The position numbers and the translations under genes are program-made. Source: Deltaproteobacteria bacterium HGW-Deltaproteobacteria-6 (lineage in GTDB: Bacteria > Desulfobacterota > Syntrophia > Syntrophales > Smithellaceae). From it: a stretch of 64,000 bases of DNA. The notes below the pieces were generated by a model. That model saw nothing but the letters and a program-made list of their open reading frames with translations. It did no database searches and had not been told where the DNA came from. Each line of letters starts with the position of its first letter. The stretch's first letter is position 1. Shown here piece by piece: positions 1 to 64,000 of the stretch. The stretch lies in the NCBI GenBank assembly GCA_002840435.1, contig PHAT01000003.1, positions 124,001 to 188,000 of the forward strand. The letters are read 5' to 3'.

Positions 1-405
1 ACCCTGCAATACCGGGAAAAGGAAACCTTCCGGACCCTGTGGTGGATCGTTTCTGGTTCCTGGAAAGAAGCCCTGCCCGACCCCCCGGAACGATACTGTG
101 CCCACCCCCATTTCAATATGGCAAAAGATTACCGCAGCCGGAACGTGGGACGGAGGCTCGCGTTAACATTCCGCCGATACGTCATATCGAAGGGGGTTAA
201 AGGGCTCCACACGATCATCCGTGAACCGGAAGGACAGGAGGCCCTTTCGGCCTTCCTCTGCCGGGAAATGGGCTATCGGATCGTTGCCGTCCGGCGCAAC
301 ACATTATGGGAAAAGTCAACCGGTTGCAAATGGTATGCGCGGCTGCTGCTCTGCGACGTGAAACCGCTTACCGGAGAGGAGGAGCATGAAACTCGCCTCC
401 GCTGA
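1..405 (+). CDS. GNAT-like acyltransferase, C-terminal part (cut by window start)
   Basis: The reading frame is open from the first base, so the true start lies outside the window; an internal ATG at 118 is not convincing as a start. The visible 134 residues include a segment (RRLALTFRRYVISKGVKGLHTIIREP, read in parts) followed by the pattern AL.AFLCREMGYRIVAVRR, which resembles the last helix and strands of a GNAT-fold acyltransferase. The stop overlaps the start of the next gene by 20 bp, so translation is probably coupled to it. Together with the deacetylase and glycosyltransferase downstream it would belong to a surface-glycan or glycolipid cluster. The family call is inference from a short fragment. 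Confidence 0.5.
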   Translation, partial: TLQYREKETFRTLWWIVSGSWKEALPDPPERYCAHPHFNMAKDYRSRNVGRRLALTFRRYVISKGVKGLHTIIREPEGQEALSAFLCREMGYRIVAVRRNTLWEKSTGCKWYARLLLCDVKPLTGEEEHETRLR

Positions 406-1363
406 TGCAATCTGCCGGTACTACCCCCACATCTATATATCACCGCACATGGACGACGCCGTCCTGTCCTGCGGCGGCAGAATTGCCATGCAGTCGGCGC
501 AGGGAGAAAGCGTTCTGGTGGTCACCATCTTCTCCGAAATCGACGAAGCAAAGGCGGCTGCCATGATGCCGGGAATGCCGCCTTGCGGCCTTCGGGAAAT
601 GCAGGACAATGATGAGACCGCACTGGAACGCCTGGGGGTCGATCATCTCCGGTTGAATTACCAGGATGGCGCCTTCCGGCAAAACTTTCCTGTCCTGCGT
701 TACGGCTCCCACCTGCGCTCGGCAAGACGGTTTGCCGGCGTCCTGAAAATGATCCGGACCGACCTGGAACGGATTTGCTCCGCCGCCGCCTGCCGGAATC
801 TTTACTTCCCCCTCGGCATCGGCCAGCATATTGATCATCACCTTGCCTACCTGATTGGCGATCAGTTCAGGCAATATCCGGGTGACCATCCCTCTGTCTT
901 CTTCTACGAGGACATCCCCTATGTATTCATTCCCCACGCCCTGGACTACCGCCTCCGTTTAACCGGTCTTGCCGCTTTGCCGGAATCTGGCGGACCGGTA
1001 TCCGTCCGCAAGAAAATCATGGCCATTTACCGGTCGGTCCGCAATCTCCCCACGCTGACCGGAAACCGGATCGGCCGGAAAGCGGCGCTTCTTGCCGCGC
1101 TTTCGGCGGGGATCATCTGCATGGAAACCGCCGGGAAGCTAAACCGATACCAAAGCAGCAACCGCCTACAGCCGGAGGTCATTGATGCCGCCTCTTTTTT
1201 TGAAAAAAAGACGGCAGCCATCCGGGACTATCAGTCGCAGATCAATATTTTTTTCGAAAACGAAGCGGCGCTCAGACGGTCACTTAAGGAGTACTCGCGG
1301 AACATCGGCGGATCGGCGGAACAATATCTGGAACGCTGCTGGAAAAAAGTCGGGAGAGACTGA
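386..1363 (+). CDS. PIG-L/LmbE-family N-deacetylase
   Basis: A 325-residue protein of the GlcNAc-PI de-N-acetylase (LmbE-like) family, zinc hydrolases that remove an acetyl group from N-acetylated sugars. The N-terminal metal-binding signature SPHMDDAVLSCGG sits at residues 19-31 and the second metal site is the HIDHH segment near residue 150. The C-terminal hundred residues, rich in Arg and Lys, are outside the core fold. It overlaps the upstream gene by 20 bp and ends directly against the next start, so all three are probably one operon. The substrate cannot be told from sequence; an N-acetyl sugar in a surface polysaccharide or glycolipid is likely from context. Confidence 0.85.
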   Translation: MKLASADAICRYYPHIYISPHMDDAVLSCGGRIAMQSAQGESVLVVTIFSEIDEAKAAAMMPGMPPCGLREMQDNDETALERLGVDHLRLNYQDGAFRQNFPVLRYGSHLRSARRFAGVLKMIRTDLERICSAAACRNLYFPLGIGQHIDHHLAYLIGDQFRQYPGDHPSVFFYEDIPYVFIPHALDYRLRLTGLAALPESGGPVSVRKKIMAIYRSVRNLPTLTGNRIGRKAALLAALSAGIICMETAGKLNRYQSSNRLQPEVIDAASFFEKKTAAIRDYQSQINIFFENEAALRRSLKEYSRNIGGSAEQYLERCWKKVGRD

Positions 1364-3229
1364 ATGAACAAAAAAAAGAAACCCGCAGCAATATCTAAAA
1401 CACCGGCGCAGGCGCCTGCGGTAAAACAGGAATCCTTCATCGAACAATATGCCTGGTTGCTCCTCGTCCTGATTCTACTTTGCGCCCTTGTCCTGCGGAT
1501 TGCCGCCTTGTTTGATCTGAGCCAAACCATCTACGTCGACTATATGCTCTGGGATGAGCGGCCCTATCATGATCTTGCCGTTCAGATCGCCAACGGAACC
1601 TTTGCCAGCCGGGAGGTTTACGCATTCGCGCCGTTGTTTGCCTACCTCCTGGCCGGTATCTACGGTCTTTTCTCACCGGAGATCTTCTATATCCGTATCT
1701 TGAACATCATTTTCGGAGTCCTCACCTGCTGGGTTATCTATGGAATAGGCGCGAGGCTGGGCGGGAAAAAAATCGGCTTATTGGCCTGTCTCCTGGCCGC
1801 CCTCTACAAAACTTTTATTTTATACAGCATCGTGCCCCTTAAGGAATCTTTGACTGTCCTGCTGTTCGCCCTGACAGCCTTATTGCTCCTGGCGTCCATT
1901 GAAAATAAAAAGGCCCTGATGTCCACAGGTCTTTTGGGTCTGGTTTCAGGACTGCTGTTTAACGTCAGACCGAATGCCGTGATCCTCGTCCCCGTTCTGA
2001 TGCTGCTGATCATCTGGCACCGGCGCCAAAACGGTGATAAGGTCCGAACCGTCTCAACTCATTTCGTACTCTACCTGCTTGGTTTGTGGATCGCTATCGC
2101 CCCTTTCGTGATCCGGAACTACGTGGTCGCCGGTAAATTCGCCTTTACCACCTCGCAATCCGGATTTAACCTCTATCTGGGAAACAATCCGGCAAATCCC
2201 GATCCCTATTACCGCCCCGTCCCCTTTGCCTTGCCCTCGCCTTATGAGCAGGGAATCCATTTCACCATCGAAGCCGGCCGGAGAACGGGGAAAATCCTGA
2301 GTGCGACGGAAGCATCGGACTACTGGACAAAAGAGACCATCCGCCTGGCCCTCGAATCGCCCGGGGCCTTCGCCTGGAAGATTGTCCGGAAAACCTTTGC
2401 CGTGGTAAACCGCTTCGAAGCCTGCGACCACTACGATATTGATTTTATCAGCAATTTCGCACGATATTTCAAACTGCCCTTCTTCAGTTTCTGGTTCATT
2501 TTCCCGCTGGGGATGGCGGCTATCGTATTTCGGCTCTTTCACGACCGGAAGACACGGGCGCTCGGGCTGGTCCTTGCGGCATACGCATCAACGCTCATTA
2601 TCTTCTTCACCAACGCCAGGTACCGGATACCGATGCTTTCCATCCTGATTCCTTACGCCGCCCTGGCGTGCGCCGATCTGCCGGGAATGCTCCGGCAGCG
2701 CCGCTTCCGTCGAGCGGCCATCTTCAGCTCCGCCGTTTTCGTCCTGGCGCTCGTTGAATTCCTCCCCATCCGGGGAACCGACGACCGGACGGCCTATTAC
2801 AACACACATGCCGTCATCCTCAACTCCAAAGGCCTTGAAAACGAGGCCATCCTCTACTGGCGGCAGGCTTCGGAGATGAACCAGTCCTTCTCAGCCTTCG
2901 CCAACCTGGCTCTGGCCGGCAAATACGCGAAGCGGGGTCTCATTTCGGAGGCATACGGTTATCTTGACCGTATTCCTGACAACTCCTTTGCCGCGGCTCC
3001 AAAATACAATATCATGGGGGATATCCTGATGCGGCAGCAGAAGACCGGGGAAGCGGCACGAGCCTATGAGCGTTCCCTTGAAATCAACTCCGGTCAGAGG
3101 CAGGCGCTCTTCAAGTTGATCCGGATTTATCAAAAAACGGACCCCGCGAAAGCCGCCGCATGGGAGGCGCGATTCAAATACGTTTCCAGCCTTTACCCGG
3201 CAAGGCAGAAAACCGCAGAAGCAAGGTGA
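1364..3229 (+). CDS. GT39/ArnT-like membrane glycosyltransferase with C-terminal TPRs
   Basis: A 621-residue polytopic membrane protein. After a basic N-terminus there are about ten hydrophobic segments between residues 25 and 480, with the acidic DERPYHD motif near residues 64-70 in the first periplasmic loop, as in ArnT/PMT-type (GT-C fold) enzymes that use lipid-linked sugars. The last 140 residues carry two or three tetratricopeptide-like repeats (NYxxAxAYERSLEIN pattern around 585-600). The ATG follows the upstream TGA with no gap. It probably transfers a sugar to a glycan or protein at the periplasmic face. The acceptor is unknown. No downstream gene on this strand for 10 kb, so this is the operon's end. 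Confidence 0.8.
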   Translation: MNKKKKPAAISKTPAQAPAVKQESFIEQYAWLLLVLILLCALVLRIAALFDLSQTIYVDYMLWDERPYHDLAVQIANGTFASREVYAFAPLFAYLLAGIYGLFSPEIFYIRILNIIFGVLTCWVIYGIGARLGGKKIGLLACLLAALYKTFILYSIVPLKESLTVLLFALTALLLLASIENKKALMSTGLLGLVSGLLFNVRPNAVILVPVLMLLIIWHRRQNGDKVRTVSTHFVLYLLGLWIAIAPFVIRNYVVAGKFAFTTSQSGFNLYLGNNPANPDPYYRPVPFALPSPYEQGIHFTIEAGRRTGKILSATEASDYWTKETIRLALESPGAFAWKIVRKTFAVVNRFEACDHYDIDFISNFARYFKLPFFSFWFIFPLGMAAIVFRLFHDRKTRALGLVLAAYASTLIIFFTNARYRIPMLSILIPYAALACADLPGMLRQRRFRRAAIFSSAVFVLALVEFLPIRGTDDRTAYYNTHAVILNSKGLENEAILYWRQASEMNQSFSAFANLALAGKYAKRGLISEAYGYLDRIPDNSFAAAPKYNIMGDILMRQQKTGEAARAYERSLEINSGQRQALFKLIRIYQKTDPAKAAAWEARFKYVSSLYPARQKTAEAR

Positions 3230-3433
3230 TCCGGACAAGGCGGCAACCGGATTTTTCCAGTCAGCGATGCAGTGTCTCCGGATGCTGAGGGCAAATATGC
3301 AGCGGCGTGCAATTCGCTGATAATTTTATTATGCTGATGGAGAAGATGAGCGGAGCATTTTCGAAAGATCAAATTTGATAAAGTATAACAAAGCCCGGTT
3401 CCCGGAAAGCATCATAGCAATAATTGATCGGGT

Positions 3434-3739
3434 TTATTCTATATGGGACTTTGCCGTTGTAACGGCGAGGTCTTTGTCTCTGGTAAACAGCCACCACTGC
3501 GGCTTCGTGGTGTGCGGGCCTGCTTCTTTTTCCCTGCCCCGGCTGTAATACCAGTGGCCGAACCGCTCGACGGTGGCAAACGGATGATTACCGGCGCATA
3601 AAACACTGCACGTGCGGATTTCCTTGAAGTAAATCGTCTCATCCGGCTCTTCATCATTGGCCATATCTGCGGGCAAAACAATACGGGAGACATCCACGCC
3701 CCGGGCTTCCTTCTGATCCAGCCATTCTGAAATGTTCAT
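3434..3739 (-). CDS. Uncharacterised 101-aa protein
   Basis: A longer frame runs up to 3883, but the ATG at 3739 is preferred because AGGAG lies 8 bases upstream and the N-terminal extension looks non-coding. The product starts MNISEWLDQKEARGVDVSRI, is soluble, and has two Cys (RTCSVLCAGNH) and an aromatic stretch (FGHWYYSRGRE, PQWWLFTRD). No domain recognised. Monocistronic, with the next minus gene 218 bp upstream. Length and a good ribosome-binding site support it as real. Confidence 0.6.
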   Translation of the reverse strand: MNISEWLDQKEARGVDVSRIVLPADMANDEEPDETIYFKEIRTCSVLCAGNHPFATVERFGHWYYSRGREKEAGPHTTKPQWWLFTRDKDLAVTTAKSHIE

Positions 3740-3957
3740 GGTTGTTTTTCTCCTTTTGCAAATAATCCGTATAACGTCTCCTTCATGTGTGGTCATGCTG
3801 ACCATTGTCATATCGACCGGAGGCGACAGCCCGGCGTATGCCGGGGAGATATCTTTAAGATCCCTCACTGTGTTTCGGGACAAGGATTTCTCGCTGTGTT
3901 CGGAATAACATCATTGTAAAGCAGCTATTGACACACTACACAAGCAGACGAAACGGT

Positions 3958-4164
3958 TCAGTCGTGATGCTGATGGCCCCGTTCCTTCCGGACAAAAAGA
4001 GCACAGTCCATTTCGGAATTGCTATAGACATCAACCGACGGCATGCGGGCGGATTTGAAACCCATCGCGCGGCACCCGTAGGGATACTTTCTCTCATAGG
4101 TAATATAGAAATGTTCACAGAAGAAACAATTGATGAGGGTGCCTTCTTTTTTGTCGTCGGCCAT
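3958..4164 (-). CDS. Small four-cysteine (zinc-ribbon-like) protein
   Basis: A 68-residue protein starting MADDKKEGTLINCFFCEHFY. The start at 4164 has GGAG 8 bases upstream; the frame upstream of it is not supported. The pattern is CxxCxxFYITYE...PYGCRAMGFKS...SxxxCALF, i.e. a CxxC pair and two further single cysteines, which suggests a structural metal site. Short homologues of this pattern in Desulfobacterota are often auto-annotated as uracil-DNA glycosylase-like, but the protein is far too short to be that enzyme, so no function is given here. It shares strand with the 101-aa protein downstream. Confidence 0.65.
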   Translation of the reverse strand: MADDKKEGTLINCFFCEHFYITYERKYPYGCRAMGFKSARMPSVDVYSNSEMDCALFVRKERGHQHHD

Positions 4165-4324
4165 TGAACAACTCCGATAGAACAAGGTATCTAGGCTGAA
4201 GGTCTATTTTGTCAGCCTTCGGCATTTTTAATCTTTCTGGATGACGGCGCGTTTCACGCCTTTCATCTTAACCTTCAGTCTCGTGTGCCCCGCAGGGGTA
4301 TCAGCCTTCGGCCTTCAGCCTTTT

Positions 4325-7303
4325 TTACGTTTCCGAAAGCTTTTCCAGATTCAGTTTGTCCGTCAGAAGCAGGTTCGCTTCCTCCAGTTTTTCCTGCGCT
4401 GAATAAACCGCTACGGCTCTGGACCCGCCGGCTTTTTCAAAATAGCCGGCCAGCGCGTCTCTTACTTTTCGCGGCGTCGCGGAAAATATCTGATCCCGGA
4501 AGGACTGACGCATCTGATCCGTGACACCGATAAAATGCCGCATCAGGGCAACATAACCGCGCCCGGACGGGTCAAGAGGTTTGTCCAGTGCACTAAGCGT
4601 GCTGATGATGGCTTTTTCCATATCGTCGGCGGACATATCAATTTGTGAATAGAATTTCTGCGCTTCCTGAAAGACATTCAAGGTTTCGACGATATGCGGA
4701 TCGCGATAAGACAGAAACGCGAAAATCCCCAGCGTCGTGTCGAAGGAAGACATGCCGCCGTAAGCGCCGCCCTGAACACGGATATATTTGTAAAGGTAGC
4801 TGTTGGAAAGCTCTCTTGCGGCCAGCATCAGGAGAGCGGAAGACGGATCATTGTATGCGGGCGCTGTCATGGCGCGGGCGACATAAGAGACCTGTGTGGG
4901 AACGGCAATGCCCGCATAGACGGGTGTAAGCGGCGGTTTGGCCGACCTGTCCGCGCGCTGGCCCGAGGGCAGTTTGGCAAGCAGCCGGTCAATATGAGTT
5001 TCAACCAGCGTTAAACCATCGGCCCCGGCGGTGACATTGATGGTCAGGTTATTCTTGTGAAAGATGATCGCTTTCAGCTGAGCCAGCTTTTCGCGCAGGT
5101 TCTGTCCGGAAACATCGAAATCGCCCGACTGCTGCTGAACAAATCGCAACTGGGTCCGGCCATGCCATTGTTCATCACGATATGCGGGCAGCGTAAGCCC
5201 TGCTCCCGCCGCCCGTTTGGCAAAGACGTGTCCGGACGGGACAATGGAGGACTGTAGATTATTTTTCCGTTCCGCGAGTAAATCGCGCATTCTTGCTTCC
5301 TGTTCCAGATCGCCTTCACAAAGAATATCGTAAACGGTGTCGAACGCGTCCGGAATGGTGCGATAAAGCGCTTTAAAGGAAAAGATCATTTTCTGCCAGG
5401 TGTCCGTCGCGTCCGCGGAAAAACCGGCGGACAGGTCATAGCCGAATCCCCCCATATTCAGCGCGATGCGTTTGGACATTTCATCATACGTCAAACCCGC
5501 CGCACCCATGCCGGTCATGATTTTACCCAAAAGCGGCAGGTAAAGCTGAAGGTCTTCGGGTACATGAGCAATATCAAAAGCCAGATCGACATAGGCAATG
5601 CCGTTGGTGAACAGGTCGTGCGTAAGTACCGGCACCGACTGAAGGGACTTATACACGGTTGGAATGGTTTCCACTTCTCCGGGAATATCCGCCAGCTGCA
5701 ATTTAGGCAGCGATGCCGCGGCTTCGGGCGAATCGGTGTCGGACTGAAATGCTTTCAACCGCGCTGCCTGCTCGTCGATTTGCCGCAATTGTTCTTTCGA
5801 AAAGCCTTCTTTCAAAGCCGCCATCTTCCGCTTTAACTTTGCATCATTCTTTTGGCTGAAGTCGGGATCCGGTTCCATTACGGCCAGCAGGCGGTGGGGG
5901 TTGTCCACCAGCCACTTTTGGATCATTTTCTGGAAGACCTGCGGATCATCCGTCCAGCGCTTGCGGATGCTTTCAATCATGCGGGAAAAATCAAGGCCGA
6001 TCAGAGGATCGCCGTCATACAGCCAGGTTTGAAACACGTTGCCCATCAGCGTAATGCCATACGGGTAAGAGCCGCGGGAAATTTCCTTGCCGTGAAATTC
6101 GACCTGATGCAGAATGCCTTCCACCAATTCCCTGTCGAATCCTTCGGACACAATCTTTTGCAATGTGTCGTCAATGAGCTTCTCAACTTTCGGGATGTCG
6201 GCGCTTTGCACGTTGCGCAAACCGGCGCAAAACAAAAGCTGCTTCAGATCGGATTCCATCCCGGAAACCGGCGACATATCTTCGCCCAGCCCCGAATCAA
6301 TCAGGGCCTGGCGCAGGGGAGCGGCCGCGCTGCCCACCAGCAGGCCTGAAATAATTTCCAGCATCAGCGCCGTTTCAAAATCTTTGTTTTCCGCCAGCAT
6401 CCAGGCGACGTTGACAATGGCTTTCCCCGTCAGCGGCTCGTCTATGTCCACGGGATAGAATCCGGAAACACGCCTGGGAGCGGTGAAAAAAGGCTGGCTT
6501 TTAATAGACGAATCAACGTCCACCCGGTCAAATCCGGCCAGCATCTCCGATAAAAATTTCAGATGCTCCGCGGTTGGAATATCTCCATAGAGAAAAAAGC
6601 GCGCGTTGGTCGGTGAATAGTATTTCCGGTGAAAGTCCCTGAATTGTTCATACGTCAGTGTGGGAATAACCTCCGGGTCGCCGCCGGAATCCAGAGCGTA
6701 AATGGTGTCGGGATAAAGATTTTCCTGAATGTCTTTATACATCAGGGAATCGGGCGACGAGTAGGCGCCCTTCATTTCATTATAGACAATCCCGGAAATA
6801 ATCAGATCGCTCGTGAGATCGCCAGGCGCGGCAAACTCCAGATGATGACCTTCCTGCAAAAAGGTTTCCCTGAGCATCCGGGGATGTAAAACCAGATCCG
6901 TATAAACGCGGGCAAGATTGAAAAAGTCCGCTTTGATCTGGCTGGCAACCGGATACACGGTTTTATCGGGGTAGGTAAAAGCATTGATGAACGTCTGCAT
7001 GGTGGAGCGCATCAATTCCTTGAACGCGTCCTTAAGCGGATATTTCTCCGAACCCGCCAGCACGGAATGTTCCAGGATGTGGGGCAGACCCGTGGAATCC
7101 GCAGGCGGCGTGCGAAAACCTATCGCGTATAAATTTTCGCGGTCAAAAGCGTGAAGGTGCAGAACTTTCGCGCCGGTTTGGAGATGCTCCATTTCATAAG
7201 CGGTGAGACGCATGGCCGGAATGGCTTCTACTCTTAATACTTTAAAACCTGTGAACAGATCGCCGGCTTGCAGGGTCGGTTCTGGAACATTGGATGACGT
7301 CAT
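4325..7303 (-). CDS. M16C-family zinc metallopeptidase (presequence-protease type)
   Basis: A 992-residue protein with the inverted zinc motif HILEH at residues 75-79 and the downstream conserved block with the third ligand glutamate. This length and the four-domain layout (two active-site and two inactive halves) fit the M16C/PreP group that degrades short unfolded peptides inside a closed chamber. There is no signal peptide, so a cytoplasmic location is likely. It is the last gene of the minus-strand run that begins with the ATP-grasp gene; a 79-bp gap separates it from the DUF3047-OmpA gene. Peptide turnover is family knowledge; its particular substrate is unknown. Confidence 0.9.
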   Translation of the reverse strand: MTSSNVPEPTLQAGDLFTGFKVLRVEAIPAMRLTAYEMEHLQTGAKVLHLHAFDRENLYAIGFRTPPADSTGLPHILEHSVLAGSEKYPLKDAFKELMRSTMQTFINAFTYPDKTVYPVASQIKADFFNLARVYTDLVLHPRMLRETFLQEGHHLEFAAPGDLTSDLIISGIVYNEMKGAYSSPDSLMYKDIQENLYPDTIYALDSGGDPEVIPTLTYEQFRDFHRKYYSPTNARFFLYGDIPTAEHLKFLSEMLAGFDRVDVDSSIKSQPFFTAPRRVSGFYPVDIDEPLTGKAIVNVAWMLAENKDFETALMLEIISGLLVGSAAAPLRQALIDSGLGEDMSPVSGMESDLKQLLFCAGLRNVQSADIPKVEKLIDDTLQKIVSEGFDRELVEGILHQVEFHGKEISRGSYPYGITLMGNVFQTWLYDGDPLIGLDFSRMIESIRKRWTDDPQVFQKMIQKWLVDNPHRLLAVMEPDPDFSQKNDAKLKRKMAALKEGFSKEQLRQIDEQAARLKAFQSDTDSPEAAASLPKLQLADIPGEVETIPTVYKSLQSVPVLTHDLFTNGIAYVDLAFDIAHVPEDLQLYLPLLGKIMTGMGAAGLTYDEMSKRIALNMGGFGYDLSAGFSADATDTWQKMIFSFKALYRTIPDAFDTVYDILCEGDLEQEARMRDLLAERKNNLQSSIVPSGHVFAKRAAGAGLTLPAYRDEQWHGRTQLRFVQQQSGDFDVSGQNLREKLAQLKAIIFHKNNLTINVTAGADGLTLVETHIDRLLAKLPSGQRADRSAKPPLTPVYAGIAVPTQVSYVARAMTAPAYNDPSSALLMLAARELSNSYLYKYIRVQGGAYGGMSSFDTTLGIFAFLSYRDPHIVETLNVFQEAQKFYSQIDMSADDMEKAIISTLSALDKPLDPSGRGYVALMRHFIGVTDQMRQSFRDQIFSATPRKVRDALAGYFEKAGGSRAVAVYSAQEKLEEANLLLTDKLNLEKLSET

Positions 7304-7382
7304 TCCTACTCCTTTTCAATCCCGCTTGACAAAGACGAGCGTTAATTTGCCGCACTTTGTGCCGCGAGTCGGTTGATTAATT

Positions 7383-8573
7383 TTATTCCGGACAGTCCTG
7401 AATCACGACGCGGCGGTTCTGCTTTTGCCCTTCCGGCGTGCTGTTGTCGGCGACAGGCTGGGACATGCCGGCGCCCTTGACGATTAATCGTTGCGCCTCA
7501 ATGCTGAATTTCTCAATCAGATAACTTTTAACACTTTCGGCACGCCTGAGGGAAAGCGCCATATTGTAAGCATCCGAACCGACGTTATCCGTATGGCCGG
7601 TTATGGTAAATCTGGCTTTGGGATACTTCACCAGATATTCCGTAATGACTTTTACTTTGTCGTCGATGTCCGGATTGATTTCCGTTGAATTCGTTTCAAA
7701 TTCAACGCTGATGTTCACGCATCCGGGTTTGTTTAAGTCCCTCTCGGACGCGATAACGGGCCCCGGTTTCCGTTTGGGAGCGGCAATGACAACGGGTTTG
7801 GCGGAAATGACGGCTGTCCGGGCGGTGATTTTCTCCTTGGCTGCTTCCGTGACGACAACATCCCGCGTCTCGTTGCTGAAATAAATTTGACCCATCATGC
7901 CTTCCGCAGGCGTTTTCGTTCGCTGCGTATTGATATAAACCTGCACGCCGGTGGTTACCCCCAGCGGTTCGCCGCCGTTGATATCGCTGAAAAGCTTCTT
8001 GTAGTCTTCATAAATATTACGGCGTTCCGTATACCACTGGCCCGTCTTGTCCGTTTTATTTCTCAAAACGATGTATCGCAATTTATCGCCTGCGATCTGT
8101 GAACTGCGGCCGCTCCAGCCTTTGGGCGCCTCATTATCCCAGATATAGCCGACAATAGGCGTATTCAGCACGGCCGGAAATCCCGTTTCCTTAAAAGCAA
8201 TGTAAATCTGCAGGGCCTGATCATCGGCTGCTTTCTTGCGGACATCGCCGCCGACCGGCATTTTATCGACCCGCCAGCGCCAGGTAATAATCGGAAAGTC
8301 TTTCACGTTCACCCGTGACGATGTGCGGACGCCGAATGAAGAGTTGCCGAACGACTGCAGATGCAAATAATAGTTTTCCCCGTCTTTTTCCATTTTCATC
8401 GACGGCACGCCGACTTTCTTCTCTACAAACCAGCCTGTCGGCGCTCCGCCCGGCATTTCCGTGGAGCGATACTTGGTCACCGGAATGACGGACGCCGAAA
8501 TAGGCGGGCAAACGGCAAAGACGAAGCAAAGCGTGAACAACCAGCGTAAAACTGTGAACCCTGCCTTACCCAT
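7383..8573 (-). CDS. DUF3047 domain fused to OmpA-like peptidoglycan-binding domain
   Basis: A 396-residue exported protein. Residues 1-27 form a signal peptide (hydrophobic core LFTLCFVFAVC). Residues about 30-240 match the DUF3047 pattern (ITWRWRV, DNEAPKGWSGRSSQIAG-type blocks), and residues about 285-396 are a full OmpA C-terminal domain with ISVEFETNSTEI, TGHTDNVGSDAYNMALSLRRAESVK and QNRRV motifs that bind peptidoglycan. DUF3047 alone is usual; the OmpA fusion would tether it to the cell wall. The start overlaps the end of pyrE by 8 bp. The function of DUF3047 is not known. Confidence 0.85.
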   Translation of the reverse strand: MGKAGFTVLRWLFTLCFVFAVCPPISASVIPVTKYRSTEMPGGAPTGWFVEKKVGVPSMKMEKDGENYYLHLQSFGNSSFGVRTSSRVNVKDFPIITWRWRVDKMPVGGDVRKKAADDQALQIYIAFKETGFPAVLNTPIVGYIWDNEAPKGWSGRSSQIAGDKLRYIVLRNKTDKTGQWYTERRNIYEDYKKLFSDINGGEPLGVTTGVQVYINTQRTKTPAEGMMGQIYFSNETRDVVVTEAAKEKITARTAVISAKPVVIAAPKRKPGPVIASERDLNKPGCVNISVEFETNSTEINPDIDDKVKVITEYLVKYPKARFTITGHTDNVGSDAYNMALSLRRAESVKSYLIEKFSIEAQRLIVKGAGMSQPVADNSTPEGQKQNRRVVIQDCPE

Positions 8574-9156
8574 GCTGGACTGCCATTCGTTTCGCGCGGA
8601 GCGCCATGATTTCCGTCCGGGTCAGAACAGACTGCACATGATCAACATACCGGAGAATATTTTCACGGCCGCCTTCTTCGCGATCGATCAGCGTAATCAC
8701 CCGGTCAATAATCAACCCGGCCTTGCGGGCGTGTTCAATGGCGGTAATCGTAGAGCCGCCGGTGGTGATGACGTCGTCAATAATCACCACTCTTTCACCG
8801 GACTTCACATTGCCCTCGATGGCGCTTTTCGTGCCATGATCCTTCACATCTTTGCGCACGATAAATGATTTGACCGGCTTGCCCAGCTGCCAGGAAATGA
8901 CGGCCAGCGCAGCGGCAATCGGGTCGGCGCCCAGCGTGAGACCACCCGCCGCGGTAATCGGCGCGTCTTTAATCATATCAAAAATAATTTCGCCGATCAG
9001 GTTCATCCCTTCGGGATCGAGCGTGGTCGGTTTGCAGTTAAAATAAAAGTTGCTCTGCCGGCCCGAGGCCAGTGTAAAAGGCGGATTTTCACTGTATTTA
9101 AAGGAGCGTTCCAGAATGATTTCACCGAGACGTTCCTTTTTTTGCTGGATGGTCAT
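8566..9156 (-). CDS. pyrE: Orotate phosphoribosyltransferase
   Basis: A 196-residue cytoplasmic enzyme that joins orotate and PRPP to give OMP in pyrimidine synthesis. The PRPP-binding motif VVIIDDVITTGGST is near residues 118-131, preceded by the FxxRKDVKDHGTK catalytic loop (residues about 98-110) and the SGRQSNFYFNCK start block. It lies between a TonB-like gene (27 bp gap) and the DUF3047-OmpA gene (8 bp overlap), an unusual setting for a pyrimidine gene; translation coupling to the envelope gene is likely. Confidence 0.95.
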   Translation of the reverse strand: MTIQQKKERLGEIILERSFKYSENPPFTLASGRQSNFYFNCKPTTLDPEGMNLIGEIIFDMIKDAPITAAGGLTLGADPIAAALAVISWQLGKPVKSFIVRKDVKDHGTKSAIEGNVKSGERVVIIDDVITTGGSTITAIEHARKAGLIIDRVITLIDREEGGRENILRYVDHVQSVLTRTEIMALRAKRMAVQHG

Positions 9157-9183
9157 GTTGTTATTTCCTCCGGTAGAGATTTC

Positions 9184-9897
9184 TCATGAGTGAGAGTTAT
9201 TTTCGTTTATTACAAATTTTATGGGCAGTTCCGCCCAGGTTTTATACGGAATACCCGACTTTTTAGCCGGTTCAAATTTCCAGGCCCTTACCGCCTTGAC
9301 CGCGGTTTGATCCAGAATGGCATAACCGGATGATTGTCTGACGACGGCTTTGCCGACGCGCCCATCCGCAAGAATTTCCGCCGCAACGAGCACAACCCCC
9401 TCATAGCCCTGCTGCCGCGCCATTTCCGGATATCCGGGCGGCGGATTTTCCCGGTACAGGGGATAGGCGCGGGAAAAGGCAGGCGCCGCGGCAGACGCGA
9501 TCGCGGGCCTGTTTGCATCGGAAGCAGGATGACCGGCGGCGGCATAGGCTGCTGTTTTAGCCCCCGGAGCAGCCGGCGCTTTATCGTAAGCAGCCTCTTC
9601 GGGCAGGGCCGGGGTTGTCGCAGCTTCCACACGGAAATGCTGCTGTGCCGGCACTTCCGAAACAGAGCCGGTACGGACTGCCGCTGATTGTGTTTTGGCT
9701 GGGTTGACTCTCCGGGCGGGAGCAGGAGAAGTTTTATTTCCGGCGGTAAACGAAACCCACACGAAATCAAGCTTGCCCAGTTCCCGCGAAATCATGGCAT
9801 TGCCGGGCATGCTGAAAATCAGGATCACCGCCGCCAGCCCGTGCAGGCCAAGCGACGCGACAATACCCGGTAATTTATTTTGTTTTTCAGCCATCAT
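9184..9897 (-). CDS. TonB-family C-terminal domain protein
   Basis: A 237-residue protein with one N-terminal membrane helix (LPGIVASLGLHGLAAVILIFSM read in parts, residues 8-29). A Pro/Ala-rich periplasmic spacer follows (residues 55-150), then a TonB C-terminal domain (YPEMARQQGYEGVVLV ... GYAILDQTAVKAVRAWKFEPA, residues 155-225). TonB couples the inner-membrane proton gradient to outer-membrane transporters, but no exbB/exbD or TonB receptor lies nearby. The gap to metH upstream is only 10 bp. Start chosen at the first of two adjacent ATGs; no strong ribosome-binding site is visible. Confidence 0.8.
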   Translation of the reverse strand: MMAEKQNKLPGIVASLGLHGLAAVILIFSMPGNAMISRELGKLDFVWVSFTAGNKTSPAPARRVNPAKTQSAAVRTGSVSEVPAQQHFRVEAATTPALPEEAAYDKAPAAPGAKTAAYAAAGHPASDANRPAIASAAAPAFSRAYPLYRENPPPGYPEMARQQGYEGVVLVAAEILADGRVGKAVVRQSSGYAILDQTAVKAVRAWKFEPAKKSGIPYKTWAELPIKFVINENNSHS

Positions 9898-9907
9898 GAA
9901 AATAATT

Positions 9908-12310
9908 TTACTTGTTTATTAATTGATCAACGACTCTAACGGCCGCCACACCGTCTTTCGCAAAGGACGCGCCAATGGACGCAGCGTAGGCTTCCGTAAC
10001 CACCGCGCCGCCGACCAGAAAAGCCGTTTGAATCCCTTCAGCGCGGGCAAGCCCGATGATGTCTTTCATGTTGACCATCGTCGTGGTCATCAGGGCGGAA
10101 AGTCCTATCACATCCGGCTTCTCTTTTTTGGCCGTCTCGATAATGATCCTGTCCTCGACATCTTTGCCCAGATCGATCACGCAATAGCCGTAATTTCTCA
10201 AAAGCAGCGCGACAATATTCTTACCGATATCATGAATGTCGCCCCGCACGGTGGCCAGTAAAACCTTGCCCTTTTCGGCGGCAGCCGCTTTTTTCAGGAG
10301 CGGGTCCAGGTAGGCCAGTGCTTTTTTCATCGCTTCCGCCGCCGCCATCAATTGCGGCAGGAAATAAGTCTTCTTTTCATACAGATCTCCCACGCGGACA
10401 ATGGCCGGAATGAGAATTTCATCAACCACCCGGTTGGCCGGTTGACCGTCTTTCAGAAGCGCTTCGATGAGCGTTGTAATATGATCCCGGTCGCCGTCCA
10501 GGATCGCCGCGGTAACTTTTTCCTCCGGCGATATGACGGATGAACCGGCAGCCGGCACAGCGGCAGCCGGTTGCTGGGCAAAATGATTAATGAAAAGGAG
10601 CGGCGCTTTTTCTTTGGCGATCAGGGTATCTCCCGCTTTTTTCACATTCATGAATTCCACGCTGGCCGGATTGGCAATCGCCATCGTCAGGCCGCAATAC
10701 TGTGCCATGGCCAGAAAAGCGGCGTTCAGCCAGGGACGCCCCGGCATACCGAACGAGACATTGGAGAGCCCCAGGATGGTTTTGCTTTTGAAAGTTTTTT
10801 TGCACCAGGCCAGTGTCGCCAGTGTTTCTTTGGCGGCCTCGCTGTCGGAGGCAACCGCCATGACCAGACCGTCCACGACAAAATCATCTTTGGTCATCCC
10901 GGCCTTTTGCGCCTTCTGGAAAATCGACTGGATGACCGCCTGACGTTTTTTCGCCGTCTTCGGAATATCGCCGTCAGTGAGCGGCAGCAAAATAAACATC
11001 GCGCCGTATTTAGCGGCCAGCGGCAAAAGCCTCGCCAGCTTTTCTTTTTCTCCGGAAATGGAATTGATCAGCATCCGGCCCGGATAGATCCGGAGCGCCG
11101 CTTCAATCGTTTCTACTTTGGATGAATCGATTACCAGCGGCAGAGACGTCGCCGTGGATAAAAGTCCGATCACTTTTTTGATGGTTTGCACCTCATCAAT
11201 GCCGGGCTGACCGACATTGACATCCAGAAGAGATGCGCCCTGCGCTTCCTGTTCCTGCGCCATCTGGCGAATAATAGACAGTTTTCCCTCCGCGAGCTCC
11301 TGTTGCAGGGCTTTTTTCCCGGTGGGATTGATCCTTTCACCGACGATAAACAGCGGCTGCTTCTCATCCAGAACGAGGGCGCTCCGCGCGGAACTGAGCG
11401 CGCTAATCGATGCGCGGCGGGGTTTAACCGGTTTTCCGTTCCCCATCACTTTAGCCAGCGCAGCAATATGATCCGGCGTCGTCCCGCAGCAACCGCCCAG
11501 CAGATTGGCGCCTGCCGCCGTCAGCTTCCGGGCATAAGCGGCAAATGAGCCTGCATCCATGTCAAAAACAGTTTTCAAACCTTCAAGTCTGGGCATCCCG
11601 GCATTGGGCTTGGCCAGAAGCGGTACGGTCGCATAAGGCTTCATCGCGGCGATGAACTCCACCATTTGTTCGGGACCGGCGGAACAATTGCAGCCCACGG
11701 CATCCGCGCCGAGACTCTGCAGGGTAATCAGCGCGGCCACAGGCGGCGTGCCGCCCAGCGTGTGTCCGTCTTTTTCAAAGGTCAGGGATGTGATGGTGAA
11801 GATATCCGACAGCTCCTTCACCGCCAGCAGGGCTGCACGCGTTTCCTGAATGTCGATCATGGTTTCAATCACGATCAAATCGCAGCCGCCGTCGATCAGG
11901 CCCCGCGCCTGCTCTTTGAAAGCCTCGACCGCTTCTTCAAAAGCCAGCGGGCCGGTGGGCTCGATAAATAAACCGGTGGGACCGATATCCCCTGCCACCA
12001 GCGCCTTTTTCCCGCAAGCTTGTTTGGCCAGGAGCGCAAGCTCCCTGTTCACCGAATAGACATCTTTTTTAACGCCGAATTGTTTGAGCTTGAACCGGTT
12101 CGCACCGAAAGTGCAGGTATAAACAACCTGAGCGCCGGCCTTCTGATAGGACGCATGAACGTCCTGAATGACCGTTGGATTTTCCAGGCACCAGATTTCC
12201 GGGCAGACACCCGACGGCAGACCTTTTTTCTGCAACTCGGTTCCGGTTGCCCCGTCCAGAATAACAACCTGCTTATCGAGAAGACTCTTCATTTTAAAGC
12301 TTTTAGTCAT
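9908..12310 (-). CDS. metH: Cobalamin-dependent methionine synthase lacking the reactivation domain
   Basis: Transfers a methyl group from methyltetrahydrofolate through cobalamin to homocysteine. About 800 residues. The N-terminal homocysteine domain (residues 1-300) has zinc ligands in GCNCSAG and GGCCGTTPDH. A pterin-binding TIM barrel follows (about 320-580), then the B12 cap and Rossmann domain (about 590-800) with the lower-ligand motif GDIHDIGKN. The C-terminal SAM-dependent activation domain of E. coli MetH is absent, as in many anaerobes, implying separate reactivation or little need for it. Start at 12310 was chosen over three upstream ATGs because GGGAG lies 6 bases before it. Confidence 0.93.
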   Translation of the reverse strand: MTKSFKMKSLLDKQVVILDGATGTELQKKGLPSGVCPEIWCLENPTVIQDVHASYQKAGAQVVYTCTFGANRFKLKQFGVKKDVYSVNRELALLAKQACGKKALVAGDIGPTGLFIEPTGPLAFEEAVEAFKEQARGLIDGGCDLIVIETMIDIQETRAALLAVKELSDIFTITSLTFEKDGHTLGGTPPVAALITLQSLGADAVGCNCSAGPEQMVEFIAAMKPYATVPLLAKPNAGMPRLEGLKTVFDMDAGSFAAYARKLTAAGANLLGGCCGTTPDHIAALAKVMGNGKPVKPRRASISALSSARSALVLDEKQPLFIVGERINPTGKKALQQELAEGKLSIIRQMAQEQEAQGASLLDVNVGQPGIDEVQTIKKVIGLLSTATSLPLVIDSSKVETIEAALRIYPGRMLINSISGEKEKLARLLPLAAKYGAMFILLPLTDGDIPKTAKKRQAVIQSIFQKAQKAGMTKDDFVVDGLVMAVASDSEAAKETLATLAWCKKTFKSKTILGLSNVSFGMPGRPWLNAAFLAMAQYCGLTMAIANPASVEFMNVKKAGDTLIAKEKAPLLFINHFAQQPAAAVPAAGSSVISPEEKVTAAILDGDRDHITTLIEALLKDGQPANRVVDEILIPAIVRVGDLYEKKTYFLPQLMAAAEAMKKALAYLDPLLKKAAAAEKGKVLLATVRGDIHDIGKNIVALLLRNYGYCVIDLGKDVEDRIIIETAKKEKPDVIGLSALMTTTMVNMKDIIGLARAEGIQTAFLVGGAVVTEAYAASIGASFAKDGVAAVRVVDQLINK

Positions 12311-12474
12311 CATACGCTCCCTGAGCATGATCAATTTTTCAAAAGTGCGTTCTTATACCATCTTTGGAATCAGAAGTGGAATATTTTTTTTATCGGAATG
12401 ATAATGAATTTCTCTTGAACATCAAGGGATTAGCGTTGAACAGATTCATCGGGGACTTGGGCTTGCGAACCATT

Positions 12475-13605
12475 TCAATCCGGGAATAGCATTGCCTGTT
12501 CAGATTGCCCCCGGCGTTTTAGCGGGGACGTCTGTTTGACCCGGGACCGCTTGAGGGCCGCTTTTTTGCTTTCCGATTCCCGTAATTCAAAAGTTTTGCT
12601 GAAAACGGGGTGCCGGCTTGCGGCCAGGCGAATGAACAGACTTCCCATTTGCCCATAGCTCATCCCGAGAACTTCCGCCGCGCAGGCCATACTGGCGTCA
12701 TGGCTGATATCCGCGTTGGGATTGATGTCCAGAACATAGAAAATGCCATCTCTCAGGCGGACGTCCATCCGGGCATAATCCCTGCACCCCACCACCCGGT
12801 AGGCTTCACAACACGCCTTTTCCAGCGCCTGCATCTCTTCACCGGTAAGCGACGCGGGCAGCTTTGTTTCAATTTTTTCATAGGGGTCGGAGCCGGGAAT
12901 AAACTTGGCATCATAGGTACAAAGCCGGTCTTTGATGTCTTCAAAAAAGGAAAAGTCCATTTCCGCGACAGGCAGGACGGTAAGCTTTTCGTTTCCCCAG
13001 ACGGAGACATGAAATTCACGCCCGTCGATAAAGTCTTCGACCATGGCCGGCTGATGGTACGTGTCCAGAATGAAGGGAATACGATTCTTCAGTTCGCAGG
13101 CATTGAGGACAACGGAATCACGGGTGATGCCCGCGGAGCAATGCTCGTTCATCGGTTTGACGATTGCGGGGAATCTGTCCCATTGCACGGATTCATGATG
13201 ATGAAAAATGTGCCAGGCGGGCGTCGGAATGCCGGCCTGATCGAGCAGGACCTTCACCCGGAACTTATCCTGAGCAAGAGCCAGAGCTTCTGAATCGGCG
13301 CCGGTAAACGTGAAACCCAGCATCTCAAGCCGTTTGGCCACCAGCCACTCACTATGCGGAAGCCCCGGCAGGCTTTCGCACCAGTTAAAAATAATATGTT
13401 CTGAAGGATCAAAGGAACGGAGATGGCTGGCAATGTCATCATCGGCGATGGGAACGAAAACGGTGGGGTATCCGACCCCAATTAATGCGTGGCCGAGTTG
13501 TGTCGAGTAACTGATGACGTCCTCTTTTTCATCCTGTGTCCAGTCCGGATCAACATTATACAATAAGACGACCGGAATTTTTTCAGGCGCTGCGTCAACC
13601 GACAC
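12475..13605 (-). CDS. ATP-grasp carboxylate-amine ligase (D-Ala-D-Ala ligase-like)
   Basis: A 376-residue protein with ATP-grasp landmarks: FPAIVKPMNEHCSAGI (ATP-binding lysine, about residues 148-163), VEDFIDGREFHVSVWG (about 192-207), and the metal site ARMDVRLRDGIFYVLDINPNADIS (about 290-313). The N-terminal part resembles the Ddl pre-grasp domain (IIFNWCESLPGLPHSEW). True ddl is elsewhere in this window at 25.5-26.6 kb, so this paralogue probably joins a different acid and amine. The last 40 residues are a Lys/Arg-rich tail. It is the first gene of the minus-strand run, 164 bp upstream of metH. Confidence 0.85.
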   Translation of the reverse strand: MSVDAAPEKIPVVLLYNVDPDWTQDEKEDVISYSTQLGHALIGVGYPTVFVPIADDDIASHLRSFDPSEHIIFNWCESLPGLPHSEWLVAKRLEMLGFTFTGADSEALALAQDKFRVKVLLDQAGIPTPAWHIFHHHESVQWDRFPAIVKPMNEHCSAGITRDSVVLNACELKNRIPFILDTYHQPAMVEDFIDGREFHVSVWGNEKLTVLPVAEMDFSFFEDIKDRLCTYDAKFIPGSDPYEKIETKLPASLTGEEMQALEKACCEAYRVVGCRDYARMDVRLRDGIFYVLDINPNADISHDASMACAAEVLGMSYGQMGSLFIRLAASRHPVFSKTFELRESESKKAALKRSRVKQTSPLKRRGQSEQAMLFPD

Positions 13606-14087
13606 TATGAACCTCCGTGTTTCAACATTCAGTATTTCTGCCTCTCTCCACCGGGAATGGTATCATTCACCGGAACCCTGCTCAATTTTGCCGAAATTTA
13701 ATCAACCGCCTTCGCAGCACACTTGGGTCAATCAGCTCGTCTTGCAACAGCGGAATCAAGACCCGCCATGATCGGAACCGTTTTTTCAATATACATAATT
13801 TTTCAATAATTCCCAGCATTATTTGCATTTTTGCGTCAAAAATTCATGATGTTATCCAGGCGTGCCGCCCCTTCCCTTCTGACGGGCAAGTTCTTCATCC
13901 GCACAATGCTCATCACCCCGGCATTGCCCCATCAAATCCATTCCTGCAGAATTTGTTTTTTATCATGTTAACAGAATCATCAAAATGATATAAACATACT
14001 CTCGGTTGTCCGGCCGTTCACCGGACATTTCCGGGACGTCCGGTGAAACGGACATGGTGTGAAGGCTGACCTGGAGAGATTGAAAAG
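13606..14087 (+). other. 482-bp divergent intergenic region
   Basis: Lies between the start of the minus-strand ATP-grasp gene and the start of the plus-strand depolymerase-like gene, so it should hold promoters for both directions. Short open frames here have no ribosome-binding sites or recognisable products and are not called. The stretch 13700-13765 resembles 48477-48540 (see the repeat entries). No riboswitch or terminator was recognised. Confidence 0.5.
13700..13765 (+). repeat. Degenerate dispersed repeat, copy 1
   Basis: Shares with 48477-48540 the start AATCAACCGCC, then T/TCGCAGCA, and after about 35 bases of equal spacing the core GCAACAGCGG. The two copies differ inside. In this copy the core is flanked by imperfectly pairing arms. 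Both copies are in gene-free DNA. It may be a remnant of a small non-autonomous element; with two copies this is weakly supported. Confidence 0.35.
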
Positions 14088-15197
14088 ATGAAGAGGATTC
14101 TCCCGACAATCTGCGTGGCATTTTTTATTGCGGCGGCACTCTGCCGCAGCGCTGCTGCTGATGGGATTCAACCGGTGCACGGAGGACTTGCAAAATACAA
14201 TATTGACATTCATCAAAGCTCTGTTTCCGGTCTGTCCGCCGGCGGTTTTTTTGCCAATCAATTCTTTGTGGCTTATTCCGGCATCATGTCCGGTGTCGGC
14301 GTTTTTGCCGGAGGTCCTTACGGCTGCGCCCGCGGTGATCTGCTGAAAGCTTTGCATGATTGCATGGCCCGCCCTTATTTTCTCACAGATGAAGTCATGA
14401 CAAAGCTTACCGACAAGGCCCGTGCCTATTCCGGAAATGGTCGCATCGACCCGCTGGAAAACCTGAAATCAAAGAAAATATTCCTGTTCGGCGGCATGAT
14501 CGATAAGACTGTTCGCCCCGAGGTTGTGGGCAGAGTTTACGACTGGTATCTGAACATGGGTGTCCCGCGAAACAATATTTTTTATAAAAAAGATATGATG
14601 ACCGGACACGCCATGCCCACCTTGCGCTATGGAAACAAGTGTGAGGAAGTAAGCAGCGCGCCCTGGATGAGCGCCTGCGATTATGACGGAGCCGGCGAGG
14701 TATTAAAACACATTTACGGTGTGTTAAATCCCGCCCGGCCGGTTACAGCCTCAACCGGACAATTGATCGAATTTGCTCAAAGGGAATTTGTTGATCCGCG
14801 ACCTTTGAATTCTGAGGATCTGGCAGAGCAAGCCAGCCTGAATGAATTCGGCTATGCTTATGTTCCCCGATCCTGCCTGGACGACGAGCCGTGCAGGATC
14901 CATATCGTGTTTCATGGCTGCCGGCAGGTTTACAATAAGGATCCGGCCGGTATCGATCCGGAAAAAGGCGGCAGGCCATTTGGCTTGCAGATGGTCCTCC
15001 ATGCCGGTTATAATGAATGGGCTACTGCCAATCATATCATTGTGCTGTATCCGCAGGCGCAAAAAAATAAAGCTAACCCCCATGGCTGTTTTGACTGGTG
15101 GGGTTATCTCGCCGATACGAAAGACACATACGCAACAAAAGAAGCTCCGCAAATGAAAGCGGTACGCGCGATGCTGAAGGCCCTGAGTGGAAAATGA
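14088..15197 (+). CDS. Secreted poly(3-hydroxybutyrate)-depolymerase-like alpha/beta hydrolase
   Basis: A 369-residue protein with a signal peptide (residues 1-24, cleavage near AAADG). The nucleophile elbow GLSAGG is at residues 48-53 with Ser50; GMIDKTV (Asp) and TGHAMPT (His) further on complete a plausible Ser-Asp-His triad. A second half (HIVFHGCRQVY, NEWATANHIIVLYPQAQ, GCFDWWGY) has the arrangement seen in PHB depolymerases of the periplasmic type. It would hydrolyse a polyester or similar ester outside the cytoplasm. Monocistronic or with the MBL-fold gene 64 bp downstream. Substrate is inferred from family resemblance only. Confidence 0.75.
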   Translation: MKRILPTICVAFFIAAALCRSAAADGIQPVHGGLAKYNIDIHQSSVSGLSAGGFFANQFFVAYSGIMSGVGVFAGGPYGCARGDLLKALHDCMARPYFLTDEVMTKLTDKARAYSGNGRIDPLENLKSKKIFLFGGMIDKTVRPEVVGRVYDWYLNMGVPRNNIFYKKDMMTGHAMPTLRYGNKCEEVSSAPWMSACDYDGAGEVLKHIYGVLNPARPVTASTGQLIEFAQREFVDPRPLNSEDLAEQASLNEFGYAYVPRSCLDDEPCRIHIVFHGCRQVYNKDPAGIDPEKGGRPFGLQMVLHAGYNEWATANHIIVLYPQAQKNKANPHGCFDWWGYLADTKDTYATKEAPQMKAVRAMLKALSGK

Positions 15198-15261
15198 GGA
15201 TGTGATCAGGGCGTTGTTTTCCTGACATCTTGACACCAAAGGCAACGGAGAGGGAAATTTT

Positions 15262-16227
15262 ATGCAGGTTCATTTCTGGGGAACACGCGGATCTTTGCCG
15301 ACTTCCATCACGGCCAAAATGATCGAGGCAAAAATATTCAAGGCTGTTCAGGCTGCGCAGGCTTATAAGCTGGAGACAGATGACGCCATTAAAGCATTTA
15401 TCCGTAATGAACTGCCCTTTTGCGTCCGGGAAACTTACGGCGGCAATACCTCCTGTGTCGAAATTGCCGGCCAGACGGAATATATCGTTTGTGATGCGGG
15501 AACGGGACTGAGAGACTTCGGAAATCATTATATGAAAGCCAGGATGAGCGGAGAGAAAAACCTGCCGAACGTCTTTAATATCTTCATGTCGCATTTGCAC
15601 TGGGACCACATTCAGGGCTTTCCTTTTTTCACGCCGGCCTTCATGCCGGGCAACCGCATCAACATTTACGGCTGCCACGGAGCGCTGGAAGAATCATTCG
15701 TGAATCAGCAGAAGGATCCGTGCTTTCCGGTTCCTTTGCAGGCCATGCGGGCGGATATCTCCTTTCATGTTCTGGAACCGGACAGGACATACGATATCGC
15801 CGGAGTAAAAGTAACCGGCATCCAACAGCATCATCCGGGAGACTCTTACGGGTATTGCTTCCTGAAAGATGGGAAGAAAATCGTTTACTCAACGGATTCG
15901 GAGCACAAGGAAGGCGCGCAAAATGACAATTACCGATTCATCGAGTTTTTTAAAGAAGCGGATCTGTTGATATTTGACGCCCAATACAGCTTTCTGGACG
16001 CGGTTGATGCAAAAGTCAACTGGGGGCATTCCAGTAATCTTCTGGGCGTTGAACTGGCTGTGCGTGCAGGCGTCAGGCGTCTTTGCCTTTTTCATAATGA
16101 GCACACATTCGATGATACGGCGCTTGATCAGTTTCTGGAAGATACGCGTAAATATCTCAGGATACTGGACGGCTCGTCCAACCTGGAGATTTATCTGTCT
16201 TATGATGATCTGACCATAGCGATATAA
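15262..16227 (+). CDS. Metallo-beta-lactamase-fold hydrolase
   Basis: A 321-residue soluble protein of the MBL superfamily. The metal motif SHLHWDH is near residue 111, the third ligand region QHHPGDSYGY near 193, then YSTDSEH near 213 and FHNEHTFDD near 278. The opening MQVHFWGTRGSLPT is typical of the RNase Z/PhnP-like group that often accompanies signalling genes in Desulfobacterota. An insertion at residues 20-60 with a helical AAQAYKLETDDAIKAFIRNE segment is present. Start is supported by GGAGAGGG about 10 bases upstream. Substrate unknown. Confidence 0.85.
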   Translation: MQVHFWGTRGSLPTSITAKMIEAKIFKAVQAAQAYKLETDDAIKAFIRNELPFCVRETYGGNTSCVEIAGQTEYIVCDAGTGLRDFGNHYMKARMSGEKNLPNVFNIFMSHLHWDHIQGFPFFTPAFMPGNRINIYGCHGALEESFVNQQKDPCFPVPLQAMRADISFHVLEPDRTYDIAGVKVTGIQQHHPGDSYGYCFLKDGKKIVYSTDSEHKEGAQNDNYRFIEFFKEADLLIFDAQYSFLDAVDAKVNWGHSSNLLGVELAVRAGVRRLCLFHNEHTFDDTALDQFLEDTRKYLRILDGSSNLEIYLSYDDLTIAI

Positions 16228-16361
16228 TTTCCTTTAATGATGCATGCCCCCGACACCTGACGTTTTCTTGAACGGCACGATACAGCCGGATGGAAAACTG
16301 ATGCAAAACAACGGCAACAAGGTCTTTCGTGACGCCGGCTCCTTTTATATTTTAGATTTTC

Positions 16362-16390
16362 TTGACTTCCGGGAGTGTGTCTCCTATACT
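16362..16390 (+). promoter_or_regulatory. Sigma-70-type promoter of the DUF4388/CNB gene
   Basis: TTGACT at 16362-16367 and TATACT at 16385-16390 are separated by exactly 17 bases. The transcript would begin near 16397, giving a 26-base leader before the ATG at 16423. Confidence 0.7.
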
Positions 16391-16422
16391 TTTGTCTATT
16401 ATAAGGATGGAAATGAATAGCT

Positions 16423-17595
16423 ATGGCCCAAAATGTTGTATTCTCCGGAAGTCTGATCTTCGTGTCTCTTGCCGATCTCTTTCAATTGCTCGGCACCAAT
16501 AACTGCACCGGAATACTGACCCTGCGGAGCCAGTATTCACCCGATATGGGTATCGTATATTTCAGCGACGGAAATCCGATCAATGCTTCCTACGGCAAGC
16601 TGAAAGGGCTTGAGGCGGTTCATGGACTGTTTGGATGGACTGACGGGAAATACGAGTTTTCCGAAGAGAAATTGACCGGAGTTGATCCGGTCATTACGCA
16701 GGGCAGGATGGGAATCGTTCTGGATGCCTTGAGGCTGCTGGACGACGGAGAAATAGCCAGAGTCGGCCCTGAACCTCTCGATCAGGAATACATTGAAAAA
16801 GCAGGACCTGACGGCGTCCAATTTGATTTTGTGCATCCCATTAAAGGGTCCCTGGTGGATTATCAGTATGTCACCAGAGAAGATTTTTACCCGGACGGTT
16901 CGGTTATTGTAAAAGAGGGGAATTACGGCAAATGGTTGTGGGTCATCTATCAGGGCACGGTAAAAATAACCAGGGAAACTTCCAAAGGCGCTCTAACGCT
17001 GGCCAAGCTTGGCGAAGGGTGTTTCATCGGGACCATCAGGGCGCTTTTATACGGTGAAAATGAACGGATTGCCACAGCGGTTGCCGAAGGAGATGTCCGC
17101 CTGTGCATTCTGGACGTAGAAACCCTCCATCGTGAATATGCGTCATTATCGGAGAATTTTAAAAAGGTCCTGCTCGGCCTTGATAACCGGTTAAGAATGA
17201 TCAACGACAATGCCGTTCAGGCTTACACCGGGAGTTATGCAAAAGAATTGCCGAGCGACAAGGTGCTTGAACAAAAATATAATGATGCGGAACTCTATAT
17301 CATCAAAAAGGGAACAGCCGATATCATCGGCAAAGGCCCCAGGGAGGATGTTAAGCTCCTGTCTCTGGGCCATGATGATGTCTTTGGAAAGATCCCTTTC
17401 CTGGATTTCGGACATGAACCCTTATCCGCATCCATCATGACGTCAAATCCCTTTGAGGCGGAGGCCCTGGACGCCCATGCGCTTCAAAAGGAATATGAAA
17501 ATCTTTCTCACACGTTCAGAAATTTTGTTTTCAGTTCCGCGGCGAACATATCCATGACCACAAAGCTTTTCTATCATTTGCTGGGCAATATCTAA
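16423..17595 (+). CDS. DUF4388 (PATAN-like) protein with two cyclic-nucleotide-binding domains
   Basis: A 390-residue cytoplasmic protein. Residues 1-110 match DUF4388 (FSGSLIFVSLADLFQLLGTNNCTGILTLRS ... GIVYFSDGNPINASYG, read in parts), a domain linked to gliding and chemosensory regulators. Residues about 155-265 form a cNMP-binding domain (GNYGKWLWVIYQGTVKI ... LGEGCFIGTI). Residues about 275-385 form a second, more diverged one (YIIKKGTADIIGKGP ... LGHDDVFGKIPFL). No DNA-binding or output enzyme domain is present, so it is likely a ligand-sensing adaptor. It has its own promoter and precedes a small secreted protein gene. Confidence 0.8.
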   Translation: MAQNVVFSGSLIFVSLADLFQLLGTNNCTGILTLRSQYSPDMGIVYFSDGNPINASYGKLKGLEAVHGLFGWTDGKYEFSEEKLTGVDPVITQGRMGIVLDALRLLDDGEIARVGPEPLDQEYIEKAGPDGVQFDFVHPIKGSLVDYQYVTREDFYPDGSVIVKEGNYGKWLWVIYQGTVKITRETSKGALTLAKLGEGCFIGTIRALLYGENERIATAVAEGDVRLCILDVETLHREYASLSENFKKVLLGLDNRLRMINDNAVQAYTGSYAKELPSDKVLEQKYNDAELYIIKKGTADIIGKGPREDVKLLSLGHDDVFGKIPFLDFGHEPLSASIMTSNPFEAEALDAHALQKEYENLSHTFRNFVFSSAANISMTTKLFYHLLGNI

Positions 17596-17800
17596 CGGTA
17601 TCTCTGTCATCTGCTGAGCAAGAGCATCCTCTGACTTTCCGCAAAACATTTTGCGGCATTCATTAAAGACGTCGAAACTTTGAGCCGTTGGTGGTATAAT
17701 TTTTAAAATCAGCTGTTCCATAGATGCGTAAAACAGGGCGTTGAGGTTCGAAGGGCGCTTTACCGGTTTTATAATTCCTTAACTAAAAAAGGAGAAAATC

Positions 17801-18223
17801 ATGAAATTGAAAAATATTTTTTTCGCGGTCATGGTGATGTTATTGCTGATACCCTCCACACTATGGGCGGCTGACTTCGGCTGGATGCCGGATTTTAACA
17901 TTCAGGCACAGGCGGATCCATCAGGATTCCGCGCAAGAATCGCCACCCGTTTCAATATCGGCGATGCGCAGATCACAACCGTGCTCAGTAATTTCCCCAA
18001 ACCCGCGGATGCTTACGTCGCCCTGCGCCTGGGAGAGATGTCCGGAAAGCCGATCGACTACGTCACCACACAATATAAAGGAAACAGGGGCCGGGGATGG
18101 GGCGCGCTGGCCAAAAGCCTGGGCATTAAACCCGGTTCAAAAGAATTTCATGCCCTCAAACGCGGGGACGATCTTTATGGCGGAAAAGGCAAAGGCAAGG
18201 GCAAAGGCAAAAAAAATAAATAA
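17801..18223 (+). CDS. Exported protein with Gly-Lys repeat tail
   Basis: A 140-residue protein with a clear signal peptide (residues 1-24, ending LWAADF). GGAG lies upstream of the ATG. The mature part is basic and ends in alternating Gly and Lys, GGKGKGKGKGKKNK. The central block (ATRFNIGDAQITTVLSNFPKPADAYVALRLGEMSGKP, read in parts) is helical. No catalytic motif. The polycationic tail could bind cell wall, nucleic acid or polyanions. It may be a small conserved exported protein; function unknown. Confidence 0.7.
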   Translation: MKLKNIFFAVMVMLLLIPSTLWAADFGWMPDFNIQAQADPSGFRARIATRFNIGDAQITTVLSNFPKPADAYVALRLGEMSGKPIDYVTTQYKGNRGRGWGALAKSLGIKPGSKEFHALKRGDDLYGGKGKGKGKGKKNK

Positions 18224-18262
18224 TAGTAAAAAACAAGCCATCCCTGATGAACGGAGAAAAAC

Positions 18263-18349
18263 GTGAAAGGTAAGGTTGACGGCTCGTTCATCGCTTTATC
18301 GCCAGTTCAGGAGAATCAGGGCAAAGTTGTCCGGCGATATGATCATTGA
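18263..18349 (+). CDS. Putative 28-aa ORF opening the GYD gene cluster
   Basis: A GTG start at 18263 has GGAG 6 bases upstream. It reads 28 codons (MKGKVDGSFIALSPVQ then ENQGKVVRRYDH) and its TGA overlaps the ATG of the next small ORF by 11 bp, suggesting translational coupling. No homologue is known to me. It could equally be a leader ORF. Low confidence because of its size. Confidence 0.35.
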   Translation: MKGKVDGSFIALSPVQENQGKVVRRYDH

Positions 18350-18473
18350 TTTAACAAATCAACCTTTGCGCGTTTACGGACCGATTCCTCCTCCGCTCAT
18401 TATGTATTTTTTCTCTTTGACCTTGATGACCATTTGCAATATAATCAACGCCGGTTTTGTCGGTAATAAATAA
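18339..18473 (+). CDS. Small single-span membrane protein (44 aa)
   Basis: Reads MIIDLTNQPLRVYGPIPPP, then one hydrophobic span (IMYFFSLTLMTICNIINAGF), ending VGNK. It lacks its own strong ribosome-binding site but overlaps the 28-codon frame upstream, so coupling could supply ribosomes. A TTG at 18276 in the same frame would give 65 residues and is less likely. The next gene starts 18 bp after its stop, which argues for a compact operon ending in the GYD gene. Confidence 0.45.
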   Translation: MIIDLTNQPLRVYGPIPPPLIMYFFSLTLMTICNIINAGFVGNK

Positions 18474-18491
18474 ATAAGGAGCATTAAAAAC

Positions 18492-18680
18492 ATGGACAAT
18501 AACAGCACCCCTTATATCGACAATACAGGAAATGTCATCGTTCCATTCAGCGCTGATCCGAAATATCATTTCTGGAACGGCGGACAGTCTCTCTCTAAAA
18601 CATTGCTGGAAATCAAGGCGACGGAAAATATCTGGAACAGGCATATTGAAAAGCCCTATCCCGGGAAAGAGACTTTGTAG
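18492..18680 (+). CDS. Uncharacterised 62-aa protein
   Basis: Has a very good ribosome-binding site (AAGGAG 9 bases before the ATG). It begins MDNNSTPYIDNTGNVIVPF and is soluble and aromatic-rich (KYHFWNGG, ENIWNRHI). The stop is 13 bp before the GYD gene, so co-translation is likely. No domain recognised. Confidence 0.6.
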   Translation: MDNNSTPYIDNTGNVIVPFSADPKYHFWNGGQSLSKTLLEIKATENIWNRHIEKPYPGKETL

Positions 18681-18693
18681 AGGAGGCTCTGCC

Positions 18694-18987
18694 ATGCCCA
18701 TATTTATAATGTTCGGCAAATACACGCAGGATTCGCTGAAGGACGTATCGGCGCAGCGGACCAAAAAGGCGCTCAAGATCATCGAAAAAAACAGCGGCAA
18801 AGTGGTTTCCATGTATGCCGTTATGGGGGAACACGATCTGGTCTTTACCCTGGATTTTCCCGATGCTGAAAAAGCGCTGTGTGCATCGACGGGTTTAAAT
18901 ATGCTGACCGGCATATCCTTTTCCACTTCGCCGGTTGTCGATGTGGAAAAGTTCGATAGCCTGATTTCCAAAATAGAAAAGATTTAA
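18694..18987 (+). CDS. GYD-domain protein
   Basis: A 97-residue protein matching the GYD family, a small ferredoxin-like-fold domain common in anaerobes (MPIFIMFGKYTQDSLKDVSAQR, LKIIEKNSGKVVSMYAVMGEHDLVFTLDFPDAEKA, read in parts). AGAGGAGG precedes the ATG by 8 bases, fixing the start at 18694; a longer frame from 18532 is not used. Last gene of the small-gene run. Biochemical role of the family is not established; heteromeric sensor or dioxygenase-like roles are only speculation. Confidence 0.8.
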   Translation: MPIFIMFGKYTQDSLKDVSAQRTKKALKIIEKNSGKVVSMYAVMGEHDLVFTLDFPDAEKALCASTGLNMLTGISFSTSPVVDVEKFDSLISKIEKI

Positions 18988-19069
18988 TTGATAGACAAGA
19001 AACGACAGCCTCAGGCAAAGCCGGTTTCCGCCGTCTTCTTAAAATATTACTGCATAAATTCCAATAAAA

Positions 19070-19101
19070 ACCCCCTCAAGCCATAAGAGCCTTGAGGGGG
19101 T
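19070..19101 (-). terminator. Rho-independent terminator of the 91-aa membrane protein gene
   Basis: CCCCCTCAAG pairs with CTTGAGGGGG around a 10-base loop. On the minus strand the stem is followed by five T, placing it 57 bp after the stop of the gene at 19158-19433. It may also help the converging plus-strand GYD transcript. Confidence 0.8.
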
Positions 19102-19157
19102 GTGCTATATCAACAGATCATGTTTGTTGTTGTAGCGGCCGTTCCAAACTGCTTTTA

Positions 19158-19433
19158 TCAGGTGACAATGTTTTTCACTGCATCAATAACCGGGTTGGTA
19201 AACAGCGCCATCAAAATGGTGTAAAGGGCAAAGGCGCCAACAACTTCCGCCGTGTACATTTTGTTATACTTCCGTTTCAGGCTGACTAAAATCAGTCCGC
19301 CCACAATCAGGCAGCCCAGTTGAAAATACGGGAAATTAGCTGCTCCCGCTGCCGCATACTCAGCAAAACCGAAGGTTGCCGTTAAAAGAACTACTGCCGC
19401 TGCCGCTACGATGGTTCCTAATGTTTTCTTCAT
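19158..19433 (-). CDS. Small membrane protein, two or three spans (91 aa)
   Basis: Reads MKKTLGTIVAAAAVVLLTAT, which may be a signal peptide or first span (residues 5-25, ending FAEYAAAG). Spans at about 36-51 (FQLGCLIVGGLILVSL) and 62-80 (VVGAFALYTILMALF) follow, separated by a basic loop KRKYNKMY. AAGGAGG precedes the ATG by 9 bases. Its own terminator and strong ribosome-binding site suggest a highly expressed monocistronic gene. No family recognised. Confidence 0.75.
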   Translation of the reverse strand: MKKTLGTIVAAAAVVLLTATFGFAEYAAAGAANFPYFQLGCLIVGGLILVSLKRKYNKMYTAEVVGAFALYTILMALFTNPVIDAVKNIVT

Positions 19434-19786
19434 GATCTGTTACCTCCTTGGGGTAATTTGTTTCGTTTCATTTGCCTTTCTACTAATGAAATTTGCGTGC
19501 CAGATTTTAACAGCAAACAAAAATATAGCTTATCTATTTGAAATATAAAGATATACAATGACTACCCCTATTGACGCCAAAGTTTCAAAACGTTCTTTTT
19601 ACGTCTTTGATTGCAATGAAACGTTCAATCCATTGAAAGAAATGTAAAGTGCTGCGGCCGTCAAAATTTATTCGGCAGGTTCAAAGCCGTGGGTTTAATC
19701 TTATTAAAAAAAATGGATTATGTTATGATGATAGCCAGATAATCGCGATAGGGGCAGCCCGGACTGTTTGTTATCGGGCAAAAACC

Positions 19787-20176
19787 ATGAAAAACATGCT
19801 ATGCGCACTTTCCGTTTTCTTGACTCTGACTGCCGCTGCGGCCATTTTGGCATGTCCCTGCAGGGCGGCGGGCGATACAGCCGATCCCCCCTACATAAAA
19901 TACTCGGTTTCAGACCAGGAGGCCACAATCGTTTCTGCGGCCACACCTTATGACTCCGATCCCAAAGCCAGGGATGCTTTTCTCCATTGGTTCAAAGTCG
20001 GATTCCATACGGTCCTGAACGGCGCATCACCTCTGATGATTGAATGGCAAAACTCGCCTGAAGGAAAAGCGGGCCGGAGAGGCTATGACTTTGGAATGGA
20101 TGAAGCTGAAAAATACCTGAAGGAAAAAAAGGAGCCCCGTCAGCTGCTGCAGACAATGCCGATTCCGCCGGATTAA
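19787..20176 (+). CDS. Exported uncharacterised protein (129 aa)
   Basis: Start chosen at MKNMLCALSVFLTLTAAAA, which opens a signal peptide; the 46 residues upstream in frame look non-coding. AAILACPCRA may be a weak lipobox, so it could be a lipoprotein. The mature part has an FLHWFKVGFHTVLNGASPLMIEW segment (read in parts) and a charged C-terminus with EKYLKEKKEP. Ribosome-binding site weak. No domain recognised. Lies in the accessory stretch, flanked by gene-poor DNA (20177-20469, nothing recognised). Confidence 0.6.
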   Translation: MKNMLCALSVFLTLTAAAAILACPCRAAGDTADPPYIKYSVSDQEATIVSAATPYDSDPKARDAFLHWFKVGFHTVLNGASPLMIEWQNSPEGKAGRRGYDFGMDEAEKYLKEKKEPRQLLQTMPIPPD

Positions 20177-20469
20177 TGCGGGAAATAACCTCTGATCTTT
20201 AACGCCGCGCCATTCACACCGTCATTCAGGGCAATAATCATTTTCAAAGAAGGGCAGTCCGTATGTGCGGCCGGCAATACCGCCGGCCCGGCAATTTTTA
20301 AAATCAGCCCCGGGGCAGCCTCCGGGTTCTTCCTGCAGTGGCGCCTTTCCCATTTATTCAATTTCACGGCAGTCTAATCGGACATCATCAAAAAAGCTGA
20401 ACCCGAACTCAACTTGTGGTACATGTACCGCAGCGGAACATATCAAATATACCGCGAAGAGATTGTGAA

Positions 20470-21180
20470 ATGGGTGAAATTCTAAATTATTTTCTAATCG
20501 GTCTTATGATCTATTTCCTGCCCGCGTTCATTGTGGCCTCCAGAGACGGAGAGAAAAAAAAATTAATTATTCTATTAAATATTTTTTTCGGGTGGACGAT
20601 CATCGGCTGGGTTCTTTGTTTTTCATGGTCGTGTATCACGCCCAGAATAAACCGGCATTTGAATGATGACGCCGAGGAACATGAAAAGGAAAAAAACAAA
20701 CAGTCCGGCCGCCATGAGGATGGCCTTCATTGCTGCGGGGACGGGATTGAAAATTCTGATCAAACGGTCATACCGGATCAAAGGGCGGATAATCAATCGC
20801 GGACGGAATGGATATTATATGGAACGAAAAATGGTAAAAAATATTACTACGAAAAATACTCCATTCATCATATAACTCCCGATACGCTCCGGGTCTGGAC
20901 TAAAGTTCAATATTCCCGGGAACAGATCAGAGACATCATTCAATCAAGAACAAATAACAACCTGGCTACAGATCGTTTGGATAAGTTAGCCGCAATGACT
21001 GAACTTGTTGAAATGAATTATTTAAATCGCTCTGTTAAAAGCATGCAATATGTATTATTGGATCATGAAGGGGGAATATTAGGGGAGAAAGACTGTTCCG
21101 GACAAAACGTAAAACCAATCATTCCTGATTCAATGGGTGATATTTTATTTAGAATTGTTTTTCCGAAGAAGAGACTGTAA
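20470..21180 (+). CDS. Superinfection-immunity-like membrane domain fused to adhesin-E-like domain
   Basis: A 236-residue protein; the ATG at 20470 opens a span directly, while an upstream GTG frame is not supported. Residues 1-60 resemble the phage T4 Imm-like superinfection immunity family: a span (LNYFLIGLMIYFLPAFIV), then LNIFFGWTIIGWVLCFSWS. A charged linker follows (70-115). Residues about 118-236 match the surface-adhesin E pattern (WILYGTKNGKKYYYEKYSI ... VRVWTKVQYS-like, MQYVLLDHEGGIL). AT-rich, like the next gene. It may block entry of phage DNA or be an envelope sensor; both are inference. Confidence 0.65.
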   Translation: MGEILNYFLIGLMIYFLPAFIVASRDGEKKKLIILLNIFFGWTIIGWVLCFSWSCITPRINRHLNDDAEEHEKEKNKQSGRHEDGLHCCGDGIENSDQTVIPDQRADNQSRTEWILYGTKNGKKYYYEKYSIHHITPDTLRVWTKVQYSREQIRDIIQSRTNNNLATDRLDKLAAMTELVEMNYLNRSVKSMQYVLLDHEGGILGEKDCSGQNVKPIIPDSMGDILFRIVFPKKRL

Positions 21181-21230
21181 TATCAGTATTACAGGCCGGA
21201 TTTTTTTAGAGTTGCCGCAAGGAGATTAAA

Positions 21231-21686
21231 TTGAAAGAAGAAGACAAAAATAATCAATCTGCATTATTTGAATGGAGTGAAAAAAAGGACGAAGCACTGG
21301 AAATCATATCCGGATTTTTCAAGTGGATTGAAGATGAGGACGAAGCGCTAAGCATTATCATGAAATCATCTTACGGGGTTTTGATTATTGCCTTTTTGAA
21401 TGGCCTTATAGGATCATTAACGTTGCCTGCCGTGGTCCCCGACGCAATATTTTTGCTGATATCAGGGGTCTTATTATTATGGCTGAAGAGTAGAATCGTC
21501 GCCGTTTTACTATTGTTATTCGGCATAGCCTCTCTTGTGGTAACCCTATTAAATATCGCCGGGTATACGCAAATTGTCGGGACAAATATAATTTTCACGA
21601 TCATCATCTTCTGGCTGTCGATTAAAGCGGTTGAAGCGACTTTTAAACTGCATGGCAAGTTCAGGGAAGAAGAAAATGATCTTTAA
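21231..21686 (+). CDS. Uncharacterised membrane protein (151 aa)
   Basis: TTG start with AAGGAG 7 bases upstream. An acidic N-terminus (EEDKNNQSALFEWSEKKDEALE, read in parts) precedes four hydrophobic segments between residues 48 and 135. A Lys/Glu C-terminus ends EENDL. It follows the immunity-like gene by 50 bp and shares its AT-rich composition, so the two may form a unit. No family recognised. Confidence 0.6.
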   Translation: MKEEDKNNQSALFEWSEKKDEALEIISGFFKWIEDEDEALSIIMKSSYGVLIIAFLNGLIGSLTLPAVVPDAIFLLISGVLLLWLKSRIVAVLLLLFGIASLVVTLLNIAGYTQIVGTNIIFTIIIFWLSIKAVEATFKLHGKFREEENDL

Positions 21687-21959
21687 ACACTCAAACCAAT
21701 GGCATTAATTTAACCCTGAAATCCGAAGGTCATTCCAGCCGTCACGGAAAAGTCATTTTCGGTTGAATTCAAACCGTGCTTAATACGGCAATCAACGTCA
21801 AGATTTTCCTCTGCAGAGCGGGTGACAACACGGCTCAAGGAAGGCGGGATCGATACCTGAACGATCATCCGATACCTTCCCTGCTCTGTGTGCCGGCATC
21901 AGCAACTTCTATTTGCGGCAAATACAATCCTCTTAAGACATTTATTGGCGCGCTACGCG

Positions 21960-23969
21960 CTAGAAGTGATAAGTGGCCGCGCCGACCGTGACGCCGGAAC
22001 CGCAGGCCAGCAGCAGGGCCTTCCTGCCCGGCGCGCACCGCGCGCCGCCCAGTTCGTGATGCAGCGTGAGCAGCGTTGACGTGGTCAGTGTGTCGGGTAA
22101 CTGACCGGTCAGATCTGCGATGCGGTCAGCGCCGATCCCGAGCGCCGCCGGCAGTCCGCCGATAAATTCCCCGGATATCTGCGGCGGCACAACCACATCG
22201 ATATCCCCGGGTCGCAAACCGTCGCGGGCCAGCACATCGGCAACCACGCGGCTCAATCCGGCCAGATAGAGCTCGGTAAGCCCGGGATCACGCCGCAGGA
22301 AAAGCCTGCCGCGCTTTTCTCTGAGGCTGACGATCGAACGGTAACGATCGGCCTCGGCATCGTCGGTCTCAAAAGCAAAGGAGCCAAAACCGACGCCGTC
22401 ACGCGGCGCACAGTCGAGCATTACCGCAGCGCCGCTCGGCGGATAGGAATAGGAGGGATCAGGCTGCCGGTCGGAGTTGATCTCGCTTGCCACAACCATG
22501 CCGACCTGCACCTCACCGCTCTTCAAGAGCGCATCGACCACCTGGATCGCGTTGAGCATGCCGCAGCCTCCGTTGAGCAGATCGAAGGCCGTGGTGCGGC
22601 GTCCTTGAAATTCAATATTGAGATCGAGCCCGTGCGCAATATAGGCGGCAATGGCCGGTTCACAGACGTGATCGTCGCGGTAAACGCCGCAGTTGATCAG
22701 GACGCGTACGTCGGCGCGGCGGTAATGCGAACGCGAAAGGCAGTTGCGTCCGGCAGCCAGCGCGTGTTTAAGAGAACTCCAGGCCGTCCATCCCCTGCGC
22801 GGCGGGCTTACCCCCAGGCTTGCGATGCGGCAGCGGCGACGGTTGACCGGCGCCGGCGGTTGAGGCCGGACCGCCTCGACAACCCGGGATGCGGAAACGG
22901 CGGGCTCATCAGTCTCAGCGCCAAAACAGGCGCGGTAGCGCGCCGGCAGATCATCAAGCGTGAGCGTGGCGTGGGTAATGACGATGCCTGAAGCGCCGCT
23001 GATCAGCAGGATATTGTCACCGGACTTCATCTTGTTTTGCAGAATATAGTCGTGCATGACCAGAAAATGGCTGGTCGTGGTCGTGTTGGCGAACTTCTCC
23101 GCACTGCACGGGAAAATGTCGGGCACTTCGCAGCCCATGAAGCGTTTGACTGCCTTGACCCCCTGATGGATGGCGCGCACCGAAACCTGATGCGGTATCG
23201 CGTGCTGCAAGTCGTCAAAGGTCCAGCCGGTCGCATCAAGCGCCTGCTTCAGATAAAAGGGAAAGTGTTCGGAACCCTTCTTCTGAAAATCGCGCGCCCT
23301 GGTGATGAGCATGCCGCCCGGACCGCGCGGCGACGGCTTGGAGTAACAGTACTGGTCATGCTTGGCGCCGGTGACCAGATCGAGCCAGTGAAACCCGTAA
23401 TGCTCGTCGACCGAACGGTCGATAATGACCGCCGCTCCGCAGTCGCCCAGCGTCAGCGATGCGATCTGACCGTCGAAGCTGTGGCGGATCTGGCGCGCCG
23501 CCGTCTCGGCAAGCGGCATGTTCTGTTCGCCGCTGACCACCATGCCGCAGCGGGCAACACCCGCTCGAATCAATCCCTGCAGCACCCAGATGCCGTTGAG
23601 CATGCCGGCGCAGGCATTGACAATATCAAAAACCAGCGCGCGCTTTGCGCCGATCGCACGCGAGACGAGCACCGCGGTCGCCGGCTCAAAGGTGAACTCC
23701 CACGGGGCGTGATGTTTGGAAATGCTGGTACAAATCACAACGTCAAGGTCGGCGGCCGCATAACGCGACATGGAGAGAGCGCGCACAGCCGCTTTGACCG
23801 CCAGGTCGACCGCATACTCGCCTACGGCTATCCGACGCTCACGGATACCGGTGATGCGCTCAAGGTCCCAGCGGGGCCGCCGGTGGCAAGACTGCAGCAA
23901 CGCTTCCATACTGAGTATTTTCTCAGGCAGATAAACGCCCAGACTCTCTATCTTGATCTTATCAGACAT
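21960..23969 (-). CDS. Tandem ketoacyl-ACP synthase III-like protein (two modules)
   Basis: A 669-residue protein made of two KAS III-like modules. The first (residues 1-345) has the nucleophile in NACAGM, His in AIPHQVS and Asn in ANTTTTSHF, so its Cys-His-Asn triad is intact. The second (about 380-669) keeps the Cys (NGGCGML) but has Pro in VVPPQIS where His is expected and Asp in LPDTLTTST where Asn is expected. It is therefore probably non-decarboxylating or structural. The start overlaps the stop of the upstream reductase gene (TAATG). Likely role is a Claisen condensation of acyl chains, as in OleA, then reduction by the partner. Distinctly GC-rich. Confidence 0.8.
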   Translation of the reverse strand: MSDKIKIESLGVYLPEKILSMEALLQSCHRRPRWDLERITGIRERRIAVGEYAVDLAVKAAVRALSMSRYAAADLDVVICTSISKHHAPWEFTFEPATAVLVSRAIGAKRALVFDIVNACAGMLNGIWVLQGLIRAGVARCGMVVSGEQNMPLAETAARQIRHSFDGQIASLTLGDCGAAVIIDRSVDEHYGFHWLDLVTGAKHDQYCYSKPSPRGPGGMLITRARDFQKKGSEHFPFYLKQALDATGWTFDDLQHAIPHQVSVRAIHQGVKAVKRFMGCEVPDIFPCSAEKFANTTTTSHFLVMHDYILQNKMKSGDNILLISGASGIVITHATLTLDDLPARYRACFGAETDEPAVSASRVVEAVRPQPPAPVNRRRCRIASLGVSPPRRGWTAWSSLKHALAAGRNCLSRSHYRRADVRVLINCGVYRDDHVCEPAIAAYIAHGLDLNIEFQGRRTTAFDLLNGGCGMLNAIQVVDALLKSGEVQVGMVVASEINSDRQPDPSYSYPPSGAAVMLDCAPRDGVGFGSFAFETDDAEADRYRSIVSLREKRGRLFLRRDPGLTELYLAGLSRVVADVLARDGLRPGDIDVVVPPQISGEFIGGLPAALGIGADRIADLTGQLPDTLTTSTLLTLHHELGGARCAPGRKALLLACGSGVTVGAATYHF

Positions 23970-24985
23970 TAAACTTCCTCCAGTTTGGCAATGCCCTCGG
24001 TAAAGCTGACGCTGGGCGCGTAGCCGAGCTCGCGCCTCGCCTTGCCGATGTCATAGCGGCAATGGCAGGCAAGCAGCCGCACACCATAGCGCGTAATGGC
24101 AGGTGGCCGGGAGCTACCGCGCAAGCGCGCGGCCAACTCGACTAATGCCGCGGCCGCCTTGACCGCCCGGACCGGCACGTGAAATTGCGGCCTTGCCGTA
24201 TGGTATGCATCAGCAATCGCGGTGAGCGCCTGATGCAGCGTAATCAATTCGTCATCGGTGATGTGGTAGATCTGACCCGAGGCGGCCGCGTTTTCAGCGG
24301 CCAGCGCACAGCCGAGCGACAGGTTGTCGACGTGGGACAGGCCAAGCAGGTTGTCGCCGCGGCCGAGACAGGGCATGCGTCCCCGCCGCATTAACGCGAC
24401 GATACGCGGCATGATGGTAGCATCGCCTGCGCCCCAGATCACACCCGGCCGGATCACTGTTGTCGCAAGCCCCTGCTGTCCGTGTGCGGCGCGCACCAAC
24501 TTTTCCGCCGCGATCTTGCTTTGCGTGTATGGATCGGGCGGTGCAGCGGTGTACGGCGATTGTTCGTCAACCCGCCGACCGTCGCGCGGCAGCCCCAGTA
24601 CGGTAAGCGAGCTTAAATGAACCAGCTGCGCCACACCGGCCCGCAGGCAGGCATCGATGATGTTGGCCGTCCCGTCGCGGTTGACCGCCATAAACTCGGC
24701 GGCCGGTCCCCAATCCGCAACCTTGCCCGCCGTGTGAAAAACAACACGCTGCCCTGCTGCCGCACGGGCAAGTGAATCACGATCGTTGACATCACCCAGT
24801 ACAATTTCGACGCCCAGCTTCGACAACCGGGAGAGGTCGCTGGTGGGCCGCGCCAGCGCACGCACGCGATAGCCGCGCAGGGCCAGTGTTGCCGAAAGCC
24901 TGCTGCCCAGAAATCCGGTCGCGCCCGACACCAGAGCGCAGGCGCCCGTGACCAGCGCCGTTTTCGGGATATGTGTTTTGGTCAT
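23969..24985 (-). CDS. NAD(P)-dependent epimerase/3-beta-HSD-family reductase (OleD-like)
   Basis: A 338-residue extended short-chain dehydrogenase. The nucleotide-binding motif is VSGATGFLGSRL near residues 19-30; the catalytic pair is YTQSK near 150, and HVSSL-like LVHLSSL precedes it. The C-terminal SDR-e substrate region (HVDNLSLGCALA, GQIYHITDDELIT) matches the 3-beta-HSD/OleD branch. Translation is coupled to the KAS III gene by TAATG, so it likely reduces the beta-keto product made there. No OleB or OleC homologue lies in this window. Same high-GC composition as its partner. Confidence 0.85.
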   Translation of the reverse strand: MTKTHIPKTALVTGACALVSGATGFLGSRLSATLALRGYRVRALARPTSDLSRLSKLGVEIVLGDVNDRDSLARAAAGQRVVFHTAGKVADWGPAAEFMAVNRDGTANIIDACLRAGVAQLVHLSSLTVLGLPRDGRRVDEQSPYTAAPPDPYTQSKIAAEKLVRAAHGQQGLATTVIRPGVIWGAGDATIMPRIVALMRRGRMPCLGRGDNLLGLSHVDNLSLGCALAAENAAASGQIYHITDDELITLHQALTAIADAYHTARPQFHVPVRAVKAAAALVELAARLRGSSRPPAITRYGVRLLACHCRYDIGKARRELGYAPSVSFTEGIAKLEEV

Positions 24986-25164
24986 ACCGCCATCACCGTT
25001 TCAAGGTCGAAACCCGCCATGACGGCAAAAATCCGGGCATCGTCCGGAAACCGGCTGCCGGCAATTGCCTGCCTGAAGGCGTGCGCCGCCGCAATGGTTT
25101 TGTTCATTTCCGGAAGGCTGGGAAAGCTCAGAGCAAGAAAGATGGACACGGTGATTCTGCGCAA
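24982..25164 (-). CDS. Small ORF overlapping the reductase start (60 aa)
   Basis: Stop and the next ATG share an ATGA overlap, typical of an operon, and the frame reads MRRITVSIFLALSFPSLPEM followed by about 40 residues ending DLETVMAV. It could be a real coupled gene or a remnant, such as the tail of a regulator. No domain recognised. Low confidence. Confidence 0.35.
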   Translation of the reverse strand: MRRITVSIFLALSFPSLPEMNKTIAAAHAFRQAIAGSRFPDDARIFAVMAGFDLETVMAV

Positions 25165-25470
25165 AACGGCTCCTTTGATACATTGACATCATTTATTATC
25201 ATTATGATCAGTTGATTTTGATCAGACATTATTTGTTCATCGCCAGTCTATAGGAATTTTAACCCTGCATGTCAAGGAAATCATGGCCCCGAAAGATGAG
25301 GCGTTTTCAAATTGGATAAAATAAAACAGCAGCCTGTAATTTGCACTTATTCCATAAGGTATGGGAATTTGCAGATGAATCCGATCCATCAAAACTTTCA
25401 TGATCGGCATCCGTCAATCCAAATGCAAGCCGGGACTGCTCAATCATCGTTTGGCAGATTCTGATTTGTC
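25165..25470 (-). other. 306-bp intergenic region with paired TGATCA sites
   Basis: AT-rich DNA between ddl (downstream end) and the GC-rich KAS III/reductase unit. Two TGATCA palindromes lie at 25205-25210 and 25219-25224, 14 bp centre to centre, in ATTATGATCAGTT and TTTTGATCAGAC. They lie upstream of the minus-strand unit and could be an operator. Beyond this nothing is recognised; no gene, terminator or RNA was seen. Confidence 0.4.
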
Positions 25471-26601
25471 TTAATCCGTTTTGATCGCTGATTTTTCATG
25501 GTGTCGGGCAAGGGCCAGGGCGACCAGGTGATCCAGCAGTTTGCCGTATGGAATACCGGTGGCTTCCCACAGCTTGGGATACATACTGATGCTGGTAAAA
25601 CCGGGCAGTGTGTTTATTTCGTTGAGATAAAATTCGCCGGTCTTTTTATCCAGAAAGAAGTCCACACGTGCCATGGAATTGCAATTGAGCGCCCGGAAGC
25701 CCAAAACGGCGCACTTGCGAAGGGCGGCAGACAGCCTGGCGGGGATCTTCGCCGGGATGTTCATCTTTGCGCCCTGAGGATCAAGATACTTGGCTTCATA
25801 GGAATAAAATTCATGCTGAGGAAGGATCTCACCCAGAACGGATGCCTGAGGATCGTCATTCCCCAGAACGGCGCATTCGATTTCACGGCAGTCGATGCCG
25901 GTTTCAATCATGATCCTCGTATCAAACTGAAAGGCGTAATCAATGGCATCCGCCAGCTCTTTTTTTGCTTTGACCTTTTTGATCCCCACGGAAGAACCGG
26001 TGCAAAGTGGCTTGACAAAAAACGGCAGGTCCAGCTGATTCACGGCCTTGCTCAGAATTTTTCCCGGGTGCGAAAGCCATTCATGCCTGCCCAACGTCAT
26101 CCAGGGGACAACCGGAATACCGGCTTCTTTCAATAATCGTTTGGCGATGTCCTTATCCATGCCCACGGCGGAACCGGCCACGTCCACGCCCACATAGGGA
26201 ACCATCGCCAGTTCCAGAAGTCCCTGCAGAGTGCCGTCTTCGCCATACGTGCCGTGCAGGACGGGAAAGATCAAATCGACGACAACGTCCTGTTTCCGAT
26301 TTTCCATATTATAGAGGTGGAGCTTATTCTGCTGTTCGAAATGATTGACCAGCCACAATCCCCGTTTTTTTAAAGAAAGAATTTTCCCGAAGGCTTTATC
26401 CACGACAATTTCCGGCTGCTCCTGAACGTACCACCGTCCGTCGCGGTCGATGCCGATGGCGACGATGTCGTATTTGGACTTATCCAGCGCCCCGACAACG
26501 GAAGCCGCCGAGCAAAGCGAAACATGATGTTCGCCGGACCGGCCCCCGTATAAAACGCCGATTTTCAATTTTGATGGCTGTCTGTTCTTTTCAGGCTGCA
26601 T
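25471..26601 (-). CDS. ddl: D-alanine--D-alanine ligase
   Basis: A 376-residue ATP-grasp enzyme that makes D-Ala-D-Ala for peptidoglycan. IGVLYGGRSGEHHVSL (residues 14-29) is the Ddl substrate motif, HGTYGEDGTLQG follows at about 115-126, then PFFVKPLCTGSSVGI near 200 and the metal site ARVDFFLDKKTGEFYLNEINTLPGFT near 315-340. AAGGA precedes the ATG. It lies 44 bp after the outer-membrane barrel gene on the same strand and may be transcribed with the Mla operon. Confidence 0.95.
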   Translation of the reverse strand: MQPEKNRQPSKLKIGVLYGGRSGEHHVSLCSAASVVGALDKSKYDIVAIGIDRDGRWYVQEQPEIVVDKAFGKILSLKKRGLWLVNHFEQQNKLHLYNMENRKQDVVVDLIFPVLHGTYGEDGTLQGLLELAMVPYVGVDVAGSAVGMDKDIAKRLLKEAGIPVVPWMTLGRHEWLSHPGKILSKAVNQLDLPFFVKPLCTGSSVGIKKVKAKKELADAIDYAFQFDTRIMIETGIDCREIECAVLGNDDPQASVLGEILPQHEFYSYEAKYLDPQGAKMNIPAKIPARLSAALRKCAVLGFRALNCNSMARVDFFLDKKTGEFYLNEINTLPGFTSISMYPKLWEATGIPYGKLLDHLVALALARHHEKSAIKTD

Positions 26602-26645
26602 AACGGATCCTTTTATGCCGCGAAGCGACTTTTAATAAAGTATCA

Positions 26646-27446
26646 TTAATAGGTATAGGTAATGGCCGATCCGACGGAGAACCGGTCTGTGTACTGCCCT
26701 TCGATATTCAAACGAAATCCTCTGGTCAGCGGGATATCGACGCCGCAGAATCCTCCTGCGATGGATTTGTTCTTCCATAAAACGTCCTGATTTCCGGATT
26801 GAATCCCCGGAATAGCGGAGGAAAGAGTCGCGTCCGCCCGGGCATAATAAACATAGGGCCCCGCATATAGTTTTATGCCGTAGGGAACGGTGGCCTGAAG
26901 GCCGAGGCCGAAATTGACATCCCAGAAATTTTTAATATTCAAATCGGCGACAAAAGGCACTGCGTTGCGCACGCCCACAAACTCATCCGTATAGCTGCTG
27001 AAGTGGTAGCTTCCCTGAATGAAGGCGCCGATGCCGAAAATGCCGTTGAACGGATAAAACCCCTTGGCCCCCAGCGTCCCGAACAATTTCCAGTTCTCTT
27101 CAAAATTATTTTTGTAAGTCGCAGTCGAAGCGTCGGTTGACGTGAAAGCGTCAAACATTTTCAGATCGGATAGTCCGATGCGCCCGTAAATTTCCCACCG
27201 GTCGGCAGAGCCGTAAGCGGCCTGGGAATAAATTTGATTCTGCCTGACGACATGCTCCGTATCACCCTTGAAGGTATCTTCATGATACCGGTAACCGACA
27301 GCCGTATTCAAACCGCCGGCTTCTTTGGAAATGGTTTGCGGCGGACCAAACAGTCCGCCGGCCATGGCAACCGGGTTCACGGTCAGAATCAATAATGCCG
27401 ATATGGCAATCAGGATAAACTTCTTCGTAAGGATTACTCCTTTCAT
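26646..27446 (-). CDS. Outer-membrane beta-barrel protein
   Basis: A 266-residue exported protein with a signal peptide (residues 1-29, ending VAMAGG). The mature chain alternates polar and aromatic residues in strands (YRYHEDTF, WEIYGRIGL, WKLFGTLGAKGFYPF, IKLYAGPYVYYARAD) and ends in SAITYTY, a terminal aromatic typical of BAM substrates. About 12 strands seem likely. The ATG overlaps the mlaA stop (ATGA), so translation is coupled; it may act with MlaA or as a porin for it. No known family was identified with certainty. Confidence 0.75.
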   Translation of the reverse strand: MKGVILTKKFILIAISALLILTVNPVAMAGGLFGPPQTISKEAGGLNTAVGYRYHEDTFKGDTEHVVRQNQIYSQAAYGSADRWEIYGRIGLSDLKMFDAFTSTDASTATYKNNFEENWKLFGTLGAKGFYPFNGIFGIGAFIQGSYHFSSYTDEFVGVRNAVPFVADLNIKNFWDVNFGLGLQATVPYGIKLYAGPYVYYARADATLSSAIPGIQSGNQDVLWKNKSIAGGFCGVDIPLTRGFRLNIEGQYTDRFSVGSAITYTY

Positions 27447-28381
27447 TCCGGATTATTCTTGGGCTGAGGCGCATCCGCCGCCGGATGGCCGGCCTCCGAG
27501 TTTTTAAACAGGACAGACCTGGCCTGACGCGCTTTTACATCCTTCATGCGATACTGGATGTACGCATCGCGCATCGACACATAGGGATCGATGGCCGCCC
27601 CTTTGAGCGATTCATATTCTCCGATTCTGAGAGAGGTGTTATTGAGGGCCTCATAGGCAATGACTCCGGACGAGGCATACCAGGGTGTAATGTACGAGGG
27701 GGGATAAAGAAAATAATCACCGGCTATGGTTACCGAATCCCGCGGGCTGGACGGCCCCCAAAAGGGCCAGACAATGTAGAAGCCATGCCCCACACCGTAA
27801 ACGCCCAGGGTCTGCCCCAGATCGGTGTTTTGTTTCTGGAGATCCAGCTCCTTGCCGGCGGATGGATCCATGAGTCCGCCGATGCCCCACAGCGTATTGA
27901 TGGTAAAACGGCCTGCTTCCGTGGCGGCGCCGCTGAAATCAGCCTGGAGCAGACAACTGACAAAACGCGCCGGAAAGCCGAGATTGGAAAAGAAATTTTT
28001 TACGCTGACCCGCGCCGGCTCCGGAACAACCGCCTTGTAACCCTGAGCAACCGGCTTCACCAGCCAGAAGTACAACTTATCGTTGAAGTGGTACATGCCC
28101 CGGTTAAAGGGTTCCAGGGGATCGGCTATCGTTAATCTTTCTTCTTTAAAAGATTCATCGTCATATTCATCTTTGTATTCGTCTTTGTATTCATCGGTAA
28201 CGGCGGCACTCGGCAGTTTTGACGGTTGTGCCAAAGGCCCGCCCGCATCGGCCGTCAAAACCGTTTGAGGCGACGGGACATCCGCCGGCGCCTGCACCGG
28301 CACAGCTGCCCAGCAGGGGGCAAGGACGCATCCCGCGGACAACATAATAAAACCGATAATCAAAGACGGGTAAGTTTTCAT
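27443..28381 (-). CDS. mlaA: MlaA/VacJ-family outer-membrane lipoprotein
   Basis: Removes phospholipid from the outer leaflet and hands it to the Mla pathway. 312 residues with a lipobox LSAGC at residues 14-18. Residues about 80-260 carry MlaA signatures (PLEPFNRGMYHFNDKLYFWLVKPVAQGYK, FFSNLGFPARFVSCLLQADF, GRFTINTLWGIGGLMDPS, GPSSPRDSVTIAGDYFL; all read in parts). An acidic repeated stretch DEYKDEYKDEYDDE sits just before the domain (about 66-79) and is unusual. It follows mlaC by 18 bp. Confidence 0.92.
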   Translation of the reverse strand: MKTYPSLIIGFIMLSAGCVLAPCWAAVPVQAPADVPSPQTVLTADAGGPLAQPSKLPSAAVTDEYKDEYKDEYDDESFKEERLTIADPLEPFNRGMYHFNDKLYFWLVKPVAQGYKAVVPEPARVSVKNFFSNLGFPARFVSCLLQADFSGAATEAGRFTINTLWGIGGLMDPSAGKELDLQKQNTDLGQTLGVYGVGHGFYIVWPFWGPSSPRDSVTIAGDYFLYPPSYITPWYASSGVIAYEALNNTSLRIGEYESLKGAAIDPYVSMRDAYIQYRMKDVKARQARSVLFKNSEAGHPAADAPQPKNNPE

Positions 28382-28399
28382 AATCGGGGTCTATAATTC

Positions 28400-28993
28400 T
28401 CAGTGAGCTTTTACCTTCTTGCGCAAGGTCTCCAGCAGTTGTTCCGGCGTTCCGTTGGTCAGAATATCATTGAACTGGGTTCGATAGTTTTGAACCAGAC
28501 TTACATTCTCCACGACTACGTCATAAACTTTCCATTTGCCGTCCTTAAGGATCATTCGGTAGAAGATGGGAATTTCCTTGGAGGAGGTGATGATTTTCGA
28601 CTCCACCTCCGCCTTGTTTTCCGGGACCATGGTTTCTTTATAGAAAACGATTTTTTCATTGGAGTAATCCAGAATTTTATCGATATAAGCTTTTTCCAGA
28701 ACCTGCTCAAAGAGATTAACAAATTCCACGCGCTGCTGGGGGCTGAACTTGTTCCAGTTGCGCGTCAGCGTGCGTCTGGAAAATTCCATCTCGTCAAACA
28801 TGTCTCTGTAGATGACCCGGAGCTTTTCTTTCTTGATTTCCTTGGCTGCCGGCGGTTTCAGTTTGGGATCACGCAGCACGTCGAGGACTCTCTTGACGGT
28901 GGCGTCAACGGTAGCCATGGGCACACCGGCGTATGCCGGAACGGATATTACAAAAATGATCAATATTAATAACGCTGCGAAACGCTTTTTCAT
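28400..28993 (-). CDS. mlaC: MlaC-family periplasmic phospholipid-binding protein
   Basis: A 197-residue protein with a signal peptide (residues 1-22, ending PAYAG). The Ttg2D/MlaC pattern follows: TLTRNWNKFSPQQRVEFVNLFEQVLEKAYIDKI and MILKDGKWKVYDVVVENVSLVQNYRTQFNDIL (read in parts). It carries phospholipid between MlaA and the MlaFED complex. The gap to mlaD upstream is 19 bp and the gap to mlaA downstream is 18 bp. Confidence 0.92.
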   Translation of the reverse strand: MKKRFAALLILIIFVISVPAYAGVPMATVDATVKRVLDVLRDPKLKPPAAKEIKKEKLRVIYRDMFDEMEFSRRTLTRNWNKFSPQQRVEFVNLFEQVLEKAYIDKILDYSNEKIVFYKETMVPENKAEVESKIITSSKEIPIFYRMILKDGKWKVYDVVVENVSLVQNYRTQFNDILTNGTPEQLLETLRKKVKAH

Positions 28994-29012
28994 TATTCAG
29001 GCCTCCCGAAAC

Positions 29013-29498
29013 CTATTTCTTGCTGTCTTTTTTAACGTCTTTATTATCCTTTTTTACTTCGCCAAAAGCATACTTGCTGATGAGTTGTTCAATATCCACT
29101 GCCGCCTGCGTGTCGACAATGACGCCGTTGTTTTTCAGGAGATCACCTCCTCCACCCGGATCAATGTTGAGATACTTGTCTCCAATGAGTCCTTCTGTTT
29201 TGATCGAGGCGATGGCATCATCATAGACCTTGATGTCTTTTTTGATTCTCAGTTTCACGACGGCCTTCTGATTTTCCTGGTCCATGGTAATTTTTTCCAC
29301 GCGTCCGACATCAATCCCTAAAATATTGACCGGGCTGCCGATTCTCAGTCCGGTGACCGTGGTAAACTTGGCAACGAGTGAGTAGGAATTATCCCCCATA
29401 ATATCGACCTTGCCGAGCTTGACGGTCATATATCCGACACAGATCAGACCGAAAACAACAAAGATGCCGACGATTGTTTCCATGGTGTACTTTTTCAT
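29013..29498 (-). CDS. mlaD: MlaD-family MCE-domain protein
   Basis: A 161-residue protein with one N-terminal membrane anchor (METIVGIFVVFGLICVGYMTV, read in parts, residues 5-25) and an MCE domain (SYSLVAKFTTVTGLRIGSPVNILGIDVGRVEKI, about residues 36-70). The start at 29498 was chosen because GGAGG lies 9 bases upstream and because it gives an ATGA overlap with mlaF. A longer frame to 29522 is disfavoured. The hexameric MCE ring passes lipid between MlaC and the inner-membrane MlaFE core. The C-terminus is Lys/Asp-rich (KKDNKDVKKDSKK). Confidence 0.92.
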   Translation of the reverse strand: MKKYTMETIVGIFVVFGLICVGYMTVKLGKVDIMGDNSYSLVAKFTTVTGLRIGSPVNILGIDVGRVEKITMDQENQKAVVKLRIKKDIKVYDDAIASIKTEGLIGDKYLNIDPGGGGDLLKNNGVIVDTQAAVDIEQLISKYAFGEVKKDNKDVKKDSKK

Positions 29499-30748
29499 GT
29501 ATTCACTCCTCCGGCGGCGCAATGAAGCCGCCCGATTTCTTTTTGTTGAGATTTTGCCAGGGCAATCACCGACTCGATGTCGATTGCCGGTTGCCCCTCG
29601 GCAATTCCAGCCATGATCGTCAATTCCACCGACTCCCCCGAAGCCAGGTTGCAGGCCGAATCCTGAATGGCGGGAATGATTTTTTTATGAAAATCCACGA
29701 CGAAGTTTTCCATAATACTTTCCGCTTCGGCAATTTTTGAATAGGGAAGCATCGTAATAATTTCGTTGGTATTCCGGCGGGTGGAAAACCCGCCGATGGC
29801 GCCAAAGTGCTTATCGATATATAATCCTAAATTTCGCAAAGCTTCCTGCGCCGCGTCGTGTCCGACTTTCGTAATGATGGCGTTCAGCTCTTTCAGGCTG
29901 AAAACCACCAGGCTATATGCTTCTCCAACCTCGCGCCTTTTCAACTGAAGATGATTGAGCATGCCGAACTGACGTTTGGAGTAAAGACCGGTTAATTCTT
30001 TTTGCAGCGCTTCCAGACTGCTGATGACTTCATCCATAAACGGATGATCGAGATTTTCCAGTTCAGCCGGCGTCCCCTGAAAAACAATCCGGCGGTCATA
30101 AAGAGCCAGAATACGATTGGAAATGAAATAGACATCCGGAATTTCATGGCTGACGAGGATGGCGGTAAAATTAAATTTTCTCTGGTACTGGGCAATCATG
30201 CTCAAAATCGCATTTTTACGGACGGGATCCTGCCCGGTCGTCGGTTCATCAAAAAGGACGATTTGCGGATCGGTAATCAGCGCGCGGGCAAGCGCCGCCC
30301 TTTTTTGCATGCCTCCGGAAAGTTCCGACGGATATTTATGAATAGCCTCGGTCAGTTCCGTCTGCTCGATTCTGGCCATCACCCGGCGGTCGATTTCCGC
30401 TTTCTTCAAATGGGTGGTTTCCCGCAGGGGCAATGCGATGTTATCATAGACCGTGAGGGAATCAAAAAGGGCATTGCCCTGAAACATATAGCTGATCTGC
30501 GCAAAGGCTGCGGCGATCTCTGCTTTCTTCATCTCCGCAATCGGTTTGCCCCGGAAATATATGGCGCCTTCGTCAGGCTGGATCAGTCCGATGATGTGTT
30601 TGAGCATCACGCTTTTGCCCGATCCGGAAAGACCGATAATTGTTGTAATCTGCCCTTCGTAGATCTGCAAATTAACGCTTTCCAGCACGGTTTTTGCGCC
30701 GAAGCGTTTGGTTACATTTTTAAATTCAATCAGTGGCGTATCCATCAT
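29495..30748 (-). CDS. mlaF: MlaF-type ABC ATPase with C-terminal degenerate GGDEF-like domain
   Basis: A 417-residue fusion. Residues 1-250 are an ABC ATPase: Walker A GLSGSGKS (about 39-46), signature LSGGMQKR (about 145), Walker B VLFDEPTTGQD, and H-loop SHE. Residues about 262-410, absent from E. coli MlaF, look like a GGDEF-fold: YSLVVFSLKELNAI, VGHDAAQEALRNLGLYID, then IGGFSTRRNTNE where RYGGDEF is expected, and VELTIMAGIAEG. The GG[DE]EF residues are not kept, so cyclase activity is unlikely; a sensory or binding role is inferred. Spacing is 6 bp to mlaE, and the stop overlaps mlaD. Confidence 0.9.
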   Translation of the reverse strand: MMDTPLIEFKNVTKRFGAKTVLESVNLQIYEGQITTIIGLSGSGKSVMLKHIIGLIQPDEGAIYFRGKPIAEMKKAEIAAAFAQISYMFQGNALFDSLTVYDNIALPLRETTHLKKAEIDRRVMARIEQTELTEAIHKYPSELSGGMQKRAALARALITDPQIVLFDEPTTGQDPVRKNAILSMIAQYQRKFNFTAILVSHEIPDVYFISNRILALYDRRIVFQGTPAELENLDHPFMDEVISSLEALQKELTGLYSKRQFGMLNHLQLKRREVGEAYSLVVFSLKELNAIITKVGHDAAQEALRNLGLYIDKHFGAIGGFSTRRNTNEIITMLPYSKIAEAESIMENFVVDFHKKIIPAIQDSACNLASGESVELTIMAGIAEGQPAIDIESVIALAKSQQKEIGRLHCAAGGVNT

Positions 30749-30754
30749 GTCTCT

Positions 30755-31606
30755 CTATACCATCAGCGACGTCACGACGTAGTCCGAAACCAGAATCAGC
30801 ACACAGGACGTCACCACCGCCGACGTTGTCGCGAGGCCGACCGCCTGGGCGCCGTGGCCGTCTTTGCGCATATGCGCAAAATATCCCTGGTAACAACAAA
30901 CCGTGGCAACAATCACTGCAAAGACCAGCGATTTAACAAATCCGTTGGTGATGTCGCTCATGACCACGTAAGTCTGGATGCTATGCAGGTAAACGCCGCC
31001 ATTCAACCCCAGGAGCATAACGGTGGAAATATAGCCGCCGAAGATGCCGATAAGGTCAAATACAGCCGTCAATAGAGGAAAGCTGACGACCGCCGCGGCA
31101 ATTTTGGGGCTGATGAGATACCGGAGCGGATTGATCCGCATGGTATGCAGGGCATCTATCTGTTCGCTGATGCGCTGGATGCCGATCTCCGCTGTTATCG
31201 CCGATCCGGCCCGGGCCGTAATCATGATGGCGGTCAGTACCGGCCCTAGTTCCATAATCAACGAAAGCGATACCAGAGAACCAACCGCGCCTGACGCGCC
31301 GAATTTAAGCAGCGCGTGATAGGATTGCAGCCCCAGGACCATGCCGGTAAACAAACTCACCAGCATGATGATGGTGATGGATCTTGCTCCGATGTAATAG
31401 ATCTGCTCAACCGTTTTTGGCAGCTGTTTGCCATGGAAAATCTGCAAAAACGCCATAAAAAGAAAAATGGCGGCCGCTCCCATACGATCGACCCAAGCAA
31501 TGACCGTCCGGCCGATATAGGCGAATGGACGGAAAATGAACGTACCCGGTTCTTCTTTTGTTTCATTCTCAGATCCGCTCTGAATGTCCGCGGTGAGTGC
31601 CATCAA
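30755..31606 (-). CDS. mlaE: MlaE-family ABC transporter permease
   Basis: A 283-residue inner-membrane permease of the phospholipid ABC system. After a 40-residue acidic lead there are about five to six spans; the conserved MlaE blocks are TIIMLVSLFTGMVLGLQSY, ELGPVLTAIMITARAGSAITAEIG and EQIDALHTMRINPLRYLISPKIAA (read in parts). First gene of the minus-strand run mlaE-F-D-C-A. The start could be either of two adjacent ATGs (31606 or 31603). Confidence 0.92.
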   Translation of the reverse strand: MMALTADIQSGSENETKEEPGTFIFRPFAYIGRTVIAWVDRMGAAAIFLFMAFLQIFHGKQLPKTVEQIYYIGARSITIIMLVSLFTGMVLGLQSYHALLKFGASGAVGSLVSLSLIMELGPVLTAIMITARAGSAITAEIGIQRISEQIDALHTMRINPLRYLISPKIAAAVVSFPLLTAVFDLIGIFGGYISTVMLLGLNGGVYLHSIQTYVVMSDITNGFVKSLVFAVIVATVCCYQGYFAHMRKDGHGAQAVGLATTSAVVTSCVLILVSDYVVTSLMV

Positions 31607-31757
31607 CAGCTTCCTTTTGTTATGTATTTATTGGACAAGCATGAATACTAGCATTGGCAACTTCATTTGACAAGAACTTCCTTAAACCGGAAAATGCTGC
31701 GGGAAAGGACAAATATCCCATGTCAGTTCATACGGGGCACGATTGCTCATGCCGATA

Positions 31758-31786
31758 TTGACAGGGGGGGCCTGAATGACTATACT
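31758..31786 (+). promoter_or_regulatory. Sigma-70-type promoter of the HExxH/FmdB gene pair
   Basis: TTGACA at 31758-31763 and TATACT at 31781-31786 with a 17-base spacer containing seven G in a row. Transcription would begin near 31793, 29 bases before the ATG at 31822. Confidence 0.75.
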
Positions 31787-31821
31787 GCCTCATAATTCAT
31801 GAATGTTATCAGGGTGTTTTT

Positions 31822-32358
31822 ATGGTTCGTTATTTTGATCAGACGCAGATACCGGCGGCGGCCAGGGCATTTAACGATGCGGAAAAACTGGTTTCCCGCC
31901 ATTTTCGGATCAGCGAAAACGATCTGCGCAGAAACAAATATGACGTAAAAACACTTGCATTTCTAAAGCAGCATGAAGTAAAAGACGGCGCGTTTGCGCA
32001 TCTTTGCAAGTATTCCTATGAAAGGCCTTCCGATCTGAGGCCGGAAGACAAGGAAGGTTTTGATTTTTACCGGGTGTGCCTGCAGGATAATATCATTCTG
32101 GATGCGGTGGAACGGGCAAATTCATTTATAAAATTTACGCCTTTGATGCTGTACATTGCCGTTCATGAATTGATTCACGTGCTCCGGTTCGGAAACGGCG
32201 ATATGGACTTCGACGCGCCGCAGGAAGAAAAAGAACAGGAAGAAAAAATCGTTCACAACCTGACCAGGAGCGCTTTGCAGCCGGTTAGGCAGAATGATCT
32301 GGAAATCGTTCTGGACTGCTTTTCGAGTGAGTTTACGATCAGTGATTTATATAATTAA
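31822..32358 (+). CDS. Uncharacterised HExxH-motif protein
   Basis: A 178-residue soluble protein whose centre reads [28 protein letters not shown] near residues 114-118 is the zinc-peptidase signature, followed by an acidic Glu/Lys stretch ([11 protein letters not shown]) in which a further ligand could lie. No signal peptide. It could be a small cytoplasmic metallopeptidase or a metal-binding partner. It has its own strong promoter and shares a transcript with the FmdB zinc-ribbon gene 17 bp downstream. The family is not one I can name. Confidence 0.65.
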
Positions 32359-32375
32359 TTTGGGAGGTTTTTACC

Positions 32376-32663
32376 ATGCCTATCTACGAATATAAGTGCA
32401 AAAAGTGTGGCAAACAATTTGAAGCGTTTCAGGGGATCACGGAACCCGATTTGAAAACATGCAAGTTCTGCAAGGGAAAAGTCCATAAAATGATGTCGCT
32501 GTCATCTTTCAGTTTGAAGGGCAGCGGATGGTATGCGACGGACTATGCGGGGAAAAAGCCCCAACTCGCTAAACCTAAAAAGGAAGAGACGACCACCAGC
32601 GAAAGTTCCTCAACGTCTTCCGATACTGCGGCAGCAGCAAGCACAGGCGGCAAAGAAGATTAA
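32376..32663 (+). CDS. FmdB-family zinc-ribbon protein
   Basis: A 95-residue protein with the FmdB/CxxC signature [19 protein letters not shown] ... [29 protein letters not shown] (read in parts): two CxxC knuckles at residues 8-11 and about 31-34 bind zinc. The C-terminal 30 residues are low-complexity Ser/Thr/Ala. GGGAGG precedes the ATG. Family members are thought to regulate or bind nucleic acid; no firm function. Confidence 0.85.
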
Positions 32664-32684
32664 TGAGACTCAGAATCAATTGAC

Positions 32685-32716
32685 AAAAAAGGCGGCATGA
32701 AAATGCCGCCTTTTTT
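32685..32716 (+). terminator. Bidirectional rho-independent terminator
   Basis: GGCGGCAT pairs with ATGCCGCC around GAAA, flanked by six A and six T. Being symmetric it can end both the plus-strand FmdB transcript and the minus-strand GalT-like transcript, whose stop is 28 bp away. Confidence 0.9.
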
Positions 32717-32743
32717 GTGAGTCAGAACGGATGGTCCCGATTG

Positions 32744-33784
32744 CTAGGCCTCCGTGAAATACGGCTGCAATTCCTTGCATAACTGTTCCGGCACCACGGG
32801 GCAGATGATTTCATTGTGCAGTTTTTCGAAGTAATTCAAGTCGCTGGTGCCCAGAGGGTTGATTTCAAAACGCGGCACGATTTTTCCCTGGACCCAGAAA
32901 TTTTTCTCCGGCGTCATGGTTGCGTAGAAAGACAGATTAAAACTCATAAAATTGTTGACATACAGATAATGAAAAATCCGGGACAGGCCTTGCAAAAGTT
33001 CATCAAAGTTAGCTTCCGTCAGATCGAAAAATGATGTCTTTTCCCTGAAATAAAAATCAATTTCTCCGGCCATGCCTTTGGGCGAAAAAGCGGTCAGCCA
33101 GGAAATGACGCCGGTTGTCGCAATAAAGCGCTCCCGGGCATCCTGCTCCGTCACCAGGATATTTCTCCACAGGTTGCCGCCGTCGGAGACGGCCGTGTAA
33201 TTTTGCGCGCTGGCCAGGAGCCGCTGCATGAAATTGGTCGGCTTTTTGCCCACAATCGTCTGCAGGTGAGGATGAATCAGGCCGCCCCCCGCGGGCGGCA
33301 TATAATTCCAGTTGATTGAACAGTATTGATAACCTTTCTGCAGTTCGGCAAGGCGGTAAAAATAATCGCGGCAGACGGCAAAGCCGTCGTGCATTTCATC
33401 CGCCGTCAACTGATCGAGCCCGGTAAAATGGCGTGATGAAAAAATGGCCACGGTGTTGGCAGCGTCATAGGGAAACGCGTTGGGAAATAAAAAAGCTTTT
33501 CCTCTTTTAAATTTACCTTCAGCGATAATGTCCGGCGTGAATTTCGGCGTCAGTTTGTCGAAGAGCTCCGGGCAAAACGGACAGATGGATTCAGGTGATT
33601 TTTCCACATAAGCGTCCGTGTCCGGTTTTTGCGCGAGGCGTATCCGGTAGGGAAGAATTCGACTGGCCACGCCGGTCGTTTCATCATAGCGTTCTTCTAT
33701 GGTAATATCTTTTGGTTCAAAGCCGTCAAAGGGATTCAGGTAGCGTCCGGTGGTAATCTCTTTTTGAAATCCGATGTTTTTCAT
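32744..33784 (-). CDS. GalT-like nucleotidyltransferase (HIT superfamily)
   Basis: A 346-residue protein. The zinc pair CPFC near residue 68 and the HIT catalytic block GGGLIHPHLQTIVGKKP near residues 165-181 (HPH then Gln) match galactose-1-phosphate uridylyltransferase-like enzymes, which swap a nucleotide between sugar phosphates. It diverges from canonical GalT in length and flanks, so another sugar or nucleotide substrate is possible. Start overlaps the DHH gene stop by 4 bp (ATGA). Operon order is selD, DHH phosphoesterase, this gene. Confidence 0.75.
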   Translation of the reverse strand: MKNIGFQKEITTGRYLNPFDGFEPKDITIEERYDETTGVASRILPYRIRLAQKPDTDAYVEKSPESICPFCPELFDKLTPKFTPDIIAEGKFKRGKAFLFPNAFPYDAANTVAIFSSRHFTGLDQLTADEMHDGFAVCRDYFYRLAELQKGYQYCSINWNYMPPAGGGLIHPHLQTIVGKKPTNFMQRLLASAQNYTAVSDGGNLWRNILVTEQDARERFIATTGVISWLTAFSPKGMAGEIDFYFREKTSFFDLTEANFDELLQGLSRIFHYLYVNNFMSFNLSFYATMTPEKNFWVQGKIVPRFEINPLGTSDLNYFEKLHNEIICPVVPEQLCKELQPYFTEA

Positions 33785-34869
33785 GTTTTTTCCGTCTCCG
33801 TTTCAGTCACCGGCGCGTTTATTTTTGCCGGATAGCCCCTCTTCAGGCATTGATCAAGAAAATTATCCACACGCTGCTGGGATAAATCCCCCTTCAATTC
33901 TGTTTTTAAAACATCCAGAGAGATTTCAATCCGGGCGGCGCTGCGATGACCGCCCCCCTGGCCGATCAGACCGCACGCGCTTTCAGCGATCGCACCGCAG
34001 TCCTGCCGGTAGCCGTCGCCCCGGAAAATAATAATCAGCTTATCGTTGACGATGCCCGCAACGACGACGTAATAGGTGCCGATCAGCCGCAAGTAGAAGT
34101 CCGCCACCTGCACGCAGACATCCGGACTTTCCACGTGCCCCAGAAAACCAACACGGCGGCCGCGGTAATGCTTCATGGAATGAAAGGCATGATCGAAATA
34201 TTTCAGATAGCTCATCGGCGTCTGATTGAGTTCGATGCGTTTGATCAGCCGCATATTGGCGCGCCGGGCATGATACATATAGGCCCGGATGTCTTCGGCC
34301 ACTGTTTCGCGATCGAAATTATCCGTATCGGTCTTGATGCCATACAGGAGCGCCGTGTGCAGATTGCGGGGAATGCGAATGCGGGCGCAAAGCAGATATT
34401 CGGTCAGAATCGTAGAGAGCGCACCGTACTGAGGGCGGATGTCCACAAGCTCCGCCTGCCAGTCGCCATGGCGGGGATGATGATCAAAGACAATGGCCGG
34501 TTTAATTGAGTGAAAAGTGTCGCCGAAAAAAGAAGGTTGGGCATCCACCAGCGCAATCAACCGGCAGGCGCTCACGTCCACCTGGCTCAATAATCGAATA
34601 TTGAGGCGCATCGCCTGGGCCAGTTCTCTGTTCTGCTGACGCCGAAAAGGCTCCGTTGCCGCAAAAACACACCTCGACAACCCTTTTTTGCGTGAAAGAA
34701 TTTCCCGAAGGGCCATGGCCGAGGCAATCGCATCCGGGTCCGGGCTGCCATGCATCAGCAGAAGCAGCGAATCATCAGGACGCGTAAGTTCCAGCAGCTT
34801 TTTTAAATTCTGCGGAGTCTCATTTTTTAAGGGCAATCGATTCAATCGTCGCGGTTCCTTTGCATTCAT
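33781..34869 (-). CDS. DHH/DHHA1-family phosphoesterase (NrnA-like)
   Basis: A 362-residue protein. LLMHGSPDPDAIASAMAL (motif I, about residues 36-53), IALVDAQPSF (motif II), AIVFDHHPRHGDW (the DHH signature, about 125-137) and GIKTDTDNFDRE are the metal-binding blocks, and GQGGGHRSAARIEI at the C-terminus is the DHHA1 motif. Such enzymes degrade nanoRNA, pAp or cyclic-dinucleotide products like pApA. The diadenylate cyclase in the same window makes the last plausible, though this is inference. It sits 14 bp after selD. Confidence 0.88.
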   Translation of the reverse strand: MNAKEPRRLNRLPLKNETPQNLKKLLELTRPDDSLLLLMHGSPDPDAIASAMALREILSRKKGLSRCVFAATEPFRRQQNRELAQAMRLNIRLLSQVDVSACRLIALVDAQPSFFGDTFHSIKPAIVFDHHPRHGDWQAELVDIRPQYGALSTILTEYLLCARIRIPRNLHTALLYGIKTDTDNFDRETVAEDIRAYMYHARRANMRLIKRIELNQTPMSYLKYFDHAFHSMKHYRGRRVGFLGHVESPDVCVQVADFYLRLIGTYYVVVAGIVNDKLIIIFRGDGYRQDCGAIAESACGLIGQGGGHRSAARIEISLDVLKTELKGDLSQQRVDNFLDQCLKRGYPAKINAPVTETETEKT

Positions 34870-34883
34870 CGCCTGCTGATGAT

Positions 34884-35936
34884 TTACGCCATGAAAATTT
34901 TACCCGGATGTTCCATAACGACGTCGCCCACGACGACCGCGTCAGCGATGCCCTTTTCACGCATGGTCTCCACAAGCCGCTGCGCTTTTGCCGCAGGCAG
35001 GCTGAAAAACAAACCGCCCGCCGTCTGCGGATCAAAACAGACATCAAAAATCCAGTCCGGACACGACGGTGATTTTTCGACCTGATGGATGCGGAAATCC
35101 CGGTTGCGATACAGACCGCCGGGAACATAGCCTGTTTCCAGCAGGTCCCGGACACCTTCCAGAATCGGCACTGCGGATGAAAAAATCCGCAGGCCGACGG
35201 CGCTGCCTTCAATTGTTTCACAGGCGTGCCCTAAGAATCCGAATCCGGTAATGTCCGTGCAGGAATGAATATCACCCGCGGCAATCATCAGCTCTGCGGC
35301 TTTTTTGTTGAGCTCGGTCATGCAGGCGATGGATCGGGCAAGGAGCAATTCACCAACCGCATCGGCTTTGAGCGCCGTGCTGATAATGCCCGTGCCCAGC
35401 GGTTTGGTCAGAATCAGTTTGTCGCCGGGCTTTGCGCCGCGATTGAACAGCACGCGATCCGGATGGATCGTGCCGGTTACGGAAAGACCGTACTTGATTT
35501 CATTATCTTCCACACTGTGCCCGCCCATCAGCAGAGCGCCGGCTTCGCGCATTTTATCCAGCCCCCCGCGCAGAACGTCCCGCAGCACCGATTTATCCAT
35601 CGTCTTGATCGGAAAGCAAACGATATTCATCGCGGTCAGGGGCTTGCCGCCCATCGCGTAAACATCATTAAGCGCATTTGCCGCGGCGATCTGCCCGAAG
35701 GTATAGGGATCATCAACCGTCGGCGTAAAAAAATCGACCGTCTGCACCAGCGCGAGGTCGTCGGAAATTTTATACACGCCTGCGTCTTCCGCATGTTCAT
35801 ATCCGGTCAATAAATGAGGATCAGAGATGAGCGGCAGCTCGCTGAGAATGTCGGACAGGTCCCCCGGACCGATCTTACAGGCTCAACCTGCGCTCTGTAC
35901 TGTTTCCGTCAGACGGACAGGTTTTTTTTCTTCCAT
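34884..35936 (-). CDS. selD: Selenide, water dikinase with in-frame UGA (selenocysteine)
   Basis: Makes selenophosphate from selenide and ATP for selenocysteine and seleno-tRNA synthesis. Read through one UGA, the gene has 350 residues. It starts MEEKKPVRLTETVQSAG, then Sec18 (TGA at 35883-35885), then ACKIGPGDL; this matches the catalytic GCGCK block of E. coli SelD, where the first Cys aligns with the UGA. GAGGA precedes the ATG. A naive reading would start at TTG 35810 and lose the catalytic N-terminus. Later motifs are EDAGVYKI, VDFFTPTVDDPYTFGQIAAANALNDVYAMGG (read in parts) and CFDPQTAGGL. A short hairpin lies 12 bases after the UGA. First gene of a three-gene operon. Confidence 0.92.
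35858..35885 (-). promoter_or_regulatory. Sec codon and candidate bacterial SECIS hairpin in selD
   Basis: On the minus strand the UGA (35885-35883) is followed after 12 bases by GGTCC, a GGG loop and GGACC (35870-35858). Bacterial SECIS elements sit in this window, with a short stem and a G-rich apical loop read by SelB. The stem is only 5 bp, so the element is plausible, not proven. Confidence 0.6.
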
Positions 35937-36174
35937 TTTTCCTCGGCCTGAAAATAAAAGTTACACCGCTTCCCAAAAAAACGGCTTCTGATTTTTAGCA
36001 TAGAAGTCAATATTTTCCAACAGGTATTCGGCATCGGCCGCGGCCACCCGTCTCCTGAAGCAAAGACGTATGGACGGCAGGATCTTGCCTGCCGCATTTC
36101 GCCGGTTGTTTTTTTGTTGCTTTATTTGTGCCAATAAGTTTATAAAAAAATGACTAAAAAAAAGGATGAGCAGG

Positions 36175-37560
36175 ATGTCCATCAGGTATTACAGCACCAA
36201 TCGTCATGTGAATAATGTTGCGGGAATTACCCCCTTTACCGGAAATGTTTCCTTTAAAGAAGCCCTGCTTGCTGGTCAGGCGCCGGATGAAGGATTGTTC
36301 GTTCCCGACGCTGTTCCGCAGCTTTCCATGGACGATATGATGGCGCTCCGGGACAAACCTTACTGGCAGGCGGCGCTCATGGTCGCCCGGGCCTTTCTGT
36401 CCGATGAATTTCCGCCCGAGGTGCTCGAAGCAATCTTGAAGGACGCCTACAACTTCCCCGTGCCGCTGGAAGCGGTCTATCCGCGGGCGTTTGTGATGCG
36501 CCTGGATCAGGGCCCCACGGCATCGTTTAAGGATTTTGCCGCAAGAATGATGGCCAGACTGATGAGCCACAGCCGCCCTCACGGAGAAAAGCTCAATATT
36601 CTGGTCGCGACCTCCGGCGACACCGGAAGCGCCGTGGGTGAAGCTTATAAAGGCGTTTCGGGCATTGACGTGACCATTTTATATCCCGCCGGCGAAGTGA
36701 GCCTGATGCAGAAAAAACAGCTCGATACCATCGGCGGCAACGTGCGGGCAATTTGCGTGGATGGAAAATTCGACGACTGCCAAGATCTGGTGAAAGAGGC
36801 TTTTGCCGATGCCGATCTCGCCCGCTTTAATTTATCATCGGCCAATTCGATTAACTTCGGCCGTATTCTGCCGCAGATCGTTTATTACGTTTATGCCTAC
36901 GCCCAACTGGCAGGGGCCGGTGAAGAAGTTGTTTTTTCCGTTCCCTCCGGCAATTTCGGAGACGCCCTGGGTTGTGAATATGCCCGCCGGATGGGAATGC
37001 CTCTGGCGAAACTTGTCATGCCCACCAATGAAAATGATGAATTCCCGGCCTTTCTCGCAACAGGCAAATATTCAAAAGTGTCGCCGTCGCGGGCCTGCAT
37101 TTCCAACGCCATGAATGTGGGGCACCCCAGCAACCTGGCGCGCTTCTTTGAATTATACGGAGGCACCGTCGACCGCGCAGGCTGTGTCCACCGCTATCCT
37201 GATCTGGAGGAGATGCGCCGCCGCATTTTCTCCGTGAGCGTCACCGACGAACAAACCCGCCGGACGATTAAAAGCATTTATGACCGCTACCATGTCATTC
37301 TGGAACAGCACGGCGCCGTGGGTTGGGCGGGACTGGAAGCCTACCGGGAAAAAACCGGCGATTCCAAGCTGGCCATCTGCCTGGAAACCGCCCATCCCGC
37401 CAAGTTTCCGGAAGAGATCAAAAGCCTTCTGGGCATTGACCCCGAACTTCCGGAGAGCATGAAAGACCTGATGCATCGCGAAGGCAGCGCGGTCGGCATG
37501 TCCAAAGACTTCGCGGCATTTAAAAAGTATCTTCAGAATAGTCTAAAAATAAAAGACTAG
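36175..37560 (+). CDS. thrC: Threonine synthase
   Basis: A 461-residue PLP enzyme converting O-phosphohomoserine to threonine. The PLP lysine is in PTASFKDFAARMM (about residue 118); ATSGDTGSAV (about 143-152) binds phosphate; SVPSGNFGDALGC is near 260. The length fits the fungal/E. coli-type ThrC rather than the shorter plant type. Two ATGs are close; 36175 is preferred since AGGA lies 8 bases upstream, while 36166 has no spacing from it. Transcribed alone; the gap from selD upstream holds no gene. Confidence 0.93.
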   Translation: MSIRYYSTNRHVNNVAGITPFTGNVSFKEALLAGQAPDEGLFVPDAVPQLSMDDMMALRDKPYWQAALMVARAFLSDEFPPEVLEAILKDAYNFPVPLEAVYPRAFVMRLDQGPTASFKDFAARMMARLMSHSRPHGEKLNILVATSGDTGSAVGEAYKGVSGIDVTILYPAGEVSLMQKKQLDTIGGNVRAICVDGKFDDCQDLVKEAFADADLARFNLSSANSINFGRILPQIVYYVYAYAQLAGAGEEVVFSVPSGNFGDALGCEYARRMGMPLAKLVMPTNENDEFPAFLATGKYSKVSPSRACISNAMNVGHPSNLARFFELYGGTVDRAGCVHRYPDLEEMRRRIFSVSVTDEQTRRTIKSIYDRYHVILEQHGAVGWAGLEAYREKTGDSKLAICLETAHPAKFPEEIKSLLGIDPELPESMKDLMHREGSAVGMSKDFAAFKKYLQNSLKIKD

Positions 37561-37771
37561 CGCAAAACAACGCCGTCAGCCGATCAAACAGCCTGGCCGA
37601 GCGGGATTGAGAAAATGGCCGTAATGATTTAAAGAATAGTTGCTGCTTTGTTTTTCGTCTTTGGGGCGCAATATCCACGGTCTCCCTTTATTTCAGATAA
37701 GGAAAAAATGTCTTTCTGAATAACCGGAGCATGATGTTTTCCTTTATACTCAGACATTGAGGGTGAACTTT

Positions 37772-38545
37772 ATGATGAAAGAAGAAATTTCCTATTCCGA
37801 AGAAAACGAATTCTGGCAAACGGCGCTGGAACAGGATTTGTTTCCGGGTGATCTGGTGGCTGAGATTGGTCTCTTCTTCCTGGGCGCGCCTTACAAGGCA
37901 GCCACACTGGAGACGACGGGCAGGGAAAAACTTGTCGTCAACCTTGATGAATTTGATTGCACAACGTTTGTGGAAACGGTTCTGGCGATTGCCCGAAGCA
38001 CCGCCAACGGGAAATTATCGCCTTCTGAATTCCAGAAAAACGTCAAGCTCATCCGCTACCGTCAGGGGAAAATCGATGGTTACGCATCCCGCCTCCATTA
38101 CTTTACTGACTGGCTTGCCGATAATGAAAAGAAAAAAGTATTGAAAAATGTCTCACGCCTTCTGGGCGGAGCGCCCCGGCGCAAAAAAATCACCTTCATG
38201 ACCGATCATCGTGAATTGTATGCCGGCTTGAAAAGTGAAGCCGAACTGAGTAAAATGCTGCTGGTGGAAAAAAAGCTTTCCCGCAAAGTTTTTCACATCA
38301 TTGCCAAAGGCCAGGCCAGCCGCAGACTGACGGGGATTCGGCAGGGCGACATCATTGCCTTCGCGACGGACCAGGAGGGGCTGGACGTCGCGCATGCCGG
38401 TTTTGCCGTGCGTAAGGGCAGAGTGCTGCATTTGCTGCATGCATCAAGCAAGGAGGGTGCAGTCGTCATCTCCGGACAGACCCTGCCCGCGTATCTGAAA
38501 TCAAACAAAAATTTTACCGGCATCCTGATTGCGCGTTTCACTTAA
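37772..38545 (+). CDS. DUF1460 (N-acetylmuramoyl-L-alanine amidase-like) protein
   Basis: A 257-residue protein. The DUF1460 catalytic block LDEFDCTTFVETVLA (nucleophile Cys, about residue 65) and the later VAHAGFAVRKGRVLHLLHASS (His, about residue 215) form the papain-like Cys/His pair used in NlpC/P60-like cell-wall amidases. No obvious signal peptide, which is odd for a peptidoglycan hydrolase. The start was taken at ATG 37772 after GAGGG; an upstream TTG is disfavoured. It is 28 bp before the RND operon. Confidence 0.78.
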   Translation: MMKEEISYSEENEFWQTALEQDLFPGDLVAEIGLFFLGAPYKAATLETTGREKLVVNLDEFDCTTFVETVLAIARSTANGKLSPSEFQKNVKLIRYRQGKIDGYASRLHYFTDWLADNEKKKVLKNVSRLLGGAPRRKKITFMTDHRELYAGLKSEAELSKMLLVEKKLSRKVFHIIAKGQASRRLTGIRQGDIIAFATDQEGLDVAHAGFAVRKGRVLHLLHASSKEGAVVISGQTLPAYLKSNKNFTGILIARFT

Positions 38546-38573
38546 CATGCTTCGTTGATAAAGAGTCAAAGAC

Positions 38574-40064
38574 ATGAACATATATGGCCAGCGTCTGATT
38601 TTGTTTTTCATCGCCCTCTCCATCTCCATCCCGACCGGTTGCACCGTGGGTCCCGATTTTATAAAGCCTGATCCGGCAGCGCCCGATCGCTATACGGAAG
38701 CACCCCTGCCGCTACAAACGGTTGCCGCCGCCTCTCAAACCGGCGATGCACAGCATTTTATCTTTGCCCGGGAGTTGCCCGCCCAGTGGTGGAAGCTGTT
38801 CGGCTCATCCGAGCTTGATGCCCTGATCAAAAAGGGCCTTGAAAAAAATCCGTCGCTTGCCGCGGCCCAGGCGGCGCTGCGCAAATCCGAAGAGGATCTG
38901 CGTGCGATACAGGGATCGACTTTGTTTCCGGCCGTGAACGCCAATCTCCAGGCCACAAGGCAGCGGACGTCCGGCAATGTGAATCAGGAAGCAAGCAGCA
39001 CCTATAACCTCTACAACACATCCGTCGGCGTTTCCTACACGCTGGATATTTTCGGCGGCGGACGGCGTCAGATTGAATCGTATCAGGCCCAGGCCGACTA
39101 TCAGCGCTTCATTTTTGAAGCGACATATCTGACCCTGACTGCCAACATCGTGACAACGGCGATTCAGGAAGCATCGCTCAGGGCGCAGCTTGCCGCAACC
39201 CGGGAAATCATTACGGCCGAAGAAAAACTGCTTGATTTACTGGGCAGGCAATTTGAACTGGGCGCCGTGGCCAAAGCGGCTGTGCTGGCTCAGGAAACGC
39301 AGGTGGCCGTGACGCGCGCGGGACTGCCGCCTCTGGAAAAGCAACGGGGTACGACCCGGCACGCGCTGGCCGTATTAGTCGGAAGTTTCCCCGGCGAGGG
39401 GGGGCTCCCCCGCTTCAACCTGGATTCCCTTCAGCTGCCGAAAGACCTGCCCGTGAGTCTGCCGTCGGACCTGGCGCGCCGGCGGCCGGACATTCAGGCC
39501 TCCGAATCGCTACTGCATCAGGCAAGCGCTGCGGTGGGCGTGGCAACGGCCAATATGTATCCGCAAATCACCCTCTCCGCCAGTTATGGATTTCAGGCAA
39601 CCGGCACGGATATTCTTTTTAACGGACAGAGCGTGGCCTGGAGCCTGGGCGCGGGGCTTTTGCAGCCCATTTTCCGCGGCGGGGAGCTTGCCGCGAAGCG
39701 AAGAAGCGCCATGGCCGCTTATGATCAGGCGGCGGCAAAATACCGCGAGACCGTCCTGAAGGCCTTTCAGGAAGTGGCAGATGCCCTGCACGCGCTCGAA
39801 ACAGACGCCCGAACCCTGCAGGCGCAGACCGACGCCCGGACGGCGGCCGGGGCGGCGCTCACCCTGATTGAAAAACAGTATAAGCTGGGGGCGGTAAGCT
39901 TTTCAGCGCTTTTAATCGCCCAGCGCGATTACCAGAAAGCCTCCATCAGCGTCGTTACCGCACGGGCCCAGAGGCACTCGGATACCGCCGCGCTTTTCCA
40001 GTCGCTGGGGGGCGGCTGGTGGAGCCGTTCGCAGGCATCAGGCGGAGAGTTGAAGAAACAGTAA
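38574..40064 (+). CDS. RND efflux outer-membrane lipoprotein (OprM/NodT family)
   Basis: The 496-residue TolC-type channel of a tripartite pump. It has a signal peptide and lipobox (TGCTVGPDF, Cys near residue 23), the WWKLFGSSELDALI entry block, and two repeats of coiled coil and beta-barrel ending in ALFQSLGGGWW. LGAVAKAAVLAQETQVA and LGAVSFSALLIAQRDYQKA (read in parts) are the paired OEP repeats. First gene of the pump operon, 18 bp before the adaptor gene. Substrate unknown. Confidence 0.92.
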   Translation: MNIYGQRLILFFIALSISIPTGCTVGPDFIKPDPAAPDRYTEAPLPLQTVAAASQTGDAQHFIFARELPAQWWKLFGSSELDALIKKGLEKNPSLAAAQAALRKSEEDLRAIQGSTLFPAVNANLQATRQRTSGNVNQEASSTYNLYNTSVGVSYTLDIFGGGRRQIESYQAQADYQRFIFEATYLTLTANIVTTAIQEASLRAQLAATREIITAEEKLLDLLGRQFELGAVAKAAVLAQETQVAVTRAGLPPLEKQRGTTRHALAVLVGSFPGEGGLPRFNLDSLQLPKDLPVSLPSDLARRRPDIQASESLLHQASAAVGVATANMYPQITLSASYGFQATGTDILFNGQSVAWSLGAGLLQPIFRGGELAAKRRSAMAAYDQAAAKYRETVLKAFQEVADALHALETDARTLQAQTDARTAAGAALTLIEKQYKLGAVSFSALLIAQRDYQKASISVVTARAQRHSDTAALFQSLGGGWWSRSQASGGELKKQ

Positions 40065-40082
40065 CGAATGAGGTGACACAGA

Positions 40083-41213
40083 ATGACTAAAAAAATGATC
40101 ATCATGCTGGTTTCGGTCGGCGTGATTTTCGGCGGGGTTTTCGGGTACCAGGCATTTCAATCCTACATGATGAAAAAGTATATGTCGGCGGGCGGCGATC
40201 CGGAAGTCACGGTCTCCACGGCGGTCGCCTCCATGCAGGACTGGCAGCCGCAGATCTCGGCTACGGGCAGCCTGCGGGCCGTGCGCGGCGTCGACATGGC
40301 CGCGGAAGTGGCCGGTCTGGTTCAAAGCGTTCATATAAAATCGGGAGAACAGGTCAAGGCCGGTCAACTGCTGGTGCAGATCAATGCTGACGCCGACACC
40401 GCTCAATTACAGACGCTCACGGCAGCCCGCGACCTGTCGAAAACCGTCTATGAACGGAACAAAAAGCAGTTTCTTGCCGAGGCCGTCAGTCAGGCGTCGC
40501 TGGATGCAGACGCGGCGGATCTGAAAGTCAAGCAGGCGCAGGTGGCCCAGCAGGAAGCCCAACTGGTTAAAAAGACCATCCGCGCGCCTTTCGCCGGCCG
40601 TCTGGGCATCAGCGTGATCAATCCCGGTCAGTATCTGAATGCGGGAGACAAGATCGTGACGCTCCAGGCGCTCGATTCGATTTACATTGATTTTTATCTG
40701 CCGCAGCAGGAGCTTTCCCGTCTGGCCGCAGGGCAGACGATTGTGGCCGTAACCGATACGTATCCGAATAAAAAATTCAACGGCAGAATTTCCGCCATCA
40801 GCCCGAAGGTTGATCGTGAGACGCGCAATGTCCAGATTGAAGCCATTGTGGCCAATCCCCGTCATGAACTGCTTCCGGGGATGTACGCGACGGTCAAAAT
40901 TCAGGCGGGAAAAACAGGCCGCTATCTGACGATCCCCCGGACTGCCGTAACCTTCAATCCTTACGGTGAAACGGTTTATATCGTGGAAACCAAAGGCAGG
41001 ACGAAAGACGGCAAACCATCGCTTGCCGTCCGGCAGAGCTTCATCACGCTGGGACCGGCGAGAGGCGACCAGGTGGCCATCCTCAAAGGCGTCCAGGAAG
41101 GCGACCAGGTGGTTACCGCAGGACAACTCAAACTCAGAAGCGGCAGTCCCGTCGTTATCAACAACGCCGTCCAGCCGCAAAACGACGCCCGGCCGGAACC
41201 CAAAGATCCTTAA
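40083..41213 (+). CDS. RND efflux periplasmic adaptor (MFP family)
   Basis: A 376-residue AcrA/MexA-like adaptor with an N-terminal membrane segment. The biotinyl-lipoyl half-motifs are GSLRAVRGVDMAAEVAGLV and IRAPFAGRLGISVINPGQYL (read in parts), with a short helical hairpin between them, then the beta-barrel and membrane-proximal domains (LDSIYIDFYLPQQEL ... GMYATVKI). Sits 18 bp after the channel gene and 16 bp before the transporter gene. It joins the pump to the channel. Confidence 0.93.
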   Translation: MTKKMIIMLVSVGVIFGGVFGYQAFQSYMMKKYMSAGGDPEVTVSTAVASMQDWQPQISATGSLRAVRGVDMAAEVAGLVQSVHIKSGEQVKAGQLLVQINADADTAQLQTLTAARDLSKTVYERNKKQFLAEAVSQASLDADAADLKVKQAQVAQQEAQLVKKTIRAPFAGRLGISVINPGQYLNAGDKIVTLQALDSIYIDFYLPQQELSRLAAGQTIVAVTDTYPNKKFNGRISAISPKVDRETRNVQIEAIVANPRHELLPGMYATVKIQAGKTGRYLTIPRTAVTFNPYGETVYIVETKGRTKDGKPSLAVRQSFITLGPARGDQVAILKGVQEGDQVVTAGQLKLRSGSPVVINNAVQPQNDARPEPKDP

Positions 41214-41229
41214 TGGAGAAGCCGCCTTT

Positions 41230-44200
41230 ATGAAATTTACCGATCTCTTCATCAAGCGCCCCGTTCTGGCCACCGTGTTGAGCCTCCTGATTCTGGTGCT
41301 GGGGCTCCGCTCTATTAGCCTGCTGCCCGTTCGCGAGTACCCCCAGACACAGAATGCGGTCGTTAAAGTCACAACCGTCTATACCGGGGCCGACCCGGAA
41401 CTGGTTTCCGGTTTTATCACCACGCCGCTCGAGAACTCCATCGCCCAGGCCAACGGGATTAACTATCTGACCTCGACCAGCACACAAGGCATGAGCACCA
41501 TCACGGCCAACATGCGCCTCAATTATGATGCCAATGTGGCGCTTTCCGAAATCAACACCAAGATCAACGCCGTGCTCAACCAGCTGCCCAAGGCCGCTCA
41601 GCAGCCGGTCATTACGATCTCCACCGGCGAAAATATCGGTTCCATGATCTTCGGTTTTTACAGCAAAGATATGCCCCCGAACAGCATCACGGACTATCTG
41701 ATCCGGGTGGTGCAGCCCAAGCTCCAGGCCGTGGAAGGCGTGCAGACGGCCGAAATTCTGGGCAAGCAGGAGTACGCGCTCAGAGCCTGGCTTGATCCGG
41801 ATAAGATGGCGGCGTACGGGTTGACGGCCACGGATGTGACGAATGCCCTGACCGCTAATAATTTTATTGCGGCGCTGGGCCGGACCCAGGGGCAAATGGT
41901 CACGGTGGATCTGACGGCGGCGACGGGCCTGCATACGGTTGCGGAATTCCGCAAACTGGTGATCAAATCCGTAAACGGCGCGATTATCCGCATGGAAGAT
42001 GTCGCCCATGTCACCCTCGGCGCGGACAGTTACGATATGACCGTACGTTTCGACGGCAAAGCCGCCGTGTTCATGAGCATCAAGGTGGCGCCCAATGCCA
42101 ACCTGCTTTCGGTGTGCGACAGAGTCGCGGAAACTTTTCCTGCCGTGGCCTCGCAGTTGCCGAAAGGGCTGGAAGGCAAAATCGTTTATGACGCAACCGA
42201 TTACGTGGACAGTTCTATTAAAGAAGTTGTCGAAACACTGATTCAGGCTCTGCTGATTGTGACATTGGTGATTTTTCTGTCTCTGGGATCCGTTCGTTCC
42301 GTGCTGATCCCCACGGTGGCCATTCCCCTGTCGCTTGTCGGCACGTTTGTCATCATGGCGGCTCTGGGGTACACGATCAATCTAATGACGCTTTTGGCCC
42401 TGGTTCTGGCCATCGGTCTGGTGGTGGACGATGCCATCATTGTGGTGGAAAATGTGCAACGGCACATGGAGGAAGGCGCGGGGCTTTTGCAGGCGGCAGT
42501 GATGGGGGCCCGGGAACTGGCCGGTCCGATCATCGCCATGACGGTGGTGCTTATTGCCGTGTATCTGCCCATTGGTTTTATGGGCGGTCTCACCGGCGCG
42601 CTCTTTACCGAGTTTGCCTACACCCTGGCGGGCGCCGTGTTCGTGTCGGCCGTTGTCGCGCTCACCCTCTCCCCGATGATGTGTTCGCGCTTTCTGAAAG
42701 CTCCCGTTCCGGGTGAGCATCATCGTTTTACGGAATTTATCGACCGGCAGTTTAACCGGCTGCGCAGCTTTTATACCCGGCTCCTGCGGGGCGCGCTGGG
42801 GGCCATGCCCGTTGTAATGGTTTTTGCGGCCATCATTCTCGCCAGCAATTATTTCCTGTTTGCCAATTCCAAAAGTGAACTGGCGCCGCAGGATGACCAG
42901 GGTTTTCTGATGGGCATGCTTACCGCCGCTCCGGACGCCACGCTTCAACAGACACAACTCTATTCCCTTCAGTTGTACGACCTGCTGAAAGATATTCCGG
43001 AAATCGATCACCTGTTTCAGGTCGAGGGATTCACCGGCCTCAATTCAGGATTCACCGGCGTCGTGCTGAAACCGTGGGATAAACGCCAGCGCACCATCAA
43101 AGAACTTCAACCGGAAATGCAAAACCGGATGGGCAGGATAGCCGGCGGCAACGGGGTGATCTTTCCGCCGCCGCCCCTGCCCGGCTCTGGTGAAGGGTTG
43201 CCGGTGCAGTTTGTCATCGGCACGACCGATTCTTTCACCCGACTCGACGAAGTCTCGCAGGCCTTTCTGCAGGAAGCGCAAAAAAGCGGCTTGTTCATGT
43301 ATGTGGATACTGATCTGAAAATCAACAAACCTCAGACAACGCTGGAGGTGGACCGGGACAAGGCGGCACAGATGGGACTTACCATGCAGGATGTCGGCGC
43401 GGCAATGGCATCCATGCTGGGGGGCGGCTACGTGAATTATTTCAGCATGTCCGGCCGTTCCTATAAAGTCATCCCGCAGGTCAGGCAAAGCGAAAGGCTC
43501 ACGGAAGACCAGTTGATGAATTACCAGATCAAGACCGCCTCAGGCGCATCCATTCCCGTGTCCACCTTTGCCACGCTCAAGACCACGGTGGTGCCCGCAT
43601 CCATCAACCATTTCCAGCAGCTCAACTCTTCCACCATCTCCGGCATTCTGACCCCCGGCATTACGCTGGGACAGGCGCTTACCGAGCTCAAGACCATAGC
43701 CGGCCGTGTGCTTCCCGAAGGCTACAGCGTCGATTATGCCGGAGAGTCGCGGCAGTATATCAAGGAATCAAGCGCCCTGCTGGTGACCTTCGCTTTCGCG
43801 ATGATCATTATTTTCCTGTGCCTTGCCGCTCTTTTTGAAAGCTTTCGCGACCCGGTTATCGTGCTTGTTTCCGTACCCATGTCCATCTGCGGGGCATTAA
43901 TCTTCATCAGCCTCGGCATCGGCGACGCCAGCCTCAATATTTATACCCAGGTCGGCCTGGTGACGCTCATCGGGCTCATCAGCAAGCACGGCATCCTCAT
44001 CGTGCAATTCGCCAATGACCTGCAGCGCGAAGGAAAAACAAAGCGTGAAGCCATTGAACTTGCCGCGGCAACCCGACTGCGGCCGATCCTGATGACTACG
44101 GCCGCCATGGTGCTGGGCGTGATGCCGCTGGTGATGGCCACAGGCGCCGGCGCGGCGGGACGTTACAACATGGGTCTGGTCATCACCACCGGCATTGCCA

Positions 44201-44295
44201 TTGGCACGCTGTTTACCCTGTTTGTTGTTCCGGCCATGTATTTACTCATGGCCCACAATCATCAGCAGAAAGCTGACCCGGAAAAAACGGCCTGA
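41230..44295 (+). CDS. RND efflux inner-membrane transporter (HAE1-like)
   Basis: A 1021-residue proton-driven pump of the AcrB type. The start at 41230 (MKFTDLFIKRPVLATVLSLL) is chosen over an upstream open frame because GGAG lies 12 bases before and the RND N-terminus begins here. It has twelve spans, two large periplasmic loops, the proton-relay motif LVVDDAIIVVENVQRHME near residue 400, and GLISKHGILIVQFANDL and RLRPILMTTAAMVLGVMPL (read in parts) in the second half. LAPQDDQGFLMG is a porter-domain signature. It ends the operon. Multidrug type is likely; substrates cannot be told. Confidence 0.95.
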   Translation: MKFTDLFIKRPVLATVLSLLILVLGLRSISLLPVREYPQTQNAVVKVTTVYTGADPELVSGFITTPLENSIAQANGINYLTSTSTQGMSTITANMRLNYDANVALSEINTKINAVLNQLPKAAQQPVITISTGENIGSMIFGFYSKDMPPNSITDYLIRVVQPKLQAVEGVQTAEILGKQEYALRAWLDPDKMAAYGLTATDVTNALTANNFIAALGRTQGQMVTVDLTAATGLHTVAEFRKLVIKSVNGAIIRMEDVAHVTLGADSYDMTVRFDGKAAVFMSIKVAPNANLLSVCDRVAETFPAVASQLPKGLEGKIVYDATDYVDSSIKEVVETLIQALLIVTLVIFLSLGSVRSVLIPTVAIPLSLVGTFVIMAALGYTINLMTLLALVLAIGLVVDDAIIVVENVQRHMEEGAGLLQAAVMGARELAGPIIAMTVVLIAVYLPIGFMGGLTGALFTEFAYTLAGAVFVSAVVALTLSPMMCSRFLKAPVPGEHHRFTEFIDRQFNRLRSFYTRLLRGALGAMPVVMVFAAIILASNYFLFANSKSELAPQDDQGFLMGMLTAAPDATLQQTQLYSLQLYDLLKDIPEIDHLFQVEGFTGLNSGFTGVVLKPWDKRQRTIKELQPEMQNRMGRIAGGNGVIFPPPPLPGSGEGLPVQFVIGTTDSFTRLDEVSQAFLQEAQKSGLFMYVDTDLKINKPQTTLEVDRDKAAQMGLTMQDVGAAMASMLGGGYVNYFSMSGRSYKVIPQVRQSERLTEDQLMNYQIKTASGASIPVSTFATLKTTVVPASINHFQQLNSSTISGILTPGITLGQALTELKTIAGRVLPEGYSVDYAGESRQYIKESSALLVTFAFAMIIIFLCLAALFESFRDPVIVLVSVPMSICGALIFISLGIGDASLNIYTQVGLVTLIGLISKHGILIVQFANDLQREGKTKREAIELAAATRLRPILMTTAAMVLGVMPLVMATGAGAAGRYNMGLVITTGIAIGTLFTLFVVPAMYLLMAHNHQQKADPEKTA

Positions 44296-44320
44296 ATGTG
44301 CGCTGGTTTTTTTACGATTT

Positions 44321-44336
44321 CAGAAATATATTTCTG
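44321..44336. repeat. 16-bp perfect palindrome between convergent genes
   Basis: CAGAAATATATTTCTG reads the same on both strands. It is 26 bp after the RND stop and before the converging phytochelatin-synthase stop. Upstream are eight T, downstream a run of A further on. It may be a weak terminator or a protein site; no stronger claim is possible. Confidence 0.35.
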
Positions 44337-44419
44337 CGTGCCGATAATTAAAAAAATCATCGACAAGCTCGATTTGCGGCATCGTGACAAGCCCCCCACC
44401 GGCCCATGGCAAAGATCCG

Positions 44420-45214
44420 CTATCTGGAAACCCTTCGTACAATGAGCAGGCCCCCGTAACCATAAACCGGCGTCCTGGCGGCAAGAGCGGCAAGCAGCCT
44501 CTCCACACTGACCCAGTAAGGGCCGTAATAGTCCCGGTCGACGTCCAGAATCAGCACGCGGCCTCGGGCCGCATCATAGGCGCCAACGGGTGAAATGTGG
44601 GCATAGGGTCCGCCGGGATCGTCAGTCAGCCTGTCCTGCAGAAAGTGCACCATGACAAAATCATCTGCCGATGATTCATTGGCCTGGAGAATAGCGCGCA
44701 ATTCCTCAAGAGCCCCGGGTGCGACGTCCTGAAAGGATCGGAGGGATACCGTCCATCCCGTAATTCCGTAAGTTTTAAGCGCATCCGTCATCACGTCCGC
44801 CAGTTCGGCAAGCGTCAGTCCCCTGCGGCCTTTCCATCCATCACCGGTCACACGTTCTTTCCAGTGCACCGCTTTGACGTCATCAATCAATCGGGACTGC
44901 TGATAGTTGGCATCCTGGGCCCGGAGAGCGCCATGCGTTCTGTTGATCGCGTTGAGAACCATTGCCACGGCCGCGACAGAGCAGGAAATGCTGTTTTGCT
45001 GTCCTGTGTAATGGGTAATCAGCGGCCAGAAATCAGGGGCCGGATTCTTTGTTGATTGAAAGTATTCATGGGATTGCCAGAGGGGTGCGGCATAGGCCGC
45101 TTCCGCGGGACCGTATTTAGGCGGTGGCGTTCTGCCTCCGGGCGCTGCGGACGCCCATCCCGCCTGTATCAAAACAAACGCCGCACAAAACAGTAAGACG
45201 CGTCGTATCATCAT
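44420..45214 (-). CDS. Phytochelatin synthase-family protein, exported
   Basis: A 264-residue papain-fold protein of the phytochelatin synthase family, with a signal peptide (residues 1-23, ending ASAAP). The Cys-His-Asp triad is complete: QQNSISCSVAAVAMVLNA (Cys78), PYAHISPVGAYD (His near 206) and LDVDRDYYGPYWV (Asp near 224). Bacterial homologues mainly cleave glutathione to gamma-Glu-Cys and only weakly make phytochelatins, so a peptidase role on thiol peptides is likelier than metal-chelator synthesis. The signal peptide places it in the periplasm. The gene stands alone, divergent from the cyclase gene. Confidence 0.88.
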   Translation of the reverse strand: MMIRRVLLFCAAFVLIQAGWASAAPGGRTPPPKYGPAEAAYAAPLWQSHEYFQSTKNPAPDFWPLITHYTGQQNSISCSVAAVAMVLNAINRTHGALRAQDANYQQSRLIDDVKAVHWKERVTGDGWKGRRGLTLAELADVMTDALKTYGITGWTVSLRSFQDVAPGALEELRAILQANESSADDFVMVHFLQDRLTDDPGGPYAHISPVGAYDAARGRVLILDVDRDYYGPYWVSVERLLAALAARTPVYGYGGLLIVRRVSR

Positions 45215-45316
45215 GCCTCCGGAAGGTGTAAAGACCTGATCTTCATATGCGGGAAATTAGCATAATTCATCGGGTTTGCAAAGAAGAGAGGAAATAAGCG
45301 GTTGCGGCAATCCTGC

Positions 45317-45345
45317 TTGACACGCTTTGCGGAATTTCGTTATAT
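45317..45345 (+). promoter_or_regulatory. Sigma-70-type promoter of the diadenylate cyclase gene
   Basis: TTGACA at 45317-45322 and TTATAT at 45340-45345 are 17 bases apart (TATATGAT overlaps the second box). Transcription would start near 45352, shortly before the cyclase start at 45379/45385. Confidence 0.75.
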
Positions 45346-45378
45346 GATTTGCAACAACGTCACTAAAAGCGGAAAGCT

Positions 45379-46836
45379 GTGCTTATGTATCTTGTCCATG
45401 TCGTCACCCCGGTCATCAAAAGCATCCGGATTCAGGATATCCTGGATGTGGTGATCATCGCCGCGATGATCTTTGCGCTGCTGATGTGGTTTAAAACCAG
45501 GGCGTCGCGTTTTGTCCTGATCGGCATCCTGCTTCTGGGCGGCGTTTATCTGGCGGCGCGGTTTTTTCAGCTTTATCTGACCGTCATGGTCCTTCAGGGG
45601 TTCTTTGCCATTTTGCTTTTTGTGCTGGTTGTCATCTTTCAGGAGGATCTGCGCGGCTTCTTTGAACGCCTCGCCATGCTCGGCAATCTGCGCAAGGAAA
45701 CTCATCCCCTGTCGGAACTGGAGAAAACGGCGGGCATCATTGCCCAGACGGCGGCCAATCTGGCCAAAAAGCGCGTCGGAGCTTTAATCGTTATTCAGGG
45801 CCATGACCCGCTGGACCGGCATATCAACGGCGGCACGCCGCTTCAAGGACTGATCAGCGAGCCGCTTCTGGAAAGTATCTTTGATCCTCATTCTCCGGGA
45901 CATGACGGCGCTGTCGTGGTGAAGGACAACCGGATCATCATGTTCGGCTGCCATCTGCCTCTGTCGGTCAACATCAGTCAGTATAAAAACATCGGCCTGC
46001 GTCATACGGCCGCACTGGGGCTCACGGAACGATCCGATGCCCTGTGCATTGTTGTTTCCGAAGAACGTGGCGCCATCTCGCTTGCCGGGTCGGAATCCCT
46101 CACGATTATCCCCACCGCAGCCGCGCTGAATGAAGCTTTGGAGAATTTCTACATCGCCAACGCCCCGACGCCGAAAACACGTCCTGTTTTCCGGTGGCTT
46201 CGGGAAAACACGAAGGAAAAAATCATCGCCCTGGGGCTGGCCTGTGTTTTATGGGTGGCCTTCGGCTACCAGCGGGATATTGTGCGCCGCGATTTCATCA
46301 TTCCCATCGAATATAAGAATATTCCACAAAGCTGGCAGATCGATGAACCTCAATTAACGGAAGCCAAAGTGGTCTTTCAGGGGCCCGAACAGGCCTTTCG
46401 GCTGCTCAATGAAAAGTCGCTGAGGCTTTCGCTGGACCTGGCTCCGGTTGCCGCCGGAAAACGGGAGTTCGTTTTAACCAAAGATATGGTCAACGCGCCA
46501 TCCAGCTTGTCAGTCGCCGATATCAGTCCCGCAAAAATCCATGTTTACGCATCGAAGCTGGTTTGGGCGACGCTGGCGGTCCATGTTGCCACGCAAAACC
46601 GGCTGCCCGATCATCTTGGCCTGCAGAAAATCACATTGAATCCAACCGCCGTCCGGGTGATGATGGACCCCCGGATGAAGCCCGGGGAAATAAAACTGGA
46701 AACGGAACCCGTCGATCTGAACAACATATCATCCTCCGTAGCAATGGCCCTGAAGGTCGTTGGCAAAAGCGGTGTTTCCTTCCCGGAGGGCAGAGCTCCG
46801 CTGGTCCATGTCACCATCCGCGTCAAAAAGAAATAA
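45379..46836 (+). CDS. cdaA: CdaA-type diadenylate cyclase fused to YbbR (CdaR) repeats
   Basis: A 485-residue fusion making the second messenger c-di-AMP. Three spans (about residues 18-38, 42-65, 70-95) lead to the DAC domain (about 105-255), with HDGAVVVKDNRI (DGA motif) and GLRHTAALGLTERSDA (RHxxA motif) in the active site. A fourth hydrophobic segment, LALGLACVLWVAFGY-like (about 278-292), precedes two or three YbbR repeats at 295-485. CdaR is usually a separate gene next to cdaA; here it is one chain. The start is GTG 45379 or ATG 45385. CorA follows 13 bp later. Confidence 0.9.
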   Translation: MLMYLVHVVTPVIKSIRIQDILDVVIIAAMIFALLMWFKTRASRFVLIGILLLGGVYLAARFFQLYLTVMVLQGFFAILLFVLVVIFQEDLRGFFERLAMLGNLRKETHPLSELEKTAGIIAQTAANLAKKRVGALIVIQGHDPLDRHINGGTPLQGLISEPLLESIFDPHSPGHDGAVVVKDNRIIMFGCHLPLSVNISQYKNIGLRHTAALGLTERSDALCIVVSEERGAISLAGSESLTIIPTAAALNEALENFYIANAPTPKTRPVFRWLRENTKEKIIALGLACVLWVAFGYQRDIVRRDFIIPIEYKNIPQSWQIDEPQLTEAKVVFQGPEQAFRLLNEKSLRLSLDLAPVAAGKREFVLTKDMVNAPSSLSVADISPAKIHVYASKLVWATLAVHVATQNRLPDHLGLQKITLNPTAVRVMMDPRMKPGEIKLETEPVDLNNISSSVAMALKVVGKSGVSFPEGRAPLVHVTIRVKKK

Positions 46837-46849
46837 GGAGAAAAAACGC

Positions 46850-47911
46850 ATGGGTTCCCTGTTGAAAAAAAGATCGAACAAGGCCGGAATGAGTCCGGGA
46901 AGCCTGGTCCATATCGGTTACGCGTATCAGGAAAAATCGAAGATTACCCTGGTCCGCTACGACGAAAATTTTTTCGAGGAAAAGGAAGTAAACTCCGCCG
47001 CTGATTTACGCGCGGCAAAAGATCTGCCCGGCAGCCTGTGGATTAACATCGACGGTCTGCAGGACGTGGCTCTGCTGGAAAGCATCGGCCAACTGTTCGG
47101 CCTGCACCCTCTCATTCTGGAAGATATTCTCAATACGGATCAACGGCCCAAAATAGAAGATTTAACGGATTACCTCTATGTTGTCTTAAGAAACTTCTAT
47201 CACCATGAAAACGATGCGCTGTTTTCCCAGCAGATCAGCATCGTTTTAGGGAAAAATTTCATTTTGTCTTTTCAGGAAAAAGAAAGCGCGCTTTTTGAAC
47301 CGGTTCGGGAAAGGCTGCGGGGTGACAAAGGCAAAATCAGGAAATCCGGATGCGATTACCTGGTGCATGCCCTCATCGACAATGTAGTGGATAACTATTT
47401 TATCCTGCTGGATAATATGGAAGACCGGATTGAACAGTTGGAAAGTGATCTGATCAAGCAGACCACGCCGGCCAAACTCCAATCCATTCATAATTTAAAA
47501 AGGGAACTGATCTTTCTTCGAAAATCATTATGGCCGCTTCGGGAAACCATCAGTTCCCTGCAGCGGTCGGATTCGCCATTGATTGAAGAACCCAATGCCC
47601 TTTATTTCAAAGATATCTTCGACCATCTCATTGCCATCATCGATACGGTGGATAGTTTTCGCGATCTGCTCTCCGGCATGCTGGATATTTATCTTTCTTC
47701 GGTCAGCATGAGGCTCAATGAAGTCATGAAAGTATTAACCATTATCGCGACGATTTTCATGCCGCTGACGTTTCTGGCCGGGGTTTACGGCATGAATTTT
47801 GAAAACATGCCGGAGCTTGCATGGACCTGGGGATATTTTGGATTATGGGGCGTCATGTTGATGATTGCCGCCGGAATGGTCGTTTTTTTCCGCAGAAAGC
47901 GGTGGATTTAG
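46850..47911 (+). CDS. corA: CorA-family magnesium/divalent-cation channel
   Basis: A 353-residue protein with a cytoplasmic N-domain, a long helix with coiled-coil pattern (DRIEQLESDLIKQTTPAKLQSIHNLKRELIFLRKSL, read in parts, about 205-240) and two C-terminal spans joined by the selectivity motif YGMNFENMPE (about 318-327). Start at 46850 follows AAGGAG by 9 bases; a longer frame reaching into the upstream gene is not used. It follows the c-di-AMP synthase gene by 13 bp, and c-di-AMP controls cation channels in other bacteria, so a regulatory link is possible but not shown. Confidence 0.92.
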   Translation: MGSLLKKRSNKAGMSPGSLVHIGYAYQEKSKITLVRYDENFFEEKEVNSAADLRAAKDLPGSLWINIDGLQDVALLESIGQLFGLHPLILEDILNTDQRPKIEDLTDYLYVVLRNFYHHENDALFSQQISIVLGKNFILSFQEKESALFEPVRERLRGDKGKIRKSGCDYLVHALIDNVVDNYFILLDNMEDRIEQLESDLIKQTTPAKLQSIHNLKRELIFLRKSLWPLRETISSLQRSDSPLIEEPNALYFKDIFDHLIAIIDTVDSFRDLLSGMLDIYLSSVSMRLNEVMKVLTIIATIFMPLTFLAGVYGMNFENMPELAWTWGYFGLWGVMLMIAAGMVVFFRRKRWI

Positions 47912-47989
47912 ATCATAGCAAAACGGTTGCATTAGCTTATAAAATGTGTCAATTTAAGTCAGTAATTAATAATTTCAGGAGGCATGAAT

Positions 47990-48469
47990 ATGCAGGTATT
48001 TGCAGCAAGTGACATCGTCGAAGTCGCCATTAGAATTGAAGAAAACGGGATCAATTTTTATAAATTCGCAGAACAGATCGCCAAACAGGAAGATGCAAAA
48101 AAACTTTTTGCGCATCTGGCTGATGCCGAGGCAGCCCATAAAAAGACATTTGAAAAATTCTTTGCCGCCATGGAAAAATACAATCCGCCCGAGCAGTACG
48201 CCGGCGAATACAGCGCCTATTTGCGCAATTATGTGGACAATAATCTTATTTTCACGAAAGAAATCATGGACAAACAGTTGGCAGGCATAAAAGATACCGT
48301 TGCCGCCTTCGATTTTGCCATGCAGCGCGAGCTGGATTCCGTTCTGTATTATCATGAAATCAAAAATCTGGTTCCGGCGGCCCAGCACGAAGCGATTGAG
48401 AAAATCATCGATGAAGAGAGAAAGCATTACGCGCTCCTGTGCGACATGAAAAAACGCTACGCCAAATAA
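47990..48469 (+). CDS. Ferritin-like (rubrerythrin-type) diiron protein
   Basis: A 159-residue four-helix protein. The iron-binding pattern is AIRIEENGINFY ... DAEAAHKKTFEKF in the first helix pair and QRELDSVLYYHEIKN ... IIDEERKHYALL in the second; the ExxH pairs (EAAH, EERKH) are visible. There is no C-terminal rubredoxin domain, so it is a rubrerythrin-like core alone. AGGAGG precedes the ATG at 47990 by 7 bases; ATG 47984 is too close to it. Likely in peroxide detoxification or iron handling, near katG. Confidence 0.85.
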   Translation: MQVFAASDIVEVAIRIEENGINFYKFAEQIAKQEDAKKLFAHLADAEAAHKKTFEKFFAAMEKYNPPEQYAGEYSAYLRNYVDNNLIFTKEIMDKQLAGIKDTVAAFDFAMQRELDSVLYYHEIKNLVPAAQHEAIEKIIDEERKHYALLCDMKKRYAK

Positions 48470-48476
48470 ATATCCG

Positions 48477-48540
48477 AATCAACCGCCTCGCAGCAGGCAC
48501 CGGCGATTAACGCCCGTCCCGCAACAGCGGGATTACACGG
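48477..48540 (+). repeat. Degenerate dispersed repeat, copy 2
   Basis: Companion of 13700-13765: AATCAACCGCCT, CGCAGCA, then at equal spacing GCAACAGCGG. Here the core also forms a perfect hairpin CCCGC-AACA-GCGGG. It lies between the ferritin-like gene and the terminator. Confidence 0.35.
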
Positions 48541-48544
48541 ATCA

Positions 48545-48573
48545 TAAAAAAGCCGCCCGTCTTGGCGGCTTTT
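48545..48573. terminator. Rho-independent terminator (convergent)
   Basis: AGCCGCC and GGCGGCT pair around CGTCTT, with A-rich and T-rich flanks. It lies between the convergent ferritin-like and katG genes and can act in both directions. Confidence 0.8.
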
Positions 48574-48634
48574 CCGTTTTCATCCGAATGATGCATGCAT
48601 CCCGTTTGAACCGATGCGCTTGCATTTACCGCTA

Positions 48635-51317
<2,683 letters not shown>

Positions 51318-52772
51318 TTATTCTTTAATTTTATAACCCTTCTCTTGGAAGAGGCGCAGGCAGGCATCCACCACATCGGCATCATACAGAACACCCTTGT
51401 TCCCGGTTATCTCTTCCAAAGCGGCATCAAGTCCTAATGCCGACCGGTAAGGCCGATGCGTGGCAATGGCCTCCACCACATCGGCTACCGCCAGGATCCG
51501 TGACTCCAGGAGAATGTTGTCATCGGCCAGGGCGTTCGGATATCCGGACTCGTTCATCCGCTCATGATGTTCAAGGACCATGCGGGCAATGGGCCAGGGA
51601 AATTCAATGTCCTTCAGAATGTCATATCCGGACTGAGCGTGGGTCTTGATGAGGTCGAACTCCAGGTCTGTTAATTTTCTCGGCATGCTGAGAATTTCGG
51701 AAGGAACAGAGATTTTTCCAATGTCATGGATGATACCGGCCATCCGGATGCCGTTGATCTGTTCGTCGGAAAGGCCCATCTCTCTGGCAATGGAACGGGC
51801 AAGATCCGCCACGCGGCGTTGATGGCCCGCTGTGTAGGGGTCTTTCGTTTCGACCAGCGAGGCAATTGCCTGAACGGCTCCTCCCAGAGCTTTTCTGAGG
51901 TGATCGACACTCTCTTTCCGGTTAGTGATATCTTCGATAAGTCCTTCCAGATAGAGAAGCTTCCCCCGCTCATCATGAACGGCACGCATGGTCAGATATA
52001 CCCAGATCGTGCGTCCATCCCTTCGGTAGAATTGAAGCCCGTCATTCCTGGCAAAGCCCTGCCGTTCGATACACTCTACGATCTTTGCACGTTCTTTAGA
52101 ATCGACATAGAGTTGACGGGTAACATCGGTTACGCTGTCCATCAGTTCCCCGGGGGAATCGTATCCGAGTATTCGCGCCATAGCCTTGTTGACCATGATG
52201 AATTTCCCGTCGGGTGTTGTCCGGTAAATCCCTTCCTGGGCGTTCTCAAAGATGCTCCGATAATTTTCTTCAGCCTGTAAAAGATTGAACTCCGCCTGCT
52301 TAAGGTCCGTAATGTTCATCAGAGAAGCGATGCTTTTTTTTGTACCCGGTATCAGATCAATGTTTAAGAGGATGTTTTTCAGACTGCCGTCTTTGTGCAC
52401 AATCTTAAACTCATAGCTTTTCTTCGCAAGCCCCGGATCCGCTCTCCGCAACTTGTGGCGGGAGATCATCTCTTCCAGATCATCTTTTTCAATAAATTCC
52501 GTCCACTTTCTTTTCCCTTCTACTTCCTCCCGTGTATACCCGGTCAGACATCCCCATTGATCATTTACCAGGGATATCGTCATATCTTCCTCAATGATCA
52601 GCATGGTGGTCCCTGTTGTTTCAAAAATAGTCTGATAGATGAGTTCGGAAGTCCGAAGGTTTTCCGCCATCCGCCTGTGCTCTGCCTCAGCTGCTTCCAG
52701 CTTCCGGATTCTTTTTTTTAATAAGGTATTTTCTTCGATCAGATCTTGATTTGTCTTGGAAGGATCGTTCAT
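51318..52772 (-). CDS. PAS-PAS-HD-GYP phosphodiesterase-type regulator
   Basis: A 484-residue cytoplasmic protein. A short coiled coil (residues 8-35) leads to two PAS domains (about 40-165 and 170-285; NYRSIFENAQEGIYRTTPDG, YLEGLIEDITNRK), then an HD-GYP domain (about 305-480): HDIGKISVPSEIL, THAQSGYDIL, LEHHERMNESGYPN, ADVVEAIATHRPYR. The variant HHERMNESGYP still matches the HD-GYP core that hydrolyses c-di-GMP. Its partner genes, 87 bp upstream, are the sigma-54 activator and kinase, so it is probably the last gene of that operon. Confidence 0.88.
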   Translation of the reverse strand: MNDPSKTNQDLIEENTLLKKRIRKLEAAEAEHRRMAENLRTSELIYQTIFETTGTTMLIIEEDMTISLVNDQWGCLTGYTREEVEGKRKWTEFIEKDDLEEMISRHKLRRADPGLAKKSYEFKIVHKDGSLKNILLNIDLIPGTKKSIASLMNITDLKQAEFNLLQAEENYRSIFENAQEGIYRTTPDGKFIMVNKAMARILGYDSPGELMDSVTDVTRQLYVDSKERAKIVECIERQGFARNDGLQFYRRDGRTIWVYLTMRAVHDERGKLLYLEGLIEDITNRKESVDHLRKALGGAVQAIASLVETKDPYTAGHQRRVADLARSIAREMGLSDEQINGIRMAGIIHDIGKISVPSEILSMPRKLTDLEFDLIKTHAQSGYDILKDIEFPWPIARMVLEHHERMNESGYPNALADDNILLESRILAVADVVEAIATHRPYRSALGLDAALEEITGNKGVLYDADVVDACLRLFQEKGYKIKE

Positions 52773-52859
52773 CCGGCACCCTTTTGTCGAGATCAGTAAT
52801 GAAGTGTTTCTCTTTTGCGCCCTCCTTACGGAAACGCATCCGGGTCAACAGCCCTGCCT

Positions 52860-54230
52860 CTAGTTCTTCAGGTCGTACTTCTTCAGCTTATATCTCAGCA
52901 TTCTTTCCGACATACCCAGAATTTCAGCGGCTTTGGTCTGGTTATCAGCCGCCTTGATCATGGCCTCGCCGATCAGATGCTTTTCAAGATCTTCAAGCGA
53001 GTTCCGAAGGGATCCTGACCCTTTTTTGTCCGAAACATCCGTGAAAGAATCATTTTTAAAAGGAAGGTCGTTCACGGTGATATAGTCGTCCCGGGCAATG
53101 ACAACAGCCCGTTCCATAATATTAACCAGTTCCCGCACATTGCCCGGATAGTCGTATTTCAGGAGCAAATCCCTTGCTTCAGCAGTCATACCCCGGATAT
53201 TTTTTGCGTTTTCTCTGGCAAATTTTTCCATAAAATGCTCGACCAGCGCGGGCAGATCTTCTTTTCTCTCCCTCAGCGGCGGAAGCGACATCGTCACGAC
53301 TTTCAGCCGGTAAAAAAGGTCCTCTCTGAACGCCCCTTCTTTAACCCGGCCCTCTAAATCGCGATTGGTGGCGCTGATGATGCGGACATCGACAGAAATG
53401 CTGGCGTTACTGCCGAGACGAGTAATTTCCCGCTCCTGCAGAAAGCGCAATAATTTAACCTGAATGCCGGGGCTCAGTTCGCCGATTTCATCAAGAAAAA
53501 GTGTGCCGCCGTCCGCGTCTTCAAAACGCCCGATGCGGCGGGAGCTTGCGCCGGTATAGGCTCCTTTCTCATGGCCGAATAATTCACTCTCCAGCAAATT
53601 TTCCTGCAGAGCGCCGCAGTTCACCACCACAATGGGTCTGTGCACCCGCGGGCTCAATTGATGAATCAGACGCGCCAGGAGTTCCTTTCCCGTACCGCTT
53701 TCACCCTGAATCAGCACGGATGCCCTGCTGGGCGCGACCCGGCTGGCCATGTTGATCAACTCTACCATCTGAGCGCTTTTATAAATGATCTTTTCCGCAG
53801 TTATGCCTTGTTTTTCCAGCTGCTGTTTCAAGAGTTCATTTTCCCGGATGAGACCGCGGCGTTCCGCCACCCGATCCACCAGGATCAGCAGTTCTTCCAG
53901 TTCGATGGGTTTCGTGATGTAGTCAATGGCGCCGACTTTGATGGCTTCCACAGCCGTTTCAATGGTGCCGTAAGCGGTAATGATGGCGACATCGATTTCC
54001 TGGTTGATCCTCTTCATTTCCTTGAGCACTTCCATGCCGTCCATACCGGGCATTTTGTAATCCAGGAGAATCAAATCAAAATGCTTATTGGAAACCGTTT
54101 TGATCGCGGTTTCACCATTTTCCGCTTCCAGGACCCTGTGACCTTCGGAAATCAGAAAATCGCGCAGCATCTCCCGCTGCGAACGGCCGTCTTCCACTAT
54201 CAGAATATCTAATTTCTGCATTCGTAACAT
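52860..54230 (-). CDS. Sigma-54-dependent response regulator (NtrC/AtoC family)
   Basis: A 456-residue enhancer-binding protein. The N-terminal receiver has phospho-acceptor Asp in LILLDYKMPGMDG (about residue 56). The AAA+ core has Walker A GESGTGKE (about 175), the sigma-54-contacting loop GAYTGA (usual GAFTGA with Tyr for Phe) and Walker B GGTLFLDEIGEL. The C-terminal Fis-type helix-turn-helix is AAEILGMSERMLRYKLKKYDL (read in parts). It lies 8 bp after the kinase gene and should activate sigma-54 promoters, the nearest being at 56319 upstream of the RNA candidate. Targets are otherwise unknown. Confidence 0.93.
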   Translation of the reverse strand: MLRMQKLDILIVEDGRSQREMLRDFLISEGHRVLEAENGETAIKTVSNKHFDLILLDYKMPGMDGMEVLKEMKRINQEIDVAIITAYGTIETAVEAIKVGAIDYITKPIELEELLILVDRVAERRGLIRENELLKQQLEKQGITAEKIIYKSAQMVELINMASRVAPSRASVLIQGESGTGKELLARLIHQLSPRVHRPIVVVNCGALQENLLESELFGHEKGAYTGASSRRIGRFEDADGGTLFLDEIGELSPGIQVKLLRFLQEREITRLGSNASISVDVRIISATNRDLEGRVKEGAFREDLFYRLKVVTMSLPPLRERKEDLPALVEHFMEKFARENAKNIRGMTAEARDLLLKYDYPGNVRELVNIMERAVVIARDDYITVNDLPFKNDSFTDVSDKKGSGSLRNSLEDLEKHLIGEAMIKAADNQTKAAEILGMSERMLRYKLKKYDLKN

Positions 54231-54238
54231 CCTTGCTG

Positions 54239-56023
54239 TCAGGCTTTTTCGCTTATTTTTTCGCTCGGCAAAATGATTTCAAAAGTTGTCCCTTCGCCAT
54301 GACGGCTGATGACGCGGATATCTCCGCCGTGGCCGCGGATAATCTCCGTTGCCAGCGGGATGCCCAGTCCCAGGCCTTTTTCCTTGGTGGTGTATTCCGG
54401 GCTGAAAATTTTTTCAATTTCTTCCGCTGTCATGCCGCAGCCGGTATCAGAGATGCTCACCAAAATATAATTCTTGCTTTCTTTATCTACCGTGATGGTG
54501 ATGGTGCCTTGATCCGTGATGGACTCCATGGCATTCTTGATAAAGTTCAGAAATGCCTGCTGAAGTTTGTTAATATCCATGGGAATAACGGCAGGGGAGA
54601 GCCGCCATCTTGTCTCCAGCGTGATGCCCCGAGCCCTGGCCTCTTCCGAAATCAAACTGACAATTTTTTGAAGAACTTCCGTTACGGAAAAATCACTCAA
54701 CTCCAACCTTCTGCTTTTGGAAAAGGAAAGAAACTCTTCGATAATCCCGTTGAGCCGCCGGATTTCATCGCGGATCACGCCGGAAAGATTTTGAAATTCA
54801 CGGGCCTTCAGGTCGTCCGCGGGAATGTAATCTCTTTTTAGCCGCTGGGTCGCCATACTGATGGCATTCAGCGGATTGCGGATTTCGTGGGCCACGCCCG
54901 CGGCCAGCTGGCCCAGAGAAGAAAGGCGTTCGGCTTTTTCCAGACGGCGTTCCATGTCAATAATGCCGGCCAGGTGACGGTTCTGATCGTGATAGAGCAG
55001 CCACATGGATAAGAGGGCAATGACTACCACAAGCAGCATGAAAACAAAAATGTTCTGCCGGTTTTCAGCGATAATTTTGTCCATGGAACCCCGTTCCAGG
55101 CCGATGCGGACGAGGCCTACCACTTTTTTATCCAACGTAAAGGGAGCGGCCATATCCAGTATCTTACTGTCCTGCGCGTCGACTTTTCTGCTGATAATTT
55201 TTATTTTTCCCTGCAGAATTTCTTTGTAATTAAAATCTTTACTGCTCAATCCGGGAGCGGGTTTGCCCGCAGTGCTTAAAAGCTTCTGCTGGCTGTTAAA
55301 GATTTGCATGTAGGTGATGCCGTGTCCTTCGCCCATTTTACTGATGGCTCTATCCACGGCAACTTTGATGCTCCAGTATTTTAGTCCTTCTTTATCCAGG
55401 TTGATGACAACGGCTCCGCTTCCGTCCTTGCGCCGCAAGCCGACGTAACCGATTCCCTGCTTGATGCGAATTTTCTCCAGCAACTCAATGGTGGTTGCTT
55501 TGCGTCCGCCGTTGGACAGATCGCTTTCGGTCAGCATACTGGTTGTCAGCGGGTTGCTTTGATAAATTGCGTTGCCGTCCCGATTGAGAACGGCCACGTA
55601 CCAGAAATTGTTATCAGCCGCAAACTTATGAAGAGTGGCGTTGCTGATTAATTTATTTTTCCATTGCTCATCAATTTTCTGTCCCAGCGCAGTGATCGCT
55701 TCGATAACCAGTTTTTTAGAATAATCCGCTTCTTCCTGCCTGGCTGTTTTTGCCTGAGTCGGGCTTTTCCCCGGCATGGCGACAATGCTTTTGAGATTAT
55801 CTTCCGTCAGGCGTTGCAAAACGCTGATGGTGCTCAAGGCCTGATCTTCCATGAATCCGACCAGATTGGTTTCACTGCGGCGGATATCCAGAAAACCCAT
55901 AATGAGAATCAGGCCGACCAGAACAGCTGAAACAATGCCAACGGCCAGAGGTTGAATAAAGCTTCCGTTGTATTTACGGACTCCACGTCTTACAATGGTT
56001 TCTTTTTTTCTGAAAAAGATCAT
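54239..56023 (-). CDS. Sensor histidine kinase with periplasmic Cache-like domain
   Basis: A 594-residue membrane kinase. Span 1 is at about residues 27-47 and span 2 at about 324-346 (NIFVFMLLVVVIALLSMWLLY, read in parts). Between them lies a 275-residue periplasmic sensor with two PAS/Cache-like blocks (WYVAVLNRDGNAIYQSNP; GIGYVGLRRKDGSGAVVINLDKEG). After a short linker comes HisKA (AAGVAHEIRNPLNAI, His near 380) and the HATPase (VSISDTGCGMTAEEIEKIF, GLGLGIPLA). First gene of the kinase-activator-HD-GYP run, and divergent from the sRNA candidate. Ligand unknown. Confidence 0.92.
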   Translation of the reverse strand: MIFFRKKETIVRRGVRKYNGSFIQPLAVGIVSAVLVGLILIMGFLDIRRSETNLVGFMEDQALSTISVLQRLTEDNLKSIVAMPGKSPTQAKTARQEEADYSKKLVIEAITALGQKIDEQWKNKLISNATLHKFAADNNFWYVAVLNRDGNAIYQSNPLTTSMLTESDLSNGGRKATTIELLEKIRIKQGIGYVGLRRKDGSGAVVINLDKEGLKYWSIKVAVDRAISKMGEGHGITYMQIFNSQQKLLSTAGKPAPGLSSKDFNYKEILQGKIKIISRKVDAQDSKILDMAAPFTLDKKVVGLVRIGLERGSMDKIIAENRQNIFVFMLLVVVIALLSMWLLYHDQNRHLAGIIDMERRLEKAERLSSLGQLAAGVAHEIRNPLNAISMATQRLKRDYIPADDLKAREFQNLSGVIRDEIRRLNGIIEEFLSFSKSRRLELSDFSVTEVLQKIVSLISEEARARGITLETRWRLSPAVIPMDINKLQQAFLNFIKNAMESITDQGTITITVDKESKNYILVSISDTGCGMTAEEIEKIFSPEYTTKEKGLGLGIPLATEIIRGHGGDIRVISRHGEGTTFEIILPSEKISEKA

Positions 56024-56134
56024 GATATCCTTATTTTACACAACATGATGCGCGCTTTTATATTTTTTGTTTTGCTGGTCATTTTAAGCTTTTCATGAGA
56101 AAAGTCAACGATAAACACCAGACAGCCCGACATT

Positions 56135-56154
56135 TTTGTCGAAAAGTGGACAAA
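56135..56154. promoter_or_regulatory. Putative activator binding dyad upstream of the sigma-54 promoter
   Basis: TTTGTC at 56135-56140 and GACAAA at 56149-56154 form an inverted repeat with an 8-base centre. An overlapping CGACA-TTTT-TGTCG lies at 56128-56141. The dyad centre is about 176 bp upstream of the -24 element at 56320, a usual distance for a sigma-54 enhancer. It also lies 112 bp upstream of the kinase start. Confidence 0.5.
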
Positions 56155-56318
56155 TATTGGCAATTTTGTATCTGTTTGTTATTATTTATTTATTTTTTGT
56201 TAGCTGAAAGTTCGTCCGACATTTCTTGCCAAACATTTACTTCTGCAAAGCAAGAGGCAAAAAGCATTAATTTAGAAAATTTGTTTAATATCAATTACTT
56301 ATATTTTAACGGCTATTG

Positions 56319-56335
56319 TGGCACAATATCTGCTT
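56319..56335 (+). promoter_or_regulatory. Sigma-54 (-24/-12) promoter
   Basis: TGGCAC-AATAT-CTGCT: GG at 56320-56321 and GC at 56332-56333 are exactly 10 bases apart, and the -24 box TGGCAC is perfect. The expected start is near 56345. The nearest plus-strand coding gene is over 3 kb away, so the promoter points into the RNA candidate. Confidence 0.7.
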
Positions 56336-56344
56336 AGACATAAG

Positions 56345-56477
56345 ACAGAAATAGAAGATATTAAGTGTCGACTAAAAATTACGGGCATGATTAGCCGACA
56401 GCAAAATAAACCAAGGAAGGCATCAGCCTTCACTCTTCTCTCCTCGGGAGGCTCCTAACCAGGCCTCCCTTTTTTTT
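56345..56477 (+). ncRNA. Candidate small RNA, about 133 nt, sigma-54 controlled
   Basis: Three stems are visible. (1) 56366-56400: TGTCG and CTAA pair with TTAG and CGACA around a 15-base loop with one mismatch. (2) 56416-56431: GAAGGC-ATCA-GCCTTC. (3) 56446-56477: GGGAGGC pairs with GCCTCCC and is followed by eight T. Between (2) and (3) is an unpaired CTCTTCTCTCCTC (56433-56445) complementary to Shine-Dalgarno sequences, a typical pairing region. The promoter at 56319 and the lack of a plus-strand gene support an RNA rather than an mRNA end. A 23-codon ORF (ATG 56386) runs into the terminator but has no ribosome-binding site. Confidence 0.68.
56446..56477 (+). terminator. Terminator of the small RNA candidate
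   Basis: Seven-base stem GGGAGGC/GCCTCCC with a 10-base loop and eight T. Only the plus strand has the T-run, and no plus-strand gene precedes it. It abuts the stop of the converging rarA gene. Confidence 0.85.
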
Positions 56478-56478
56478 G

Positions 56479-57840
56479 TCATTTTTTCACTCCTTTATCT
56501 TTCGAGTCATTTTTCAGGCGCCGCCAGGCATTGACTCTTTCCTTAATGGTCTTTTCAAAACCGGCATCCGTCGGCTGATAAAGTATCTTTCCTTGAAGTT
56601 TTTCCGGCAGGTACTCCTGCGCAACAAAAGCATCCTGATAATCGTGGGCGTATTTGTAATCCTTGCCGTAATCCAGCTCTTTCATCAACCTGGTCGGCGC
56701 ATTGCGGATATGCAGCGGCACAGGAAGGTAACCGGTCTTGTTGATCAGCTCTTTGGCCCGACCATAGCCGACATACAGAGCATTGCTTTTGGGCGCTGTC
56801 GCCAGATAGACGGCCGCCTGCGCCAAGGCCAGTTCGCCTTCCGGCAGGCCGATGAAATGAAAAGCCTGTTGGGCGGCTATTGTCAGTAGAAGAGCATGAG
56901 GATCGGCATTGCCGATATCTTCGGAAGCAAAGCGCACCATACGGCGCAGAATATACTGCGGGTCTTCCCCGGCAGTAAGCATGCGCCCCAGCCAGTAAAG
57001 TGTTGCGTCCGGGTCTGAGCCGCGCATGCTTTTGTGAAAGGCCGAGATCAGGTTATAATGCTCTTCGCCGTCCTTATCATACAAAAGGGCCTTTTTCAGG
57101 AGGGCTTCCTCCGCGGATTTCGCCGTGATCACCCGTTCCTCTGCAGGCAGCGACTGAATCATGGAGGCCACCGCCTCCAGATTGTTGAGCGTACTGCGGG
57201 CATCGCCGTCGGAAAGGCGGACAATAAAACGGATCGCCTCATCATCAGCCGAGATGGTGAATCTGCCCAGGCCTCTTTGCTGATCGGTCAAGGCCCGCTT
57301 CAGGATGGCAATCAGATCTTCTTCCGTAAACTGCTTGAGCAGCATCACGCGCGTCCGGGACAACAGGGGCGCGATAACTTCAAAGGAAGGATTTTCCGTG
57401 GTTGCGCCAATCAGGGTGATAAGCCCGCTTTCCACGTGGGGGAGAAAGGCGTCCTGCTGGGCTTTGTTGAAGCGATGGATTTCATCGACAAACAGAATGG
57501 TTTTTTGCTTTTTGGCTTCCCAGAGCTCCCGCGCATCGTCAATGACGGAGCGGATTTCCTTCACACCGGAGAGGACCGCTGAAAAACTGACAAAATTTGC
57601 CTTGGTTTCATTGGCCAGGATTCGCGCCAGGGTTGTTTTGCCTGCACCCGGCGGCCCCCAGAAAATCATTGAGAAAAGTTTATCTTCCGCAATGGCGCGC
57701 CGAAGCAGGGTTCCTTCGCCTATGAGGTGCGGCTGGCCGATGTAGTCGGCAAGCTTCTGCGGCCTCATTCTTTCAGCCAGCGGCGCCGTTTCCAGAGCGT
57801 CGCCTTCTGTCCCCAGGCTGAACAAATCCAGATTCTTCAT
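56479..57840 (-). CDS. rarA: RarA/MgsA replication-associated recombination ATPase
   Basis: A 453-residue AAA+ clamp-loader-like protein acting at stalled replication forks. Walker A GPPGAGKTT (about residue 62), Walker B ILFVDEIHRFNKAQQDA (about 113), sensor I IGATTENPSFEV and sensor II DGDARSTLNNLEA are intact; the C-terminal MgsA domain (LYWLGRMLTAGEDPQYILRRMVRFASEDIG, read in parts) is present. It overlaps the small Cys protein gene by 4 bp. Confidence 0.95.
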   Translation of the reverse strand: MKNLDLFSLGTEGDALETAPLAERMRPQKLADYIGQPHLIGEGTLLRRAIAEDKLFSMIFWGPPGAGKTTLARILANETKANFVSFSAVLSGVKEIRSVIDDARELWEAKKQKTILFVDEIHRFNKAQQDAFLPHVESGLITLIGATTENPSFEVIAPLLSRTRVMLLKQFTEEDLIAILKRALTDQQRGLGRFTISADDEAIRFIVRLSDGDARSTLNNLEAVASMIQSLPAEERVITAKSAEEALLKKALLYDKDGEEHYNLISAFHKSMRGSDPDATLYWLGRMLTAGEDPQYILRRMVRFASEDIGNADPHALLLTIAAQQAFHFIGLPEGELALAQAAVYLATAPKSNALYVGYGRAKELINKTGYLPVPLHIRNAPTRLMKELDYGKDYKYAHDYQDAFVAQEYLPEKLQGKILYQPTDAGFEKTIKERVNAWRRLKNDSKDKGVKK

Positions 57841-58094
57841 GTTTGCCTCTTCGCTTTTTCAATCATTTCAATAATACTGGCCAGTTTATCCTTAGGTTCA
57901 GCGCCTGTAAAACGATTCCATTCGCCGGACGTCAGGCGCTCTTTGAGCAGCGTCTCTACATCAAAAGACTTAAACCAGCAGTGCATAATCCGTGCACAAG
58001 GCAAATCACCGGCTTCTTTCATGCAGTAGGCAAAGGTCATTTCATCGCCCAGTTTCGGGCAGCGGGTTAATTTATGGTCGTGTTCTGTTTTCAT
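57837..58094 (-). CDS. Small cysteine-containing protein translationally coupled to rarA
   Basis: An 85-residue soluble protein (MKTEHDHKLTRCPKLGDEMT then FAYC ... LPCARIMHCWF). Four Cys in a C-x(11)-C-x(8)-C-x(5)-C pattern suggest a metal or Fe-S site. The C-terminal half is helical (EWNRFTGAEPKDKLASIIEMIEKAKRQ, read in parts). An ATGA overlap joins it to rarA. Similar proteins occur in Desulfobacterota beside unrelated genes; function unknown. Confidence 0.75.
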   Translation of the reverse strand: MKTEHDHKLTRCPKLGDEMTFAYCMKEAGDLPCARIMHCWFKSFDVETLLKERLTSGEWNRFTGAEPKDKLASIIEMIEKAKRQT

Positions 58095-58153
58095 TCGGGC
58101 GTCAGCTTGACGAAAAAAAGAAAAGCCGTCAAGAAGTTTGTTATGATAGCCGA

Positions 58154-58190
58154 GGGCATGAACCCGACAGCTTGCTTTGGGTTCATGCCC
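58154..58190. repeat. 12-bp perfect inverted repeat downstream of trpB
   Basis: GGGCATGAACCC (58154-58165) and GGGTTCATGCCC (58179-58190) flank a 13-base spacer. It lies 44 bp after the trpB stop. With no T-run on the minus strand it is not a classical terminator; it could be a transcript-end stem or a protein site. Confidence 0.6.
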
Positions 58191-58233
58191 GTGGTTTTCC
58201 CGGTGGCTCTGAAAATTATTGAAATGAACTCAT

Positions 58234-59595
58234 TTAAGGCTTGGGGAAATCTTTAATGGCGTTCAATGCGCGATCAATTTCATGATCCGGCAGTTCGTAA
58301 GCCTCGAGTTTGCCGGCAAGGAAGGCATCGTAAGAAGCTAGATCCACCAAGCCGTGACCACTCCAGTTAAAGAGGATCACTTTTTCTTTGCCTTCTTCTT
58401 TGGCGCGCAGGGCTTCATCGACGACTGCCGCCAGAACATGGTTGGTTTCCGGCGCGGGGATAAAGCCTTCCGAACGCGCCCATTTAACGCCGGCGTCAAA
58501 GGTTTTCAACTGGTCGTAAGCGCGCGGTTCAACTAATTTTTCCCGAACCAGATGGCTGACGATAGGGGCCATGCCGTGGTAGCGCAAGCCGCCTGCGTGA
58601 ATGGGAGCGGGAACATAATCGTGACCCAGTGTATACATCGGGAGCAGTGGCGTTGTTTTGGCCAGATCGCCGAAGTCATAAGCAAACGGCCCTTTGGTCA
58701 TGGTGGGGCAGGATGAAGGTTCCGCACCGACCACATTCACCTGTTTGCCGTGGATTTTATCGCAGACAAACGGTGACGTGATACCGGCAAAGTTACTGCC
58801 GCCGCCGCAGCAGCCCATAACCACATCAGGATAGAGGCCAAGCTTCTGCATCTGCTTTTGCGCCTCCAGTCCGATAATCGACTGATAGAGCAGCACATGA
58901 TTCAGCACGCTGCCTAATGCATATTTCGTATCTTTGCTGGTCACGCAGTCTTCAATGGCCTCGCTGATCGCAATGCCCAGGGAACCGGGGGAATCGGGGT
59001 GCTCGGCCAGAACATTGCGGCCGGCCTGGGTCAGATTGCTCGGGCTGGGAATACATTCAGCGCCCCAGGTGTTCATCATCATACGACGATAGGGTTTCTG
59101 TTCGTAGCTGACCTTGACCATGTAAACGCGGCATACCAGATCAAACATCTTGCAGGCCATGGAGAGAGCGCTGCCCCATTGACCGGCGCCTGTTTCCGTG
59201 GTGATCCGCTTGGTGCCGGCCATTTTATTGTAATAGGCCATCGGAATGGCGGCGTTGGGTTTATGCGATCCGGCAGGGCTGACACCTTCGTTTTTATAAT
59301 AAATCTGCACCGGACAGCCCAGCAGTTTTTCGAAATTACGCGCGCGGTAAAGAGGAGAGGGGCGCCACAGCAGATACTTTTGTAAAATCTCATCGGGGAT
59401 GTCAATCCAGCGCTCGGTGGAAACTTCCTGCTCGATGATGTTCATGGGAAAAATGGCGGATAAATCATCGGCCGTGACCGGTTGGCCCGTGCCGGGATGC
59501 AGCGGGGGTTTCATCGGCGTAGGCAAATCCGCCATAATGTTGTACCATTGCGTGGGTATCTCGTGATCTTCCAATATTGTTTTGACCTGTTCCAT
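58234..59595 (-). CDS. trpB: Tryptophan synthase beta chain, TrpB2 type
   Basis: A 453-residue PLP enzyme forming tryptophan from indole and serine. The PLP-lysine block EGVSPAGSHKPNAAIPMAYYN (read in parts), TETGAGQWGSAL, CCGGGSNFAGI, and the late NWSGHGLVDLASYDAF are all present. Length and sequence fit the TrpB2 group, which often works without an alpha subunit; no trpA is in the window. The gene is preceded by a Trp-rich leader peptide and a cascade of attenuator stems, so expression is expected to rise when tryptophan is short. GGAG precedes the ATG. Monocistronic up to the inverted repeat at 58190. Confidence 0.95.
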   Translation of the reverse strand: MEQVKTILEDHEIPTQWYNIMADLPTPMKPPLHPGTGQPVTADDLSAIFPMNIIEQEVSTERWIDIPDEILQKYLLWRPSPLYRARNFEKLLGCPVQIYYKNEGVSPAGSHKPNAAIPMAYYNKMAGTKRITTETGAGQWGSALSMACKMFDLVCRVYMVKVSYEQKPYRRMMMNTWGAECIPSPSNLTQAGRNVLAEHPDSPGSLGIAISEAIEDCVTSKDTKYALGSVLNHVLLYQSIIGLEAQKQMQKLGLYPDVVMGCCGGGSNFAGITSPFVCDKIHGKQVNVVGAEPSSCPTMTKGPFAYDFGDLAKTTPLLPMYTLGHDYVPAPIHAGGLRYHGMAPIVSHLVREKLVEPRAYDQLKTFDAGVKWARSEGFIPAPETNHVLAAVVDEALRAKEEGKEKVILFNWSGHGLVDLASYDAFLAGKLEAYELPDHEIDRALNAIKDFPKP

Positions 59596-59665
59596 ATACG
59601 CTCTCCTTTTAAAGATATTTATGCTGTGTTCCCATTTTTTTCAGCGGGGTTGTGCCCGGCAGGCT

Positions 59666-59790
59666 AAAAAAAATGCCATGGTTCTTTTTCTTCCCATGGC
59701 ATTTCGATACGCTTGCGAGTCATGGGAAGAAACTTCCCTGCCCATGCTCGATATTAGAAGGAGCTTATGGGCAGACACTTTTTGTCTGCC
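59666..59790 (-). promoter_or_regulatory. trp attenuator with mutually exclusive stems
   Basis: Minus-strand segments, in order of transcription: S1 GGCAGACA (59790-59783), S2 TGTCTGCCCAT (59777-59767), S3 ATGGGCAGGGAAG (59745-59733), S4 CTTCCCATG (59729-59721), S5 CATGGGAAG inside the left terminator arm (59698-59690), S6 CCATGGCATTT with eight T (59681-59666). S1:S2, S2:S3, S3:S4, S4:S5 and S5:S6 each pair perfectly over at least 6 bases. A ribosome stalled on the Trp codons covers S1, freeing S2:S3 and S4:S5, so the terminator does not form. Without stalling S1:S2, S3:S4 and S5:S6 form and transcription stops. Confidence 0.85.
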
Positions 59791-59824
59791 ACCACCATTT
59801 TTTGTTGAAAATATTTGTCGGCAT
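59765..59824 (-). CDS. trpL: trp leader peptide with three Trp codons
   Basis: A 19-codon frame MPTNIFNKKWWWQTKSVCP, TAA stop. Three TGG codons in a row (59797-59789) sit just before stem S1 of the attenuator, the position at which a stalled ribosome would disrupt it. An imperfect ribosome-binding region (GAGGG, about 13 bases upstream) precedes the ATG. Too short for general gene callers. The Trp run and the matched stem layout support it as a control peptide. Confidence 0.85.
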   Translation of the reverse strand: MPTNIFNKKWWWQTKSVCP

Positions 59825-60058
59825 TTACTTCAATCAACCCTCTGTGTGATTGGGTGATGCGTAACATAGCCGGAAAAGTATTGTCAAGGCGAAATATGAA
59901 AAATTGACCTGTTGCCGGACAAGAATGCTTCCATCAATCTCAATTACGACTGTTTCCGACGGAATATGGTGGTTTTCATAACGGGAAGTTGCCCTGTTTA
60001 TCTGATATGTCATGAAAATGCTTTAATTTTAAATCGGCATTATGTATACACATCTTTC

Positions 60059-60940
60059 ATGAATGATATCGTCTGCAAAGGTGTATTAACAACCATCCCC
60101 GGGCAAATCCCCTTCCTTTCAGGAGATGACGGAACCGGATATTTGAAAGATGAAAAAATCTGGAGCGGATACCTGCTGCACTGGAACGGGCTTAAAGTCT
60201 CCGCCCGCGCGCTTCCGCAGAAGGATTACGAAACAGGCAGAAACATCATCATTCTGTGGCCGGATGAACCTCTGCCGGAAGAACCCTTTGTCGACCTTTA
60301 CTTCAATGAACGGCTTGTCAAATACCCGGTATCGTTTCTGGGACACCTGGCCGTCAATGTCCACGGCGAAATATTCAATTATTCACATCTGATTAATGAA
60401 AACGAGGTCATGAAACCCGAAGAATATTTTTACAGACCGGCGCTGGGCGAGTTCGCGCCGCATCCGAAAACCTGTCGGAACAACACGGATGATCCGGAAA
60501 AGCCTTATTACGACAAGTTCGGCAGGCTTTTCATGCGGACCATTCATGTGCTGAGAATCACCGGCCTGGACACGAAAAGGCTTTCACATTTCTTTCACAG
60601 CGAACTTGAGATTATTCACAACACGCCGCCTGATTCCGCGAAGCCCGGACATTACAGGGACTTTAATATATTGACCAACAACTGCGCTACGATCATCAGA
60701 AACGGATTCAAAAAAACAGGATTTCATAATATTCGAGGCATCTTCCCGAGGGACCTCTTTGTGAATGCTTCATATTACTTTCTGAGACAGTCGAACAATC
60801 CGATGATCAGAGCTTCCGGTCATACACGTCACCAGCTTCATGTTCCCGAGGCGGCCTCCAGCGCCCTGCCGCCCCTGCTGAATCCTGTAAACCGGGTGAA
60901 GTACTTCATCATGAAAAAATATGCGACATCCGCAAAATAA
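60059..60940 (+). CDS. Uncharacterised papain-like (DUF4105-type) protein
   Basis: About 293 residues from ATG 60059; the frame is open to 59912 but the AT-rich lead looks non-coding. The paired motifs FLGHLAVNVHGEIFNYS (His, about residue 100) and ILTNNCATIIRNGF (Cys, about residue 208) recall permuted papain-like hydrolases such as DUF4105 and LRAT-type proteins, with His before Cys. No signal peptide is clear from this start. A Cys nucleophile with a hydrolase or acyltransferase role is an inference. It stands alone, divergent from trpB. Confidence 0.6.
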   Translation: MNDIVCKGVLTTIPGQIPFLSGDDGTGYLKDEKIWSGYLLHWNGLKVSARALPQKDYETGRNIIILWPDEPLPEEPFVDLYFNERLVKYPVSFLGHLAVNVHGEIFNYSHLINENEVMKPEEYFYRPALGEFAPHPKTCRNNTDDPEKPYYDKFGRLFMRTIHVLRITGLDTKRLSHFFHSELEIIHNTPPDSAKPGHYRDFNILTNNCATIIRNGFKKTGFHNIRGIFPRDLFVNASYYFLRQSNNPMIRASGHTRHQLHVPEAASSALPPLLNPVNRVKYFIMKKYATSAK

Positions 60941-61434
60941 ACCATTAATCATTAAGAGATTGACATCCAAAATCGATTTCAGTATGTAACCTACACACAA
61001 TAATATTTGTTGTTTTGCCGTCATACCGGCCGTTTGCGTTTTATCCCCATTATCTACCGGTATCGCCCAGGGGTTGATGGACGTTTCTATTCAGTTATGG
61101 AAAGGGGAAATTCCATGCTTAAGAATTGCGCTGCATCTGTCAAACATAAGGACGGGCCATACCTTGACCGGGTTTTCGACTGCCCTCAGAATCATGACGC
61201 GGAGAATTCAAGTCCTGAAAAATCAGCCGCGTCACCCATTTTTTCAGATTCCATTTTCACAGGCTGTTTTACGAACACGTTGTCCATAACGGCTGGGTTG
61301 CTCCCAAATTTTTTTCATTCATTTAAAGACAACGGGAATTAAAAAGATATAGCAGCAGCGAGCGGGAAGTAGCACTCGGATTGAGTGTCTTCAATAGTGG
61401 TATAAAAAATAATCAAAGAAAGAGGTAATGGCGC
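60941..61434 (+). other. 494-bp intergenic region
   Basis: Between the papain-like protein and the acyl-CoA ligase. It contains a plausible ribosome-binding site (AAAGAGG) before the ligase ATG. A 111-codon frame at 61007-61342 lacks a recognisable product and a good start, and is not called. No RNA or terminator recognised. Confidence 0.4.
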
Positions 61435-63093
61435 ATGGAAAACAAAATTTGGCACGACAGTTATGATTACAATGTTCCTTTTTCAGTTCGTTATCCAAAA
61501 GTTCCTATCCAGAATTTCGTCCATCTGGCGGCGGCTCAGTATCCCTACAAAGCGGCTTTGGATTTCTACGGCAGTGAGCTATCCAACGGCCAGGTTCGCA
61601 ATCAGATGCTCCGTATGGCCAATGCTCTGGTCAGCCTGGGCATTAAAAAAGGTGATCGTGTCGGCATCGCCCTGCCCAATTGTCCTCAATACGTTATTGC
61701 CTATTATGCCATATTATCGGCAGGCGCCATTGTCGTGAACATGAATCCTCTTTATACCTATGATGAGCTCAAGTTCATGACGGAAAACACCGGCATGAAA
61801 ATGCTTTTTACTTTTGACATGGTTCTGCCGAACATGGGCAAGCTGGCCCGCGACACCGGCTTAAAATTAATCGTAACAAAAGTGACCGACTACATTAACG
61901 GCTTCGGCGTCAGCACCGCCAAAGATCTGGGCCTGGATGAAAATTGGCCCCATTTTTCCGAGTTGCTCGATCAATCCACCGATACGCGCATTCCGCTGGT
62001 CGATTTTTCTCCCGCTGATGATGCGCTTATCCAGTTTACGGGTGGAACCACCGGATTGCCCAAAGGCGCCGTTCTCACGCACGCCAACGTCGTTGCCGCA
62101 ACGTTCAATGTTTATTTCTGGGGCAATTCAACCATCATTTACACCCCCTATGAGAAGCGGACCGTCATGGGTATTATTCCCTATTTCCACATTTACGCGA
62201 ACATCTGCTGCGTTAACTGGGGATTTTTCAGCATGGCCACCCAGATTCTGCTGCCCAGATTCGACATGGATGAGATGATGTCCACCATCGCCAGAATTGA
62301 ACGGTTTACTTTCTTCCCGACGGTGCCGACGATGATCACCGCTTTAATCAATCACCCCAAAGCGGGCGAAATGAAACTGGCCGAAAAAATCGGCTATTTC
62401 TGCTCCGGCGGCGCGCCGATGCCCGTAGAACTGATCCAGAAGGTCAAGGACATGGGAATATTCTTTGCCGAGGGGTGGGGAATGAGCGAAACATCCGGCA
62501 ACGGAATCAGCAATCCCGGCCTGAAAAACAAGGTTGGATCGATCGGTGTTCCCGGCCTGGGTGTTGATATCCGCCTGGTCAGCGTGGAAAACGGCGTTGA
62601 TGAAGTGAAACAAGGCGAACCGGGTGAAATTCTTATCAAAGGGCCGCAGGTCATGCGAGGTTACTGGAATAACCCGGAAGAAACGGCCAATCAGCTTACC
62701 GACGGCTGGCTCCGTACGGGCGATATCGGTCAGATGGATGAAGAAGGTTACATCTATATCGTCGACCGCAAGAAAGACATGATCATTGCCGGCGGTTTCA
62801 ATATTTATCCGCGCGAAGTGGATGAAGTACTTTATCAGCATCCTAAAGTGGCTGAAGCCGTGACGGTCGGCATACCGGATACCTACCGGGGTGAGACGGT
62901 AAAGGTTTTTGTGGTTATGAAACCCGGACAAACCGCGACGGACAAAGAAATTATCGAATTCTGCAAGGAGAAGCTGGCCCCCTACAAAGTTCCCAAGTTT
63001 GTAGAATTCAGAAATGAAATACCGAAGTCGGCCGTGGGGAAAATTTTGCGCAAGATCCTGCGCGATGAGGAAATAGCTAAGAGCAAAAAATAA
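61435..63093 (+). CDS. Long-chain-fatty-acid--CoA ligase (AMP-forming)
   Basis: A 552-residue ANL-superfamily enzyme that activates fatty acids to acyl-CoA through an acyl-adenylate. The P-loop LIQFTGGTTGLPKGAVLTH (about residues 198-216), GWGMSETSGNG (about 352), the core DGWLRTGDIGQMDEEGYIYIVDRKKDMII (read in parts, about 422-450) and the C-terminal catalytic Lys in PKSAVGKILRK (about 530) are complete. AAAGAGG lies 12 bases upstream. Monocistronic. Chain length preference cannot be told; in a syntroph it would feed beta-oxidation. Confidence 0.94.
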   Translation: MENKIWHDSYDYNVPFSVRYPKVPIQNFVHLAAAQYPYKAALDFYGSELSNGQVRNQMLRMANALVSLGIKKGDRVGIALPNCPQYVIAYYAILSAGAIVVNMNPLYTYDELKFMTENTGMKMLFTFDMVLPNMGKLARDTGLKLIVTKVTDYINGFGVSTAKDLGLDENWPHFSELLDQSTDTRIPLVDFSPADDALIQFTGGTTGLPKGAVLTHANVVAATFNVYFWGNSTIIYTPYEKRTVMGIIPYFHIYANICCVNWGFFSMATQILLPRFDMDEMMSTIARIERFTFFPTVPTMITALINHPKAGEMKLAEKIGYFCSGGAPMPVELIQKVKDMGIFFAEGWGMSETSGNGISNPGLKNKVGSIGVPGLGVDIRLVSVENGVDEVKQGEPGEILIKGPQVMRGYWNNPEETANQLTDGWLRTGDIGQMDEEGYIYIVDRKKDMIIAGGFNIYPREVDEVLYQHPKVAEAVTVGIPDTYRGETVKVFVVMKPGQTATDKEIIEFCKEKLAPYKVPKFVEFRNEIPKSAVGKILRKILRDEEIAKSKK

Positions 63094-63278
63094 TATCTCG
63101 AGGGTGTGAATGACGGGGCTGTCCAGAATCTATCCGGTTTGAATTTAAAACACGGAGATTATGGGCAGCCCGATTTTTTGTCCGGCTGTTCTTTCCTTCA
63201 AGAACAGCAAACTTTTAATGATGCAGTTCTACAAAACGAAATCAAACAGCCACATAAAAGAGGACCGGAAAATACGCA

Positions 63279-64000
63279 TTATTTTTTTGGCGGCAGTTGT
63301 TTCTCTGTTGGCGATAAGCGCGCACAGGAGCTTTGCGGAGAACCGGCGGATATTCCTGACGGGAAAACATAACGCACCGCGCGTTCATAGAGCAGGTAAT
63401 CCCACGCCCAGTTAATCAACACCATCACCCGGTTGCGAAAACCAATCAGATTAAAAAGATGAATGACAAGCCACATCATCCAGGCGATAAACCCGGTAAA
63501 GGTCCGGGAACCAATGGCAACTCCGGCTGCTTTGCGGCCGATGGTGATCATCGAGCCACGGTCGGCGTAATGGAAAGCTTCAGGCGTCCTGCCCGCTATC
63601 TGCCTTAAGATATTACCGGCTGCGGCAATGCCGGATTGAATCGCCACCTGTGCGACCATGGGCAGGGTGCGTTGTCCTTCCGAAATGGCGGCCAGATCCC
63701 CGATGACATAGATTTCGGGATGATCCGGTATCTGCAGCGTCTCTTCCACCGCCACCCGGCCGTCACGGGAAACACGAATGCCCGAATCGGCGGCCAGCGC
63801 CTCTCCCCGAACGCCCGCCGTCCAGACAACGGTTTTCGTCTTAATATTTTCAATGCCTTTCAAAACCACCTGGTCGGATGAAACGCAGGCTACCGCTGCA
63901 TTCAGCCAGACGTCCACCCCCATTGTCCGCAGCTGCCGGACCGTATAGTTCCGGATATCCGAAGGCATGGCCGGAACCAGTTGTCCGGCGGCTTCCAGCA
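63279..64000 (-). CDS. ndh: NADH dehydrogenase type 2 (C-terminal part, cut by window end)
   Basis: The frame stays open to the last base; the visible 240 residues begin LEAAGQLVPAMPSDIRNYTVRQL and match the NDH-2 FAD/NAD fold. MGVDVWLNAAVACVSSD ends the NAD domain, and VVWTAGVRGEALAAD then VEETLQIPDHPEIYVIGDLAAI with PMVAQVAIQSG carry the FAD-binding GD motif. The C-terminal IAWMMWLVIHLFNLIGFRNRVMVLINWAWDYLLYE (read in parts) is the membrane-anchoring region. It transfers electrons from NADH to quinone without pumping protons. The end at 63279 runs 20 residues past the fold, in Ser/Arg-rich sequence. Confidence 0.88.
   Translation of the reverse strand, partial: LEAAGQLVPAMPSDIRNYTVRQLRTMGVDVWLNAAVACVSSDQVVLKGIENIKTKTVVWTAGVRGEALAADSGIRVSRDGRVAVEETLQIPDHPEIYVIGDLAAISEGQRTLPMVAQVAIQSGIAAAGNILRQIAGRTPEAFHYADRGSMITIGRKAAGVAIGSRTFTGFIAWMMWLVIHLFNLIGFRNRVMVLINWAWDYLLYERAVRYVFPSGISAGSPQSSCARLSPTEKQLPPKK

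Follow-up and report, generated by a model that had tools for sequence, protein, structure and literature searches.

In enterobacteria, the sigma-54-dependent small RNA GlmY is controlled by a nearby kinase/NtrC-type pair, GlrKR, and in Pseudomonas the NtrC-type regulator of CbrAB drives the adjacent sigma-54 gene of the small RNA CrcZ. CrcZ and RsmY/Z titrate their proteins. One qrr copy of the Qrr/LuxO system adjoins the regulator gene, and Rfam holds Qrr. Desulfovibrio belongs, in older usage, to the same phylum as the Syntrophales, bacteria that are central to methanogenic fatty-acid and alkane breakdown. According to the accessible part of the report on Vibrio (PMC2680268), Qrr1–5 are several homologous RNA copies that work with Hfq and stand under one NtrC-type activator, LuxO, which acts on their sigma-54 promoters from upstream sites by looping. 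The Pxr RNA of Myxococcus, as far as the available sections of PMC5684412 describe it, has three stem-loops, a sigma-54 promoter, an upstream enhancer region and the PxrK-PxrR genes beside it, in a species (M. xanthus) without hfq. Its direct targets were not established in the portions at hand of PMC5684412, PMC5568312, PMC10217877 and PMC11928866, and paralogs occur in Cystobacter. For DVU0679 of Desulfovibrio vulgaris, a response regulator, the excerpt of PMC3333781 gives an adjacent small RNA of unknown function, Dv_sRNA2, as the mapped target.

Our search of the open-licence literature on Smithella and Syntrophus brought up no description of a small RNA from Syntrophales (subscription journals were mostly outside the search). 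Among the matches listed for sigma-54, two-component systems or noncoding RNA of Syntrophus aciditrophicus, none of which bore the name of that species, there was nothing on the RNA presented here, and neither was there among those listed for sigma-54 small RNAs or deltaproteobacterial small RNAs.

We consider it likely that the RNA represents a new family of sigma-54-dependent, trans-acting small RNAs, switched by a phosphorelay and acting by base pairing; its transcription, activation, pairing, targets and signal are inferred. The RNA family, its structure, promoter, dyad and linkage to the kinase were established by comparison of genomes. On the same basis the RNA is new as a family and known as a kind, and its transcription is unproven.

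Layout of the locus

The small RNA gene (positions 56319–56477, plus strand, of the window, i.e., of the whole 64,000-nt stretch of DNA analysed) is divergent from the kinase/regulator operon and convergent with rarA (Table 1). The preliminary description had placed a histidine kinase and an NtrC-type regulator back-to-back with a small RNA, and the Pfam assignments bore this out, the regulator being composed of a receiver, a sigma-54 AAA+ domain and a Fis-type HTH. The GG-N10-GC box, described as perfect, is so: GG occupies 56320–56321 and GC 56332–56333, with exactly 10 nt between them. It also holds that no plus-strand gene explains the terminator, as rarA ends on the minus strand at 56479 and the T tract serves the plus strand. 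The sole listed plus-strand ORF just upstream (56095–56337, 80 aa) stops before the predicted start at ~ 56345. A PAS-PAS-HD domain protein is encoded directly 3′ of the regulator gene (51318–52772, minus strand).

Table 1. Positions of the features of the small RNA locus within the window.
Feature	Positions	Strand	Remarks
NtrC-type response regulator	52860–54230	−	Pfam PF00072, PF00158, PF02954; presumed activator
Membrane sensor histidine kinase	54239–56023	−	Two hydrophobic segments, HisKA, HATPase
Sigma-70-like promoter of the kinase operon, TTGACT-16-TAAAAT	56081–56108	−	
Distal enhancer dyad CCGACATTTTTGTCGA	56127–56142		Presumed regulator site; conserved core CGACA-N4-TGTCG
Proximal weaker site CCGACATTTCTTGCC	56216–56230		Kept in genus alignment
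IHF-like site TATCAATTACTTA	56289–56301	+	Between enhancer and promoter; from sequence
Sigma-54 promoter TGGCAC-N6-TGC (GG-N10-GC), TGGCACAATATCTGC	56319–56333	+	From sequence
Small RNA gene	56345–56477	+	Start predicted from promoter; conserved order-wide; no Rfam match
Stem-loop 1	56366–56400	+	10-position helix (one A-C mismatch here); loop ACGGGCAUG at 56381–56389
Stem-loop 2	56416–56431	+	Missing in f10 sequences aligned
CU-rich linker ACUCUUCUCUCCUC	56432–56445	+	Anti-Shine-Dalgarno-like
Intrinsic terminator	56446–56477	+	Stem 56446–56469, then eight T at 56470–56477
rarA/mgsA	56479–57840	−	PF12002; convergent neighbour, no overlap with the RNA

The kinase has hydrophobic segments at about residues 20–49 and 317–346. 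For its extracytoplasmic part of ~ 270 aa, structure prediction gave two PAS/Cache-like domains at moderate confidence (mean pLDDT 77.4, pTM 0.65). The best PDB matches of the model were sensor kinases and chemoreceptors (e.g., WalK, KinD, DctB and PctD). Since their TM-scores were low, the sensor could be assigned to a general fold class only; the model suggests a PAS/Cache-like fold. The best NCBIfam match of the regulator was AtoC (496.5 bits, under the 714 cut-off), and the protein stayed under the cut-offs for LuxO, GlrR, ZraR, AtoC and NtrC. Both boxes of the sigma-70-like promoter of the kinase operon are largely kept in the genus, as read by eye from the alignment.

Comparison with described systems

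The preliminary description had likened the layout to that of qrr1/luxO. As an architecture the likeness stands, whereas kinship does not; sequence and regulator differ. As with Qrr/LuxO, there is a sigma-54 promoter, and in some genomes several copies of the Syntrophales RNA share activator sites; the extra copies with the same dyad recall LuxO-qrr1–5. Unlike LuxO, the Syntrophales regulator reached 357 bits against the NCBIfam LuxO cut-off of 800, and, unlike in the Qrr system, the kinase and the regulator lie in one operon and Hfq was not detected in the genome of this bacterium (own genome). GlmY shares the sigma-54 promoter and the kinase/NtrC-type pair encoded nearby, but GlmY/GlmZ differ in that the Syntrophales RNA has no Rfam match and its regulator scored 359 bits against the GlrR cut-off of 763. 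CrcZ differs likewise in the absence of an Rfam match, and no repeated CA/A-rich motifs were seen by eye. With Rfam 15, no family reached its gathering score in the window, and the best match in 56000–56500 at E ≤ 10 was sRNA71, with 22.6 bits against a cut-off of 50. The earlier statement that the RNA is neither a qrr nor a glmY by sequence is consistent with this, and membership in a known family (Qrr, GlmY, CrcZ) was rejected.

Pxr resembles the Syntrophales RNA in its three stem-loops, sigma-54 promoter and adjacent genes for a histidine kinase and an NtrC-type regulator; pxr, however, lies downstream of pxrR, whereas the Syntrophales RNA is divergent from the kinase. For the parts of Pxr that could be compared, homology was rejected, as nhmmer reported nothing and the local score was 14.0 against a shuffled mean of 14.35. 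The comparison used primer and probe pieces found in the accessible text of PMC5568312, covering positions 13 to 111 with a gap, and none of the five loop or linker motifs tested occurred in these pieces. Dv_sRNA2 differs in being downstream of its regulator gene, according to the excerpt of PMC3333781. The phylum sample described below gave no hit above 38 bits outside the order, and the presence of D. vulgaris in that sample was not confirmed.

Distribution in Syntrophales

Among 59 relatives searched with a blastn-type method, strong matches were confined to the same genus and family, the best E in any other family being 0.003. The model R1, derived from the first 30 aligned loci, detected the RNA in further families of Syntrophales (85 of the 155 genomes with E ≤ 0.1, weak hits included), and R2, built from 67 sequences, found it in 104 of the 155 at E ≤ 0.01; with the R2 covariance model, 95/155 genomes scored at least 39 bits. 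The 155 genomes constitute the order sample, and the class-level sample had the same number. Hits weaker than 39 bits include look-alikes (L152, L164) that resemble the terminator only and were dropped as copies, and also at least one true copy, L162, which scored 36.9 bits and adjoins the kinase.

In the phylum sample of 395 genomes, 35 had a match at E ≤ 0.01, 12 of them in Syntrophales and 23 outside, the latter with hits of 38 bits at most. The best three outside hits (L175, L176, L177; 33–38 bits) have neither promoter nor stem-loop 1 and were put down to chance; the remaining ones, all weaker, were taken as chance without inspection. A gammaproteobacterial pattern hit (L070) was dropped at 14.4 bits. 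The named contigs with the exact core (45 loci before this removal) are from Smithella, which belongs to Syntrophales, from Smithellaceae and Syntrophaceae, and otherwise from deltaproteobacteria. The family proposed earlier for Desulfobacterota is new, having no Rfam match, but it was found in Syntrophales only and not across the phylum. A covariance search in relatives had been suggested as a check; seen from the RNA side, the stems and the -24/-12 box were indeed kept beside the kinase/activator genes. The conservation of the element with its GG-N10-GC box, in 30/30 loci and then order-wide, indicates that it is real beyond chance.

Linkage was counted over the 93 copies with at least 260 nt of upstream sequence, 84 of them kinase-linked and nine without a kinase. 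Left out were L126 and L137 (too little upstream sequence), L152, L164 and L175–L177 (no core), and repeat fetches of the same places. The kinase was divergent within 2.7 kb in 83 of the 93 copies and further off in one (L147). Among the linked copies, the regulator was seen on the same side in 42/84, because many loci are too short to reach it, and rarA was at most 2.2 kb from the RNA in 70/84, some of the remaining loci being truncated at contig ends. Of the first 30 aligned loci, all have the kinase beside the RNA and 28 have rarA, the exceptions being L016, where the locus ends, and L034. Two genomes contributed two linked rows each, G015 (L013, L041) and G018 (L016, L082), which may reflect strain mixture in the assemblies.

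Structure of the RNA

The three hairpins of the preliminary description are present, and the combination of promoter, stem-loop 1 and terminator is retained in nearly every copy. The fold of 56345–56478 has an energy of − 35.9 kcal/mol (z − 2.64), with 2 of 200 shuffles as stable. As for the terminator, the eight T were found as described, while the terminator scan scored 8 pairs instead of a seven-base stem. It ranks first of 22 terminator-like sites in 14 kb; as 17.9 are expected from shuffles, such sites are not rare per se.

In a sequence-only MAFFT alignment of 67 copies the three helices covary, with 18 of 24 pairs changed on both sides (5/10 in stem-loop 1 and 7/8 in the terminator helix). 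In this alignment 89.3% of the cells pair, against 34–56% in slid controls, and none of 500 shuffles reached any of the five measures used. Given no structure, RNAalifold found the terminator and 7 of the 10 helix 1 pairs but missed stem-loop 2. The helix UGUCGACUAA/UUAGCCGACA of family f1 has its counterpart in UAUCGGUUAA/UUGGCCGAUA and similar forms elsewhere. The loop of stem-loop 1 around CGGGC is among the most conserved primary sequence, and its GGG is invariant in the 67 sequences.

In most members of the own genus the linker reads CUCUUCUCUCC, and several further families have CUCCUCCUG. It had been described as an unpaired CU-rich stretch, which is true in part for the single sequence of the window: UCUCCU is open, whereas the first part can pair with the GAAGA region of the leader. 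Over the 67 sequences, the mean unpaired probability was 0.74 for the loop and 0.69 for the linker, compared to 0.02–0.19 for the helix arms; loop and linker are nevertheless no more open than the other unpaired parts (leader 0.56, A-rich part 0.66, tail 0.67).

Loop, linker and proposed mode of action

We propose that the product would be an RNA of ~ 105–135 nt with its own terminator, acting in trans by pairing with mRNAs via the ACGGGCAUG loop and/or the CU-rich anti-Shine-Dalgarno linker. Such pairing would most likely block translation initiation, in this genome without Hfq. Hfq (PF17209) was not detected in the own genome, which is 99% complete; a control search gave a signal in 5 of 14 known genomes. 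The CU motif is present in 64/84 linked and 5/9 other copies and missing from 20/84 and 4/9, respectively, hence an anti-Shine-Dalgarno action cannot be universal.

The variation and loss of the CU linker also belong to the case for the main rival, in which the RNA is a sponge or decoy and its conserved loop or linker binds a protein or another RNA, not mRNAs. Conservation is higher in stem-loop 1 with its loop than in the linker, a pattern that fits a protein-binding element, and CrcZ is under like sigma-54/NtrC-type control (CbrAB). On the other hand, no repeated ANGGA (CsrA-type) or A-rich (Hfq-type) motif was seen by eye, and the protein that the latter would bind, Hfq, was not detected in the own genome; we regard a decoy as unlikely. 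Base pairing in trans remains the most likely mode of action because of the accessible and conserved loop, the anti-Shine-Dalgarno-like linker, the RNA's own terminator and the existence of several copies in some genomes, and no target has been shown for it.

Target prediction from the linker, as suggested earlier, showed none, and apart from the small RNA gene the own genome has no match to the linker complement with one mismatch or fewer. Over 20 genomes of the genus, the linker complement had 44 matches, 18 of which are the small RNA genes themselves, and the reversed pattern had 30. The start regions of neighbouring genes paired little or no better than did their own reversed sequences, with the linker mis-cut in several rows, including that of the window. 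An exact 13-nt linker complement away from the small RNA gene was observed in one genus member (G013, contig C44, 8235–8247), possibly a target site and possibly chance. The loop complement ATCATGCCCGTAA, with up to one mismatch, occurred 146 times in the 20 genomes (e.g., G000, contig C5, 860761–860773), against 21 for the reversed pattern, and ~ 20 of these matches are the small RNA itself. The reversed pattern is a poor control for this count, and the excess could be due to codon usage or to targets.

Promoter, dyad and presumed activator

The GG-N10-GC box was present in all 30 loci of the family aligned first, where the predicted start lies 10–23 nt before the TCGACT core. A strict sigma-54 promoter was found in 81/84 kinase-linked and 7/9 other copies. 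An alignment of the kinase-small RNA interval from 16 loci revealed the palindrome TCGACATTTTTGTCGA ~ 200 nt before the RNA. A weaker second site, an IHF-like site and then the promoter follow it, and the stretches separating these elements are less conserved. The core of the palindrome, CGACA-N4-TGTCG (ten fixed bases), is perfect in 69 of the 84 linked copies and 7 of the 9 others, compared with 0.02% of 4650 first-order Markov shuffled upstream sequences. The dyad is mostly at − 211 to − 224, and its gap to the promoter is 174–182 nt in 74 of the 80 non-redundant pairs in the fetched loci; of the six other pairs, two (L073, L219) do not involve small RNA promoters. In L013 and L020, both half-sites are changed together (GGACA…TGTCC). 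Sites like the proximal one were seen by eye in several extra copies. The strict IHF consensus was matched in only 21/84 linked and 1/9 other copies, many of them in the own genus.

The dyad is presumably the enhancer of the regulator, an assignment made from position and conservation only, with no binding data. The kinase would sense an extracytoplasmic cue through its Cache-like part and phosphorylate the NtrC-type regulator, which would bind the CGACA-N4-TGTCG dyad ~ 180 bp upstream of the promoter and be carried by DNA looping to the sigma-54 polymerase. In some genomes, the same enhancer may serve additional RNA copies away from the kinase.

The lack of binding data leaves room for a sigma-54 small RNA that answers to another NtrC-type activator, the neighbouring pair merely sharing the intergenic region, and the genome should hold more NtrC-type regulators. 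However, kinase and dyad occur together in many families, the dyad is also found with extra RNA copies in genomes possessing a linked one, and we consider a different activator improbable. With regard to control by the adjacent regulator, the own genome contains 13 sites with up to one mismatch to the 16-nt dyad. Of the ten fetched with flanks, only that of the small RNA has a TGGCAY-N6-TGC promoter, and this is rightly placed; at another (L210), a looser TGGTAT-N6-TGC match lies ~ 400 nt away, with the dyad downstream of it. With up to two mismatches there are 219 sites against 113 for the reversed-pattern control, so other regulator sites are not excluded. The survey fits the RNA as a conserved output of the putative regulator, without showing it to be the only one.

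We would only tentatively extend the proposal to an RNA that is the main or only sigma-54 output of an independently arisen Qrr-like circuit, setting an Hfq-free global translational programme for syntrophic life in much of Syntrophales; this is possible rather than probable. If true, an undescribed recognition loop, ACGGGCAUG, together with an anti-Shine-Dalgarno tail would set such a programme without Hfq. Already under the main proposal, the Syntrophales would join Vibrio with Qrr, myxobacteria with Pxr and others as a lineage whose sigma-54 phosphorelay works by way of an RNA. The conserved kinase-to-RNA circuit offers a handle on how little-studied syntrophs sense their surroundings, and the family is suitable for Rfam.

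A few linked copies depart from the common arrangement. In L158 and L159 (family f4) the kinase, the regulator and a divergent form of the RNA are kept without the strict promoter, the dyad and the CU linker, so that the circuit may have been rewired or may be decaying. L144 lacks a dyad and has GG-N10-GT, and L117 is without the distal dyad.

Extra copies and remaining explanations

The nine copies without a kinase comprise six from family f14 (L165–L170, four genomes), the Syntrophus-like L160 and L163, and L151 from f1. The strict promoter is present in 7/9, the perfect dyad in 7/9 and both in 6/9; L151 has the promoter but no dyad, and L166 and L168 have GG-N10-GT. The upstream DNA available for L163 (381 nt) and L165 (754 nt) is short, and these two may have a kinase out of view; the other seven have at least 2.8 kb. 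One copy was found in the own genome. A probable Syntrophus genome (G084) carries two, at 813,865–813,993 and 1,925,214–1,925,338, both on the plus strand. In family f7 (L150), tandem copies at 5001–5125 and 5961–6085 on the minus strand, 960 nt apart, each have their own dyad and sigma-54 promoter, and one kinase/regulator pair lies beside both. Genomes with several copies behind the same dyad make the comparison with qrr1–5 directly testable.

Two further explanations of the transcript have very little left in their favour. It might encode a small protein, e.g., one starting at the AUG in the loop of stem-loop 1 (MISRQQNK...), which with the next few codons is kept in much of family f1; the codon, however, is ACG in f14 rows and either AUA or GUG in some other rows, the frame and the stop differ after 4–8 codons, the conservation is that of the helix, and the explanation was rejected because the frame that opens with the loop AUG is not preserved (67 rows minus L024). 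Although in this genome the element directly abuts the rarA stop codon, it can hardly be only the 3′ end of something else (a rarA terminator, or intergenic regulatory DNA without a separate RNA), in view of the T tract on the strand opposite rarA, the distance of 1.9 kb to rarA in L161, the nine extra copies without rarA in the fetched DNA and the nearly constant company of promoter, stem-loop 1 and terminator.

An exact 19-nt duplicate of the terminator's 3′ arm and T tract (query 161–179) was observed elsewhere in the own genome (L152; G000, contig C7, 78309–78327), with no promoter or core beside it, and is probably an unrelated terminator. Several other genomes in the genus and family likewise have this 19-nt stretch a second time.
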